Assembly (NCBI GenBank): GCA_021777535.1
Contig: JAJYDN010000021.1
Location: forward strand, 1-38,448
Direction of reading: 5' to 3'
Length of the DNA: 38,448 nt
Source of the DNA: Pseudomonadota bacterium
GTDB lineage: Bacteria; Pseudomonadota; Gammaproteobacteria; Acidiferrobacterales; Acidiferrobacteraceae
A model generated the notes under the pieces. That model was not told where the DNA came from, did no database searches, and saw only the letters and a list, made by a program, of their open reading frames with translations. Below, piece after piece: positions 1 to 38,448 of this stretch. A program made the position numbers and the translations under genes. Each line of letters starts with the position of its first letter. The first letter of the stretch is position 1.

Positions 1-66
1 AGTCAGAACGACGTGCTTCAACACATCGGCGGCCGAGCCTGCGTGGAAACCGTGCTGATAGTTCAC
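1..66 (-). CDS. rlmJ: RlmJ, 23S rRNA (adenine2030-N6)-methyltransferase, N-terminal fragment
   Basis: Only the first 22 codons are inside the window; the gene continues past the left edge. Reading the minus strand from a GTG at 66-64 gives VNYQHGFHAG followed by SAADVLKHVVL. This is the characteristic N-terminus of RlmJ (E. coli begins MLSYRHSFHAGNHADVLKH). RlmJ uses S-adenosylmethionine to methylate A2030 of 23S rRNA. The GTG start overlaps the TGA stop of the upstream MazG-like gene (GTGA), which implies co-transcription and translational coupling. The identification rests on a short but very distinctive stretch. Confidence 0.85.
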   Translation of the reverse strand, partial: MNYQHGFHAGSAADVLKHVVLT

Positions 67-413
67 TGGTAATCCGTGTACTTGCGGGCGCTGCCCCGCA
101 CCTTGTCGGCGGGATACTTCTGGGCGTTCTTCCCGATCTTGTCACGGGCGGCCCGCTCGAGATCGATGCCGGTCCGGTCGGCAAACCGGATGAGGTAGAG
201 AAGCACATCGGCCGCCTCTTCGGCGACCGCCTGGTGCTGGACGGGGGTCAGCGCCTGGCTCTGTTCCTCGGTCAGCCACTGCAGCTGCTCGACCAGTTCG
301 CCCGCCTCGACCACGAGCGCCATGGCGAGATTCTTCGGGGAGTGGTACTGCTCCCAGTCACGCTCTTTTGCAAAGCGTCGCAATTGCTCACGCAGGTCGT
401 TTAAAACCGACAT
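63..413 (-). CDS. MazG-like nucleotide pyrophosphohydrolase
   Basis: The 116-residue protein is an all-alpha NTP pyrophosphohydrolase of the short MazG-like (iMazG / RS21-C6, dCTPase-like) family, which cleaves non-canonical or excess (d)NTPs to NMP and pyrophosphate. The metal-binding signature is visible: VEAGELVEQLQW early, then EEAADVLLYLIRFAD about 20 residues later, matching the ExxE...ExxD pattern. Length fits this single-domain family. The ATG at 413 gives MSVLNDLREQL, typical for the family; the frame stays open further upstream, but that extension is low-complexity and was not used. The stop overlaps the GTG of rlmJ, so the two probably form an operon. The exact substrate cannot be told from sequence. 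Confidence 0.85.
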   Translation of the reverse strand: MSVLNDLREQLRRFAKERDWEQYHSPKNLAMALVVEAGELVEQLQWLTEEQSQALTPVQHQAVAEEAADVLLYLIRFADRTGIDLERAARDKIGKNAQKYPADKVRGSARKYTDYQ

Positions 414-453
414 ACAAGCCCCCATACAGGATCGTGTTGATGCGAGACGTGCG

Positions 454-522
454 ACTCTACCACAATGCCCGGATGCCCGTTGGCGGGCTTTTTTGCCGCC
501 CGGCCCGTTTTGTTGGTAGAGT
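454..522 (+). repeat. Intergenic compound hairpin with terminator-like core
   Basis: An outer inverted repeat pairs ACTCTACCACAA (454-465) with TTGT-T-GGTAGAGT (510-522), 12 bp with one bulge. Inside lies GCCCG TTGG CGGGC followed by TTTTTT (474-494), which reads as an intrinsic terminator on the plus strand. The T-run is followed by GCCGCCC, which can also pair back to GGCGGGC, so alternative folds exist. It sits between the mazG-like start (413) and the plus-strand gene at 601. No plus-strand gene inside the window lies upstream for it to terminate. A related core occurs at 6206-6246. Confidence 0.45.
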
Positions 523-600
523 GGATGGTTCGCGCCACTGCAACCAAAGCCAGGCGGCGTGGTCTCATCCTGCCGATCTGAACACATTCGGAGAGATTCC

Positions 601-993
601 ATGGATTACCAGCAGGCACAAAATCAGTTGTCACAGGTTCAGCAACAGTCGCAGATGGTCATGCAGAAACTGCAGGCATTCGCCCAGAAGCTTGGCGCCG
701 CAGCGCCCGATCCGACTACGGGCCGCGAATGGGCGATGGATCTGCGCGAAGTCGCGATGGCAGTCCAGGGACAGGCCCAGCAGACGAGCATGCTGCTAAG
801 CCAGATGGCCGACTACATCGGCCGCCTGGAAAACGAGATGGCAACCCATCCGACGACGAATGTGCAGCCGACCGGCTGGGCGACCCAGTCGTCCGGCGGC
901 GGCTTCATGGGCGCGCTGACCAGCGGCCTGGGGATGGGCGCGGGTTTTGCGGTCGCAGACGATCTCGTCAACGATCTATTCAACCTGTTTTAG
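601..993 (+). CDS. Conserved-looking small protein of unknown function
   Basis: The 130-residue protein has no recognised family. Residues 1-85 are rich in Gln, Ala and Met ([16 protein letters not shown]) and should be helical, probably coiled coil. Residues 95-130 are Gly-rich and hydrophobic ([15 protein letters not shown]) and end with acidic-amphipathic [11 protein letters not shown]. The layout of a helical body and a glycine-rich hydrophobic tail resembles DUF2076-type proteins in style only; I do not assert homology. The ATG at 601 has a GGAGAG-like ribosome site 6 nt upstream. The stop lies inside the 3' end of convergent argH, an 18 bp tail-to-tail overlap. Confidence 0.7.
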
Positions 994-2376
994 GGCGCGC
1001 AACCGCGCGCTGGCCCGCGCCACCGCCGCCCGCACCTGGGCGGGCGCGGTGCCCCCGAAATGGTTGCGCGCGGCAAGCGAGCCCTCCAGTGTGAGGACCG
1101 CGAACACGTCCTCGCCGATGATGGGCGCGCACTGGCGCAGCTCGGCGAGCGGGAGCGCCGCCAGATCGACTCCGCGGTCGATGGCAAGCCGCACGGCTTT
1201 GCCGGAGGCCTCATGGGCGTCGCGGAATGGCATCCCCCGGCGAACCAGGTAATCCGCGAGATCCGTCGCCGTGGCGTAGCCGCGGCCGGCTTCCGCGCGC
1301 ATCCGTTCCCGGTGAAAGGTCGTTGCCGGCAGCAGTTCGGTGAGGGCGCGCAGGCTGTCTGCGAGGGTGTCGAGCGTATCGAAGAGGGCCTCCTTGTCCT
1401 CCTGGTTGTCCTTGTTGTAGGCGAGCGGCTGGCCTTTCATGAGCATCAAGAGGCCCACCAGATGACCGGTTACCCGTCCGGTCTTGCCGCGCAAAAGCTC
1501 CGGGACATCCGGGTTTTTCTTCTGGGGCATGATGGATGAGCCCGTGCAAAACCCGTCTGCGAGCTCGATGAAACCAAATTGCGGCGTCGACCAGAGCACG
1601 AGTTCTTCGGCAATGCGGGACAGGTGCACCATGGCAAGCGCCGCATCTGCCGTGACCTCGATGACGAAGTCCCGGTCCGATACACTGTCCAGCGAGTTTT
1701 CGGATACCGCCGCAAAGCCGAGCAGCCGCGCCGTGAGTTGCCGGTCGATCGGAAAGCTGGTGCCGGCCAGGGCGCCCGCCCCGAGCGGCAGGACGTTGAT
1801 GCGCGTGCGCGCCTCTTGCAGGCGGGCATGATCCCGCAGGAACATCTCAAACCACGCGAGCAGGTGGTGCCCCAAGGTAACGGGTTGGGCGACCTGCAGA
1901 TGCGTAAAGCCGGGCATCACGGTGTCCGCCTCGGCAGCAGCGATGTGCACGAGGACCTGCATGAGCTCTTCAAGGCGCCCGAGCAGACCGTCGACCTGGT
2001 CGCGCAGATAGAGCCGTATGGTGGTTGCCACCTGGTCGTTGCGCGAGCGTGCGGTGTGCAGCTTCTTGCCGGCCTCGCCGATGCGTTCGGTCAGGACCGC
2101 CTCGATGTTCATGTGGACGTCTTCCCGCGCCACGGACCACGTAAACTGGCCGGCGTCGATTTCGGCCTCGATGGCCGTGAGGCCCTCACAGATCCGGGCG
2201 GCCTCGTTTTGCGAGAGGACCCCGACCGCCGCGAGCATCTGCGCGTGCGCCTTGGAGCCCTGGATGTCGTGGTGATAGAGGCGCCGATCAAAGCCGACGG
2301 AGGCGGTAAAGTGTTCCACGAAGGCGTCGGTCGGCCCGCTGAAGCGGCCCTTCCAGGCCTTGTCGGGAGTGGACAT
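976..2376 (-). CDS. argH: Argininosuccinate lyase
   Basis: ArgH splits argininosuccinate into arginine and fumarate, the last step of arginine synthesis, as a cytoplasmic homotetramer. The 466-residue protein has the fumarase/aspartase superfamily signature [15 protein letters not shown] around residue 280, plus TARSRNDQ and the [17 protein letters not shown] block. Length is normal. The ATG at 2376 gives [12 protein letters not shown], matching family N-termini; a TTG 21 nt upstream is an alternative. The 3' end overlaps the plus-strand gene at 601-993 by 18 bp. ArgH beside algZ-algR is the order known from Pseudomonas, which supports vertical inheritance. argB lies elsewhere in this window (34780). 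Confidence 0.96.
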
Positions 2377-2521
2377 GGTGGTGTCTGGCTCTGCCAAAAA
2401 AGAGCCATCTTACCGGATGGACCCCTTGGGGCGTAAGTCTTGCCGCCCGTCCGTGCGAGGCCGCCAATCATCGGTCGTACATTGAGCGGACTCGTCCGCT
2501 TGGTTAAGGTTATAGCGTTGT

Positions 2522-2611
2522 TCCTGGTGCCGGACTCTCCTTATGTGCACCCCCACCCCAAATACCGGACCAGGATTCTGCCCCTTAGAGTCATCTAAGG
2601 GGCTTTTTTTT
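2522..2611 (+). ncRNA. Candidate two-hairpin small RNA with anti-Shine-Dalgarno loop
   Basis: The first hairpin pairs TCCTGGT-(G)-CCGG (2522-2533) with CCGG-ACCAGGA (2565-2575). Its 31-nt loop (2534-2564) contains TCTCCTTA, close to the 16S rRNA 3' tail, and a C-rich run. Six nucleotides later comes a strong intrinsic terminator (stem 2581-2602 plus T8). No protein gene on the plus strand leads into this terminator. A weak promoter-like pair, TTGAGC (2482-2487) and TAAGGT (2505-2510) with a 17-bp spacer, would start transcription near 2517 and give a transcript of about 95 nt. This is inference from structure; the family is not recognised. Confidence 0.4.
2581..2611 (+). terminator. Strong rho-independent terminator
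   Basis: CCCCTTAGA (2581-2589) pairs perfectly with TCTAAGGGG (2594-2602) around a GTCA tetraloop; C2603 and an uninterrupted T8 run follow. This is the best-formed intrinsic terminator in the window. It terminates plus-strand transcription although no plus-strand protein gene lies upstream, which is the main reason to suspect a small RNA here. Confidence 0.85.
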
Positions 2612-3763
2612 ATCTCGGGTGCCCCCCGGAGGCTCAGGTGCAGGTCTGCGCGGCAGGATAACGGGGCTGGCCGCCCGATTTCCGCTGGGGCGCAAGGGGC
2701 ACAAGCGGGGCGTGTTCCCCGTACTGGCACGTTGCCCCCCCTGGGTGTCATGTAGTCCTGCTTCAGGAGGGCGAAGCTGCCGGAATAGACCGGAGGCTTT
2801 TGGTGCCCCTACGCCGGCAGCCGCATCTCCCTGGGTCTTTTGCGTAACCGGTAGGCGATGAGCGTCCCCGCGGCTGTGGCATGGCTGGGGCCGGGACCGG
2901 GAATGTGCGCTCCCTGATGGGGCATGCCGCTTACCCCACCGGGCAGGAGCGGGCGGTGTTCGATTCGCGTTCGTTGATGGACATCCTCGAACGTGCGGCC
3001 CATCCGGGGGCAGGCGGATCGTCATGGAAATCCCTTTCATGAGACACGGAAGAGTCCAGGCTGGCGAACGGGGTCGTGGGTGTCAAGAGCAAACCAAAAG
3101 GCAAAGTGCCCCCGGGCCACCCCTTGTCCTGCGTGTTTTCTCCCGCAAAAGGACCCGTCCCGGGGATCAGGAGGCGCGCATCCCGCGACGCCCCAATCCG
3201 TGCCGCCAGTGGTGCGGCAGTAACCGCCGGCTCGCGGATCGAGGTGTCCTGAACCACGGATTCGCCCCGCGTGCCGTCCATCCGGGACCCATTCGTTGTT
3301 CTGCCGTCCGCCCGGCCCGCGGATTCCGGAACCACCCTTTCCGGAAGACCCGCAACGCTGCTCAGTGCGCATCGCAGCCCATCGTGTGTTACCCGCTTAC
3401 CCCCATTTCTTGCACGTCCCGTTCCGGCGATGCCCCTCGATCCGTGTATCATCCGGGCGTCAACGCCGCCCCCCGACCGTGTGTGCAAGCCCTTTCAAAT
3501 CCATCGGCGGCCATCCCGGACGGCCATGCGGCTTGCGCGGCCATGGCCTCCAGCGCACACTTTGCGCGGGTTTTTTTGGCGCCTCTTCGCCGTGCGGCGC
3601 CGCCCAGGGCTGAGGCAGGCAGTGACCGTTCGCCGCAAAAAAAGCGCCGCCCGTTGGCCCGCGGTGTCGGGTGCGGGCTGCGTCCTGTACAAATCTGCGC
3701 AGCTTTTCGGTACTCTGGATCCGGGCAACGCGGTTGCGCGGGCCCATCCTAGCGGATCATGCC

Positions 3764-4843
3764 ATGAGAAATTCAGCCGCCTCCTTCATGCCCGATTTTG
3801 CGTCGTTTGCCACGGCCTGGCAGTTTCTCGTGCTCGCCGAGACGATCGCCATCGTCTTTACCATCAGCCTGAATGACCGCCTGGGCCACGGCGTTCTCCG
3901 CGACTTTCTGTTCCTGTCGGCATACGCCATCACGGTCGCGCTCGTCAGTCTCGGGCTTCTGAAAATGGCCAGCAAGTCGTTGCGCCGCCTGTCCGCGGTC
4001 AGGGCCTCGTCTGTGATCGTCGTCCTGCTGCTGATCGTCATCGCCGCCGTGACGGAGATCCTCGTCTACGCGCTCTACCGGGCAGGCTTCGTGTCCCAGC
4101 GCTGGCCCGCGTGGCACCTGCCCCTGCTGATCCACAGCCTTCTCATCGGCGCCATCGTCATGGTATTCGCGTTGCGCTATTTCTTCGTGTCCCATAAGGC
4201 CCAGGCCGATGCCAAGCTCGAGCAGGAAGCGCGCATGCAGGCGTTGCAGTCACGCATTCGCCCGCACTTTCTGTTCAACAGCATGAATAGCATCGCAAGC
4301 CTTACCCGGAGCGATCCACCGCGTGCGGAGGCGGCCCTCCAGGATCTGGCCGATCTCTTCCGTGTTTTGCTTGCCGATGCGCGCAAACTTGTACCCATTA
4401 CGGCCGAGCAGGAAATATCCCGCCAGTATCTGGAGATAGAAAAACTGCGTCTCGGTGACCGGCTTCACGTGGTCTGGCGTGTCAACAATGTGCCGAAAAA
4501 TGCGCTGATTCCAACGCTGACCTTGCAACCAATCCTGGAAAATGCGATCTATCACGGCATAGAACCCCGTTTCGGTGGTGGTACGGTGCGTGTAGAATTA
4601 TGGACGGACAACGGTGAGACGCTGAACGTGCTCATCAGTAATCCGATTCCCGATGTGCGCAAGCATGCGCACGGGAGCGGGAACAAGATCGCCATGGATA
4701 ACATCCGGCAGCGGCTCGCAAGCCACTTCGAGGACAATGCGAGCCTGCAGACGTTTGAGGAGGGCGGCCAGTATCACGTCAAAATAAAAATGCCCATTGT
4801 CCGTAATCAGGGGGGAAGACTGACTGCGGAGACCGTACGATGA
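3764..4843 (+). CDS. algZ: AlgZ/FimS-type LytS-family sensor histidine kinase
   Basis: The 359-residue membrane kinase has about four hydrophobic segments in residues 15-142 and no large periplasmic domain. A His_kinase domain of the LytS/YpdA type follows. The phospho-acceptor box is SRIRPHFLFNSMNSI with His168, and the N-box is LQPILENAIYHG with Asn260. The unorthodox ATPase lacks a classic HisKA dimerisation domain, as expected for AlgZ. The ATG at 3764 begins MRNSAASFMPDF; the longer upstream frame is not membrane-like. The stop overlaps an in-frame ATG of the response-regulator reading frame (ATGA). Position next to argH matches the Pseudomonas argH-algZ-algR locus. The signal sensed is unknown. 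Confidence 0.9.
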   Translation: MRNSAASFMPDFASFATAWQFLVLAETIAIVFTISLNDRLGHGVLRDFLFLSAYAITVALVSLGLLKMASKSLRRLSAVRASSVIVVLLLIVIAAVTEILVYALYRAGFVSQRWPAWHLPLLIHSLLIGAIVMVFALRYFFVSHKAQADAKLEQEARMQALQSRIRPHFLFNSMNSIASLTRSDPPRAEAALQDLADLFRVLLADARKLVPITAEQEISRQYLEIEKLRLGDRLHVVWRVNNVPKNALIPTLTLQPILENAIYHGIEPRFGGGTVRVELWTDNGETLNVLISNPIPDVRKHAHGSGNKIAMDNIRQRLASHFEDNASLQTFEEGGQYHVKIKMPIVRNQGGRLTAETVR

Positions 4844-4884
4844 TGAGAGAGTTGGCGCAACTGAATGAATCGCGGAGGGATGCG

Positions 4885-5616
4885 ATGAGGGTGTTGATCG
4901 TTGATGACGAGAAGCTCGCGCGCGATCGGCTGCGGGAGCTTTTGGGGGAGATGGGCGAGCACACGGTGGTGGGCGAGGCGATGAATGGCAGCGAAGCCAT
5001 CGAGCAGACGGAACGGCTGAACCCGGATGTCCTGCTCATGGATATCCGGATGCCGGGCATGGATGGGCTGGAGGCGGCCATGCATCTCATGAGTCTGGAT
5101 ACGCCGCCCGGCGTCATCTTTACGACCGCATACGATCAGCATGCGCTGGATGCCTTCGAGGTCAATGCCATCGACTATCTGCTAAAGCCCATCCGCAAGG
5201 ATCGTCTCGAGAAGGCGCTGGGCAAGGCGGGCAAGCTGACGCTACAGCAGTTGCAGGACTTGAATCAGGCGCAGGAACGGCCGGTCGTGCGTACGCACTT
5301 GAGCGTCCATCTGCGCGGCAATATCCGTTTGGTGCCGGTACAGGATGTGCTGTATTTTCTGGCCGACAACAAATACGTCACCGTGCGCACATCAGGCGAA
5401 GAGCACCTGATCGAGGATTCCCTGGTCAACCTGGAGCGGGAATTCGGGGAGAGCTTTTTGCGTATCCACCGCAATGCCCTGGTCGCAACACCGTATATCA
5501 GCGGCATCGAGAAGGACACGAGCGGGACGTGGCACGTGACCCTGAAGGGCCTCGACCGGCGCCTCGCGGTGAGCCGCCGCCATGCCGCCGCCGTGCGGCG
5601 CTGGGCGCGCCGCTGA
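4885..5616 (+). CDS. algR: AlgR-type LytTR response regulator
   Basis: The 243-residue protein has an N-terminal receiver domain (1-115) with acidic pocket Asp7/Asp8, phospho-acceptor Asp53 (LMDIRMPG) and Lys101 (LLKPI). A C-terminal LytTR DNA-binding domain follows (about 140-243: LRGNIRLVPVQDVLYF, FLRIHRNALV, RRLAVSRR). It is the partner of the upstream kinase. I chose the ATG at 4885 because a GGAGGG site lies 5 nt upstream and it begins MRVLIVDDEK as in the family. An ATG at 4840, overlapping the algZ stop, would add 15 residues and cannot be excluded. In Pseudomonas AlgR controls alginate, type IV pili and virulence genes; targets here are unknown. hemC/hemD, which follow in Pseudomonas, are absent. 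Confidence 0.9.
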   Translation: MRVLIVDDEKLARDRLRELLGEMGEHTVVGEAMNGSEAIEQTERLNPDVLLMDIRMPGMDGLEAAMHLMSLDTPPGVIFTTAYDQHALDAFEVNAIDYLLKPIRKDRLEKALGKAGKLTLQQLQDLNQAQERPVVRTHLSVHLRGNIRLVPVQDVLYFLADNKYVTVRTSGEEHLIEDSLVNLEREFGESFLRIHRNALVATPYISGIEKDTSGTWHVTLKGLDRRLAVSRRHAAAVRRWARR

Positions 5617-5627
5617 GCAGTAGCCGC

Positions 5628-6140
5628 TCACATCCGCCACAAGGCGGCCGCCGGGTGCATGACAACGCCATCGGGCGGCCGCAGCTGCCGTTGCCGGATG
5701 GCGTCCAGTGCCAGCGCCACTTTGGGGAAATCCCGCTGCAGGCGCCAGAAGACGCGGGCCTGGCTGTGATTGCGTTCGAGGTCGGCGCTCTGTCCAAATG
5801 CCGTGCGGCCATGATCCACGTAGTAGGCCAGTTGCCCGCGGGCGCGCAGGCGTTCCCGGAAAAAGCCGCTCATGAATAACGAGTATTCGCCGAGATGGCG
5901 GATGAGGAGGGCCGCGCGTGCCCGGTCGCATCCCTGTGTCTGCTCCAGTTCCGTCAGAAACTGCGCGAGCGTCGTCAGGTGGCGCTCATTGTGGTCCCGA
6001 AGAGGGTAGAGGGCTTCCGTGTGGGCGAAACGGGCCAGGATATCGGCAACGTAATCGATCGTCCCTGGTTCCGCGAGTCCCGCCTGGCAAAATCCATGCT
6101 GGACATGGCGGTGAAAGAATTGAAACAGACTCGGCCCCAT
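5628..6140 (-). CDS. Protein of unknown function
   Basis: The 170-residue soluble, helix-rich protein starts MGPSLFQFFHRH. It contains an alternation of conserved-looking aromatic and charged segments: HLTTLAQFLTELE, LGEYSLFMSGFFRERL, GQLAYYVDHGRTAFG and FWRLQRDFPKVALALD. No signal peptide or membrane segment is visible. The family is not recognised by me. The start at 6140 is supported by AGGAGG 8 nt upstream. A good -10 hexamer TATACT lies at 6183-6178 on the minus strand, about 37 nt upstream of the start. The stop is 11 bp from the algR stop, tail-to-tail. It could be an independent transcription unit. Confidence 0.75.
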   Translation of the reverse strand: MGPSLFQFFHRHVQHGFCQAGLAEPGTIDYVADILARFAHTEALYPLRDHNERHLTTLAQFLTELEQTQGCDRARAALLIRHLGEYSLFMSGFFRERLRARGQLAYYVDHGRTAFGQSADLERNHSQARVFWRLQRDFPKVALALDAIRQRQLRPPDGVVMHPAAALWRM

Positions 6141-6177
6141 GCAACACACCTCCTGCGCCGTACAATTCTTCGGGTAA

Positions 6178-6183
6178 GTATAT
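6178..6183 (-). promoter_or_regulatory. Probable -10 element for the 5628-6140 gene
   Basis: On the minus strand TATACT follows an A/T-rich TTTTA, 37 nt before the ATG. The corresponding -35 region (GTGCAC 17 bp upstream) is poor, so the promoter may be activator-dependent. Only the -10 is clear. Confidence 0.4.
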
Positions 6184-6205
6184 AAAACGCCCCGTTGCTG
6201 TGCAC

Positions 6206-6246
6206 GGCCGCCGGGCGGCTTTTTTGTGCCGCGCCCGTTTTGTGTG
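6206..6246 (+). repeat. GC hairpin with T-run, related to the element near 482
   Basis: GGGCGGC-TTTTTTGT-GCCGC(G)CCC is followed by GTTTTGTG. The order of blocks (GGCGG, C-T6-G, CCGC, CCCGTTTTGT) is shared with 482-513, so the two appear to be copies of one short intergenic element or two convergent terminator-like structures. It reads as a plus-strand terminator, yet no plus-strand gene lies directly upstream except distant algR (5616). Confidence 0.35.
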
Positions 6247-6409
6247 AGGCCCTCACCCTCTTCGTGCGCCGCCCGACCTGCAGGTGGCAGTCCCGCCGGG
6301 ACTGCAGGCCCATCGGAGGCGGGATCCGGCGGATATCAGCGGGTGCGCTGCGGGGCGTTCAGGGTGCAAGCGAGCTGGGCCGCTGCGCGCGGCGGGAGTC
6401 CTGGCGGCA

Positions 6410-7195
6410 TCAGGGATCGATGGCGGTGACGAGCTGGCGGTCGAATGTCCACGCGAGCGCGGCGCGCAGATCGAATGCGCCGTCCATGCGGGCTGCGGTT
6501 TCACAGCCGAGCGCAACCGCTTCGGCGAGCGGCCGGCCGTGCGCGAGTGCAAGCAGCCAGCGCCAGTTTGCGGGCATCAGGGTTTCCATGGTCACGGCCC
6601 GGCCCTGGCGGTAGACGACGACCGCTGCCGCCTCGCGTTGCTGAAGGGCTTTACGCGCCGCCTGTTTGTCGACGCGGCCGCTTGCCGCCGCGAAGATGCG
6701 CGCAACCGGGTATGGTGACGCGAAAAGCCGCAGGGAAGGGGCCAGCCGCAACCGCAGATGGGCCCAGGCCTGTCCGTCGATGGCGGCGAGGAGGGCAAGA
6801 GGCAGGCCCGGCTCCTCGGCAGCCGCCACGCTCTCGGTGCGGATCCATTCGAGACGCGCGACATCAGGGAGATAGGGATAAAGGGCGAGTTCGGGGCGTT
6901 TTTCCAGATAATCCGCAAAGGCGGCGCCGAAGTCCCGGAGATTACCCGTCGGCGCCCGATGCCAGCCGCCGTAGCCGCGGGCGGCATTGCGGAAGTAGCG
7001 TCGCCCGGTCAATGCCAGTACGACCGGGTAGGTGGTCTCGAGCGCATCACGCCAGGCAAGCCGCAACTGGTTGTGATAGACCCACAGGCGCCGTTGCGGG
7101 GCCAGCCCGTTGCCCGCCACGAACGCCGCGGCTTCGTCAAAAGCGCCCTCCGCCAATGCCCGGGCCCATTGCGCCTGGCAGCTAGCAAGCGACAT
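6410..7195 (-). CDS. bufC: BufC/HvfC-type DUF2063 protein, RiPP maturation partner
   Basis: The 261-residue protein belongs to the DUF2063 (HvfC/BufC) family, the accessory partner of MNIO-family oxidases in bufferin-type RiPP operons. The N-terminal domain (1-95) has the family pattern: APQRRLWVYHNQLRLAWRDALETTYPVVLALTG interrupted by short variable parts, then FRNAARGYGGWHRAPTGNLRDFGAAF. A C-terminal domain (about 110-260) follows. The ATG at 7195 ([14 protein letters not shown]) fits family N-termini and has GGGA 9 nt upstream; an ATG 9 nt further upstream is possible. It overlaps bufB by 14 nt and is the last gene of the bufABC operon. In homologous systems this subunit binds the precursor peptide and presents it to the MNIO enzyme. 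Confidence 0.88.
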   Translation of the reverse strand: MSLASCQAQWARALAEGAFDEAAAFVAGNGLAPQRRLWVYHNQLRLAWRDALETTYPVVLALTGRRYFRNAARGYGGWHRAPTGNLRDFGAAFADYLEKRPELALYPYLPDVARLEWIRTESVAAAEEPGLPLALLAAIDGQAWAHLRLRLAPSLRLFASPYPVARIFAAASGRVDKQAARKALQQREAAAVVVYRQGRAVTMETLMPANWRWLLALAHGRPLAEAVALGCETAARMDGAFDLRAALAWTFDRQLVTAIDP

Positions 7196-8057
7196 CACGG
7201 CCATTCCCGCTGGTGCTTCTCTGCGCGCGCCCGATTTCCGAGACGAGTTCGGCAAGCGGTGGCAGCGCGGCATCGCGCTCGAGCAAGGTCGGCCGGGGGC
7301 CCATCCGTGCCAGCACGGCATCGTAGAGCGCCCAGACCGCTTCAGGGACCGCCCGGTCGTGACTGTCGATCCACATCTCGCCGCCGGCAAACTGGTTGCA
7401 GTGGCAGCCGGCGAGATGGATTTCGCGCACCGCCGTCACATCGATACGGTTAAGGAAATCATGCGCATCCTCGCCATGGTTGCGCCCATTGACATACAAA
7501 TTGGTGAGATCCAGCAGCACCCCGCAGCCTGTTGCGCCAGCGAGCCCGTTGATGAGATCGACTTCATCGCGGTCGTCTTCGCGGTAACGCATGTATGCGG
7601 CGATTGGCTCGATGAGGAGCGAACGCTTCAGGTGGTCTTGCACCTGCTGGATATGGGCTACGAGACGGTCGTGGGTTTCCTGTGTGAACGGCATAGGTAA
7701 AAGCTGATGGAAATGGCGGCCTGCATGGGCCGTCCAGCAGAGATGCTCGGAGACGAGCGCCGGCTCAAGACGCAAGGTGAGTTCCGCCAGACAGTGCAGT
7801 GCCTGCGCATCGAGGGCGGCATTGCCGAGGCCCAGGCTCACGCCATGGAGACTTATCGCGTAATCGTGCCGCAATGTCTCCAGGTCGGCATAGTCCGCGC
7901 TGCCCGTATCCCGGTAGTTTTCGGGATGGATTTCCAGAAAGTCCACCCGCGGACGCAGCGTCCGCCACGCCTCATGATGGGGCCTGCGCAGGCCGATGCC
8001 GGTCCAGGCATCGGGTGTCTTGGAGGCACTGGCTACGGCTGATGCGACTTGGCCCAT
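7182..8057 (-). CDS. bufB: BufB, MNIO (DUF692) multinuclear non-haem iron oxidase
   Basis: The 291-residue DUF692 protein is a TIM-barrel multinuclear non-haem iron oxidase of the MbnB/HvfB/BufB family; such enzymes oxidise cysteines of RiPP precursors to heterocycles or related groups. The expected ligand-bearing motifs occur in order: [63 protein letters not shown] and [12 protein letters not shown]. The ATG at 8057 ([10 protein letters not shown]) lies inside the bufA coding end (25 nt overlap), with GAGG upstream. The longer open frame extending to 9122 is not used, because it runs antisense through bufA and purT. The copper- or metal-buffering role is inferred from family work on bufferins. 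Confidence 0.92.
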
Positions 8058-8473
8058 TGCGCGGCCTCGGCGAGATAATGGGCCGCAGAGGCATGGTAGA
8101 TCTCCTGTTCGCGCAACGAGGGCACGGCATGGATGCGTGCGCGTTCGGCGGCCGGGAGGGCGAGGAACTTGCGGATGTGGGCTGCGGCCTTTGCGCTGGG
8201 CACCGCGCTGCCGCCGATCTCCGTGCAAATGCCGACCGGCATCCAGACATAGGCGCTCGGATCGTGCGCGTGCGGGTCGGTCCCGGCGCAGGATCCGGTG
8301 GCGGTCAGACAGTCGTTCTTGTAGGCTGCGTTGACGCCCCAGCAACGGACCCATCCGGCGTGCCAGGCCTTTCCGGGTGCCGCGTGCGCGGTATCGAGCG
8401 CGGCCATGGCGGCCGCACTGCCCAGGGCGGCCGCCGTCGTGACGCGTTTCATCCACTGGTTGGTCTGTGTCAT
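8033..8473 (-). CDS. bufA: BufA, DUF2282 bufferin precursor with long C-terminal extension
   Basis: The 146-residue exported RiPP precursor starts at ATG 8473, 8 nt after AAGGAG. A signal peptide is evident ([24 protein letters not shown], read in two parts; cleavage after AHA near residue 34). The DUF2282 core follows with four cysteines in the family spacing: [18 protein letters not shown] and GICTEIGG. In bufferins the central cysteines are the ones modified by the MNIO enzyme. The core ends near residue 94; the remaining 52 residues ([15 protein letters not shown] to [12 protein letters not shown]) form an amphipathic helical extension not expected in the usual 85-100 residue family members. 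It is the first gene of bufABC; no DoxX gene (HvfD) is present. Confidence 0.85.
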
Positions 8474-8552
8474 GCGCACATCTCCTTGGCGTGGTGGCCG
8501 GGGACCGGCCCGGTGCGTCGCCGCCCGCGTTCGATTCCGGCCCTGCTTGTTT

Positions 8553-8565
8553 TAGATTTAATCTA
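8553..8565 (-). promoter_or_regulatory. Perfect palindrome upstream of bufABC
   Basis: TAGATT-T-AATCTA is a perfect 13-nt dyad, AT-rich in a GC-rich setting, 80 nt upstream of the bufA start. It overlaps the likely promoter region, since -10-like hexamers occur on both strands (TACAAT on plus at 8564-8569). It may bind a metal- or redox-responsive regulator; the regulator is not identified. Confidence 0.4.
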
Positions 8566-8891
8566 CAATGGATCGCCGTGGCACACAAGGATCCTTTGGC
8601 GGCGGGTGGGGCGCGGTCCTGCGGCCGGCCAGGTCGAACGCGCTCTGCGGTTTCCGGCCCCTCGGCCCGGTCCCGGGACTTGCGCGCCGGCAGGGGGCGC
8701 GGGGGTGCCCGCCTGAGCGACCTGGCCGCAGGGCCGCGTACGGAAACCCGGTCCCCATGTCCACGCTCCCGCATTGGCATGCGGCTCCCCCGATGCGCGC
8801 GATACGGCGGAATGAAGAGAGCGGGATCCTTGATTGACAGGGCGGGACCGGTCGGTATCATGCCGCACACCGTTTGCCTCTGGAGTGCGCC
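8566..8891. other. Gap between bufA promoter region and purT
   Basis: About 325 bp of GC-rich DNA. Reading frames on both strands here are Arg/Pro/Gly-rich and have no recognisable product. Nothing supportable is seen apart from the purT ribosome site at the right end (GGAG, 7 nt before the ATG). Confidence 0.5.
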
Positions 8892-10094
8892 ATGATCGTC
8901 ATTGGGACCCCCTACACACCTCACGCCTTGCGCATCCTCCTGCTCGGCAGCGGAGAGCTCGGCAAGGAAGTGGCCATCGAGGCGCAACGCCTCGGCGTGG
9001 AAGTGGTGGCGGTCGATCGCTATCCCCATGCGCCGGCCCATCAGGTCGCCCACCGGGCGCACGTCATCGACATGCGCGACGGACAGGCGGTGCGCGATCT
9101 CATCATGCGGGAGCGGCCGCACTTCGTCGTGCCGGAACTCGAGGCCATTGCCACGGATACCCTGATCGAGATCGAGGAAGAAGGGCTTGCGGCCGTGGTG
9201 CCAACCGCCCGCGGCGCGCGCATGACGATGAACCGCGAAGCCATTCGGAGGCTCGCGGCCGAGGAATTGCGGCTTCCGACATCACGCTACGCCTTTGCCG
9301 GCAGTCTCGACGAATTGCAGCGGGCGGCCGCCGTCATCGGTTTCCCGTGCGTGATAAAGCCCGTCATGTCTTCTTCGGGCAAGGGACAGTCGGTTGTGCA
9401 CGCAGAGGCCGGGCTGGCGGATGCGTGGGTGCTTGCCCAAAGCAAGGGGCGGGTCGACATGGCGCGGGTCATCATCGAGGGTTTCATCGAGTTCCAGTAC
9501 GAGATCACGCTTCTGACGGTGCGGGCGAGCGGACCGGATGGTGCGATCGAAACGCATTTCTGTGAGCCCATCGGCCATCGACAGGAACATGGCGACTACG
9601 TCGAGAGCTGGCAGCCGCATGTCATGAGCGAGAAAGCGCTGTGCCGGGCGCGGGAAATGGCGGCGAGCGTTACGGCCGCGCTCGGTGGCCGGGGTCTCTT
9701 TGGATGCGAGTTTTTCGTCGACGGCGACGAGGTGTGGTTTTCGGAGGTGAGTCCGCGCCCGCACGATACAGGTCTCGTGACCTTGATGAGCCAGCAGCAA
9801 AGCGAGTTCGAGCTGCATGTGCGCGCGTTCCTGGGGCTGCCGGTCTCGACGCAGATGCTGCAGCCGGCGGCCAGCGCCGTCATTTATGGCGGCCGCGACG
9901 CCAAGGGCGTCCGCTACGAGGGCGTGGCCGAGGCATTGCGCGTGCCCGATACCAAGCTGCGTTTGTTCGGCAAGCCGGAGAGCTACCTGCGCCGGCGGAT
10001 GGGTGTGGCGCTTGCGCGTGCCGCCGATGTCGACGGAGCGCGCCGGCGCTCGCGTGAGTGCGCGGCGCTGGTGCGCGTTACGGCCGACGGCTAG
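8892..10094 (+). CDS. purT: Formate-dependent phosphoribosylglycinamide formyltransferase
   Basis: PurT makes formyl-GAR from GAR, formate and ATP, the folate-independent route for step three of purine synthesis. The 400-residue protein is an ATP-grasp enzyme. The N-terminal part has [21 protein letters not shown] and [24 protein letters not shown]; the ATP-grasp core has [17 protein letters not shown]; the metal-site region has [24 protein letters not shown]. Length matches the E. coli enzyme (392). The ATG at 8892 is preceded by GGAG at 7 nt; a start 18 nt upstream is less likely. It stands alone, convergent with the Slp pair 21 bp away; the gap carries a GAACGC/GCGTTC hairpin (10094-10113). 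Confidence 0.97.
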
Positions 10095-10115
10095 AACGCC
10101 GCCGGGCGCGTTCGC

Positions 10116-10625
10116 CTAGAAACCAAAGCCGATGCCGAGGCCAAAGTTCCACTGGGGACGCGGATAGTAAGGGCCCGGATAGGGGCGGGGGCGGGCGCGC
10201 CAGAGGTGCGCGGCAAGCAGGCGGATCGTCGGATAGATGTAGGGGGCCTGGCCGATCATCCCTTTTTCGGTGCCCGTGACGACGCCCACGATACTCACCA
10301 GCCGGCCGCGCCCGTATAGCATGGGATCCAGATATCCTGGGGAAATGGCCAGGAAGCGCCCATAAGGCAGCTTCCCAAGGCGCGGCCGCCCGTCTTCTGC
10401 GAGCGGAAACGCAAGTACGGTCAGCGTGCTCCGTGTCTTGCCGACTGTGTCGTGGACGATCACGCCGCCCCAGCGGACACGGGCGTCGGCCGTCGCGCGG
10501 GGATCAGCGAGGACTGCGCGGACGGTGACGGCGGTATCGATTCGCGGCGCCGGCGGACGCGGTTGTGCCGCACAGCCACAGAGCGCCGTGCCGAGGATGG
10601 CCAACGCCAGCGCGCGGGGGCTCAT
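10116..10625 (-). CDS. Slp-family outer-membrane lipoprotein (copy 2)
   Basis: The 169-residue lipoprotein has a signal ending in the lipobox LCGC (Cys17), which predicts a mature N-terminal lipid-Cys. The body matches the Slp (starvation lipoprotein) family: VRWGGVIVHDTVGKTRSTLTVLAFPL, GRPRLGKLPYGRFLAISPGYLDPMLYGRGRLVSIVG split by family-typical turns, then GQAPYIYPTIRLLAAHLW. The tail is Pro/Tyr/Gly-rich (PYPGPYYPRPQW). It lies 18 nt downstream of a second slp gene, so the two arose by tandem duplication and form an operon. Slp is stress-induced in E. coli; function here is unknown. Confidence 0.88.
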   Translation of the reverse strand: MSPRALALAILGTALCGCAAQPRPPAPRIDTAVTVRAVLADPRATADARVRWGGVIVHDTVGKTRSTLTVLAFPLAEDGRPRLGKLPYGRFLAISPGYLDPMLYGRGRLVSIVGVVTGTEKGMIGQAPYIYPTIRLLAAHLWRARPRPYPGPYYPRPQWNFGLGIGFGF

Positions 10626-10643
10626 GCCGGACGGAAAACGGGC

Positions 10644-11201
10644 TCAGTAACCATAGGGCCAGCCCCAGCCCCAGCCCCATCCCCATCCCATTCGCCAGCC
10701 GGGCCCCATCCATACCGGTCCCATCCAGCCCCATGCGGGCCAGGGCTCGACATACTCATAGCGGACCTCGGGCCGTGGCGCCCACAGGTAGCGCGCGGTG
10801 GCGGTCACCACGGGAAAATCGTAGGCATATTTGCCGATGGGGGCGCGCTTGAAGCCCGTGAAGGTGCCGACCACGGTCACCTCGCGGCCCACCGCATAGA
10901 GGTCGGGGTCCAGGAATCCGGGGATGCGCGCGAGAAACCGTCCGTCGCTGCGGAGAGAGCGGTGCGGGCGGCCGTCTTCACGCAAGGGGAGACTGATTAT
11001 CTGCAGCCATGTCGCATGGGGTGCGTTTGTGACATGGCTGATGACGCCGCCCCAGCGCACCTTGACGCCAGGGGGCACGACATGCGACCGGGCGGCCTCC
11101 ACTGTCGTGCGCGTTATGCCCGGGCTGCGCAACGCCGGTGGAACGGGGGCCGCGCATCCGGCCAGCAGAAGGAAAATGCTCACCATGATCCAGCGCTGCA
11201 T
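10644..11201 (-). CDS. Slp-family outer-membrane lipoprotein (copy 1) with Trp-Gly tail
   Basis: The 185-residue paralogue of the downstream gene has lipobox LAGC near residue 16 and the same core: VRWGGVISHVTNAPHATWLQI, DGRFLARIPGFLDPDLYAVGREVTVVG in consecutive parts, then KYAYDFPVVTATARYLW. The C-terminus is an aromatic low-complexity tail (WMGPGWRMGWGWGWGWGW, then PYGY) encoded by imperfect CCCCAG/CCCCAT hexamers at about 10656-10700. ATG 11201 is preceded by AAGGA. The tail probably faces the periplasm or the outer-membrane surface; its function is unknown. First gene of the two-gene slp operon, divergent from lon. Confidence 0.88.
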   Translation of the reverse strand: MQRWIMVSIFLLLAGCAAPVPPALRSPGITRTTVEAARSHVVPPGVKVRWGGVISHVTNAPHATWLQIISLPLREDGRPHRSLRSDGRFLARIPGFLDPDLYAVGREVTVVGTFTGFKRAPIGKYAYDFPVVTATARYLWAPRPEVRYEYVEPWPAWGWMGPVWMGPGWRMGWGWGWGWGWPYGY

Positions 11202-11281
11202 CGTGATCTTCCTTGGGCTCAGCGGTCATCCGATCGTATTCCCCTCGCCCGGGTCCTGGCTAGAGTCCAAGTGAGGGGGCC

Positions 11282-11309
11282 CTTGAAGGCTCGGGCCGAG
11301 CCCCCATGT
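11282..11309 (+). promoter_or_regulatory. Sigma-32 (RpoH) heat-shock promoter of lon
   Basis: CTTGAA (11282-11287), a 14-bp spacer, then CCCCATGT (11302-11309). This is close to the RpoH consensus CTTGAAA-N11-16-CCCCATNT. Transcription would start near 11316, leaving a short leader of about 24 nt before the lon ATG. Confidence 0.85.
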
Positions 11310-11339
11310 TGGATTACAACACTTACAGGTTTGGTGATT

Positions 11340-13733
11340 ATGACAACAACCGATTCAGGGGCCCCGCACGACATGGCTGAGGGCGGGACGATCGCGCTTG
11401 CCGGCGACGTTTTGCCGTCGACCATTCCGTTGCTGCCCATCACCAACCGGCCATTCTTTCCCGCCCAGGCCATTCCGTTCGTGCTGGATCGTGACCCCTG
11501 GCAGAGGACGGTCGCCCTGGCGGTGGAATCCTCGCACAAGCTGGTCGGCCTGGTCCTCGTCCGCGGCGACGATGCGCGCCATGTCAGGCTGCAGGATTTC
11601 TATTCGATGGGCACGGCCTGCCGCATCCACAAGGTCGTGCAGAACCAGGACAAACTGCAGGTGTTCGTCGAGGGCATCCAGCGGTTCCGTATCGATCAGT
11701 GGATCTCCCAGGAGCAGCCCTTCGCCGTGCGTGCGCGCTATTTCCCGGAAAGCGACCGCCGCGAGACCGAGGATACGCGCGCCTATTCGCTGGCCATCAT
11801 CAACACGATCAGGGAACTGCTGCCCCTAAATCCCCTGTATGGGGAAGAGCTCAAGTTCTTCCTGACACGCTTTGGTCCGGAGGAGCCGTCGCGCCTGGCC
11901 GATTTCGCCGCAAGCCTCACGAGCGCGAGCAAGGAGGAACTGCAGGACGTCCTGGAGACCGTCAAGCTCGACGAGCGTCTCGAGAAGGTCCTTTTGGTGC
12001 TGCGCAAGGAGGTGGAGATCGCGCGCACCCAGGCGAGCATCCGCGAGCGCGTCGAGGAAAAGATCAACGAACAGCAGCGCCAGTTTTTCCTGCGCGAGCA
12101 ACTGAAGGTCATCCAGAAGGAGCTTGGCATCGCCAAGGATGACCGTACAGCCGAGATCGAGACGTTCCGCGCCCGCCTGGAAAAGCTTACGGTGCCGCCG
12201 GGCGCCCGCGATCGCATCGAGGAAGAACTGAAGAAGATGGCCGTGCTCGAAGTGGGCTCGCCGGAATATGCGGTCACGCGCAACTATCTTGAGTGGTGCA
12301 CCCAGTTACCGTGGGGCGTGTATTCGGTCGACAAGATCGATCTCAAGCGGGCGCGCGCCGTCCTCGATCAGGACCACGACGGTCTCGCCGACGTGAAGGA
12401 CCGGATCATCGAGTTTCTCGCCGTGGGCGCCATGAAAGGCGAGGTTGCCGGGTCGATCCTGCTCCTCGTCGGTCCCCCGGGTGTCGGCAAGACCTCGATC
12501 GGCAAATCCATCGCGAGCGCGCTCGGCCGCAAGTTTTACCGCTTCTCGGTGGGCGGCATGCGCGACGAAGCCGAAATCAAGGGCCACCGGCGCACCTATA
12601 TCGGCGCCATGCCCGGCAAGTTCATCCAGGCGATTCGCGAGGTAGGGGTCAGCAACCCGATCATCATGCTGGACGAGATCGACAAGATCGGCTCATCCTA
12701 TCAGGGTAACCCGGCATCGGCGCTGCTCGAGGTCCTTGATCCGGAGCAAAATGTCGATTTTCTCGACCACTATCTCGATTTGCGCTTTGATCTGTCGAAG
12801 GTGCTGTTCATTTGCACCGCCAATCAGCTCGATACCATTCCGCGGCCGCTTCTCGACCGCATGGAGGTGATCCGGCTGGCCGGTTACATCACGGCGGAGA
12901 AGCTTGCCATCGCCAAGCACCATCTTCTGCCACGGCAGATGGAACGCGCAGGCTTGAAGCGCGGGCAGCTGCGCATCGAGGATGTGGCGATCCGCGAGAT
13001 CATCGAGGGCTACGCGCGCGAAGCCGGTGTGCGCAGTCTCGAGAAAAAACTGGGATCCATCGCCCGCAAGGCGGTGGTGGCGATCATGAACGGCAAGGAG
13101 GCGCCGATCAAGGTGACGGCGCGCAACCTCGAGGCGTATCTCGACCGGCCCATATTCCAGCCGATGCGTCCCCTGCGCGGCGTCGGCGTGGTGACGGGGC
13201 TTGCCTGGACGCCCATGGGCGGGGCGACCCTCGATATCGAGGCGACCCGGGTTCATGGGGGCAACCGGGGGCTGCGGCTCACGGGTCAGCTGGGTGAGGT
13301 GATGCGCGAATCGGCCGAGATCGCCTACAGTTACGTGTCGTCACATTGCCGCCAGTACGGCTGCCCCGATGATTTTTTCGACAAGGCCTATCTGCACGTG
13401 CATGTGCCGGCGGGAGCCACGCCAAAAGACGGTCCGAGTGCCGGTATCACCATTGCCAGCGCGCTCTTGTCGCTTGCGCGGGGCAAACGCATCAAGCGGT
13501 CACTCGCGATGACCGGGGAGATCACGCTGACAGGACACGTGTTGCCGGTCGGGGGCATTCGCGAGAAGATCATCGCCGCGCGCCGGGTGCAGATTCCGGA
13601 AATCATCCTTCCAGACGGCAACCGCAGCGATTTCGAGCAATTGCCGGACAATGTCCGCAAGGGGCTGACGGTGCACTACGTCAAACATTACCGTGATGTG
13701 GCGGCGCTCATCTTTCCGCCGATCGGAGACTGA
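11340..13733 (+). CDS. lon: ATP-dependent Lon protease, AsrA/Lon2-like
   Basis: The 797-residue protein has the Lon order: N-terminal substrate domain (about 25-220), coiled coil, AAA+ module with Walker A GPPGVGKT (378-385) and Walker B IIMLDEIDK, and a C-terminal protease with catalytic dyad Ser700 (KDGPSAGIT) and Lys743 (REKIIAARR). The N-terminal sequence (IPLLPITNRPFFPAQAIPFVL) resembles the second Lon of gammaproteobacteria (Pseudomonas AsrA, a heat/stress-linked protease) more than housekeeping Lon. The ATG at 11340 fits the promoter and leader; the frame is open far upstream, but that part runs antisense to the slp genes. It degrades damaged cytoplasmic proteins. The stop overlaps the next gene (TGATG). 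Confidence 0.95.
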   Translation: MTTTDSGAPHDMAEGGTIALAGDVLPSTIPLLPITNRPFFPAQAIPFVLDRDPWQRTVALAVESSHKLVGLVLVRGDDARHVRLQDFYSMGTACRIHKVVQNQDKLQVFVEGIQRFRIDQWISQEQPFAVRARYFPESDRRETEDTRAYSLAIINTIRELLPLNPLYGEELKFFLTRFGPEEPSRLADFAASLTSASKEELQDVLETVKLDERLEKVLLVLRKEVEIARTQASIRERVEEKINEQQRQFFLREQLKVIQKELGIAKDDRTAEIETFRARLEKLTVPPGARDRIEEELKKMAVLEVGSPEYAVTRNYLEWCTQLPWGVYSVDKIDLKRARAVLDQDHDGLADVKDRIIEFLAVGAMKGEVAGSILLLVGPPGVGKTSIGKSIASALGRKFYRFSVGGMRDEAEIKGHRRTYIGAMPGKFIQAIREVGVSNPIIMLDEIDKIGSSYQGNPASALLEVLDPEQNVDFLDHYLDLRFDLSKVLFICTANQLDTIPRPLLDRMEVIRLAGYITAEKLAIAKHHLLPRQMERAGLKRGQLRIEDVAIREIIEGYAREAGVRSLEKKLGSIARKAVVAIMNGKEAPIKVTARNLEAYLDRPIFQPMRPLRGVGVVTGLAWTPMGGATLDIEATRVHGGNRGLRLTGQLGEVMRESAEIAYSYVSSHCRQYGCPDDFFDKAYLHVHVPAGATPKDGPSAGITIASALLSLARGKRIKRSLAMTGEITLTGHVLPVGGIREKIIAARRVQIPEIILPDGNRSDFEQLPDNVRKGLTVHYVKHYRDVAALIFPPIGD

Positions 13734-14014
13734 TGGGACATCTCGTGGATTTTCATTGCCGGTATTGCCGGTATGAGGAGAAGGATGTTGCGGTCGGACA
13801 CGGCCGGACGGCGGTGCCGGTTTTGCGCCTTTTCAGCTGCCCCAATTGCCATTCGTTTGGCAGCTGCTGGGTGGAGGAGGGGCAGTCGCCGCGATGCAGT
13901 TTTTGCTACCACGACGCCGTGACGCTGCTTGCGGACGACACGACGATGCTTGCCTGTCCAAAATGCGGCGAACGCGCGAAAGTGACCCAGCGATCCGCCG
14001 ATACCTGGGAATAG
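13733..14014 (+). CDS. Zinc-ribbon protein translationally coupled to lon
   Basis: The 93-residue cytoplasmic protein has four CxxC pairs, CRYC (9-12), CPNC, CSFC and CPKC, which should form two zinc ribbons. It otherwise contains only short loops (MGHLVDFHCRYC to RSADTWE). The family is not recognised by name. Its ATG shares the A of the lon stop (TGATG), so it is made by re-initiation and under the same heat-shock control. A role as an adaptor, substrate-delivery factor or redox-sensitive partner of this Lon is an inference from coupling only. Confidence 0.8.
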   Translation: MGHLVDFHCRYCRYEEKDVAVGHGRTAVPVLRLFSCPNCHSFGSCWVEEGQSPRCSFCYHDAVTLLADDTTMLACPKCGERAKVTQRSADTWE

Positions 14015-14163
14015 CGTAGCACCCGGTGCCCGATGTTGGCGGACCGGAAAACGGCCCCGGCCGGTTGGAAAAGCGTGGATGCCCGGGTTCCCGTACATGG
14101 CCCGATCCTTTGATCGCCCCCGCACGGGCTTTGACTGCCGCATCCATCCCCTGGGTCAGGGGG

Positions 14164-15054
14164 TCAGGGCTTGTACCGTAACGCCTCGACCACCACCGCC
14201 AACGCGCGCGACGATTGCTTACGGCTCGGATAATACAGGTGATAGCCGGCGAAGCGCGGGCACCAATCCTCGAGGACGCGCGTAAGGCGGCCCGCAGCGA
14301 TGTGTTCGTTGGCGACATCCTCCGGCACATAGCCAAGGCCGGCGCCCGCAAGGGCGGCACGCAGGACCGCGGGGCTGCCGTTGAACACCCACTGGCCCTC
14401 CCCCTGGACGTTCAGGCGGTGCCCATTGCGCTCGAATTCCCACGCCAAAAGTCCGCCGTGGGGTAATCGCAGCCTGATGCAGTTGTGCGCCGTCAGATCC
14501 TGGGGGGCCTGCGGGGGCGTCCGCGTCGCGAAATACGCCGGCGCACCGACCACCGCCATGCGCATGTCCGGACCTATGCGCACCGCGATCATGTCCTTCT
14601 CGAGGCTCTCACCAATCCGCACGCCGGCATCGAAACGTTCCGCGACGATGTCCGTGAAGGCGTAGTCGACGTTGATCTCGAGCTGCAAGTCGGGGTAGTC
14701 CGGCAGCACCTGTTTGAGTTTCGGCCATAACACGGTGCTGGCCGCATGCTCGGCGGTGGAGATACGGACGATGCCGGCGGGTTTCTCGCGCAATTCGCGC
14801 AAGGCCGCGAGCTCGGCTTCGATTTCCTCGAGCCGTGGCGCCAGGGTCTGCAACAGGCGCTCGCCGGCTTCGGTTGGCGAGACGCTGCGCGTGGTGCGGG
14901 CAAGCAGGCGCAGCCCAAGGCGGGTCTCGAGCGCCCGTATGCGGTGACTCAAGGCCGACTGCGAAACGCCGATCTGAGTGGCGGCCTGGGTGAAACTGCG
15001 TTCGCGCGCGACCGCAACAAAGGCCGCCAGATCATTGAAGTCCTCGATAGGCAT
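14164..15054 (-). CDS. LysR-family transcriptional regulator
   Basis: The 296-residue LTTR has an N-terminal winged helix-turn-helix (AFVAVARERSFTQAATQIGVS then QSALSHRIRALETRLG) and a C-terminal periplasmic-binding-like effector domain (about 90-290). It belongs to the large group that regulates adjacent oxidoreductases. It is divergent from the alcohol dehydrogenase gene at 15152, with a 97-bp shared control region carrying an ATAA-N11-TTAT dyad. It likely autoregulates and activates the dehydrogenase-cupin pair; the inducer is unknown. Confidence 0.92.
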   Translation of the reverse strand: MPIEDFNDLAAFVAVARERSFTQAATQIGVSQSALSHRIRALETRLGLRLLARTTRSVSPTEAGERLLQTLAPRLEEIEAELAALRELREKPAGIVRISTAEHAASTVLWPKLKQVLPDYPDLQLEINVDYAFTDIVAERFDAGVRIGESLEKDMIAVRIGPDMRMAVVGAPAYFATRTPPQAPQDLTAHNCIRLRLPHGGLLAWEFERNGHRLNVQGEGQWVFNGSPAVLRAALAGAGLGYVPEDVANEHIAAGRLTRVLEDWCPRFAGYHLYYPSRKQSSRALAVVVEALRYKP

Positions 15055-15069
15055 TCATGAACTCCATTC

Positions 15070-15088
15070 ATAAGCTCATGCTGATTAT
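15070..15088. promoter_or_regulatory. Putative LysR operator
   Basis: ATAA (15070-15073), 11 bp, TTAT (15085-15088) gives the LysR-type T-N11-A dyad geometry. It lies between the divergent LysR gene (start 15054) and the dehydrogenase (start 15152), where the shared operator should be. -10-like TATCCT/TATCTA follow at 15086-15096 toward the dehydrogenase. Confidence 0.45.
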
Positions 15089-15151
15089 CCTATCTACTCA
15101 GTCTCCGGTTCCAGCCCTACATTCTCGTCAACGCAACAATGAGGCCTGGAT

Positions 15152-16213
15152 ATGTCGATGACCCTACGCGGCTACGCCGCTTTTTCCGCCCAACAGCCGT
15201 TGGGCCCGTTTGCGTTCGAACGCCGTGCCCTGCGCGACGACGATGTGGCGATCGACATCCTGTACTGCGGGGTGTGCCACTCCGATCTGCACCATGCGCG
15301 CAACCACTGGGGGCGGGCCACCTACCCGATGGTGCCCGGCCACGAAATCATCGGGCGCGTGGTCGAAGCGGGCCCCTCGGTGACGCGCTTTCGGGCAGGT
15401 GACGCCGTCGGCGTGGGCTGCATGGTGGACTCCTGCGGACGCTGTGCCGCCTGTGGCGAGGGGCTTGAGCAGTACTGTGAGAACCACGCCACCTATACCT
15501 ACAATGGCATCGATCTGCGCGATGGCACGACGACCTACGGCGGCTACTCGGAACGCATTGTCGTCGCGCAGGACTTCGTGCTGCGTGTGCCGCCCAGGCT
15601 CGATCTTGCGGGCGCAGCACCGCTTCTGTGCGCGGGCATCACCACCTGGTCCCCTCTGCGCCACTGGCAAGTGGGCGCGGGCAGCAAAGTGGCCGTGGTC
15701 GGCCTGGGCGGCCTCGGCCACATGGCCTTGAAGTTTGCCAAGGCGCTCGGTGCCGACGTCACGCTCTTTAGCCGCTCGGCCGACAAAGAGGCCGATGCCC
15801 GCCGGCTGGGCGCCGATCGTATCATCTTGTCGACCGATGCCGCACACATGAAGGCAAACGCTGGACGCTTTGATCTGATCGTGGATACTGTGCCCTATGC
15901 GCACGACGTGAACCCCTATGTGCCCGTCCTGGCCACCGGCGGCACCCTGGTGGTGGTAGGGTACCTCGGGCCGCTCGATCCGATGCTGAATTCAGCACCG
16001 CTTGTGATGAACCGGAAGGCAGTGGCGGGTTCGTTGATCGGCGGCATTGCCGAGACCCAGGAGATGCTCGATTTCTGTGCGGAGCATGGTATCGCCGCCG
16101 ACATCGAGCTCATTCGCATCCAGGACATCGAGCGGGCGTTCGCGCGCATGGCGGAAAGCGACGTCAAGTACCGTTTCGTGATCGATATGGCGTCGCTCAA
16201 GGATGTCGCGTAA
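15152..16213 (+). CDS. Zinc-dependent NAD(P)H alcohol/aldehyde dehydrogenase (YahK-like)
   Basis: The 353-residue medium-chain dehydrogenase/reductase belongs to the cinnamyl-alcohol-dehydrogenase branch. The catalytic zinc site is CGVCHSDLHH with GHEIIG; the structural zinc site has four Cys in DSCGRCAACGEGLEQYC. The Rossmann motif VAVVGLGGLGHMALKFAKALG is followed by TLFSRSADK, typical of NADP-preferring enzymes such as E. coli YahK. It should interconvert aldehydes and alcohols in the cytoplasm. ATG 15152 has GAGG upstream. The cupin gene follows 36 nt downstream and is probably co-transcribed; the LysR gene is divergent. Confidence 0.93.
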   Translation: MSMTLRGYAAFSAQQPLGPFAFERRALRDDDVAIDILYCGVCHSDLHHARNHWGRATYPMVPGHEIIGRVVEAGPSVTRFRAGDAVGVGCMVDSCGRCAACGEGLEQYCENHATYTYNGIDLRDGTTTYGGYSERIVVAQDFVLRVPPRLDLAGAAPLLCAGITTWSPLRHWQVGAGSKVAVVGLGGLGHMALKFAKALGADVTLFSRSADKEADARRLGADRIILSTDAAHMKANAGRFDLIVDTVPYAHDVNPYVPVLATGGTLVVVGYLGPLDPMLNSAPLVMNRKAVAGSLIGGIAETQEMLDFCAEHGIAADIELIRIQDIERAFARMAESDVKYRFVIDMASLKDVA

Positions 16214-16249
16214 GGAGCCGTAGTTCCGTACACCAGGAGGATCATGCTC

Positions 16250-16678
16250 ATGGATATCCAGCGCAATGGGGCGCGCGCCTCAGGCCGAGGACCCGCCGAG
16301 TGGTTCACGGGATCTGTGCGCGTCGACAGGTTGTTCGATGCGCAGGGGCCGGCGCGCGCCAGTGGCGCCAGTGTCACCTTCGAGCCCGGTGCGCGCACCG
16401 CCTGGCACAGCCACCCGCTTGGCCAGATCCTGGTCGTGACGGCGGGCTGCGGCCGCGTGCAGCGCTGGGGCGGTCCGGTGGAAACCATCCGGCCTGGTGA
16501 CGTCGTACGCATCGCGCCGGGCGAAAAACACTGGCATGGCGCGGCGCCAGCTACGGCGATGACCCACATGGCGATCCAGGAGCAGCTCGATGGCAAGGCC
16601 GCCGACTGGTTCGAGCATGTGGACGATGCGCAATACGCAGCGTCACCCGCTAATCGGCGAGGGGATCCGCCAAACTGA
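16250..16678 (+). CDS. Small single-domain cupin
   Basis: The 142-residue cupin has the two conserved motifs: [17 protein letters not shown] (metal-binding His pair) and [11 protein letters not shown]. The body [12 protein letters not shown] is typical of the short cupins commonly found downstream of LysR-controlled dehydrogenases. It is likely a cytoplasmic metal-binding enzyme or a detoxification accessory; the substrate is unknown. AGGAGG at 16235-16240 lies 9 nt before the ATG at 16250 ([11 protein letters not shown]), the start I prefer; an ATG at 16244 is possible but too close to that site. Confidence 0.88.
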
Positions 16679-16691
16679 GCCAAGGAGACCC

Positions 16692-16751
16692 ATGGCGATC
16701 ATCATGATCGGACAGGAGGGCGCTTGGTCTGCGATGGCTCCGGCCGATTGA
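16692..16751 (+). CDS. Possible 19-codon leader peptide
   Basis: ATG 16692 has AAGGAG 4 nt upstream, a better ribosome site than that of the next gene. It encodes MAIIMIGQEGAWSAMAPAD then TGA. The downstream MocA-like frame opens within it (TTG 16724), so translation of the peptide could couple to or control mocA. It may also be the relic of a lost gene start. No similarity is recognised. Confidence 0.3.
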   Translation: MAIIMIGQEGAWSAMAPAD

Positions 16752-17389
16752 GCGGGGAGCGCCGCGCCAATGGCCGGTCTCCCATCATAGTGGGCATCCT
16801 GCTCGCAGCGGGCGCCAGTCGCCGCTTTGGGGCGCCCAAGCTGCTCCAGACCCTCGCGGGCGGTATACCTGTGGCGCTCGCCGCCGCACGCGCCCTGCAA
16901 TCTGGCACCGACGAATGTGTCGCGGTCGTCCGTCCCGAAGACGAGCAGCTGGCACGGCTTTTCGTGGAACATCGTGTGCCGGTAGTCTCTTGCCCGAGCG
17001 CCGCGGGGGGCATGGGATACAGCATTGCTTGCGGCATTCGCAGGCACAGGACGGCTCACGGCTGGATCATTGCCCTGGCCGACATGCCTTTTGTCCGCCA
17101 AAAGACCATTGCCGGAGTGGCCGATCTGCTCCGCAACGGCGCGTCCCTCGCGGCGCCTGTCCATGGCGGCCGGATCGGGCAGCCCGTCGGCTTTGGTCAA
17201 CCTTTTGGAGAGGCCCTGTGCGGCCTGCAGGGGGACCACGGAGCCCGGGGGATCCTCGAAAGCCATCGCGAAGCACTGTGTCTCTATCCCTGCGATGACC
17301 CGGGCATCCATTGGGATATCGACACCCCGGCAGACCTGCTGCGCCATGACTCGACCCTCCGCGATCCCGATCCTGGCCAGGGAATTTAG
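16724..17389 (+). CDS. MocA-like molybdenum cofactor cytidylyltransferase
   Basis: The 221-residue protein is a MobA/MocA-type nucleotidyltransferase. The NTP-binding N-terminus is VGILLAAGASRRFGAPKLL; later motifs are GWIIALADMPFV (metal-binding Asp), GQPVGFG and WDIDTPADL. MocA adds CMP to Mo-molybdopterin, giving the MCD form used by xanthine-oxidase-family enzymes, and the adjacent genes encode exactly such an enzyme. The start is uncertain: TTG 16724 has GGAGGG 3 nt upstream, while a GTG at about 16790 would begin right at the conserved motif. It converges with the FAD-subunit gene, 13 bp apart. Confidence 0.85.
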   Translation: MVCDGSGRLSGERRANGRSPIIVGILLAAGASRRFGAPKLLQTLAGGIPVALAAARALQSGTDECVAVVRPEDEQLARLFVEHRVPVVSCPSAAGGMGYSIACGIRRHRTAHGWIIALADMPFVRQKTIAGVADLLRNGASLAAPVHGGRIGQPVGFGQPFGEALCGLQGDHGARGILESHREALCLYPCDDPGIHWDIDTPADLLRHDSTLRDPDPGQGI

Positions 17390-17402
17390 GGCGCCCATTC
17401 TC

Positions 17403-18455
17403 TCAATGAGCGCCACCCTCTTCATCGGCCAATTGCGCGGCCGCCAGCACCGCGCGCCGAATCAGGGCCACCGCGAGCGGCAATTTGTAGGTGTTGTGCG
17501 GCAAGGGAGTCGCGCCCTGCAATCCCGCTTTCGCAGCGGATGCCACTCTCCCGGCATCCAGGATCTCTCCTTCCAGGAGGACCTCTGTCTGCACCGCCCG
17601 CCAGGGAATGGGTGCTACCGCCCCCAGCGCGACACGGGCGTACTGACAGCGCCCCTCCGTATCCATCTGCAGATTCACGGCCGCTGCGGCCAGCGGCCAG
17701 TCGAACGCGGCCCGCTCACTCACCTCGAGATAGGAAGAATGACGGGAACTGGCTTGGGGAGGCAAATGCACGGCGGCCAGGAGCTCCCCGCTTTTGAGGA
17801 TGTTTTCCCGGTGCAAATCGGCTTCGGGTAGCACAAAGAAATCCTCCAGGGGCAGGCGGTGGCTGCGTCCCCCGGACGAAAGAATCTCGAGCTCGGCACG
17901 GAATGCGAGAAGCGGCGTGGCCAGACTGGACGGATGGACAATGGCGCATCCATGGTTCGCCAATACGGCGTGGTAGCGGTGGTCGCCGGAAAAGGCGAAG
18001 CAGTGTCCGCCCCCTTTGCGCAGGCAATGGTGGGCACTGGAGCGCAGATACCAGCACCGTGGCCGCTGCAACAAATTGCCGCCCAGAGTGGCGCGATTGC
18101 GGATCTGGGGACTGGCCGCCGAGCCGGCAGCCTCCGCCAGCGCCGCGTAACGGCGGCGGATGAGGGGTGAGGCGGCGATCTCCCCCAGGGTCGTCAGGGC
18201 GCCGATCCGGAGCGTGCCGTCCTCCAGCGCGGAGATGCCTTTCAGTTCTTCCAGCAGACTGATATCCAGCAGCGTGCGGGGCAGCAGCAAGCCCTCCTTC
18301 ATGAGATCCAGAAGGTCCACGCCGCCCGCCTTCACTACCACGGCTTCTCCTTCCGAAGGCCTGGGCTGCAGCGTCAGCATGGCCGCCGCAGCGGTATGCG
18401 TCGCTTCGGCCACCTCCGCCACCGTGCGTGCGGGCCGCCATGCAAAGGGTTCCAT
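17403..18455 (-). CDS. Molybdenum hydroxylase FAD subunit with [4Fe-4S] insertion (PaoB-like)
   Basis: The 350-residue FAD_binding_5/CO-dehydrogenase-M type subunit has FAD-binding motifs AGGVDLLDLMKEG, IGALTTLGEIA and IRNRATLGGNL. A cysteine-bearing insertion follows: PRCWYLRSSAHHC, then LRKGGGHCFAF, and a fourth Cys in NHGCAIVHP. Four cysteines here are the hallmark of PaoB/4-hydroxybenzoyl-CoA-reductase-type subunits with an extra [4Fe-4S] cluster. It passes electrons from the Mo and 2Fe-2S subunits to FAD. ATG 18455 overlaps the stop of the Mo subunit (TGATG). It is last in the operon, so the order is Fe-S, Mo, FAD. Confidence 0.9.
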   Translation of the reverse strand: MEPFAWRPARTVAEVAEATHTAAAAMLTLQPRPSEGEAVVVKAGGVDLLDLMKEGLLLPRTLLDISLLEELKGISALEDGTLRIGALTTLGEIAASPLIRRRYAALAEAAGSAASPQIRNRATLGGNLLQRPRCWYLRSSAHHCLRKGGGHCFAFSGDHRYHAVLANHGCAIVHPSSLATPLLAFRAELEILSSGGRSHRLPLEDFFVLPEADLHRENILKSGELLAAVHLPPQASSRHSSYLEVSERAAFDWPLAAAAVNLQMDTEGRCQYARVALGAVAPIPWRAVQTEVLLEGEILDAGRVASAAKAGLQGATPLPHNTYKLPLAVALIRRAVLAAAQLADEEGGAH

Positions 18456-20800
18456 CACGGCCTCCGCCGGCTGCTCTGCGCGAGGACGTCCAGTACCTTT
18501 GCGGGCGTCATGGGCAAAGTTTCCATACGCATGCCAATGGCGTTGTACACTGCGTTGGCAACGGCTGCCGCAGTGGCGATGTTGGCCGGCTCGGCGACCC
18601 CGTAGGCGTCCGTTGCGCTGAGACCTTGATAGTTTTCCAGCAAGATTACTTCAAGTTGCGGCGTGTCTGCGGCTCCCAACAATTTGTAATCGACGAAATT
18701 GGGGTTCAGCATCCATCCCGTATGCCTGTCGAGTATGCGCTCTTCGAGCAGCGCGTAGGAGATACCCATCAGTATGCCGCCCTGTATCTGGCTTTCTATC
18801 TGCAGGGGATTGAGCGGACGTCCGCAGTCATGCACCGCCAGCACGCGCACAACCCGGATGACGCCCGTTTCCGTGTCCACTTCCACCTCGGCGAACTGGA
18901 CTCCCCCCAGGTCGTTCAAGGCGATGGCGGCGTCACCGGAACGACTGCGGAACCCGGCGTAATCATCGCTGCGGCTCGCGAAGGCGCTGATGCGATCCGT
19001 CCTCAAAGTGGCGGCCGCATCCGGCCAGGAAATGCGGCGCTCATGATCCTGGGCGAGATATATCCAGCCGTTGTGCGCTGCCAGCGCCTCCGGCTCTACC
19101 TGCCAGCGGTCAGCTAGCGACCGGAAAAGCGCCTGTTTGATCTGCCAGGCGGCGCTGCGGGCCGGCGGGGTGATGGAGGCGGTGGTCCGGCTGCCATAAG
19201 AAGGAGGACCGGAAGGAAATTCCGTGTCTCCAATGCGCAGCTGGATCTGCTGCGGTTCCAGGCCGAGCTCTTCTGCGACTACCTGACGCAAAACCGTGCC
19301 CACCCCGGTACCAATGTCCTGGACGCTGGAGAGGATCTCAACCCGGCCATCCCGCCACAGCTGCAGTTCGCAGGCGGCATTGAGCTGCACATTGGCCGGC
19401 CATAGAGACTGCGCCATTCCCATGCCCCGCTTTACCGGGTATGCGTCGGCCCCGGGAAGATGCCGCCGGCTCCAGCCAAAGCGGGCGGCACCCAGGCGAC
19501 GCTCCTCCCGCCGCACCACGCTCGGATCGATGCGATCCCGCAGGATAAGGGGATCCATGGCCAGGTTTTCTGCCAACTCGTCCACGGCTTGTTCCAGGGC
19601 GAACGCGCCTTGCGTATTACCAGGGCCGCGCATGGGGCAACCGGGGCTTGCATGGGTGAAAACATCATACTGTAAGGACTCTACGTTGGGGCAGGAATAC
19701 ATCGCACTGGCGATGTTCCCGGCCCATGCCCCGAAAGCAATTCCGGCGCTACCGTAGGCATGGAGGGAAATCGCGGTCAGGCTTCCGTCGCGACGGGCAC
19801 CGATACGCAGATTCTGCTTGCTGGAGGGCCGATTGCCCGTGTCCATCTGTTCCTCATCGCGGCGATGAACCAGGCGCACGGGCTTTCCGGTCATCCGTGA
19901 CAGTGTTACCGCGGCGCGCCCATACAGACGAAGCTGGGATTTTGAACCGAATGCTCCGCCAACGGCCTGTGCGCGCACAGAGACCCGTGCGAGGGGTAGC
20001 TGGAACTCATGGGCCAGCTGGGCGCGCACACCCGCCGTAAACTGGGTGGACATCCAGACCTCCAGCCCATCCTCGTGCCACGACGCGACGATGGCATGGG
20101 GTTCCATGCAGGAATGGGTCTGTACCTGCGTGCGGTAGGTCCGGTCCACGATCACCTCCGCGGCCGCAAAGCCCTCCCGGATATTCCCCCGGCTGCCCTG
20201 GGTGTCCGCTCCCCGCACATTGCCGCGGAGGGGAATGCCCGAGGCCCTGCCCGGCAGGCCCGCGGAAGGGATTTCCTCGTGCGCCAGGCTTGCGTATACC
20301 GCGGGCGCATGGGTTCCCATGGCCTCTTCCAGGTCTACCACGAAGGCTTGCGGTACATATTCCACACGGATCAGGCGCAACGCCTCCTCGGCCAAAGCCA
20401 GGGAGTCCGCTGCCACGGCGGCGATGGGCTGGCCCACGTAACGCAGTTCGGCTGCCTCTTTGTCCGCAGGGCGGTCGAGCAAGGCCAGAACGGCACGCAC
20501 CCCCGGTGCGGTTGCGGCCGCTCCCAGATCGAGGTCCAGGACCTCGGCATGGGGCCAGGGAGAGCGCAGCACGGCCGCGTGCAGCATGCCCTCGAGCTCG
20601 ACATCGACGGTGTATCGGGCCTTCCCGGTCACCTTGGCGGCGGCATCCCACCGGGGTACGCTCTTGCCGATCTGTGTCAGCTCGGCATTGGGTCCCCAAG
20701 GGGGCGGCTCATCAGGGGCGATCTCCCGCTCCACCTCGTCCAGACCCAGATGCGCCAGCCCATGCGGGAACTTTGTGTGACGCCCATCGCGATCATTCAT
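18455..20800 (-). CDS. Molybdenum hydroxylase large (Mo-pterin) subunit, PaoC/YagR-like
   Basis: The 781-residue xanthine-oxidase-family large subunit has an N-terminal a/b hammerhead domain (IGKSVPRWDAAAKVTGKARYT) and Mo-cofactor binding segments QAVGGAFGSK, CPMRGPGNTQG, QDIGTGVGTVL and PSYGSRTTAS. The C-terminal part has VHDCGRPLNPLQIESQ and GVAEPANIATAAAVANAV, where the Glu corresponds to the catalytic general base of the family. It should oxidise aldehydes or N-heterocycles with water as oxygen donor. ATG 20800 is preceded by GGAGG and overlaps the 2Fe-2S gene stop by 8 nt. No signal peptide is visible. The substrate cannot be assigned; aldehyde is a guess from PaoC similarity. Confidence 0.92.
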   Translation of the reverse strand: MNDRDGRHTKFPHGLAHLGLDEVEREIAPDEPPPWGPNAELTQIGKSVPRWDAAAKVTGKARYTVDVELEGMLHAAVLRSPWPHAEVLDLDLGAAATAPGVRAVLALLDRPADKEAAELRYVGQPIAAVAADSLALAEEALRLIRVEYVPQAFVVDLEEAMGTHAPAVYASLAHEEIPSAGLPGRASGIPLRGNVRGADTQGSRGNIREGFAAAEVIVDRTYRTQVQTHSCMEPHAIVASWHEDGLEVWMSTQFTAGVRAQLAHEFQLPLARVSVRAQAVGGAFGSKSQLRLYGRAAVTLSRMTGKPVRLVHRRDEEQMDTGNRPSSKQNLRIGARRDGSLTAISLHAYGSAGIAFGAWAGNIASAMYSCPNVESLQYDVFTHASPGCPMRGPGNTQGAFALEQAVDELAENLAMDPLILRDRIDPSVVRREERRLGAARFGWSRRHLPGADAYPVKRGMGMAQSLWPANVQLNAACELQLWRDGRVEILSSVQDIGTGVGTVLRQVVAEELGLEPQQIQLRIGDTEFPSGPPSYGSRTTASITPPARSAAWQIKQALFRSLADRWQVEPEALAAHNGWIYLAQDHERRISWPDAAATLRTDRISAFASRSDDYAGFRSRSGDAAIALNDLGGVQFAEVEVDTETGVIRVVRVLAVHDCGRPLNPLQIESQIQGGILMGISYALLEERILDRHTGWMLNPNFVDYKLLGAADTPQLEVILLENYQGLSATDAYGVAEPANIATAAAVANAVYNAIGMRMETLPMTPAKVLDVLAQSSRRRP

Positions 20801-21338
20801 GCTGGCTACCCTCCGTTTTCCCCAGCGCCAGGATGGCACGGAGAACATGTGGATAGGTTCCACAGCGGCAGAGATGTCCACTGATCGCCGTACGGATGTC
20901 TGTTTCATCCGGATGCGGGTTATCGGCCAGGAGCCGGGCGCAACTCATGACGAGACCTGGAGTACAGAAGCCGCACTGCACGGCGTCGTGGGCGATGAAG
21001 GCCTCCTGGACGGGGTGTAACGATCGATCGCCGGTCAGACCCTCGATGGTGGTGACCGGCCGATCGCCGACTTCGACGGCCAGGATGCTGCAGGAGGCAA
21101 CGACCTCGTTCTCCAGCCAGACCGTGCAGGCCGAGCATGCCCCCCGGTCGCAGGCCACCTTGGTGCCTTTGAGGCCCAAGGGTCCCCGCAATACCTCCGC
21201 AAGTGTCATTCGCGGTTCTACGGGTAAAGGGTGCGCCTGGCCGTTGACGTGCAGGACGATGGAGACCATTTCGTGGCTGTGCGGGGAATCACCATCCGCC
21301 CTCTCCCGGTTCTTCCGATCTTCATCCAGTCCGGCCAT
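20793..21338 (-). CDS. Molybdenum hydroxylase 2Fe-2S subunit, PaoA-like without Tat signal
   Basis: The 181-residue small subunit carries the two [2Fe-2S] clusters of the family: plant-type cluster I in CDRGACSACTVWL with a fourth Cys at ASCSI, and cluster II in QCGFCTPGLVMS plus LCRCGTYP. The N-terminal 25 residues (MAGLDEDRKNRERADGDS) are charged and hydrophilic. Unlike E. coli PaoA, which is exported by Tat, no twin-arginine signal is present, so this enzyme is probably cytoplasmic. It is the first gene of the three-subunit operon. A TATGAT -10-like hexamer at 21396-21391 (minus) lies at the end of the transposase remnant. Confidence 0.92.
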   Translation of the reverse strand: MAGLDEDRKNRERADGDSPHSHEMVSIVLHVNGQAHPLPVEPRMTLAEVLRGPLGLKGTKVACDRGACSACTVWLENEVVASCSILAVEVGDRPVTTIEGLTGDRSLHPVQEAFIAHDAVQCGFCTPGLVMSCARLLADNPHPDETDIRTAISGHLCRCGTYPHVLRAILALGKTEGSQHE

Positions 21339-21391
21339 CTGTCACCCCCGCTACCCGCGGTTTTTACTGGGTCCGCCGAAACGCAGTAGAA

Positions 21392-21925
21392 TCATACGGT
21401 ATTACGGCGGGCGCACGTTCGTCCTGCTTTTTTTGATCCGCCCGGGCCTGCGCGCTGGACGCCCTTCAGGTGGCGAGCAGCCTGGACAGGCGCCCGCTTC
21501 GTGGGCGTCGGGGCGCGCTTCGTCACTGCCTGTTTCAAATCGGTGTTGGCCATCTCGTCCGGATCCGGTTCGGGCCAGCGGCGCGGCAGACAGAACACCC
21601 GAATGCGTTCGCCGTTTTTGGCCGGCCGTTCCTTCCCGGGTGTGCGGTGATGCAGCCGAAGGTTGTCCGGGATCGGGCAGGTCTTGCGGCCGCCATCCTC
21701 GACCAGGCGTTTCAGGAAATCGGTCAGGATGCCTGCATTCGTCGTGCCGCCGAACATCTTCCGGCGCATCTCGCCCTTGCGGGCGACGGGGGAGATCACC
21801 GGAAGGCCCTCGCGGCGGCTCGGCCCCGGCTGCCCGGCGATCCCGTCATCCGGGCGTCTGGCCTGACGCCAGCCGATCACCTGCACATGCCCCGCAGATC
21901 CTGCTTTGTGCGACAGCGATCTCAT
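21392..21925 (-). pseudogene. Decayed IS630-family transposase remnant
   Basis: The reading frame retains the C-terminal half of an IS630/Tc1-type DDE transposase. TTNAGILTDFLKRLVEDGGR is followed by KTCPIPDNLRLHH (normally vfLILDNLRVHH, second catalytic Asp), IRVFCLPRRWPEPDPDEMAN (normally YSPELNPDE, third catalytic Glu), LKQAVTKRAPTP and ARHLKGVQR. Many residues are eroded, and the N-terminal helix-turn-helix and first Asp are not seen, so it cannot be active. No clear terminal inverted repeats or target duplication were found by eye. It lies directly upstream of the Mo-hydroxylase operon and marks an old insertion or boundary of the accessory block. Confidence 0.8.
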
Positions 21926-22027
21926 GTCGGTTACTCCATCTTCCCCCTGTCGGGCAGACTATCAGGTTTCCCGTGCATTTTGGCCGGATCAAGATCTGCC
22001 ATGCAAAGCGGCCTGTGCAGAGGTTCC

Positions 22028-22348
22028 CTAGGAGAGCGCGACCGGCGCCTGCAGCTGTTCGGTCGCGAAGCGCTCGATGTCGGCGATGATTTCCGAGCCG
22101 TCTTCCCGCAGCCAAGCCTGCCGGGATTCGTCGTAGCGGTAGTGGTAACCGCCGCTGCGTGCGGCCACCCAGATCTCCTTCAGCGGGCGCTGTTTGTTGA
22201 TGATGATGCGCGAGCGGTCGGGAAACTCGAGGGTCAGGATCTCGTTTTCGGAGTCGAAATCGATCATGGGCGCACGGCTCTCGATGAGCTGTTCCAGGCG
22301 CACCATCAGGGCGTGTGCGGCATCTTCGTATTCGGTGTCCGACTGCAT
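22028..22348 (-). CDS. cyaY: Frataxin homologue CyaY
   Basis: The 106-residue iron-binding regulator of Fe-S cluster assembly acts with IscS/IscU in the cytoplasm. Family features are the acidic first helix (DTEYEDAAHALMVRLEQLIE), IDFDSENEILTLEF, then SRIIINKQRPLKEIWVAARSGG split by the beta turn, and GGYHYRYDESRQAWLR. Length is normal. The ATG at 22348 (MQSDTEYED) fits the family; the upstream extension to 22501 is not conserved-looking. CyaY divergent from lptM-lysA is a widespread gammaproteobacterial arrangement; here one extra gene is inserted between them. Confidence 0.95.
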   Translation of the reverse strand: MQSDTEYEDAAHALMVRLEQLIESRAPMIDFDSENEILTLEFPDRSRIIINKQRPLKEIWVAARSGGYHYRYDESRQAWLREDGSEIIADIERFATEQLQAPVALS

Positions 22349-22516
22349 GGCGTCCCCGTGTCCCGGTCTTTCCCGCATCATACACGATGCGGGTGTGTCC
22401 GCTCGTGGGACCTGGGGCCGACCGGGAGGCGTCGGTGGCCGACCAAAGGCCTGTCGCCCGCGTATCGGCCGACTTTTCTTGAGTTTGGGGCCGATCTCCA
22501 TCTATTCTGTCGCACC

Positions 22517-23596
22517 ATGACGAACAAGGTTTTGGTGCTGGGCGGCTATGGCGCGTGCGGAAGCCATATAAGCCGACTGTTGGCGCGTGACGAAACCGTC
22601 GATTGCGTGATCGGCGGCCGCGATGCCGTGCGGGGCGAGGCGCTGGCCAACGAAATCGGCGCCGGCTTCGTGTCGGTCGACGTGTCTCGTCCGGGATCCC
22701 TGAACGAGGCCCTTGAGGACGTCTTCGCAGTCGTCAACGCGTGCGGGCCCTTCCACTGGCAGGATTATACGGTGGCGGAGCGCTGTGCCCGGCGCGGTGT
22801 GCATTACGTGGATCTGGCGACGGAGCGGGCGTACGTGCTCGGTATCGGCAGGCTCGCGTCGTATGCAGTGGCGTCCGGGGCTGCCGTGGTTTCCGGGGGC
22901 GGTTCGCTGCTTCCGCTGTCGTCGGTACTGGCGGATGCCGTGCGCACCGCCTTCGACCGTATCGACCGGATGGAGGTCGCCGTATCGTTCGGCGGGGGAT
23001 GCCGGCGTGGCGTGGGCTCTTTGCGCGCGCTTCTCTACGGCCAGCGGGTGCCTGCGCAAGTCCGCGCAGGCGGGCGCTGGCGCCAGATACCCGGGTGGAG
23101 CCAGGCCGAAGCGGTCGAATGGCCGGCGCCGCTAGGCCGTCGCCGGCTTTATGCGGTGGATGCGCCCGAAGTGGCCATTTTCGCGGAACGTTATGGGGCC
23201 CCGGTCGAGTACCGGGCCGGACTCGAATCGCCGGCCATGAACCGCGCGCTGGCCTGGCTTGGGTCGATGAGTCGCATGGGCATCATCGGGGATCTGCCGG
23301 CACGGGCACCGCTCGTGCATGCGCTCTACCGGTGGCTTGGCGGGGCCGCCCGGGCCGATTTCGGTTTGCGTGTGACGATCGCGGGAGCGGAGGGCGGCCG
23401 GGAACTGGTGCGCTCGGCGGGACTTGTGGCGCGCGACGAGGATATGGCGGCACACTGTGCGCCCGTGGTAGCACTATTGCGGCAATGGATTGCGGGGCGG
23501 GCGGTACCCGGCGCCGGTCCGTTCGTAGGCCTGCTGTCACTCGATGACATGACGCAAGAGCTTCAGCAGAGCAAGGCGGTCTTGCTATTATCATGA
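22517..23596 (+). CDS. Saccharopine-dehydrogenase-like NAD(P)-binding protein
   Basis: The 359-residue protein has an N-terminal Rossmann domain (VLVLGGYGACGSHISRLLA, GGRDAVRG, AVVNACGPFHWQDYTVAERC, VHYVDLATE). This is the Sacchrp_dh_NADP/COG3268 pattern, in which a bound Cys/His pocket follows. The C-terminal half is variable. True saccharopine dehydrogenase activity is unlikely; members of this group include trans-acting enoyl reductases and uncharacterised oxidoreductases. It starts 168 nt from divergent cyaY. Its TGA overlaps the lptM ATG (ATGA), so it heads the lptM-lysA-dapF-DUF484-xerC chain. Its role in lysine/DAP metabolism is unproven. Confidence 0.85.
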   Translation: MTNKVLVLGGYGACGSHISRLLARDETVDCVIGGRDAVRGEALANEIGAGFVSVDVSRPGSLNEALEDVFAVVNACGPFHWQDYTVAERCARRGVHYVDLATERAYVLGIGRLASYAVASGAAVVSGGGSLLPLSSVLADAVRTAFDRIDRMEVAVSFGGGCRRGVGSLRALLYGQRVPAQVRAGGRWRQIPGWSQAEAVEWPAPLGRRRLYAVDAPEVAIFAERYGAPVEYRAGLESPAMNRALAWLGSMSRMGIIGDLPARAPLVHALYRWLGGAARADFGLRVTIAGAEGGRELVRSAGLVARDEDMAAHCAPVVALLRQWIAGRAVPGAGPFVGLLSLDDMTQELQQSKAVLLLS

Positions 23597-23760
23597 TGCT
23601 GCGCCGTTTCGGGGGAATCCTGCTTTTGTGTGTACTGGCCGGGTGCGGCAGGGTGGGGCCTTTGTATCTGCCGCCACCGAAGGCGCCGCCAGCGGCAAAG
23701 GCGCACCGGCCGCATCATGCCGTAGGGTCAGAGCGGATCGTGCCGCAGTCCGCTTCTTAA
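23593..23760 (+). CDS. lptM: LptM (YifL-like) small lipoprotein
   Basis: The 55-residue lipoprotein is MMLRRFGGILLLCVLAGCG, then RVGPLYLPPPKAPPAA and a His/Pro-rich end. The lipobox LAGC is followed by the GCGRVGPLYLPP motif diagnostic of LptM/LppL, which assists LptD maturation at the outer membrane by mimicking LPS. The start overlaps the upstream stop (ATGA) and lysA begins 8 nt downstream. The lptM-lysA-dapF order is strongly conserved in proteobacteria. Confidence 0.92.
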   Translation: MMLRRFGGILLLCVLAGCGRVGPLYLPPPKAPPAAKAHRPHHAVGSERIVPQSAS

Positions 23761-23767
23761 GGATCTC

Positions 23768-25039
23768 ATGGACGCATTTTGTTATCGCGACGGCGAGTTG
23801 TATGCCGAGGATGTTCCGTTGGCGCAGATCGCGGCGTCGGTGGGAACGCCCTGCTATGTCTACGCCAGAAGCCAGCTGATTGCTGCCTATCGGACCTTTG
23901 AGGCGGCGCTCGCCGGCCAAGAGGCGCTCGTGTGTTATGCCGTCAAGGCCAATGCCAACCTGGCAATTCTGGCCACATTCGCAGCGCTGGGCGCGGGTTT
24001 CGATATTGTGTCGGCAGGTGAGCTCGAGCGTGTGGTCGCCGCCGGTGGCGATCCGCGCCGCGTGGTGTTTTCTGGTGTGGGCAAGACCGGGGCTGAGATC
24101 GAGCGGGCGCTTGCGCACGACATTTTGTGCTTCAACGTCGAATCCCCCGCCGAACTCGATCGCCTGGACGCGATTGCCGCGCGAATGGACAAGGTTGCGC
24201 GCGTGTCCTTGCGGGTGAACCCGGATGTCGATGCCGGCACTCATCCCTATATCGCCACCGGTCTCAAGGAAAACAAGTTCGGTATTGCGCTGGCGGCGGC
24301 GCGTGACCTCTACCGGCAGGCGGCGCGCTACCCCCACCTCCAGTTCATGGGTGTCGACTGTCACATCGGCTCGCAGCTCACGGAGTTGCGGCCGTTCGCC
24401 GACGCGCTCGACCGCGTGCTGCCTCTTGTCGCCGAATTACGCGCACAAGGCGTCCCCATTCGCCACGTGGATGTCGGCGGCGGGCTTGGTATCCGCTACC
24501 GGGAGGAACGGCCCCCCACGGTCGAGGCCTATGTGGGGCAGGTGCGCGAGCAGCTCGTGGCGCACGGTCTGGCGGATCTGGCCTTGCTGTTTGAGCCAGG
24601 CCGTGCCCTGGTGGCCGCCGCCGGCGTGTTGCTCACGCGCGTCGAATACGTCAAATCCACGGACACGAAGCATTTCGCCGTTATCGACGCCGGCATGAAC
24701 GATCTCATCCGTCCGGCCCTCTATGGCGCCTACCAGGTCATCCAGACCGTGCGGGCGCGGGCAGATACGCCAGGCCTCGATTACGACGTGGTCGGTCCTG
24801 TCTGCGAAAGCGCGGATGTCTTCGGGCGTTCGCGTCACCTGCGGTTGCAGGCCGGAGATCTGCTCGTCATCCGGGATGCCGGCGCCTACGGGTTTGCGAT
24901 GGCGAGCCAGTACAACGCAAGACCCCGGCCGGCCGAGGTACTCGTCGAAGGAAACCGGTTCGCCGTGGTGCGGACCCGGGAGACGCTGGCCGATCTGTGG
25001 CGTGGCGAATCATTGCCCGGCTGGGAGGCGCCCCTATGA
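23768..25039 (+). CDS. lysA: Diaminopimelate decarboxylase
   Basis: LysA decarboxylates meso-diaminopimelate to L-lysine using PLP, the last lysine step. The 423-residue fold-type III decarboxylase shows the PLP lysine in [10 protein letters not shown] (Lys60), [21 protein letters not shown], the HIGSQLTE loop, [12 protein letters not shown] (phosphate binding), [11 protein letters not shown] and the second-subunit active-site segment [10 protein letters not shown]. Length is normal. The ATG at 23768 follows lptM by 7 nt, and the stop overlaps dapF (ATGA). Confidence 0.97.
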
Positions 25040-25896
25040 GTGGCCTCGTACCATTCACCAAGATGCAGGGCCTTGGCAACGATTTTGTGGTGTTCGATGC
25101 CGTGCGCCACCCGGTGGCGCTGTCGCCTGCGTTGATTCGCCGCATCGCCGACCGGCATTTTGGTATCGGCTGCGATCAGGTGCTGGTGGTCGAGTCGAGC
25201 GGCGAGCCGGGCGTGGATTTCGGTTACCGGATTTTCAATGCCGACGGCGGTGAGGTGGAGCAGTGCGGCAATGGTGCCCGCTGCTTTGCGCGTTTCGTGC
25301 GCGAACACGGCCTCACGGACAAAGACGAGATTCGGGTGCGTACCTGCGGTGGGCTTATGACGCTTACGCTCAAGCCCGGCGGCCAGGTGCGCGTCAACAT
25401 GGGCGGCGCCGAGCTGCGGCCGGCCTATGTGCCCTTTCGGGCGGAAACCCAGCAAATCGTCTATACTCTCCCACTGGCGGACCACGCCGTGGACGTGACG
25501 GTGCTCGCGCTTGGCAATCCGCACGCGGTGCAGGTGGTGGCGGATATCGATACGGCCCCGGTTCTCGTCGATGGTCCCCGGATTGAACGCCATGCCTGGT
25601 TTCCGCGCGGAGTAAACGCCGGATTCATGCAGATCGTCGATCGCACGCATGTGCGGGTACGCGTGTACGAGCGGGGCGCTGGTGAAACCCTGGCTTGCGG
25701 CAGCGGTGCGTGTGCCGCCGTGGTTGCCGGGCGCCTGCGCGACCTCCTCGACGAGCGCGTCGTGGTCGATTTGCGGGGTGGCCGGCTGATCGTCCAGTGG
25801 GACGGACAGGGTCCCGTCTGGATGGAAGGGCCGGCGGAAAGTGTCTACGAGGGGCAGGTCGATTTGTATGGATGGCATGACCAAACTGCCAAATGA
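25036..25896 (+). CDS. dapF: Diaminopimelate epimerase
   Basis: DapF converts LL- to meso-diaminopimelate, the substrate of LysA and a peptidoglycan precursor. The 286-residue protein has the two catalytic cysteines: Cys77 in [15 protein letters not shown] and Cys221 in [12 protein letters not shown]. The N-terminus is [15 protein letters not shown], as in the family. The start overlaps the lysA stop (ATGA) and the 3' end overlaps the DUF484 gene, giving a fully coupled chain. Confidence 0.97.
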
Positions 25897-26569
25897 GGAA
25901 TTGTCTTGGGAAGAGGCGGTGTGCCGCTATCTTGCCGAGAATCGGGACTATTTCCGCCATCATATCGAGTTGCTCGAGGTTCTCGATATACCGGACGTCG
26001 GCAAGGGCCGGGCCGTATCGCTGATCGAACGCCAGGTCGAGGTGCTGCGCAGGAAACTCGCAGCGAAGGATCGGGAGTGGCAGAGTTTCGTCGCCGTGGC
26101 GCGCGACAATGATGTTTTGAGCGAAAAACTCCACCGTCTGGCAATTTCCCTGCTCGATGCCGCGTCACTGGATGATGTCCTGGGCAGTGTATATGACCTC
26201 GGGCGCCACGAACTGCGCCTCGACCGGGTGGTGATCCGTCTCGGCGCGACAGGCGGCCCCCTGGCGGGCCGTGCCGAATTCGTCGCGCCAGACGAACCCA
26301 GGCTGCGGCAGGCCCTGGCGCTTGCGGGCGAGCGCTCACTGTGCGGGCCGGTGGGCTTGCTGGGGGATCTGCGCGGTTTGCTCGGCACCGACGATGCGGA
26401 CATGCATTCCATGGCACTGGTACCGCTGCGGGATCCCGTGCGGAGCGGATTCATCCTCTTTGGAAGCCGCGACGAACAGCGGTTTCCGGTTGGTATCGGT
26501 ACCGTCTATCTGGATCGTATCGGCGCCCTTTTCCTGCGCGCTTGCGCGCGCCAGTTGAATGCCCCCTGA
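25868..26569 (+). CDS. DUF484 family protein
   Basis: The protein has about 233 residues. The N-terminal helical part ([23 protein letters not shown], then [15 protein letters not shown]) is typical of DUF484; a GAF-like domain follows (about 90-230: [49 protein letters not shown]). Function is unknown, but the gene is nearly always between dapF and xerC in gammaproteobacteria. The start is uncertain: ATG 25868 has GGGGCAGG 9 nt upstream, and ATG 25877 (MTKLPNEEL) is the alternative. It overlaps dapF and xerC. Confidence 0.9.
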
Positions 26570-27455
26570 TTTGTGGCTGCAGGCCCGGGCCGCATGGCTT
26601 GCGCGCCTTCAATTCGAGCGCCGGTATTCCCCGAAAACCATTGCCGCCTACGGCCGCAACATCGACGCCCTTGCCGCGTTTGCCCGCGGGCTGTCCCTTT
26701 CTCCTGCCGGGATAGGCGGTGATGATGCCCGCCGTTTCGTTGCGACGTTGAACCGCCATCACCTGAGTGCCCGCAGTGTGGCCCAGTACCTGGCGGCGGC
26801 ACGCGCGTTTTACCGGGATCTCGGCATGGAACCCAATCCCTTCCGTGGCATTCGGGCCCCCAAGGGGGACCGGCGCCTGCCGAGCGATTTGCCGGTCGAT
26901 CAGGTGCAGGCGCTGTTTGCGGCGGCGCCATCGAGCTGGTGGGACATCCGCGACATGGCGATCGCGGAACTCCTCTATGGCGCCGGCCTGCGCTTGGCCG
27001 AGCTCACCGCCTTGCGGTTGCCCGAACTCGATCTTGCGGAAGGCCTGGTGCGGGTTCGCGGCAAGGGTGCGAAGGATCGTGTGGTACCGCTTGGCCAGGC
27101 CGCGGCCACGGCCTTGCGCGCGTGGCTTGCGGTGCGTCCGCAGAGTGCCGGGACGGCAGTTTTTACCACAAAGCAGGGTGGACCGCTTGGTGCCCGCGCC
27201 GTCCAGAAACGGCTGGCGGCGCTCGGTCTGCGCCGCGGCATCAGCGGGCGATTGCATCCCCACCGCCTGCGCCATTCTTTTGCGAGCCACATTCTGCAGT
27301 CGAGCGGCAACTTGCGGGCTGTACAGGAGCTGCTCGGCCATGCGAATCTGTCCACGACGCAGATCTACACCCACCTGGATTTTCAGCAACTGGCCCGTGT
27401 GTACGATGCGGCCCATCCGCGGGCGCGTAGCGGACGCCGTCGCGGCACTGACTAA
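26559..27455 (+). CDS. xerC: Tyrosine recombinase XerC
   Basis: XerC, with XerD, resolves chromosome dimers at dif. The 298-residue tyrosine recombinase has an N-terminal SAM-like core-binding domain (1-95) and a C-terminal catalytic domain. The catalytic set is Arg145 (GAGLRLAEL), Lys169 (RGKGAKDR), His235 and Arg238 (HPHRLRHSFA), His261 (LLGHANLSTTQ) and nucleophile Tyr270 (IYTHLD). Length matches the family. It overlaps the DUF484 stop by 11 nt, the last gene of the lys/dap chain. A 55-nt hairpin lies downstream at 27540. Confidence 0.96.
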   Translation: MPPDLWLQARAAWLARLQFERRYSPKTIAAYGRNIDALAAFARGLSLSPAGIGGDDARRFVATLNRHHLSARSVAQYLAAARAFYRDLGMEPNPFRGIRAPKGDRRLPSDLPVDQVQALFAAAPSSWWDIRDMAIAELLYGAGLRLAELTALRLPELDLAEGLVRVRGKGAKDRVVPLGQAAATALRAWLAVRPQSAGTAVFTTKQGGPLGARAVQKRLAALGLRRGISGRLHPHRLRHSFASHILQSSGNLRAVQELLGHANLSTTQIYTHLDFQQLARVYDAAHPRARSGRRRGTD

Positions 27456-27539
27456 TACGGCGGCCGGACTACCCGGTATGGCGAAGAGGCGTTGGTTCGG
27501 CACATGGCGCCCCCCGGACATCCGCCGGTATTCCTAAAA

Positions 27540-27594
27540 GCGCGCCCACAGGGATATCTACCCGGCCAAACGGGCAGATATCCTGCAGGCGCGC
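27540..27594. repeat. Long intergenic stem-loop between convergent genes
   Basis: GCGCGCC (27540-27546) pairs with GGCGCGC (27588-27594). After a small internal loop, GGATATCT (27552-27559) pairs with AGATATCC (27576-27583). Past an A/C mismatch, CCCG (27561-27564) pairs with CGGG (27571-27574) around a 6-nt loop. That is 19 paired bases. It is midway between the xerC stop (27455) and the minus-strand stop at 27617, so a bidirectional terminator is the simplest reading, although no T-run follows on either strand. Confidence 0.6.
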
Positions 27595-27616
27595 CATGTG
27601 GCAAAGGCGCCGGGGG

Positions 27617-28546
27617 TCAGTGGGCGGTCTGCAAGACGGCCTTGATCCCCTCCCGCTTGGCGTCCTGTCTCAGGTAATGGTTGATTTGAGTGGCGTAGAT
27701 CGTGCCCCACTGCGCGTCGAGGCCATCGGCGACGCCCTGATATTGGCTGGCATGCCCCGCAATCATGCGGCGGCCGTGCGCGAAACGTTTGCGCAAACGC
27801 AAGAGCGCCTGTTCTCCGGCCGGACTCAAAAGCGCGCGGACGATGGCGGTTCGCACGCCCTGCGGAAGCTTCGCGCTGATCGCGAACGCCTGATTGGGGT
27901 AGTGCACGCTGCGGCTTAAAATGGTCATCTGCGTGTGTTTCGGATCGAGGTAGTCGAGCGTAAGCTTGGGGCCGATACCGAGGGCACACTGATGATTGTG
28001 CACCGCCTTATAGATCGATTTCCAGCCATGCATGTCGCGCACATAGGGTTGACGGGTCGGATCGGGGAACAGCCCCATCACCCACAGTGCGCCAAAATTC
28101 GGTATGGGCGGTGTACACAAGGAGGCCCCGGTCGCCGCCTCGTTCATCGTCTGGACCGGTGATCCCTTCCATGTGTAGAGCCGCCAGTCCTGGGGCTGCG
28201 GGATGCGCGGGCCCAGTGTCTGCTGGAGATGGTCGAGCTGCCAGGCAACGAATTGTGGCCCCTCGAAATAAATATCGGCATGGTCTTTCCAGAGCCAAAG
28301 TTCATAGGAGAGCCACCCGTCCGGATGGCGGTAGACCACCGGGTGGTGCAGCACCTTCGCAAGAAAGGCCGCGATCGGGCCGTAGTCGCGCTGGCCGCGG
28401 GCCGCCGTCTCCCGGGGGGCCGCAGTCAGGATGTAGGGCTTCGCAGACGCCGGTGCCGCCCGTGCACACAACCAGGGGACCGCGGCTATCCCAAGTCCCG
28501 CAATGAAGGTACGCAACGTCTTCCCTATCGCCTGCTGTCGCTTCAT
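27617..28546 (-). CDS. PhnD-like periplasmic substrate-binding protein
   Basis: The 309-residue exported protein has a signal peptide at 1-34 (KTLRTFIAGLGIAAVPWLC, cleavage near ASA-KP). The mature part has the PhnD/PtxB-like type 2 periplasmic-binding pattern: LTAAPRETAARGQRDYGPIAAFL, LHHPVVYRHPDGW, ADIYFEGPQFVAWQLDHL, then a second-lobe block HNHQCALGIGPKLTLDYL. Family members bind phosphate, phosphite, phosphonate or related anions. No ABC permease or ATPase is adjacent, so it may act with a distant transporter or as a sensor. GGGAGG lies 4 nt before ATG 28546. Confidence 0.8.
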   Translation of the reverse strand: MKRQQAIGKTLRTFIAGLGIAAVPWLCARAAPASAKPYILTAAPRETAARGQRDYGPIAAFLAKVLHHPVVYRHPDGWLSYELWLWKDHADIYFEGPQFVAWQLDHLQQTLGPRIPQPQDWRLYTWKGSPVQTMNEAATGASLCTPPIPNFGALWVMGLFPDPTRQPYVRDMHGWKSIYKAVHNHQCALGIGPKLTLDYLDPKHTQMTILSRSVHYPNQAFAISAKLPQGVRTAIVRALLSPAGEQALLRLRKRFAHGRRMIAGHASQYQGVADGLDAQWGTIYATQINHYLRQDAKREGIKAVLQTAH

Positions 28547-29080
28547 GACACCTCCCTTTAAACATGTCCGTTTTTTATTTTGGGGCGCATTTCCGGCTTC
28601 CGTATGCGCACCCGTGATGCCCCGTCCCTCCGGTCCCGGAGGGGATGCTCGGGGCACTTCTGCGCGTTTCCCGCGCACCCAGGCGGCGGTTCCCTCTTGG
28701 GGTGTGGCGGCCGTTCGCCGATCCATGTCCATAAAAAACGCGGCCGGGGTCAACAGACTCCCGTATGACAATTTAGCACTCGCTGGCCAATCTGCCAGTG
28801 GCGCCCATTGACGACAGCAAGGCAGCGTTCTTTCCTTGTGTCTGGTAGAACTTTGCACCGGAAAGGGGCGTTGATTGCATTTTCCGGCAGGTTTCAGGCC
28901 AAGTAAGATGCCCATTCGCGGCGGCACCCGCTACTGAAGATCCAGGTAGACCAAACTCCGCCTATGTCCCGGGACAAGTGATGCATCTCTGGCTGCGGGG
29001 ACGGGGCGGGGGATCGATATGCGGGGCGCTGGGCTCTCAACAGCGGGTAGCCGAGGCAAGAGGCCGCTGCCACAAGAAAC
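28547..29080. other. Gap between the two binding-protein genes
   Basis: Nothing protein-coding is supported. The left end should hold the promoter of the 27617-28546 gene; a weak minus-strand pair TTGGCC ... TCATAC occurs near 28763-28792. Short open frames here lack ribosome sites and recognisable content. Confidence 0.5.
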
Positions 29081-29114
29081 GCACACGGACCGCGACGCAT
29101 CGCGGCCCGTGTGC
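29081..29114 (-). terminator. Terminator of the 29154-30236 gene
   Basis: GCACACGG-a-CCGCGA (29081-29095) pairs with TCGCGG-c-CCGTGTGC (29100-29114) around a CGCA loop, 14 bp with one mismatch. On the minus strand the stem is followed by GTTTCTTGT. It lies about 40 nt past the stop at 29154 and fits an intrinsic terminator with a modest U-tract. Confidence 0.6.
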
Positions 29115-29153
29115 CCGGGGCAGCCGACCGCGCTGCCTCTTCGTCATACGCCT

Positions 29154-30236
29154 TTACGGCCGGCGCAGACCGTCGCGCTCGAGAATGCGCGTGAATGCCC
29201 TCGACTCCAGCGTCTTTATGAAGTCGTGCCGGGCGGCCCGCTGGCGAGCCGTGAACCGGCCCTTCACCCGGATGAGATAGGTGGTGTCAACCTCGTTGCC
29301 GGGCAGTGGCCGCGGATCGGAAACGGTGCCGCCAAGCGGAACGATCGTAAAGAGGTGCGGGAACGAGGCCTTCGTGTACTTGCCGAGCTGATACATGATC
29401 ACGGCCACGTCCGCCTTGCCATATGCGACCGACCAAGGCTCGTCGCGGTGATGGATGCGGGCGCCCACCAACCATTTGTCTTTCACATGGCTGTTGAATA
29501 TGGCGTTGAAAAGACGGTTGGCCGTCCAGCCTTTCGGTGGACGCGGGTCGTGCTTGGCAATTTCATAGATCGTTGTGGCGTAATTCAAAAACGCGCCGGG
29601 CTCGTTGTAGGGATTGGGCGTGATGATGTGCACGTTCGGGCGCCCCAGATCCCACACACTGTGGATGTGCAGCGGGTTGCCGTATTTGACGAGCAGGACG
29701 TTGCCGCGGCTCTTCATGAGCGCTATCGGTTTGCCCACCGTGAGCCCATGCGCCATCAGCTTGTGAATAAGCCTCGGTGCGGCGATCGCCACCTCCGGAC
29801 GGCAGCGCAAATAGAAGTTCCCGAAGCTGAGATTGTCGTGGTGCATGAGCTGCGGGTAGGCGACAGGCGGGCTCGTCGTGTAGTACCAGCTGCGGATGGT
29901 CCGCCCGTAGCGGCGCAGAAGAACCTTGTGCCAGAGCGTATTGAGGGCCATATGATAGTTGCCCTCGGTCGACACAACCAGATCGACATTACGGCATACG
30001 CGTCCCTGCAGGTTCCCGTGCAGATCGAACAGAAGATCCGCCGTCGGATCGGTCAGGTCGGCCGCCGCAGGTTTGGCATTGCGCGGCCACATCAACATAT
30101 GCGGGGTATTGACCACCGGACGCCCATGAATCGCGGGTGCGCCGGGAATTTGGGGCATGCGGCCCGCGTACGCACAGCTTGCAACAACCGAAAAAGCCAC
30201 TCCTCCCAATAACGACTTCCACTTTTTATTTTCCAT
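29154..30236 (-). CDS. Periplasmic substrate-binding protein, ModA-like type 2 fold
   Basis: The 360-residue exported protein has a signal peptide (WKSLLGGVAFSVVASCAYA, cut near residue 24). The body resembles the SBP_bac_11/ModA-like group: VDLVVSTEGNYHMALNTLWH, PIALMKSRGNVLLVKYGNPLHI, RPNVHIITPNPYNEPGAFLNYAT, YGKADVAVIMYQLGKYTKAS and VKGRFTARQRAARHDFIKTLES. Such proteins bind oxyanions (molybdate, tungstate, sulfate) or other small ligands; this ligand is not known. No transporter genes are adjacent. AAGGA lies before ATG 30236. Together with the gene at 27617 it forms a pair of orphan binding proteins in the same orientation. Confidence 0.75.
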   Translation of the reverse strand: MENKKWKSLLGGVAFSVVASCAYAGRMPQIPGAPAIHGRPVVNTPHMLMWPRNAKPAAADLTDPTADLLFDLHGNLQGRVCRNVDLVVSTEGNYHMALNTLWHKVLLRRYGRTIRSWYYTTSPPVAYPQLMHHDNLSFGNFYLRCRPEVAIAAPRLIHKLMAHGLTVGKPIALMKSRGNVLLVKYGNPLHIHSVWDLGRPNVHIITPNPYNEPGAFLNYATTIYEIAKHDPRPPKGWTANRLFNAIFNSHVKDKWLVGARIHHRDEPWSVAYGKADVAVIMYQLGKYTKASFPHLFTIVPLGGTVSDPRPLPGNEVDTTYLIRVKGRFTARQRAARHDFIKTLESRAFTRILERDGLRRP

Positions 30237-31790
30237 GTTCCATCCTTTAGCATGGTTGTTGAAAAATTCCTGAAAGCGAACAGGACTACGGTTGTCAGTC
30301 CCAAATCGCGCCGCTTGGCCAAGGCCTTGCGGTTCTGGTGCTGACGGCAGGAGTTTCTCCGGATTGCGTCCCGATGACCGAAGTGCGCGGCTGCAACGTT
30401 CAGAATCGCTCCTTGCGTCTCCACCAGTTCGAGAAAGGGCCGCTTTGGCCTGGGTGCGCATGCCGCCCTTGGCGGACAGCGACCGGCTGCCTTGCAGCTT
30501 CTATTTCACCGGACACCGCTTTCTCCAGCAGTGACTCCGCCGCGCACCAGCCCTCGTGAGCTGATCCGGCGTCCGGCACCCGGTCCCCCGTCCTTGCGGA
30601 TCTTGCGGTCCGCAACGGCAGGGAGATCCGAATCGCGCCGCGCACATTCCGCCCGGCGCAGACGCGGCACGCACCATCGTGTCCACGCAGACCCTGCGGC
30701 CCCTCCGCCGCGGTCCCGCATGGACAGCCTTGCGGTCCCCCCGCAGAGGTCCTTGTCCGGGCATGCGCCGGTCCGCTCTCTGGCGCAGAGTATCGGTCAG
30801 ATGGTGCGGCCTTGGGCGATTGCCCGGTTGGCCGGCTCCCCGTATTGCGCCCGGCAGCAGGCTATCGGCGCACTGACGTTCCCTGGAATCCGCGCGGGGA
30901 CACGATCGGTTCTTGAAGAACCAAACCAGATGATGCGTGCGCAACCGCACGTCCGCCTCTACAGGATGACGCACATGGCCGGGCGTGTATTCCCCTTATT
31001 GGAATCGGGCTCCCAGTTTCCCGCCAGACCTGCGTGAAATAGCCAGCCGTCATGCGTCCGCGCTTTAGAGCGATATATATCGCGTCGATAATTTGCAGAT
31101 TGCACAATATAGCATTTCTAAACGATACGTCGTTTTTCTCAAACGTATGGGGAAATGTGCATGCAAGCATTATGCAGAATGGCAACAAGATGGCAAGAGC
31201 GCGGGCTCGCGCTGTCTCCTCGAGGTGTGCCATGGGTGTCGCCGGCCGCCAAAAAGCGGCCTGAATGGCGGCCGCACGCGGCAAGGTGGGCTATCTCGAT
31301 GCCGGGAAACGGGCGCCTTTGGGGGAGATTCTGCAACGGCGGGGGGCGCGAGGCTCACGCTCATGCGCGCGGCTCCTGGCGGGAACCTGCAGCGCATGGC
31401 CCGCGCTGTGGTTGATTGCGCTTTGGCCGGACAACTCTGGCCCGCCCGCGCCCCTGCTGGCGGACGGATATGCCGGTGCCGTTCCGCGGACCCGCCAGGC
31501 GATCTCCGGGGCCTTGGCGGGCGAAGGCTGCCGCCGGGCCCATTTCGAATGGTCATGCGGTCGCCCCTGCTCCCGGACATATGCGCGGGCAGCCCCCGGG
31601 GCGGGACGCTGCCCCGGAATGCAGGGTTGCGGGATCTGCCACACCGCAGGTGCCGCAGCCGGTTCGGGACCGGCAGCATCCTGTATGACCCCCCGTTGGA
31701 CTCCTCTGCAGAGTTCGCCGAAAGGGGGATTTGAACCGCATTCCGCGCTATGTTAGCGTGAGGATGGGGGATTTTGAGGGGAATACAAAA
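30237..31790. other. 1.55 kb gene-poor region
   Basis: No convincing protein gene is present. Overlapping frames on both strands are Arg/Pro/Ala-rich without domains; one (31265-31756) has a chance CGICH motif. Items of interest are an AT-rich island at about 31065-31165 with a perfect palindrome GCGATATATATCGC (31070-31083), a dyad AAACGA-TACG-TCGTTT (31120-31135), a GGCCGC/GCGGCC hairpin with a T/A-run loop (31242-31260), a tRNA 3'-end-like string at 31716-31737 and CGCTA-TGT-TAGCG at 31746-31758. It may be a decayed integration region. Confidence 0.5.
31716..31737 (-). other. tRNA 3'-end-like fragment
   Basis: On the minus strand GGTTCAAATCCCCC, then TTTCGGCG, has the T-loop and 3' T-stem of a class II (Ser-like) tRNA. 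The preceding bases (AATGC) do not complete the T-stem and no CCA or tRNA body is present. It is not a functional tRNA. It could be a leftover attachment site copy. Confidence 0.3.
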
Positions 31791-31994
31791 ATGTTTTGGC
31801 AAAGAACACAAAAGCGACCGAGGCCTGTGCCGTCACCCGTTGTGCGGACCGCAGGCTATGTCGGTCTTGAGCGCCGGCGCAGGCAGCGCCGGGTGGAGAC
31901 GGGTGATCGGCGCTGCGCGATCCGCTGGCCCAATAGTTCCCGCCGCCAGAACGCCGGACGCCGTGCCACCGACGCGCCGTGGGCCTATCGCTAG
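31791..31994 (+). CDS. Small Arg-rich protein upstream of hslV
   Basis: The 67-residue product starts MFWQRTQKRPRPVP and contains GYVGLERRRRQRRVETGDRR, CAIRWPN, SSRRQNAGRRATD and ends APWAYR. Repeated (E/D)RR and GRR blocks separated by short linkers recur in small proteobacterial proteins of unknown function. GAGGGG lies about 10 nt before the ATG, and A-rich sequence precedes it. It ends 65 nt before hslV. It could be real and co-transcribed with hslVU, or a chance frame in GC-rich DNA. Confidence 0.45.
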   Translation: MFWQRTQKRPRPVPSPVVRTAGYVGLERRRRQRRVETGDRRCAIRWPNSSRRQNAGRRATDAPWAYR

Positions 31995-32059
31995 CGCAAC
32001 CCTTGCGTTTCTTCATCGCCGCCTCCACATAACGGCGATTGGCGTCAGAAGGAGGCGTG

Positions 32060-32596
32060 GTGGAACAATTTCACGGGACAACGGTTCTTGCCGTGCGGCG
32101 TGGGTCCCATGTGGTATTGGGGGCCGACGGGCAGGTGACCATGGGCAATACCATCATGAAAGCGAATGCCCGCAAGGTCCGGCGCCTCTACAAGGACAAG
32201 ATCCTCGCCGGCTTTGCCGGCGGTACGGCGGACGCCTTTACCCTGTTTGAGCGTTTCGAGGCCAAGCTCGAAAAGCATCAGGGTCACCTGACGCGGGCAG
32301 CGGTCGATCTGGCCAAGGACTGGCGCACGGACCGCATGCTGCGCCGCCTCGAAGCGCTGCTGGCGGTCGCCGACGTCAATGCCTCCCTCATCCTGACCGG
32401 CAACGGTGATGTCATCGAGCCCGAGGACGGGCTGATTGCCATCGGCTCGGGCGGTCCCTACGCGCAGGCGGCGGCGCGCGCCCTGCTTGCCAATACCGAC
32501 CTGCCGGCACGCGAGATCGTGGAGCGCTCCCTGCATATCGCGGGCGACATCTGTCTCTACACCAACCACAACCTCACCATCGAAGAGCTGGGCTAA
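32060..32596 (+). CDS. hslV: HslV, peptidase subunit of HslUV
   Basis: The 178-residue proteasome-like peptidase starts with GTG: VEQFHG, then TTVLAVRRG. Removal of the six-residue leader exposes Thr7 as the N-terminal nucleophile. Conserved blocks are [23 protein letters not shown] split at the turn, [46 protein letters not shown] and [16 protein letters not shown]. It forms the dodecameric chamber capped by HslU. The ribosome site AAGGAGG ends 4 nt before the GTG at 32060; another GTG at 32057 is too close. hslU begins 3 nt after its stop. Confidence 0.96.
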
Positions 32597-32599
32597 CGC

Positions 32600-33940
32600 A
32601 TGTCGGAAATGACGCCGCGCGAGATCGTTCAGGAGCTCGACAAGCACATAGTCGGACAGGCGGCCGCCAAGCGCGCGGTCGCGATTGCCTTGCGCAACCG
32701 GTGGCGCCGCGCACAGGTAGCCGATGAGAGTCTGCGGACAGAAATCACCCCCAAAAACATCCTCATGATCGGCCCGACCGGTTGCGGCAAAACAGAGATC
32801 GCGCGGCGTCTGGCGCGTCTTGCGCAGGCGCCCTTCATCAAGGTCGAGGCGACGAAATTCACCGAAGTGGGCTACGTGGGCCGGGACGTGGATTCCATCA
32901 TCCGGGATCTGGCCGACATCGCCGTGAAGATGACTCGTGCCACCGAGATGGAGAAGGTCCGTGCGCAAGCCGAGCAGGCGGCCGAAGACCGCGTCCTCGA
33001 TGCCCTGATCCCGCCCCGGCGGGACAGTGCCTATGCGATCGGGGCAGCCCCGGGTCCCGAGGAGGGCGCAGCCCGCCAGCGTTTCCGCCAGCGTCTGCGG
33101 GAAGGCGAGCTCGACGACAAGGAGATCGAGGTCGAGTTGCGGCAGACGGCAGGTGGTGTCGAAATCTTCGCCCCGCCGGGCATGGAAGAGATGACGAGCC
33201 AGCTGCAGGGCATGTTTCAGAACCTGGGCGGACGGCACGCGAAGCCGCGCAAGGTGCGGGTCCGCGAGGCCCTGAAGCTTCTTGCGGAAGACGAGGCAGC
33301 GCGCCTCGTCAACGACGAGGACCTGAAGGCGCGGGCGCTTGTGCGCGTCGAGCAGCACGGTATCGTCTTCATCGATGAGATCGACAAGATCGTCGGGCGC
33401 GGGGAGGCGCAGGGGGCCCAGGTGTCCCGCGAGGGCGTCCAGCGCGATCTCCTGCCGCTGGTCGAAGGATCCACCGTGTCGACCAAGTACGGAACCATCC
33501 GCACCGATCACATTCTCTTCATTGCTTCAGGCGCCTTTCATCTCGCGCGCCCCTCAGACCTCATCCCGGAGCTGCAGGGGCGGCTGCCCATTCGCGTGGA
33601 ACTCGACGCGCTCACGGCCGACGACTTCGAGCGCATCCTGAAGGATACGCGCGCCTCCCTGACTGAACAGTACGGAGCGCTCCTTGCCACCGAGGGGGTT
33701 ACGCTCTCCTTTTCCGGCGACGGAGTGCGCCGCATTGCGGAACTCGCCTTCCAGGTCAATGAAACAACCGAAAACATTGGCGCGCGCCGCCTGCACACGC
33801 TCATGGAGAGGTTGCTCGAGACGATTTCCTATGAAGCGCCAGACCGCCCTGGTGGCCACGTCAATATCGATGCGGCCTATGTCAACGCGCATCTCGCAGA
33901 GGTTGCCGGTAACGAGGATCTGGCACGCTATATCCTGTAG
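32600..33940 (+). CDS. hslU: HslU, AAA+ unfoldase of HslUV
   Basis: The 446-residue ClpY-type ATPase starts [20 protein letters not shown]. Walker A is GPTGCGKT (58-65), with the pore-loop sequence GYVGRDVDS following. The I-domain spans about 110-240, Walker B is [11 protein letters not shown], sensor 1 lies near LFIASGAFH, and the C-terminus LARYIL docks into HslV. It unfolds substrates and feeds them to HslV. Three nucleotides separate it from hslV. A GGGATGC/GCATCCC hairpin (33944-33960) follows the stop without a T-run. Confidence 0.97.
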
Positions 33941-34103
33941 CCCGGGATGCGGGGCATCCCATATGTGGGTGTACGGGGCGCCACGGACGGGCCCACTCCT
34001 GGATACTCCATGATTATGGACGAGTCGATGGAGAGCGTATAAGGGTGGCGTCAATCCCGCGAACGTATTCCGCACTTTATTCGGTATTTCATGCAGCGAG
34101 ACG

Positions 34104-34132
34104 CTTGAAAAGGAAGTGCCGCGCCCCCAGAT
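34104..34132 (+). promoter_or_regulatory. Sigma-32 (RpoH) promoter of the Hsp20 gene
   Basis: CTTGAAA (34104-34110), a 14-bp spacer, and CCCCAGAT (34125-34132) is an almost perfect RpoH promoter. The expected start is near 34139, giving a leader of about 47 nt that contains a CCGGT/ACCGG hairpin (34141-34163) just upstream of the ribosome site. Confidence 0.88.
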
Positions 34133-34185
34133 AAAATGGACCGGTTATTAAGGCAAATACCGGAACAAACTCAGGAGGTGATGTT

Positions 34186-34623
34186 ATGACAGCCTTGATG
34201 CAGACGCCTTCGAACTGGACGCTCGTGAACGACGATATCGACAATCTGTTCGAGGGGTTTTTCAGGCCGCTCCGGCGCGATCTGGGACAGGTCCCTTCGC
34301 GGACGGTGCCGGCCATGGATGTGGCGGAGCGCGAGAATGACTATGTCATTCGCCTCGACATGCCCGGCGTAAGCCGTGATGACATCGACATCACGCTCGC
34401 AGACGGTGTATTGACCGTTACCGGCGAGATCAGGAAGGAAGAAAAAGAGGAGACGGATCACATGATCCGCGAGGAGCGCTACTACGGAAAGATGTCCCGT
34501 AGCGTCCGGCTGGGCCAGCAGATCGACGAAAAGAAGGTCGAGGCCAACTACAAAGACGGGGTGCTCGAGCTTGTCTTGCCGAAGGCCGAGGAAGTCAAAC
34601 CCAAAAAGATAGCAGTATCCTGA
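34186..34623 (+). CDS. Hsp20/alpha-crystallin family small heat-shock protein
   Basis: The 145-residue ATP-independent holdase chaperone has an N-terminal arm (FEGFFRPLRRDLGQVP), an alpha-crystallin domain (about 42-138: AMDVAERENDYVIRLDMPGV, DIDITLADGVLTVTGEIRKE, REERYYGKMSRSVRLGQQID, VEANYKDGVLELVLPKAEE) and a short C-terminal tail. It is the class A-like type common in environmental bacteria rather than IbpA. A strong ribosome site (AGGAGGTGA) precedes ATG 34186. Control is by the sigma-32 promoter at 34104. Hairpins at 34635-34659 and 34672-34710 terminate it. Confidence 0.96.
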   Translation: MTALMQTPSNWTLVNDDIDNLFEGFFRPLRRDLGQVPSRTVPAMDVAERENDYVIRLDMPGVSRDDIDITLADGVLTVTGEIRKEEKEETDHMIREERYYGKMSRSVRLGQQIDEKKVEANYKDGVLELVLPKAEEVKPKKIAVS

Positions 34624-35658
<1,035 letters not shown>

Positions 35659-35666
35659 GTGTGCGG

Positions 35667-35927
35667 ATGAGCAACCCAATCCACGAATTCTTCGCGCGCA
35701 GCGCGGATCTCGGGCAGCTGTGCACGCAAAATGGCTGGCCCGACAATGACAGCCTGCGCGTGGAGATTCTCGAGCGTGCGGCCACATGGGCCCGTTGTGC
35801 GGTCAGTTTCGAGGAAATCGTGGTTGGAGGCGCCGGTTGTGTTGCCGGCCGCGTGCTGTGTTGGGGGCGTTTCCGGGTCGAGCTCGATGAAACCGGGGGC
35901 GTGACCGCCACCCTGCGGGAGATGTAG
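35667..35927 (+). CDS. Small protein of unknown function between argB and slmA
   Basis: The 86-residue product is MSNPIHEFFARSADLGQLC, QNGWPDNDSLRVEILER, ATWARCAVSFEEIVVGGAGC, then VLCWGRFRVELDETGGVTAT. It has four cysteines without a CxxC pattern, no signal peptide and no membrane segment. The family is not recognised. It fits snugly between argB (8 nt) and slmA (2 nt), which supports it being a real operon member. Confidence 0.75.
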   Translation: MSNPIHEFFARSADLGQLCTQNGWPDNDSLRVEILERAATWARCAVSFEEIVVGGAGCVAGRVLCWGRFRVELDETGGVTATLREM

Positions 35928-35929
35928 AC

Positions 35930-36526
35930 GTGCCGCGCCCGCGACGCGGCGAACGCCGCCAGGAGATCCTCGAGGCGCTGGCGCGGTTGCTGGAGGAGGC
36001 GCCTGGCGAGCCCATTACGACGGCGACGCTCGCACGGGCCGTGGGCGTGTCGGAGGCGGCCCTCTATCGGCATTTTCCCAGCAAGGCGCGCATGTACGAC
36101 GAACTCTTCACGTTTGTCGAGGATGCACTGTTTAGCCGTGTCAACCGCATTTGCGAGGAGCACAAGGCGGCCGAGCCGCGGCTTATGCAGATGCTGACTC
36201 TGTGGCTTGCCTTCGCCGACAAGAATCATGGGCTTGCTTACCTGCTGGAGGGTACGGCGCTGGCCGGCGAGGCGGATCGGCTGCGTGAGCGTCTTGCGCA
36301 GATTTACGAACGTTTCGAGACCCATTTGCGGCAGGTTTTGCGCGAAAGTCCGTTGTTGCCGGACGCCCCGGCGCCCGCGGTGTGCGCGCAGTTGCTGCTG
36401 GCTTGTGTCGACGGACGGATGGCGCAGGCCGTGCGCACCCGTTTCCGCATATCTCCGCTCGACAACTGGGATCAGCAGTGGCGCGTGTTGCGCGCGGCCC
36501 TCTTCGGCACGGAATCCGCCGCCTGA
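35930..36526 (+). CDS. slmA: Nucleoid occlusion factor SlmA (TetR family)
   Basis: SlmA binds SBS sites on the chromosome and blocks FtsZ ring assembly over the nucleoid. The 198-residue TetR-fold protein has a helix-turn-helix at 25-60 (ITTATLARAVGVSEAALYRHFPSK, read across two helices), then RMYDELFTFVEDALFSRVNRI and LTLWLAFADKNHGLAYLLEG, matching SlmA positions such as SEAALYRHFPSKTRM. Start is GTG 35930, 3 nt after the previous stop. argB with slmA nearby is common in gammaproteobacteria. It converges on moeB, 30 bp apart. Confidence 0.92.
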   Translation: MPRPRRGERRQEILEALARLLEEAPGEPITTATLARAVGVSEAALYRHFPSKARMYDELFTFVEDALFSRVNRICEEHKAAEPRLMQMLTLWLAFADKNHGLAYLLEGTALAGEADRLRERLAQIYERFETHLRQVLRESPLLPDAPAPAVCAQLLLACVDGRMAQAVRTRFRISPLDNWDQQWRVLRAALFGTESAA

Positions 36527-36556
36527 AAGCCGCCGGCCATGGCGGCAGAAAATCCC

Positions 36557-37303
36557 CTAGGAAGGTCCGCAGACCGGGCACGCGGGATCGCGGCGCCGGC
36601 GAATGGTGTGCATGGTGAGCGTGAGGCCGTCGAAGACGAACAGGCCCTGGCGCAGTGGCTCGCCCATGCCGGTTATCATCTTCACGGTCTCCAGGGCCTG
36701 GAGGCTGCCCATGGTTCCCGCCGCCGGCCCGAGGATTCCGCTTTCGGCGCAGCGCTGCGCGTCGTCGGGGGTCTCGCCGCCGTAAAGGCAGTGGTAGCAC
36801 CCGGCTTGCGGGGTCTGCGGGTCGACGACCAGGAGCTGACCCTCGAAGCGGATCACGGCGGCTGACACCAGAGGAACGCGCTTGCGCACGCACGCCGCAT
36901 TGAGCGCAAAGCGCGTGGCGAAATTGTCGGAGGCGTCACAGACGAGGTCGGCCGCCGACACGGCCTCGATGAGAGCGCCCCCTTCCAGGCGCTCGTCGAT
37001 CACCTCGATCTGCCCCGGACTGCAATGCGCCAGGGCCCGGGCGGCCACCGTGACTTTCGGCATGCCCACATCCGCTTCGCCATACAGGATCTGCCGCGGC
37101 AGGTTCGTGCGGCTTACGGTGTCGCCATCGGCGAGCGTCAGGCGGCCGATGCCGCTGCGGGCCAGATAGACGGCGGCGGCGGTGCCGAGGCCGCCTGCGC
37201 CAACGAGGAGGACGCGTGCGGCGCGCAGGCGTTCGACGCCTTCTATGCCCATCTGCGGGAGAAGGATGTGGGCGCTGTGATACAAAAGTTCTGCGTCATC
37301 CAC
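36557..37303 (-). CDS. moeB: MoeB/ThiF/HesA-type sulfur-carrier adenylyltransferase
   Basis: The 248-residue E1-like enzyme adenylates the C-terminus of a sulfur-carrier protein (MoaD in molybdopterin synthesis, ThiS in thiamine). It has the nucleotide motif VLLVGAGGLGTAAAVYLA (35-40 core), LADGDTVSRTNLPRQILY with the conserved Arg, GMPKV, LVCDASDNFATRFALN and zinc cysteines CYHCLY and CPVCG near the C-terminus. There is no rhodanese domain. Start is GTG 37303 with GGAGG 8 nt upstream, overlapping prmC by 8 nt. The prfA-prmC-moeB order is conserved. MoeB is favoured by size and context; ThiF cannot be excluded. It may supply molybdopterin for the Mo-hydroxylase. Confidence 0.88.
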   Translation of the reverse strand: MDDAELLYHSAHILLPQMGIEGVERLRAARVLLVGAGGLGTAAAVYLARSGIGRLTLADGDTVSRTNLPRQILYGEADVGMPKVTVAARALAHCSPGQIEVIDERLEGGALIEAVSAADLVCDASDNFATRFALNAACVRKRVPLVSAAVIRFEGQLLVVDPQTPQAGCYHCLYGGETPDDAQRCAESGILGPAAGTMGSLQALETVKMITGMGEPLRQGLFVFDGLTLTMHTIRRRRDPACPVCGPS

Positions 37304-38141
37304 TGCGGCGTCCTCCGCTGACACGATCCCAGCCGGCGTAATCCTGGTAGGTAACGATATCGTCAAAGCCCGCATCCGCCAACAGCGCGCGGACTGCAGC
37401 GCCCTGGCGGTTGCCGTGCTCGGCCAATACGCGGCCACCCCCGCGCAGGACCCGGGCAGCCGCGCTTATGACGGCGCGCAGGTCACGCAGTCCGTCGGGA
37501 CCGCCGTCCAGTGCCGCACGCGGTTCACACCGCAGGCCCCGATCCGCGAGGGCGGGGTCCGCGCTCTCGATGTAAGGGGGATTGCTCACGACGAGATCCA
37601 TCGAGCAGGCGGACAGGGCCGTGGCCCACTGTCCCTGGATGAAGGCGGCCGGCAGCTGGTGCCGCTCCCCGTTACGGCGCGCAACCGCCAGGGCGGCCTC
37701 CGAGCGGTCGACCCCGATGATGCGGGCCTTTGGCCGCTCGTGTTGCAGGGCCAGCGCGATGGCGCCGCTGCCTGTGCCGAGATCGAGAATCCTTACCGCG
37801 TTTTCGGCAGGAATATGGGCGAGCGCCCGTTCGACGAGGATTTCGGTTTCCGGCCGCGGGACGAGCACTGCGGGAGACACCCAAAGTGGCAGCGACCAGA
37901 ACTCCGTCTCACCCGTCAGGTAGGCCAGGGGTTCGCCCGCCATGCGCCGCCCGATGAGCGCCTCGAGGCGCACCGCCGTGTCGCCATCGAGCGGGGCATC
38001 GCCTTCGGCGAACAGTCTCTCGAGGGGCCACTTCAGTACATGACACGCCAGTTGCCAGAGATCGCGCTGGACGCGGTCATGCTCCACGCCGGCCGGCCAG
38101 CGCGCGCAGGCATCGGCCAGAATGGTGCGCAATCGCCTCAT
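37296..38141 (-). CDS. prmC: Release factor glutamine methyltransferase
   Basis: PrmC N5-methylates the Gln of the GGQ motif in RF1 and RF2. The 281-residue protein has an N-terminal helical domain (1-80) and an AdoMet methyltransferase domain with [17 protein letters not shown] and the substrate-binding motif NPPY in [22 protein letters not shown] precedes motif I as in the family. The ATG at 38141 overlaps the prfA stop (ATGA), so its substrate's gene is directly upstream. Confidence 0.96.
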
Positions 38142-38448
38142 TCCTGGCCGAGGAGCGCCAGTTGTTCGGCCTGATCCTCGGCGATGAGGGCGTCGAGCAG
38201 CTCGTCGAGGTCGCCCGCAAGCACACGTTCCAGGCGATACAGGGTGAGGTTGATACGGTGGTCGGTGACGCGTCCCTGGGGGAAATTGTACGTGCGGATG
38301 CGCTCCGAGCGATCGCCGCTGCCAACCAGCTTGCGGCGGGTTGCCGCCTCGTGTTCCCGCTTGCTGCGCGCCTCCTGCTCCCGCAGGCGGGAAGCAAGGA
38401 CCGACAGTGCGCGGGCCCGGTTCTTGTGCTGTGAGCGCTCATCCTGGC
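38138..38448 (-). CDS. prfA: Peptide chain release factor 1, C-terminal fragment
   Basis: Only the last 103 codons are in the window; the gene continues past the right edge. The minus-strand frame reads [20 protein letters not shown], then [30 protein letters not shown] and ends EQLALLGQE. This is the RF1 C-terminal domain just after the GGQ loop (which lies outside). RF1 recognises UAA and UAG. The stop overlaps the prmC start (ATGA). Confidence 0.95.

Follow-up and report, generated by a model that had tools for sequence, protein, structure and literature searches.

In staphylococci, the LytTR regulator AgrA drives RNAIII, a regulatory RNA encoded beside its own operon. RNAIII is a long, peptide-encoding RNA of Firmicutes, unlike the sRNA considered here, and we know of no homology between the two. 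In P. aeruginosa, AlgR binds the promoter of an sRNA (prrf2) in vitro (PMC5790918), but that case concerns another sRNA at another locus. The Betaproteobacteria toxic small RNAs (RF02278; ncS03, ncS05, ncS27, ncS62) are double-hairpin RNAs of Burkholderia in which the second hairpin is the terminator and a CU-rich open stretch is complementary to ribosome sites; several copies can occur, and expression in E. coli inhibits growth (PMC5688073). In Neisseria, the sibling sRNAs NmsRA and NmsRB repress several mRNAs through UC-rich single-stranded anti-Shine-Dalgarno (anti-SD) regions (PMC5362039). The NmsR sRNAs differ from the element described below in having three stem-loops, and their sequences were compared with it through Rfam only. 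We know of no LytTR-type promoter for NmsRA or NmsRB. No published sRNA in the organisms studied here or at the argH-algZ locus was recognised in the open-licence literature.

We analysed a 38,448-nt stretch of DNA (the window) that carries a hairpin-terminator element between argH and an algZ-like gene. Judged from its sequence, the element is a conserved fold with an exposed conserved region and an intrinsic terminator, as in base-pairing trans-acting sRNAs, and the intergenic stretch very probably gives rise to a regulatory RNA that had not been catalogued. The locus comprises the following features:

979..2376, minus strand: argH (argininosuccinate lyase), conserved divergent neighbour
2442..2451, plus strand: box 1 of a LytTR/AlgR-type direct repeat, GCCGCCCGTC
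2463..2472, plus strand: box 2 of the LytTR/AlgR-type direct repeat, GCCAATCATC
2482..2487, plus strand: putative -35, TTGAGC, with TTG nine bases after box 2
2505..2510, plus strand: putative -10, TAAGGT, after a 17-bp spacer, placed by comparing upstream regions by eye
2522..2577, plus strand: hairpin 1, whose 11-bp stem contains a bulged G and closes a 31-nt loop, from the fold and covariation
2535..2558, plus strand: conserved loop core, CTCTCCTT (anti-SD-like) and TGCACCCCCACCCC
2580..2611, plus strand: intrinsic terminator, 10-bp stem and eight T (U in RNA)
3764..4843, plus strand: algZ-like histidine kinase, conserved downstream neighbour
4840..5616, plus strand: algR-like response regulator (receiver and LytTR), proposed activator

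Structure of the element and its relation to catalogued RNAs

In the minimum free energy (MFE) fold, stem 1 consists of 7 + 4 bp around one bulged G and closes the 31-nt loop ACUCUCCUUAUGUGCACCCCCACCCCAAAUA, which includes TCTCCTTA. The initial annotation had described a bulged 11-bp hairpin presenting UCUCCUUA in a 31-nt loop, a near-perfect terminator and the lack of a preceding protein gene on the same strand. The hairpin and loop are borne out by sequence and MFE fold, the terminator stem of 10 bp is followed by eight U, and the upstream argH is divergent, with its start at 2376. That account read UCUCCUUA correctly and saw the structure, but it overlooked the more invariant second half of the loop, UGCACCCCCACCCC, and did not notice the AlgR-type promoter boxes. 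The 126-nt fold has an energy of -39.2 kcal/mol (z -1.22), which 22 of 200 shuffles equalled and which is thus not significant; because the fold energy is unremarkable compared with shuffles, it was not used as evidence.

A search of the window with the 4227 models of Rfam 15 at gathering score gave no match, and among 20 homolog loci searched at E ≤ 5 no match exceeded the gathering score of its family. Permissive matches (anti-hemB, toxic sRNA, Spot 42, suhB and others) lay far below the curated scores, were mainly terminator-driven and were rejected. The lowest E-value among the Rfam matches over the element belonged to anti-hemB (RF02837), which likewise has a hairpin with a C-rich stretch and a terminator; it scored 19.7 bits in the window and 27.1 bits in the best homolog against a threshold of 49.5, and this score derives mainly from the terminator, because most alignments skip the loop. 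The window RNA shares with RF02278 the form of a short two-hairpin RNA with a UCUCCU open stretch and a terminator, but its loop has the additional invariant UGCACCCCCACCCC and its neighbours differ. RF02278 was listed for only one of the 20 homolog loci (L006, 22.1 bits), and the window scored 19.3 bits. Because these scores lie below the gathering score of 50, we do not file the window RNA under RF02278, although it resembles that family in working. With every Rfam family below its curated score, the earlier view of an independent sRNA is upheld.

Conservation across the order and the constant place before algZ

The element is conserved far beyond chance. A covariance model built from the wider set of copies described below matched 53 of the 57 genomes of the order, which from record names we take to be Acidiferrobacterales, and 33 of the 34 genomes with completeness ≥ 90% and contamination ≤ 5%; the misses were G018, G047, G052 and G054, and G020 gave a partial match. 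When 60 genomes, among them that of the window, were searched at the DNA level, 55 matched at E ≤ 1, 49 of these at E below 1e-4. The labels of the named genomes with loci (38 loci) include Acidiferrobacterales, Acidiferrobacteraceae, Acidiferrobacter and Candidatus Muproteobacteria. One locus, from Polyangiaceae (L078), is a chance pattern match inside unrelated coding DNA and was dropped from the counts.

Covariation was assessed in 24 sequences. These are the 30 aligned copies without L002-L004, which align poorly because of their bulge, and without three near-duplicates (L011, L017 and L030); L001 duplicates L002, both being the window. In this set, 239 of 240 stem 1 cells are paired and 5 of the 10 pairs show double-sided changes, and none of 500 shuffles was as good on either measure. 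A wider set of 55 copies from 52 sources (L177 gave none), with 51 distinct rows and an alignment fitted to the model, showed double-sided changes in all 10 pairs of stem 1, with 98.4% of its cells paired and 93.8% of those of the terminator. The loop is nearly unchanged among the 30 aligned copies: the TCCT and TGCACCCCCACCCC columns do not vary in any of the 30, a single row (L025) carries an additional C, and across the order UCUCCUU hardly varies. By this alignment, the invariant part of the loop is UGCACCCCCACCCC more than the anti-SD stretch. Stem pairing and loop conservation in relatives, which the initial annotation had named as its check, were thus both found.

The loop can also be read as coding for a leader peptide (M/V-H-P-H-P-E...) that would act as a translational attenuator. 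An in-frame ATG or GTG precedes CACCCCCACCCCGAA in many sequences, but third-codon-position changes in CACCCCCACCCC number zero among 30 sequences, the one-base insertion in L025 is a frameshift, and the start is preceded by the complement of a Shine-Dalgarno sequence instead of a Shine-Dalgarno sequence. Given the lack of synonymous change and the L025 frameshift, we rejected this peptide as highly improbable.

The order argH (divergent), element, algZ-algR is kept in all 37 true loci as far as the flanks reach: 36 have the divergent argH upstream (L104 begins too near the element), and 35 have algZ downstream (L077 and L085 end too soon). The adjacency to algZ/algR in a gammaproteobacterium, already pointed out in the initial annotation, therefore extends to neighbours that are constant across the order. 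One candidate for a locus lacking algZ, L025 in G055, was uninformative, because its sequence turns into a run of N immediately downstream. Two algZ-like kinase genes stand one after the other in several genomes of the order (L110, L111 and G023, G028).

Because of this constant place before algZ, a cis-acting reading stays in play as the main rival, namely a transcription attenuator or riboswitch-like algZR leader in which hairpin and terminator decide on the passage of polymerase into algZ. Such a leader would account for algZ lying on the same strand downstream wherever the locus extends far enough (35 of 37) and for a two-sided synteny that is unusual for a trans-acting sRNA. We nevertheless consider it unlikely: the distance from terminator to algZ is not constant, ranging from less than 100 nt (relatives) to about 1150 nt (window), inspection brought up no conserved alternative pairing, and in one distant family two copies follow one another, both with boxes and a terminator of their own. 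Further, a promoter belonging to algZ itself is suggested by a -10-like element, present after the terminator in 28 of 38 loci compared with 1% of random segments, with a regular expression chosen after looking and with the window negative. In relatives, 126-527 nt separate the loop core from the start of the algZ match. The interval from terminator to algZ in the window (2612-3763) comprises about 1.15 kb without convincing genes and is far shorter in relatives.

Tandem repeats upstream of the element

The DNA sites of LytTR regulators are pairs of 9-11-nt repeats separated by 11-13 nt (PMC4847170), and such pairs often lie 10 bp before the -35 (PMC6193735). The boxes upstream of the element are 10-mers with a spacer of 11, a geometry that fits the layout of LytTR-regulated promoters. 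To score them, 230 nt upstream were taken and the 10-mer RCCRNYYRTC was applied twice, with a maximum of 18, to 46 box copies (36 named loci, the window and 9 copies outside the order; L104 was omitted, having no upstream DNA). At a start-to-start spacing of 21 bp, all 46 copies scored at least 15 of 18 and 41 scored at least 16, counts that are not independent, since the sequences share descent and also served to derive the pattern. The next best spacing reached at least 16 in 11 of 46, and single-base shuffles reach 16 in 0.13%. The boxes of L081 score 17. Among argH-algZ regions of other families without the sRNA (18 of 20 fetched, two longer stretches being skipped), 17 of 18 scored below 16 and the eighteenth scored 16 with a poor first box. 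The pattern RCCRNYYRTC-N11-NCCRNYNRTC has one match in the genome of the window, at this locus, and is present in 18 of the 19 genomes searched.

A TTG stands nine bases after box 2 in 33 of the 37 loci of the order and 19-20 bases after it, about one helical turn more, in the other four; none of the 9 copies from outside the order shows it at nine bases. A sigma-70 promoter scan found no promoter, the putative -35 included. Transcription would start at about 2517-2522.

For AlgR of P. aeruginosa, PMC4064291 gives the core CCGTTCGTC, sites that are not necessarily direct repeats 12 bp apart, and binding at the minor-pilin gene fimU. The window boxes match this core at 7 and 6 of 9 positions, and ACCGTTCATC, found in the copies of L041 and L050, matches it at 8 of 9. 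Tandem boxes also occur at fimT/fimU-like minor-pilin ORFs, named by eye from their N-terminal sequence, in 4 of 19 genomes (G018, G022, G023, G024). These boxes, ACCGTTYRTC, lie at or inside the 5′ end of the ORFs in L142, L128, L129 and L176 (G018, G024, G023 and G022, respectively), several of them 21 bp apart and some in arrays, and read in frame they encode repeated PFI/PFV. In L177 (G018:C116:101585-101615), boxes lie near a contig end with no RNA downstream, which may reflect the assembly edge or a loss. The repeats upstream of the sRNA promoter look like an AlgR docking site. AlgR as the regulator is supported by the box layout, by pilin-gene boxes as at P. aeruginosa fimU, and by the domain composition of the window AlgR, which has receiver and LytTR domains.

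Copies outside the order and the function of the loop

In a search of 369 genomes of the class, the clear matches outside the order came from three genomes of family f64 and one of family f116 (G379), and all of these copies sit at argH-algZ. The f64 genomes hold two terminator-bearing copies in tandem, at a distance of about 310-440 nt; in G113, G249 and G353 (L036, L038, L041, L050), the loops of the tandem copies between argH and algZ differ, as in sibling sRNAs. Matches at about 39 bits in two genomes of family f161 (L039 in G320, L040 in G210) were regarded as a separate RNA and left uncounted; their common element is a hairpin-terminator with CTCCCCC in which, by eye, an inner hairpin fills the loop, and no argH or algZ match was found in the stretches fetched around them. 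Because 369 genomes were searched, the remaining matches, at E 1e-4 to 1e-2, were taken as chance.

All six f64 copies read have CCCTCA (CCCUCA in RNA) in place of UCUCCUU as their anti-SD half, and CACCCCC is kept in five of them, so that the C-rich half appears to be the more ancient, shared portion. This swap with retention of CACCCCC also implies that anti-SD exposure is not the whole, and perhaps not the core, of the function. Of the earlier interpretation, a conserved sRNA gene with loop and terminator is supported, and repression by pairing to ribosome sites is a candidate function.

No conserved start-codon site matching the exact complement of TGCACCCCCAC was found in 19 genomes, and none of the 13 inspected non-self loci with an exact core complement lay at a conserved start (two of them, L173 and L149, are one coding stretch in two genomes). 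The start regions of argH, algZ and algR showed no better pairing with the loop than with its shuffled versions (median ranks 45, 29 and 26.5 of 100, respectively). The algR start regions of a few family-1 loci ranked 3 to 8 of 100, but the G-run there encodes the end of AlgZ. These searches bear on the possibility that the RNA is real and acts as a sponge, binding a protein through its C-rich loop instead of pairing with mRNA, which the rigidity of the 14-nt UGCACCCCCACCCC and the lack of a complementary site found would suit. We regard it as quite unlikely, as similar loops of other sRNAs pair with ribosome sites (PMC5362039 and PMC5688073). A CsrA sponge was rejected, the loop being without GGA except at the stem edge.

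The explanation that we favour, and hold to be fairly probable, is a free-standing gene of about 90-95 nt whose product is a base-pairing sRNA, controlled by AlgR and probably dependent on Hfq; the genome of the window has an Hfq gene (PF17209, 104 bits). From the site layout, AlgR, with its kinase AlgZ encoded just downstream, would bind the repeats at 2442-2472 and activate the promoter at 2482-2510. The RNA would fold into a hairpin with a 31-nt open loop, a strong terminator and a U tail, a fold that covariation supports. The loop (CUCUCCUU plus UGCACCCCCACCCC) would pair with G-rich or Shine-Dalgarno regions of several mRNAs and, probably with Hfq, block their translation, giving the AlgZR system a repressing arm. 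Because its promoter looks like an AlgR docking site, the sRNA may be how AlgZR signalling turns genes down.

A broader proposal, which we put forward tentatively and consider rather unlikely as a whole, is that AlgZR has had a dedicated sRNA beside it, as a post-transcriptional repressing arm, in two or more separate lineages of Gammaproteobacteria. AlgR would raise both the pilus genes and the RNA via shared 21-bp tandem boxes, the two-part loop would clamp mRNAs at a G-rich stretch and the Shine-Dalgarno sequence, and Pseudomonas-type AlgZR would lack or have lost the sRNA.

The element would represent an RNA family that spans a whole order, is missing from the catalogues and has a promoter logic that can be read. 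Its covariance model could become an Rfam family, and its proposed regulator and its loop are both testable. It would connect RNA-level control outside Pseudomonas with a two-component system related to pili, and tandem AlgR-type boxes may make the AlgR regulons of uncultured relatives readable.

Follow-up and report, generated by a model that had tools for sequence, protein, structure and literature searches.

A DUF2282 bufferin operon with a conserved, predicted helical C-terminal tail on its precursor and a divergent BufB

Background

Bufferins, a class of modified peptides that handle copper, were recognised only recently and are widespread. In Buf1, thiooxazoles are formed on the two central cysteines, the outer pair makes a disulphide, and copper is bound (PMC12452194). 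The same source gives Buf1 precursor lengths of 30 to 835 residues and describes fusions of the types Buf1/cytochrome c/FGE-sulfatase, Buf1/Buf1, MerC/Buf1 and MerC/Buf2, so that long Buf1 proteins as such are already known. In the related HvfBC system it is the signal peptide which acts as leader (PMC13419390).

Organization of the buf operon

A stretch of 38,448 nucleotides (the window) was analyzed and found to contain bufA, bufB (MNIO) and bufC (DUF2063) in contiguous order on one strand, bufA lying directly upstream of bufB (Table 1). The ATG of bufB overlaps the 3' end of bufA by 25 nt. The original prediction had reported the bufA open reading frame without its strand; the frame exists, and it is read from 8473 down to 8033. 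Based on Pfam, PF10048 (DUF2282) covers residues 42-88 of the product with an E-value of 9.3e-12 and 45.2 bits against a curated cut-off of 22.4, while among the NCBIfam bufferin models none exceeded its cut-off, NF050166 (BufA2) reaching 23.6 of 60 bits. Judged by eye, the N-terminus looks like a typical signal peptide rich in Ala, and its cleavage site can plausibly be placed after residue 31. The genome from which the window comes gave a single match to the precursor and, at E-values up to 10, a single match to the tail profile. The tail had been described as 52 further residues, a figure which fits if one counts from after GGSAVPS; the protein actually continues for 63 residues past the last core cysteine and for 58 past the Pfam match.

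Table 1. Features of the buf operon in the window
Feature	Position	Strand	Remarks
bufA, tailed Buf1/DUF2282 bufferin precursor, 146 aa	8033..8473	minus	TAG stop at 8033-8035
Putative Sec signal peptide, residues 1-31	8381..8473	minus	cleavage between A-H-A and A, by eye
DUF2282 core around four Cys, residues about 43-88	8210..8347	minus	Cys44, 55, 62, 83
C-terminal tail, residues 89-146	8036..8209	minus	predicted helices 94-104, 108-115, 118-143
bufB, MNIO maturase	7182..8057	minus	MbnB_TglH_ChrH, E 1.8e-88
bufC, DUF2063 (RRE-type) partner	about 6410..7195, start approximate	minus	DUF2063, E 1.6e-15
TAGATTTAATCTA near-palindrome	8553..8565	not assigned	about 90 nt upstream of bufA

A TAGATTnnnTCTAAA-like element upstream of bufA is also present in two of the related loci (L005 and L006) and is perhaps an operator or promoter. 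No Rfam match was obtained in a scan around the buf operon. Downstream of bufC lies a 173-codon frame without Pfam match (5628-6149, minus strand), and two adjacent, similar lipoprotein-like frames with ends rich in aromatic residues, Gly and Pro are found at 10116-11201 (minus strand).

The surroundings of other tailed operons were also recorded. Two tandem tailed precursors precede one bufB-bufC pair in L008 (816-1785) and L009 (1788-2757), and a third tailed precursor is located elsewhere in each of these genomes (L042 and L043), with no bufB in the stretch fetched. In L007, genes for a PadR-type regulator and a chromate transporter are situated just downstream of the tailed operon (7221-8837, plus strand). 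A sigma/anti-sigma pair has been reported for many Buf1 clusters; the tailed operon of L114, from a genome of family f157, has instead a GntR/UTRA regulator gene directly before it (1507-2235, plus strand), and a similar frame precedes that of L111.

Conservation of the tail

Five loci from genome contigs encode relatives at 61-83% identity, each with the tail in frame and extending 63 residues past the last cysteine. To judge from their equal lengths, the contigs of L002 and L005 appear to be identical, as do those of L003 and L006. An earlier true stop, hidden by a sequencing error, had been entertained in the original prediction; it is excluded, since five other genomes carry the tail in frame. 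The four cysteines (44, 55, 62 and 83) are found without exception in the 18 tailed members.

Between the window and L005, dN/dS was 0.023/0.76 in the core and 0.075/0.91 in that portion of the tail which lies outside the overlap. The signal peptide, at 0.278/1.17, is the fastest-evolving section of bufA. Weight is placed on near pairs only, because several of the more distant ones were saturated at silent sites. The tail is under purifying selection.

Predicted fold of the tail

When the tail was modelled alone from eight sequences, the three helices listed in Table 1 were obtained (mean pLDDT 82.9, pTM 0.47), and a small three-helix domain is therefore predicted. The whole mature protein was modelled poorly (mean pLDDT 56.4), and this model does not show whether the tail touches the core; the same stretches were helical, with the last helix split in two.

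Searches for known relatives of the tail returned little. Among 13 tails submitted to Pfam there was a single match, to DUF6513 in one member only (E 0.08); the best hit in a PDB sequence search had an E-value of 1.1; and in Foldseek comparisons with PDB folds the whole model reached 3.8 at best and the tail model had no match. The first half of the tail resembles the short helix-LPPAER-helix motif of DUF3106 (PF11304) repeats, scoring 15.6 against that profile as compared to 9.2 for the best of 30 column shuffles. Membership of DUF3106 was rejected, profile comparison giving 3% probability and the Pfam model not being matched; the resemblance is at the level of the motif only.

Length classes, distribution and hosts

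The searches returned 149 loci; in these and the window, 150 sequences in all, residues after the last cysteine were counted with a Cys-spacing pattern. The 61 distinct DUF2282 proteins fell into two classes with none between, 43 having 9-22 residues and 18 having 52-66, the latter including the near-identical pairs L008/L009 and L042/L043. The statement of the original prediction that ordinary BufA precursors end soon after the last cysteine thus holds for 43 of 61, in a sample which is enriched for tailed relatives and misses unusual cores. As both the spacing pattern and the selection of loci favour tailed relatives, the proportion 43:18 is not a frequency.

Genome samples were searched at several taxonomic levels. 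Of 57 genomes in the order, 19 had a match to the full profile, and the tail was seen there only in three belonging to the window's genus. At class level, the full profile found matches in 107 of the 369 genomes; strong matches to the tail profile (E 2.8e-13 or better) were confined to three (G000, G320 and G414), with three more at E 0.006-0.009. In the phylum sample the tail profile matched two of 398 genomes, namely the window's own (strongly) and one at E 0.005. Follow-up of these weak matches (G140, G255, G356 and G744; E 0.005-0.009) led to a DUF3106 protein (L154) and a LonB-like protein (L153), while L152 and L109 were unconfirmed. Four of the five genomes of family f157 matched, all with a related but shorter tail of 52-56 residues past the last cysteine. 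Nine of 31 genomes in the order of G059 matched; the tail was present in two (G058 and G059), and the other matches stopped at profile position 99 or before. The scan of viral contigs revealed no relative, and plasmids gave partial matches only, in 58 and 70 records, all of which fell short of 80% coverage of the query. The tailed form is rare.

Rusticyanin is tied to acidophilic iron oxidation. Rusticyanin-like matches with E below 1e-15, never over the curated cut-off, were present in seven of 10 tailed genomes and in none of 25 short-tailed ones; since the seven represent two lineages only, this contrast is a hint of acidophilic hosts rich in copper proteins and not a test. The tailed genome of L009 is named Acidithiobacillus sp.

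The maturation partners

A tree was constructed from 34 BufB proteins, 10 from tailed operons and 24 from short ones. Rows with a short aligned part were dropped: L113 (163 residues) in the first, 18-row analysis, and L113 (151) and L143 (204) in the 34-protein tree. In G426, the bufB that adjoins a tailed precursor (L113, 3159-3749, minus strand) is open for 197 codons only and looks broken or truncated.

The BufBs of the window and its close relatives, six in all, formed one group (support 100/100) whose branch measures 1.87 changes per column, and all six closest tailed precursors go with it. The four tailed BufBs of f157 formed a separate group (87/94). A single clade of all ten was neither established nor rejected (p-AU 0.495); a single origin of the long-tail BufBs had support of 76/85 in the first 18-row tree, and in the BufC tree two changes were needed. 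In all six BufBs of the window's clade an E-N pair is changed to E-P (window position 151) and an N-N pair to T-N (window 185), compared to Asn at both sites in 28 of 28 others. The ligand-like residues H71, H105, E150, D183, N186, H214, D231, H233 and E260, which we take to serve as iron ligands, are kept in all six. In HvfB, the site-3 ligands N175, D242 and H244 are essential (PMC13419390), and by our mapping these appear to correspond to N186, D231 and H233 of the window. Alternatively N175 may be the first Asn of the pair; the second is preferred here because solved MbnB and TglH keep that one only. A GCH-NQF loop follows HLAG in the BufBs of the window and L008.

The window BufB scored 304.7 bits against NF050167 (NCBIfam BufB), below the cut-off of 310, and its BufC is divergent as well, with 49 bits compared to the NCBIfam HvfC cut-off of 142. 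Two genomes, G414 (L110 and L121) and G059 (L009 and L129), hold a tailed operon together with a separate short-tailed precursor which has its own bufB. Taken with the bimodal lengths, the purifying selection and the predicted helices, the divergent maturase clade supports the suggestion that these precursors make up a bufferin subfamily of their own, set apart by a helical domain at the C terminus.

Proposed role of the tail

Whereas the gene, its operon, the four cysteines, the conserved and predicted helical tail with the selection acting on it, and the divergent BufB come from the analysis itself, the following scheme is what we infer for the chemistry, for the tail being kept and for what it does. 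BufB and BufC would oxidise the central Cys55 and Cys62 to thiooxazoles in the cytoplasm, guided by the signal peptide, and the precursor would be exported by Sec. In the periplasm the outer Cys44 and Cys83 would form a disulphide and the core would bind copper. We assume that the mature protein keeps the tail as a small domain of three helices. The tail most likely comes into play once the protein has been exported, in an environment rich in metal and probably acidic: it would pack against the copper core or cap it, or else it would let the bufferin dock to another copy of itself or to a different protein of the periplasm. In this reading bufA encodes a genuine Buf1 precursor belonging to the tailed subfamily; action of the tail in the mature protein, its most likely role, is put at about an even chance. 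Five tailed precursors (L115, L116, L117, L118 and L119) had no bufB in the stretch fetched, which fits with a role in the mature protein.

The main rival is recognition during maturation, where the tail would be a follower or specificity tag on which the BufB/BufC of this clade dock, thereby separating tailed from ordinary systems in the same cell. The best argument for it is provided by G414 and G059 with their paired tailed and short-tailed systems; in addition, the six precursors of the window's clade are all paired with one divergent BufB clade, tail type tracks BufB clade, and BufC has diverged too. Against this, maturation of ordinary bufferins needs no tail, and some tailed precursors have no bufB near them in the stretches fetched. 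The follower for BufB/BufC suggested in the original prediction is thus possible but not favoured, given that ordinary bufferins manage without one and that the HvfBC leader is the signal peptide (PMC13419390); we consider it a tentative alternative, with perhaps one chance in four. A broader version is that tail and divergent BufB/BufC are a co-evolved orthogonal system of acidic, metal-rich habitats, with the tail as recognition domain and an MNIO, altered by the E-P and T-N changes next to its iron ligands, that makes a modification or serves a metal unlike thiooxazole and copper; this appears rather unlikely.

Two further proposals of the original prediction concerned composition. Several His residues were correctly noted in the window tail (five, at 99, 115, 127, 132 and 144), and they would be the basis for an additional metal-binding domain. 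Across seven representative tails of the clade no His position is common to all, His99 being present in five and one tail having a single His, and Cys is absent; His-based metal binding is accordingly disfavoured and seems improbable. A membrane anchor or targeting signal would suit a C-terminal, predicted helical element, but the window tail has no hydrophobic or strongly amphipathic segment, the helical moment being at most 0.52 over 11 residues, and this explanation is very improbable. The idea that the tail has no function and arose because a stop codon was lost or because bufA runs into bufB, which the 25-nt overlap in the window might suggest, can practically be dismissed, as bufA and bufB of L007 do not overlap and yet the same tail is present, dN/dS stays far under 1 in the part not shared with bufB, and the full-length tail is common to six genomes.

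Comparison with known systems

The original prediction had allowed for the tail being a described family feature. It is indeed common to the close homologues, but no description of a helical bufferin tail was found in the literature searched, which included the portions consulted of PMC12452194, PMC13097082 and PMC10214503, and it is not among the fusions listed in PMC12452194. A rare subfamily with an added, predicted folded domain and a diverged maturase offers a natural test of the determinants of MNIO/RRE recognition, and also bears on how such peptides work in metal-rich, probably acidic periplasms.

The Buf1 (DUF2282, PF10048) bufferins are the closest described relatives: like them, the window's precursor has four cysteines with a matching spacing pattern and is followed by MNIO and DUF2063 genes, and it has a putative signal peptide. 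It differs from the short form in its 63 residues past the last cysteine, as compared to 9-22, and the tailed form has a conserved WHxGWVxC entry motif. The published fusions likewise join the core to another domain, those being known Pfam domains whereas this tail has no Pfam match (PMC12452194). The HvfA/HvfB/HvfC oxazolin system shares the pairing of an MNIO with a DUF2063/RRE partner; its HvfA precursor is an EGKCG-repeat peptide, while that of the window is a DUF2282 protein (PMC13419390).
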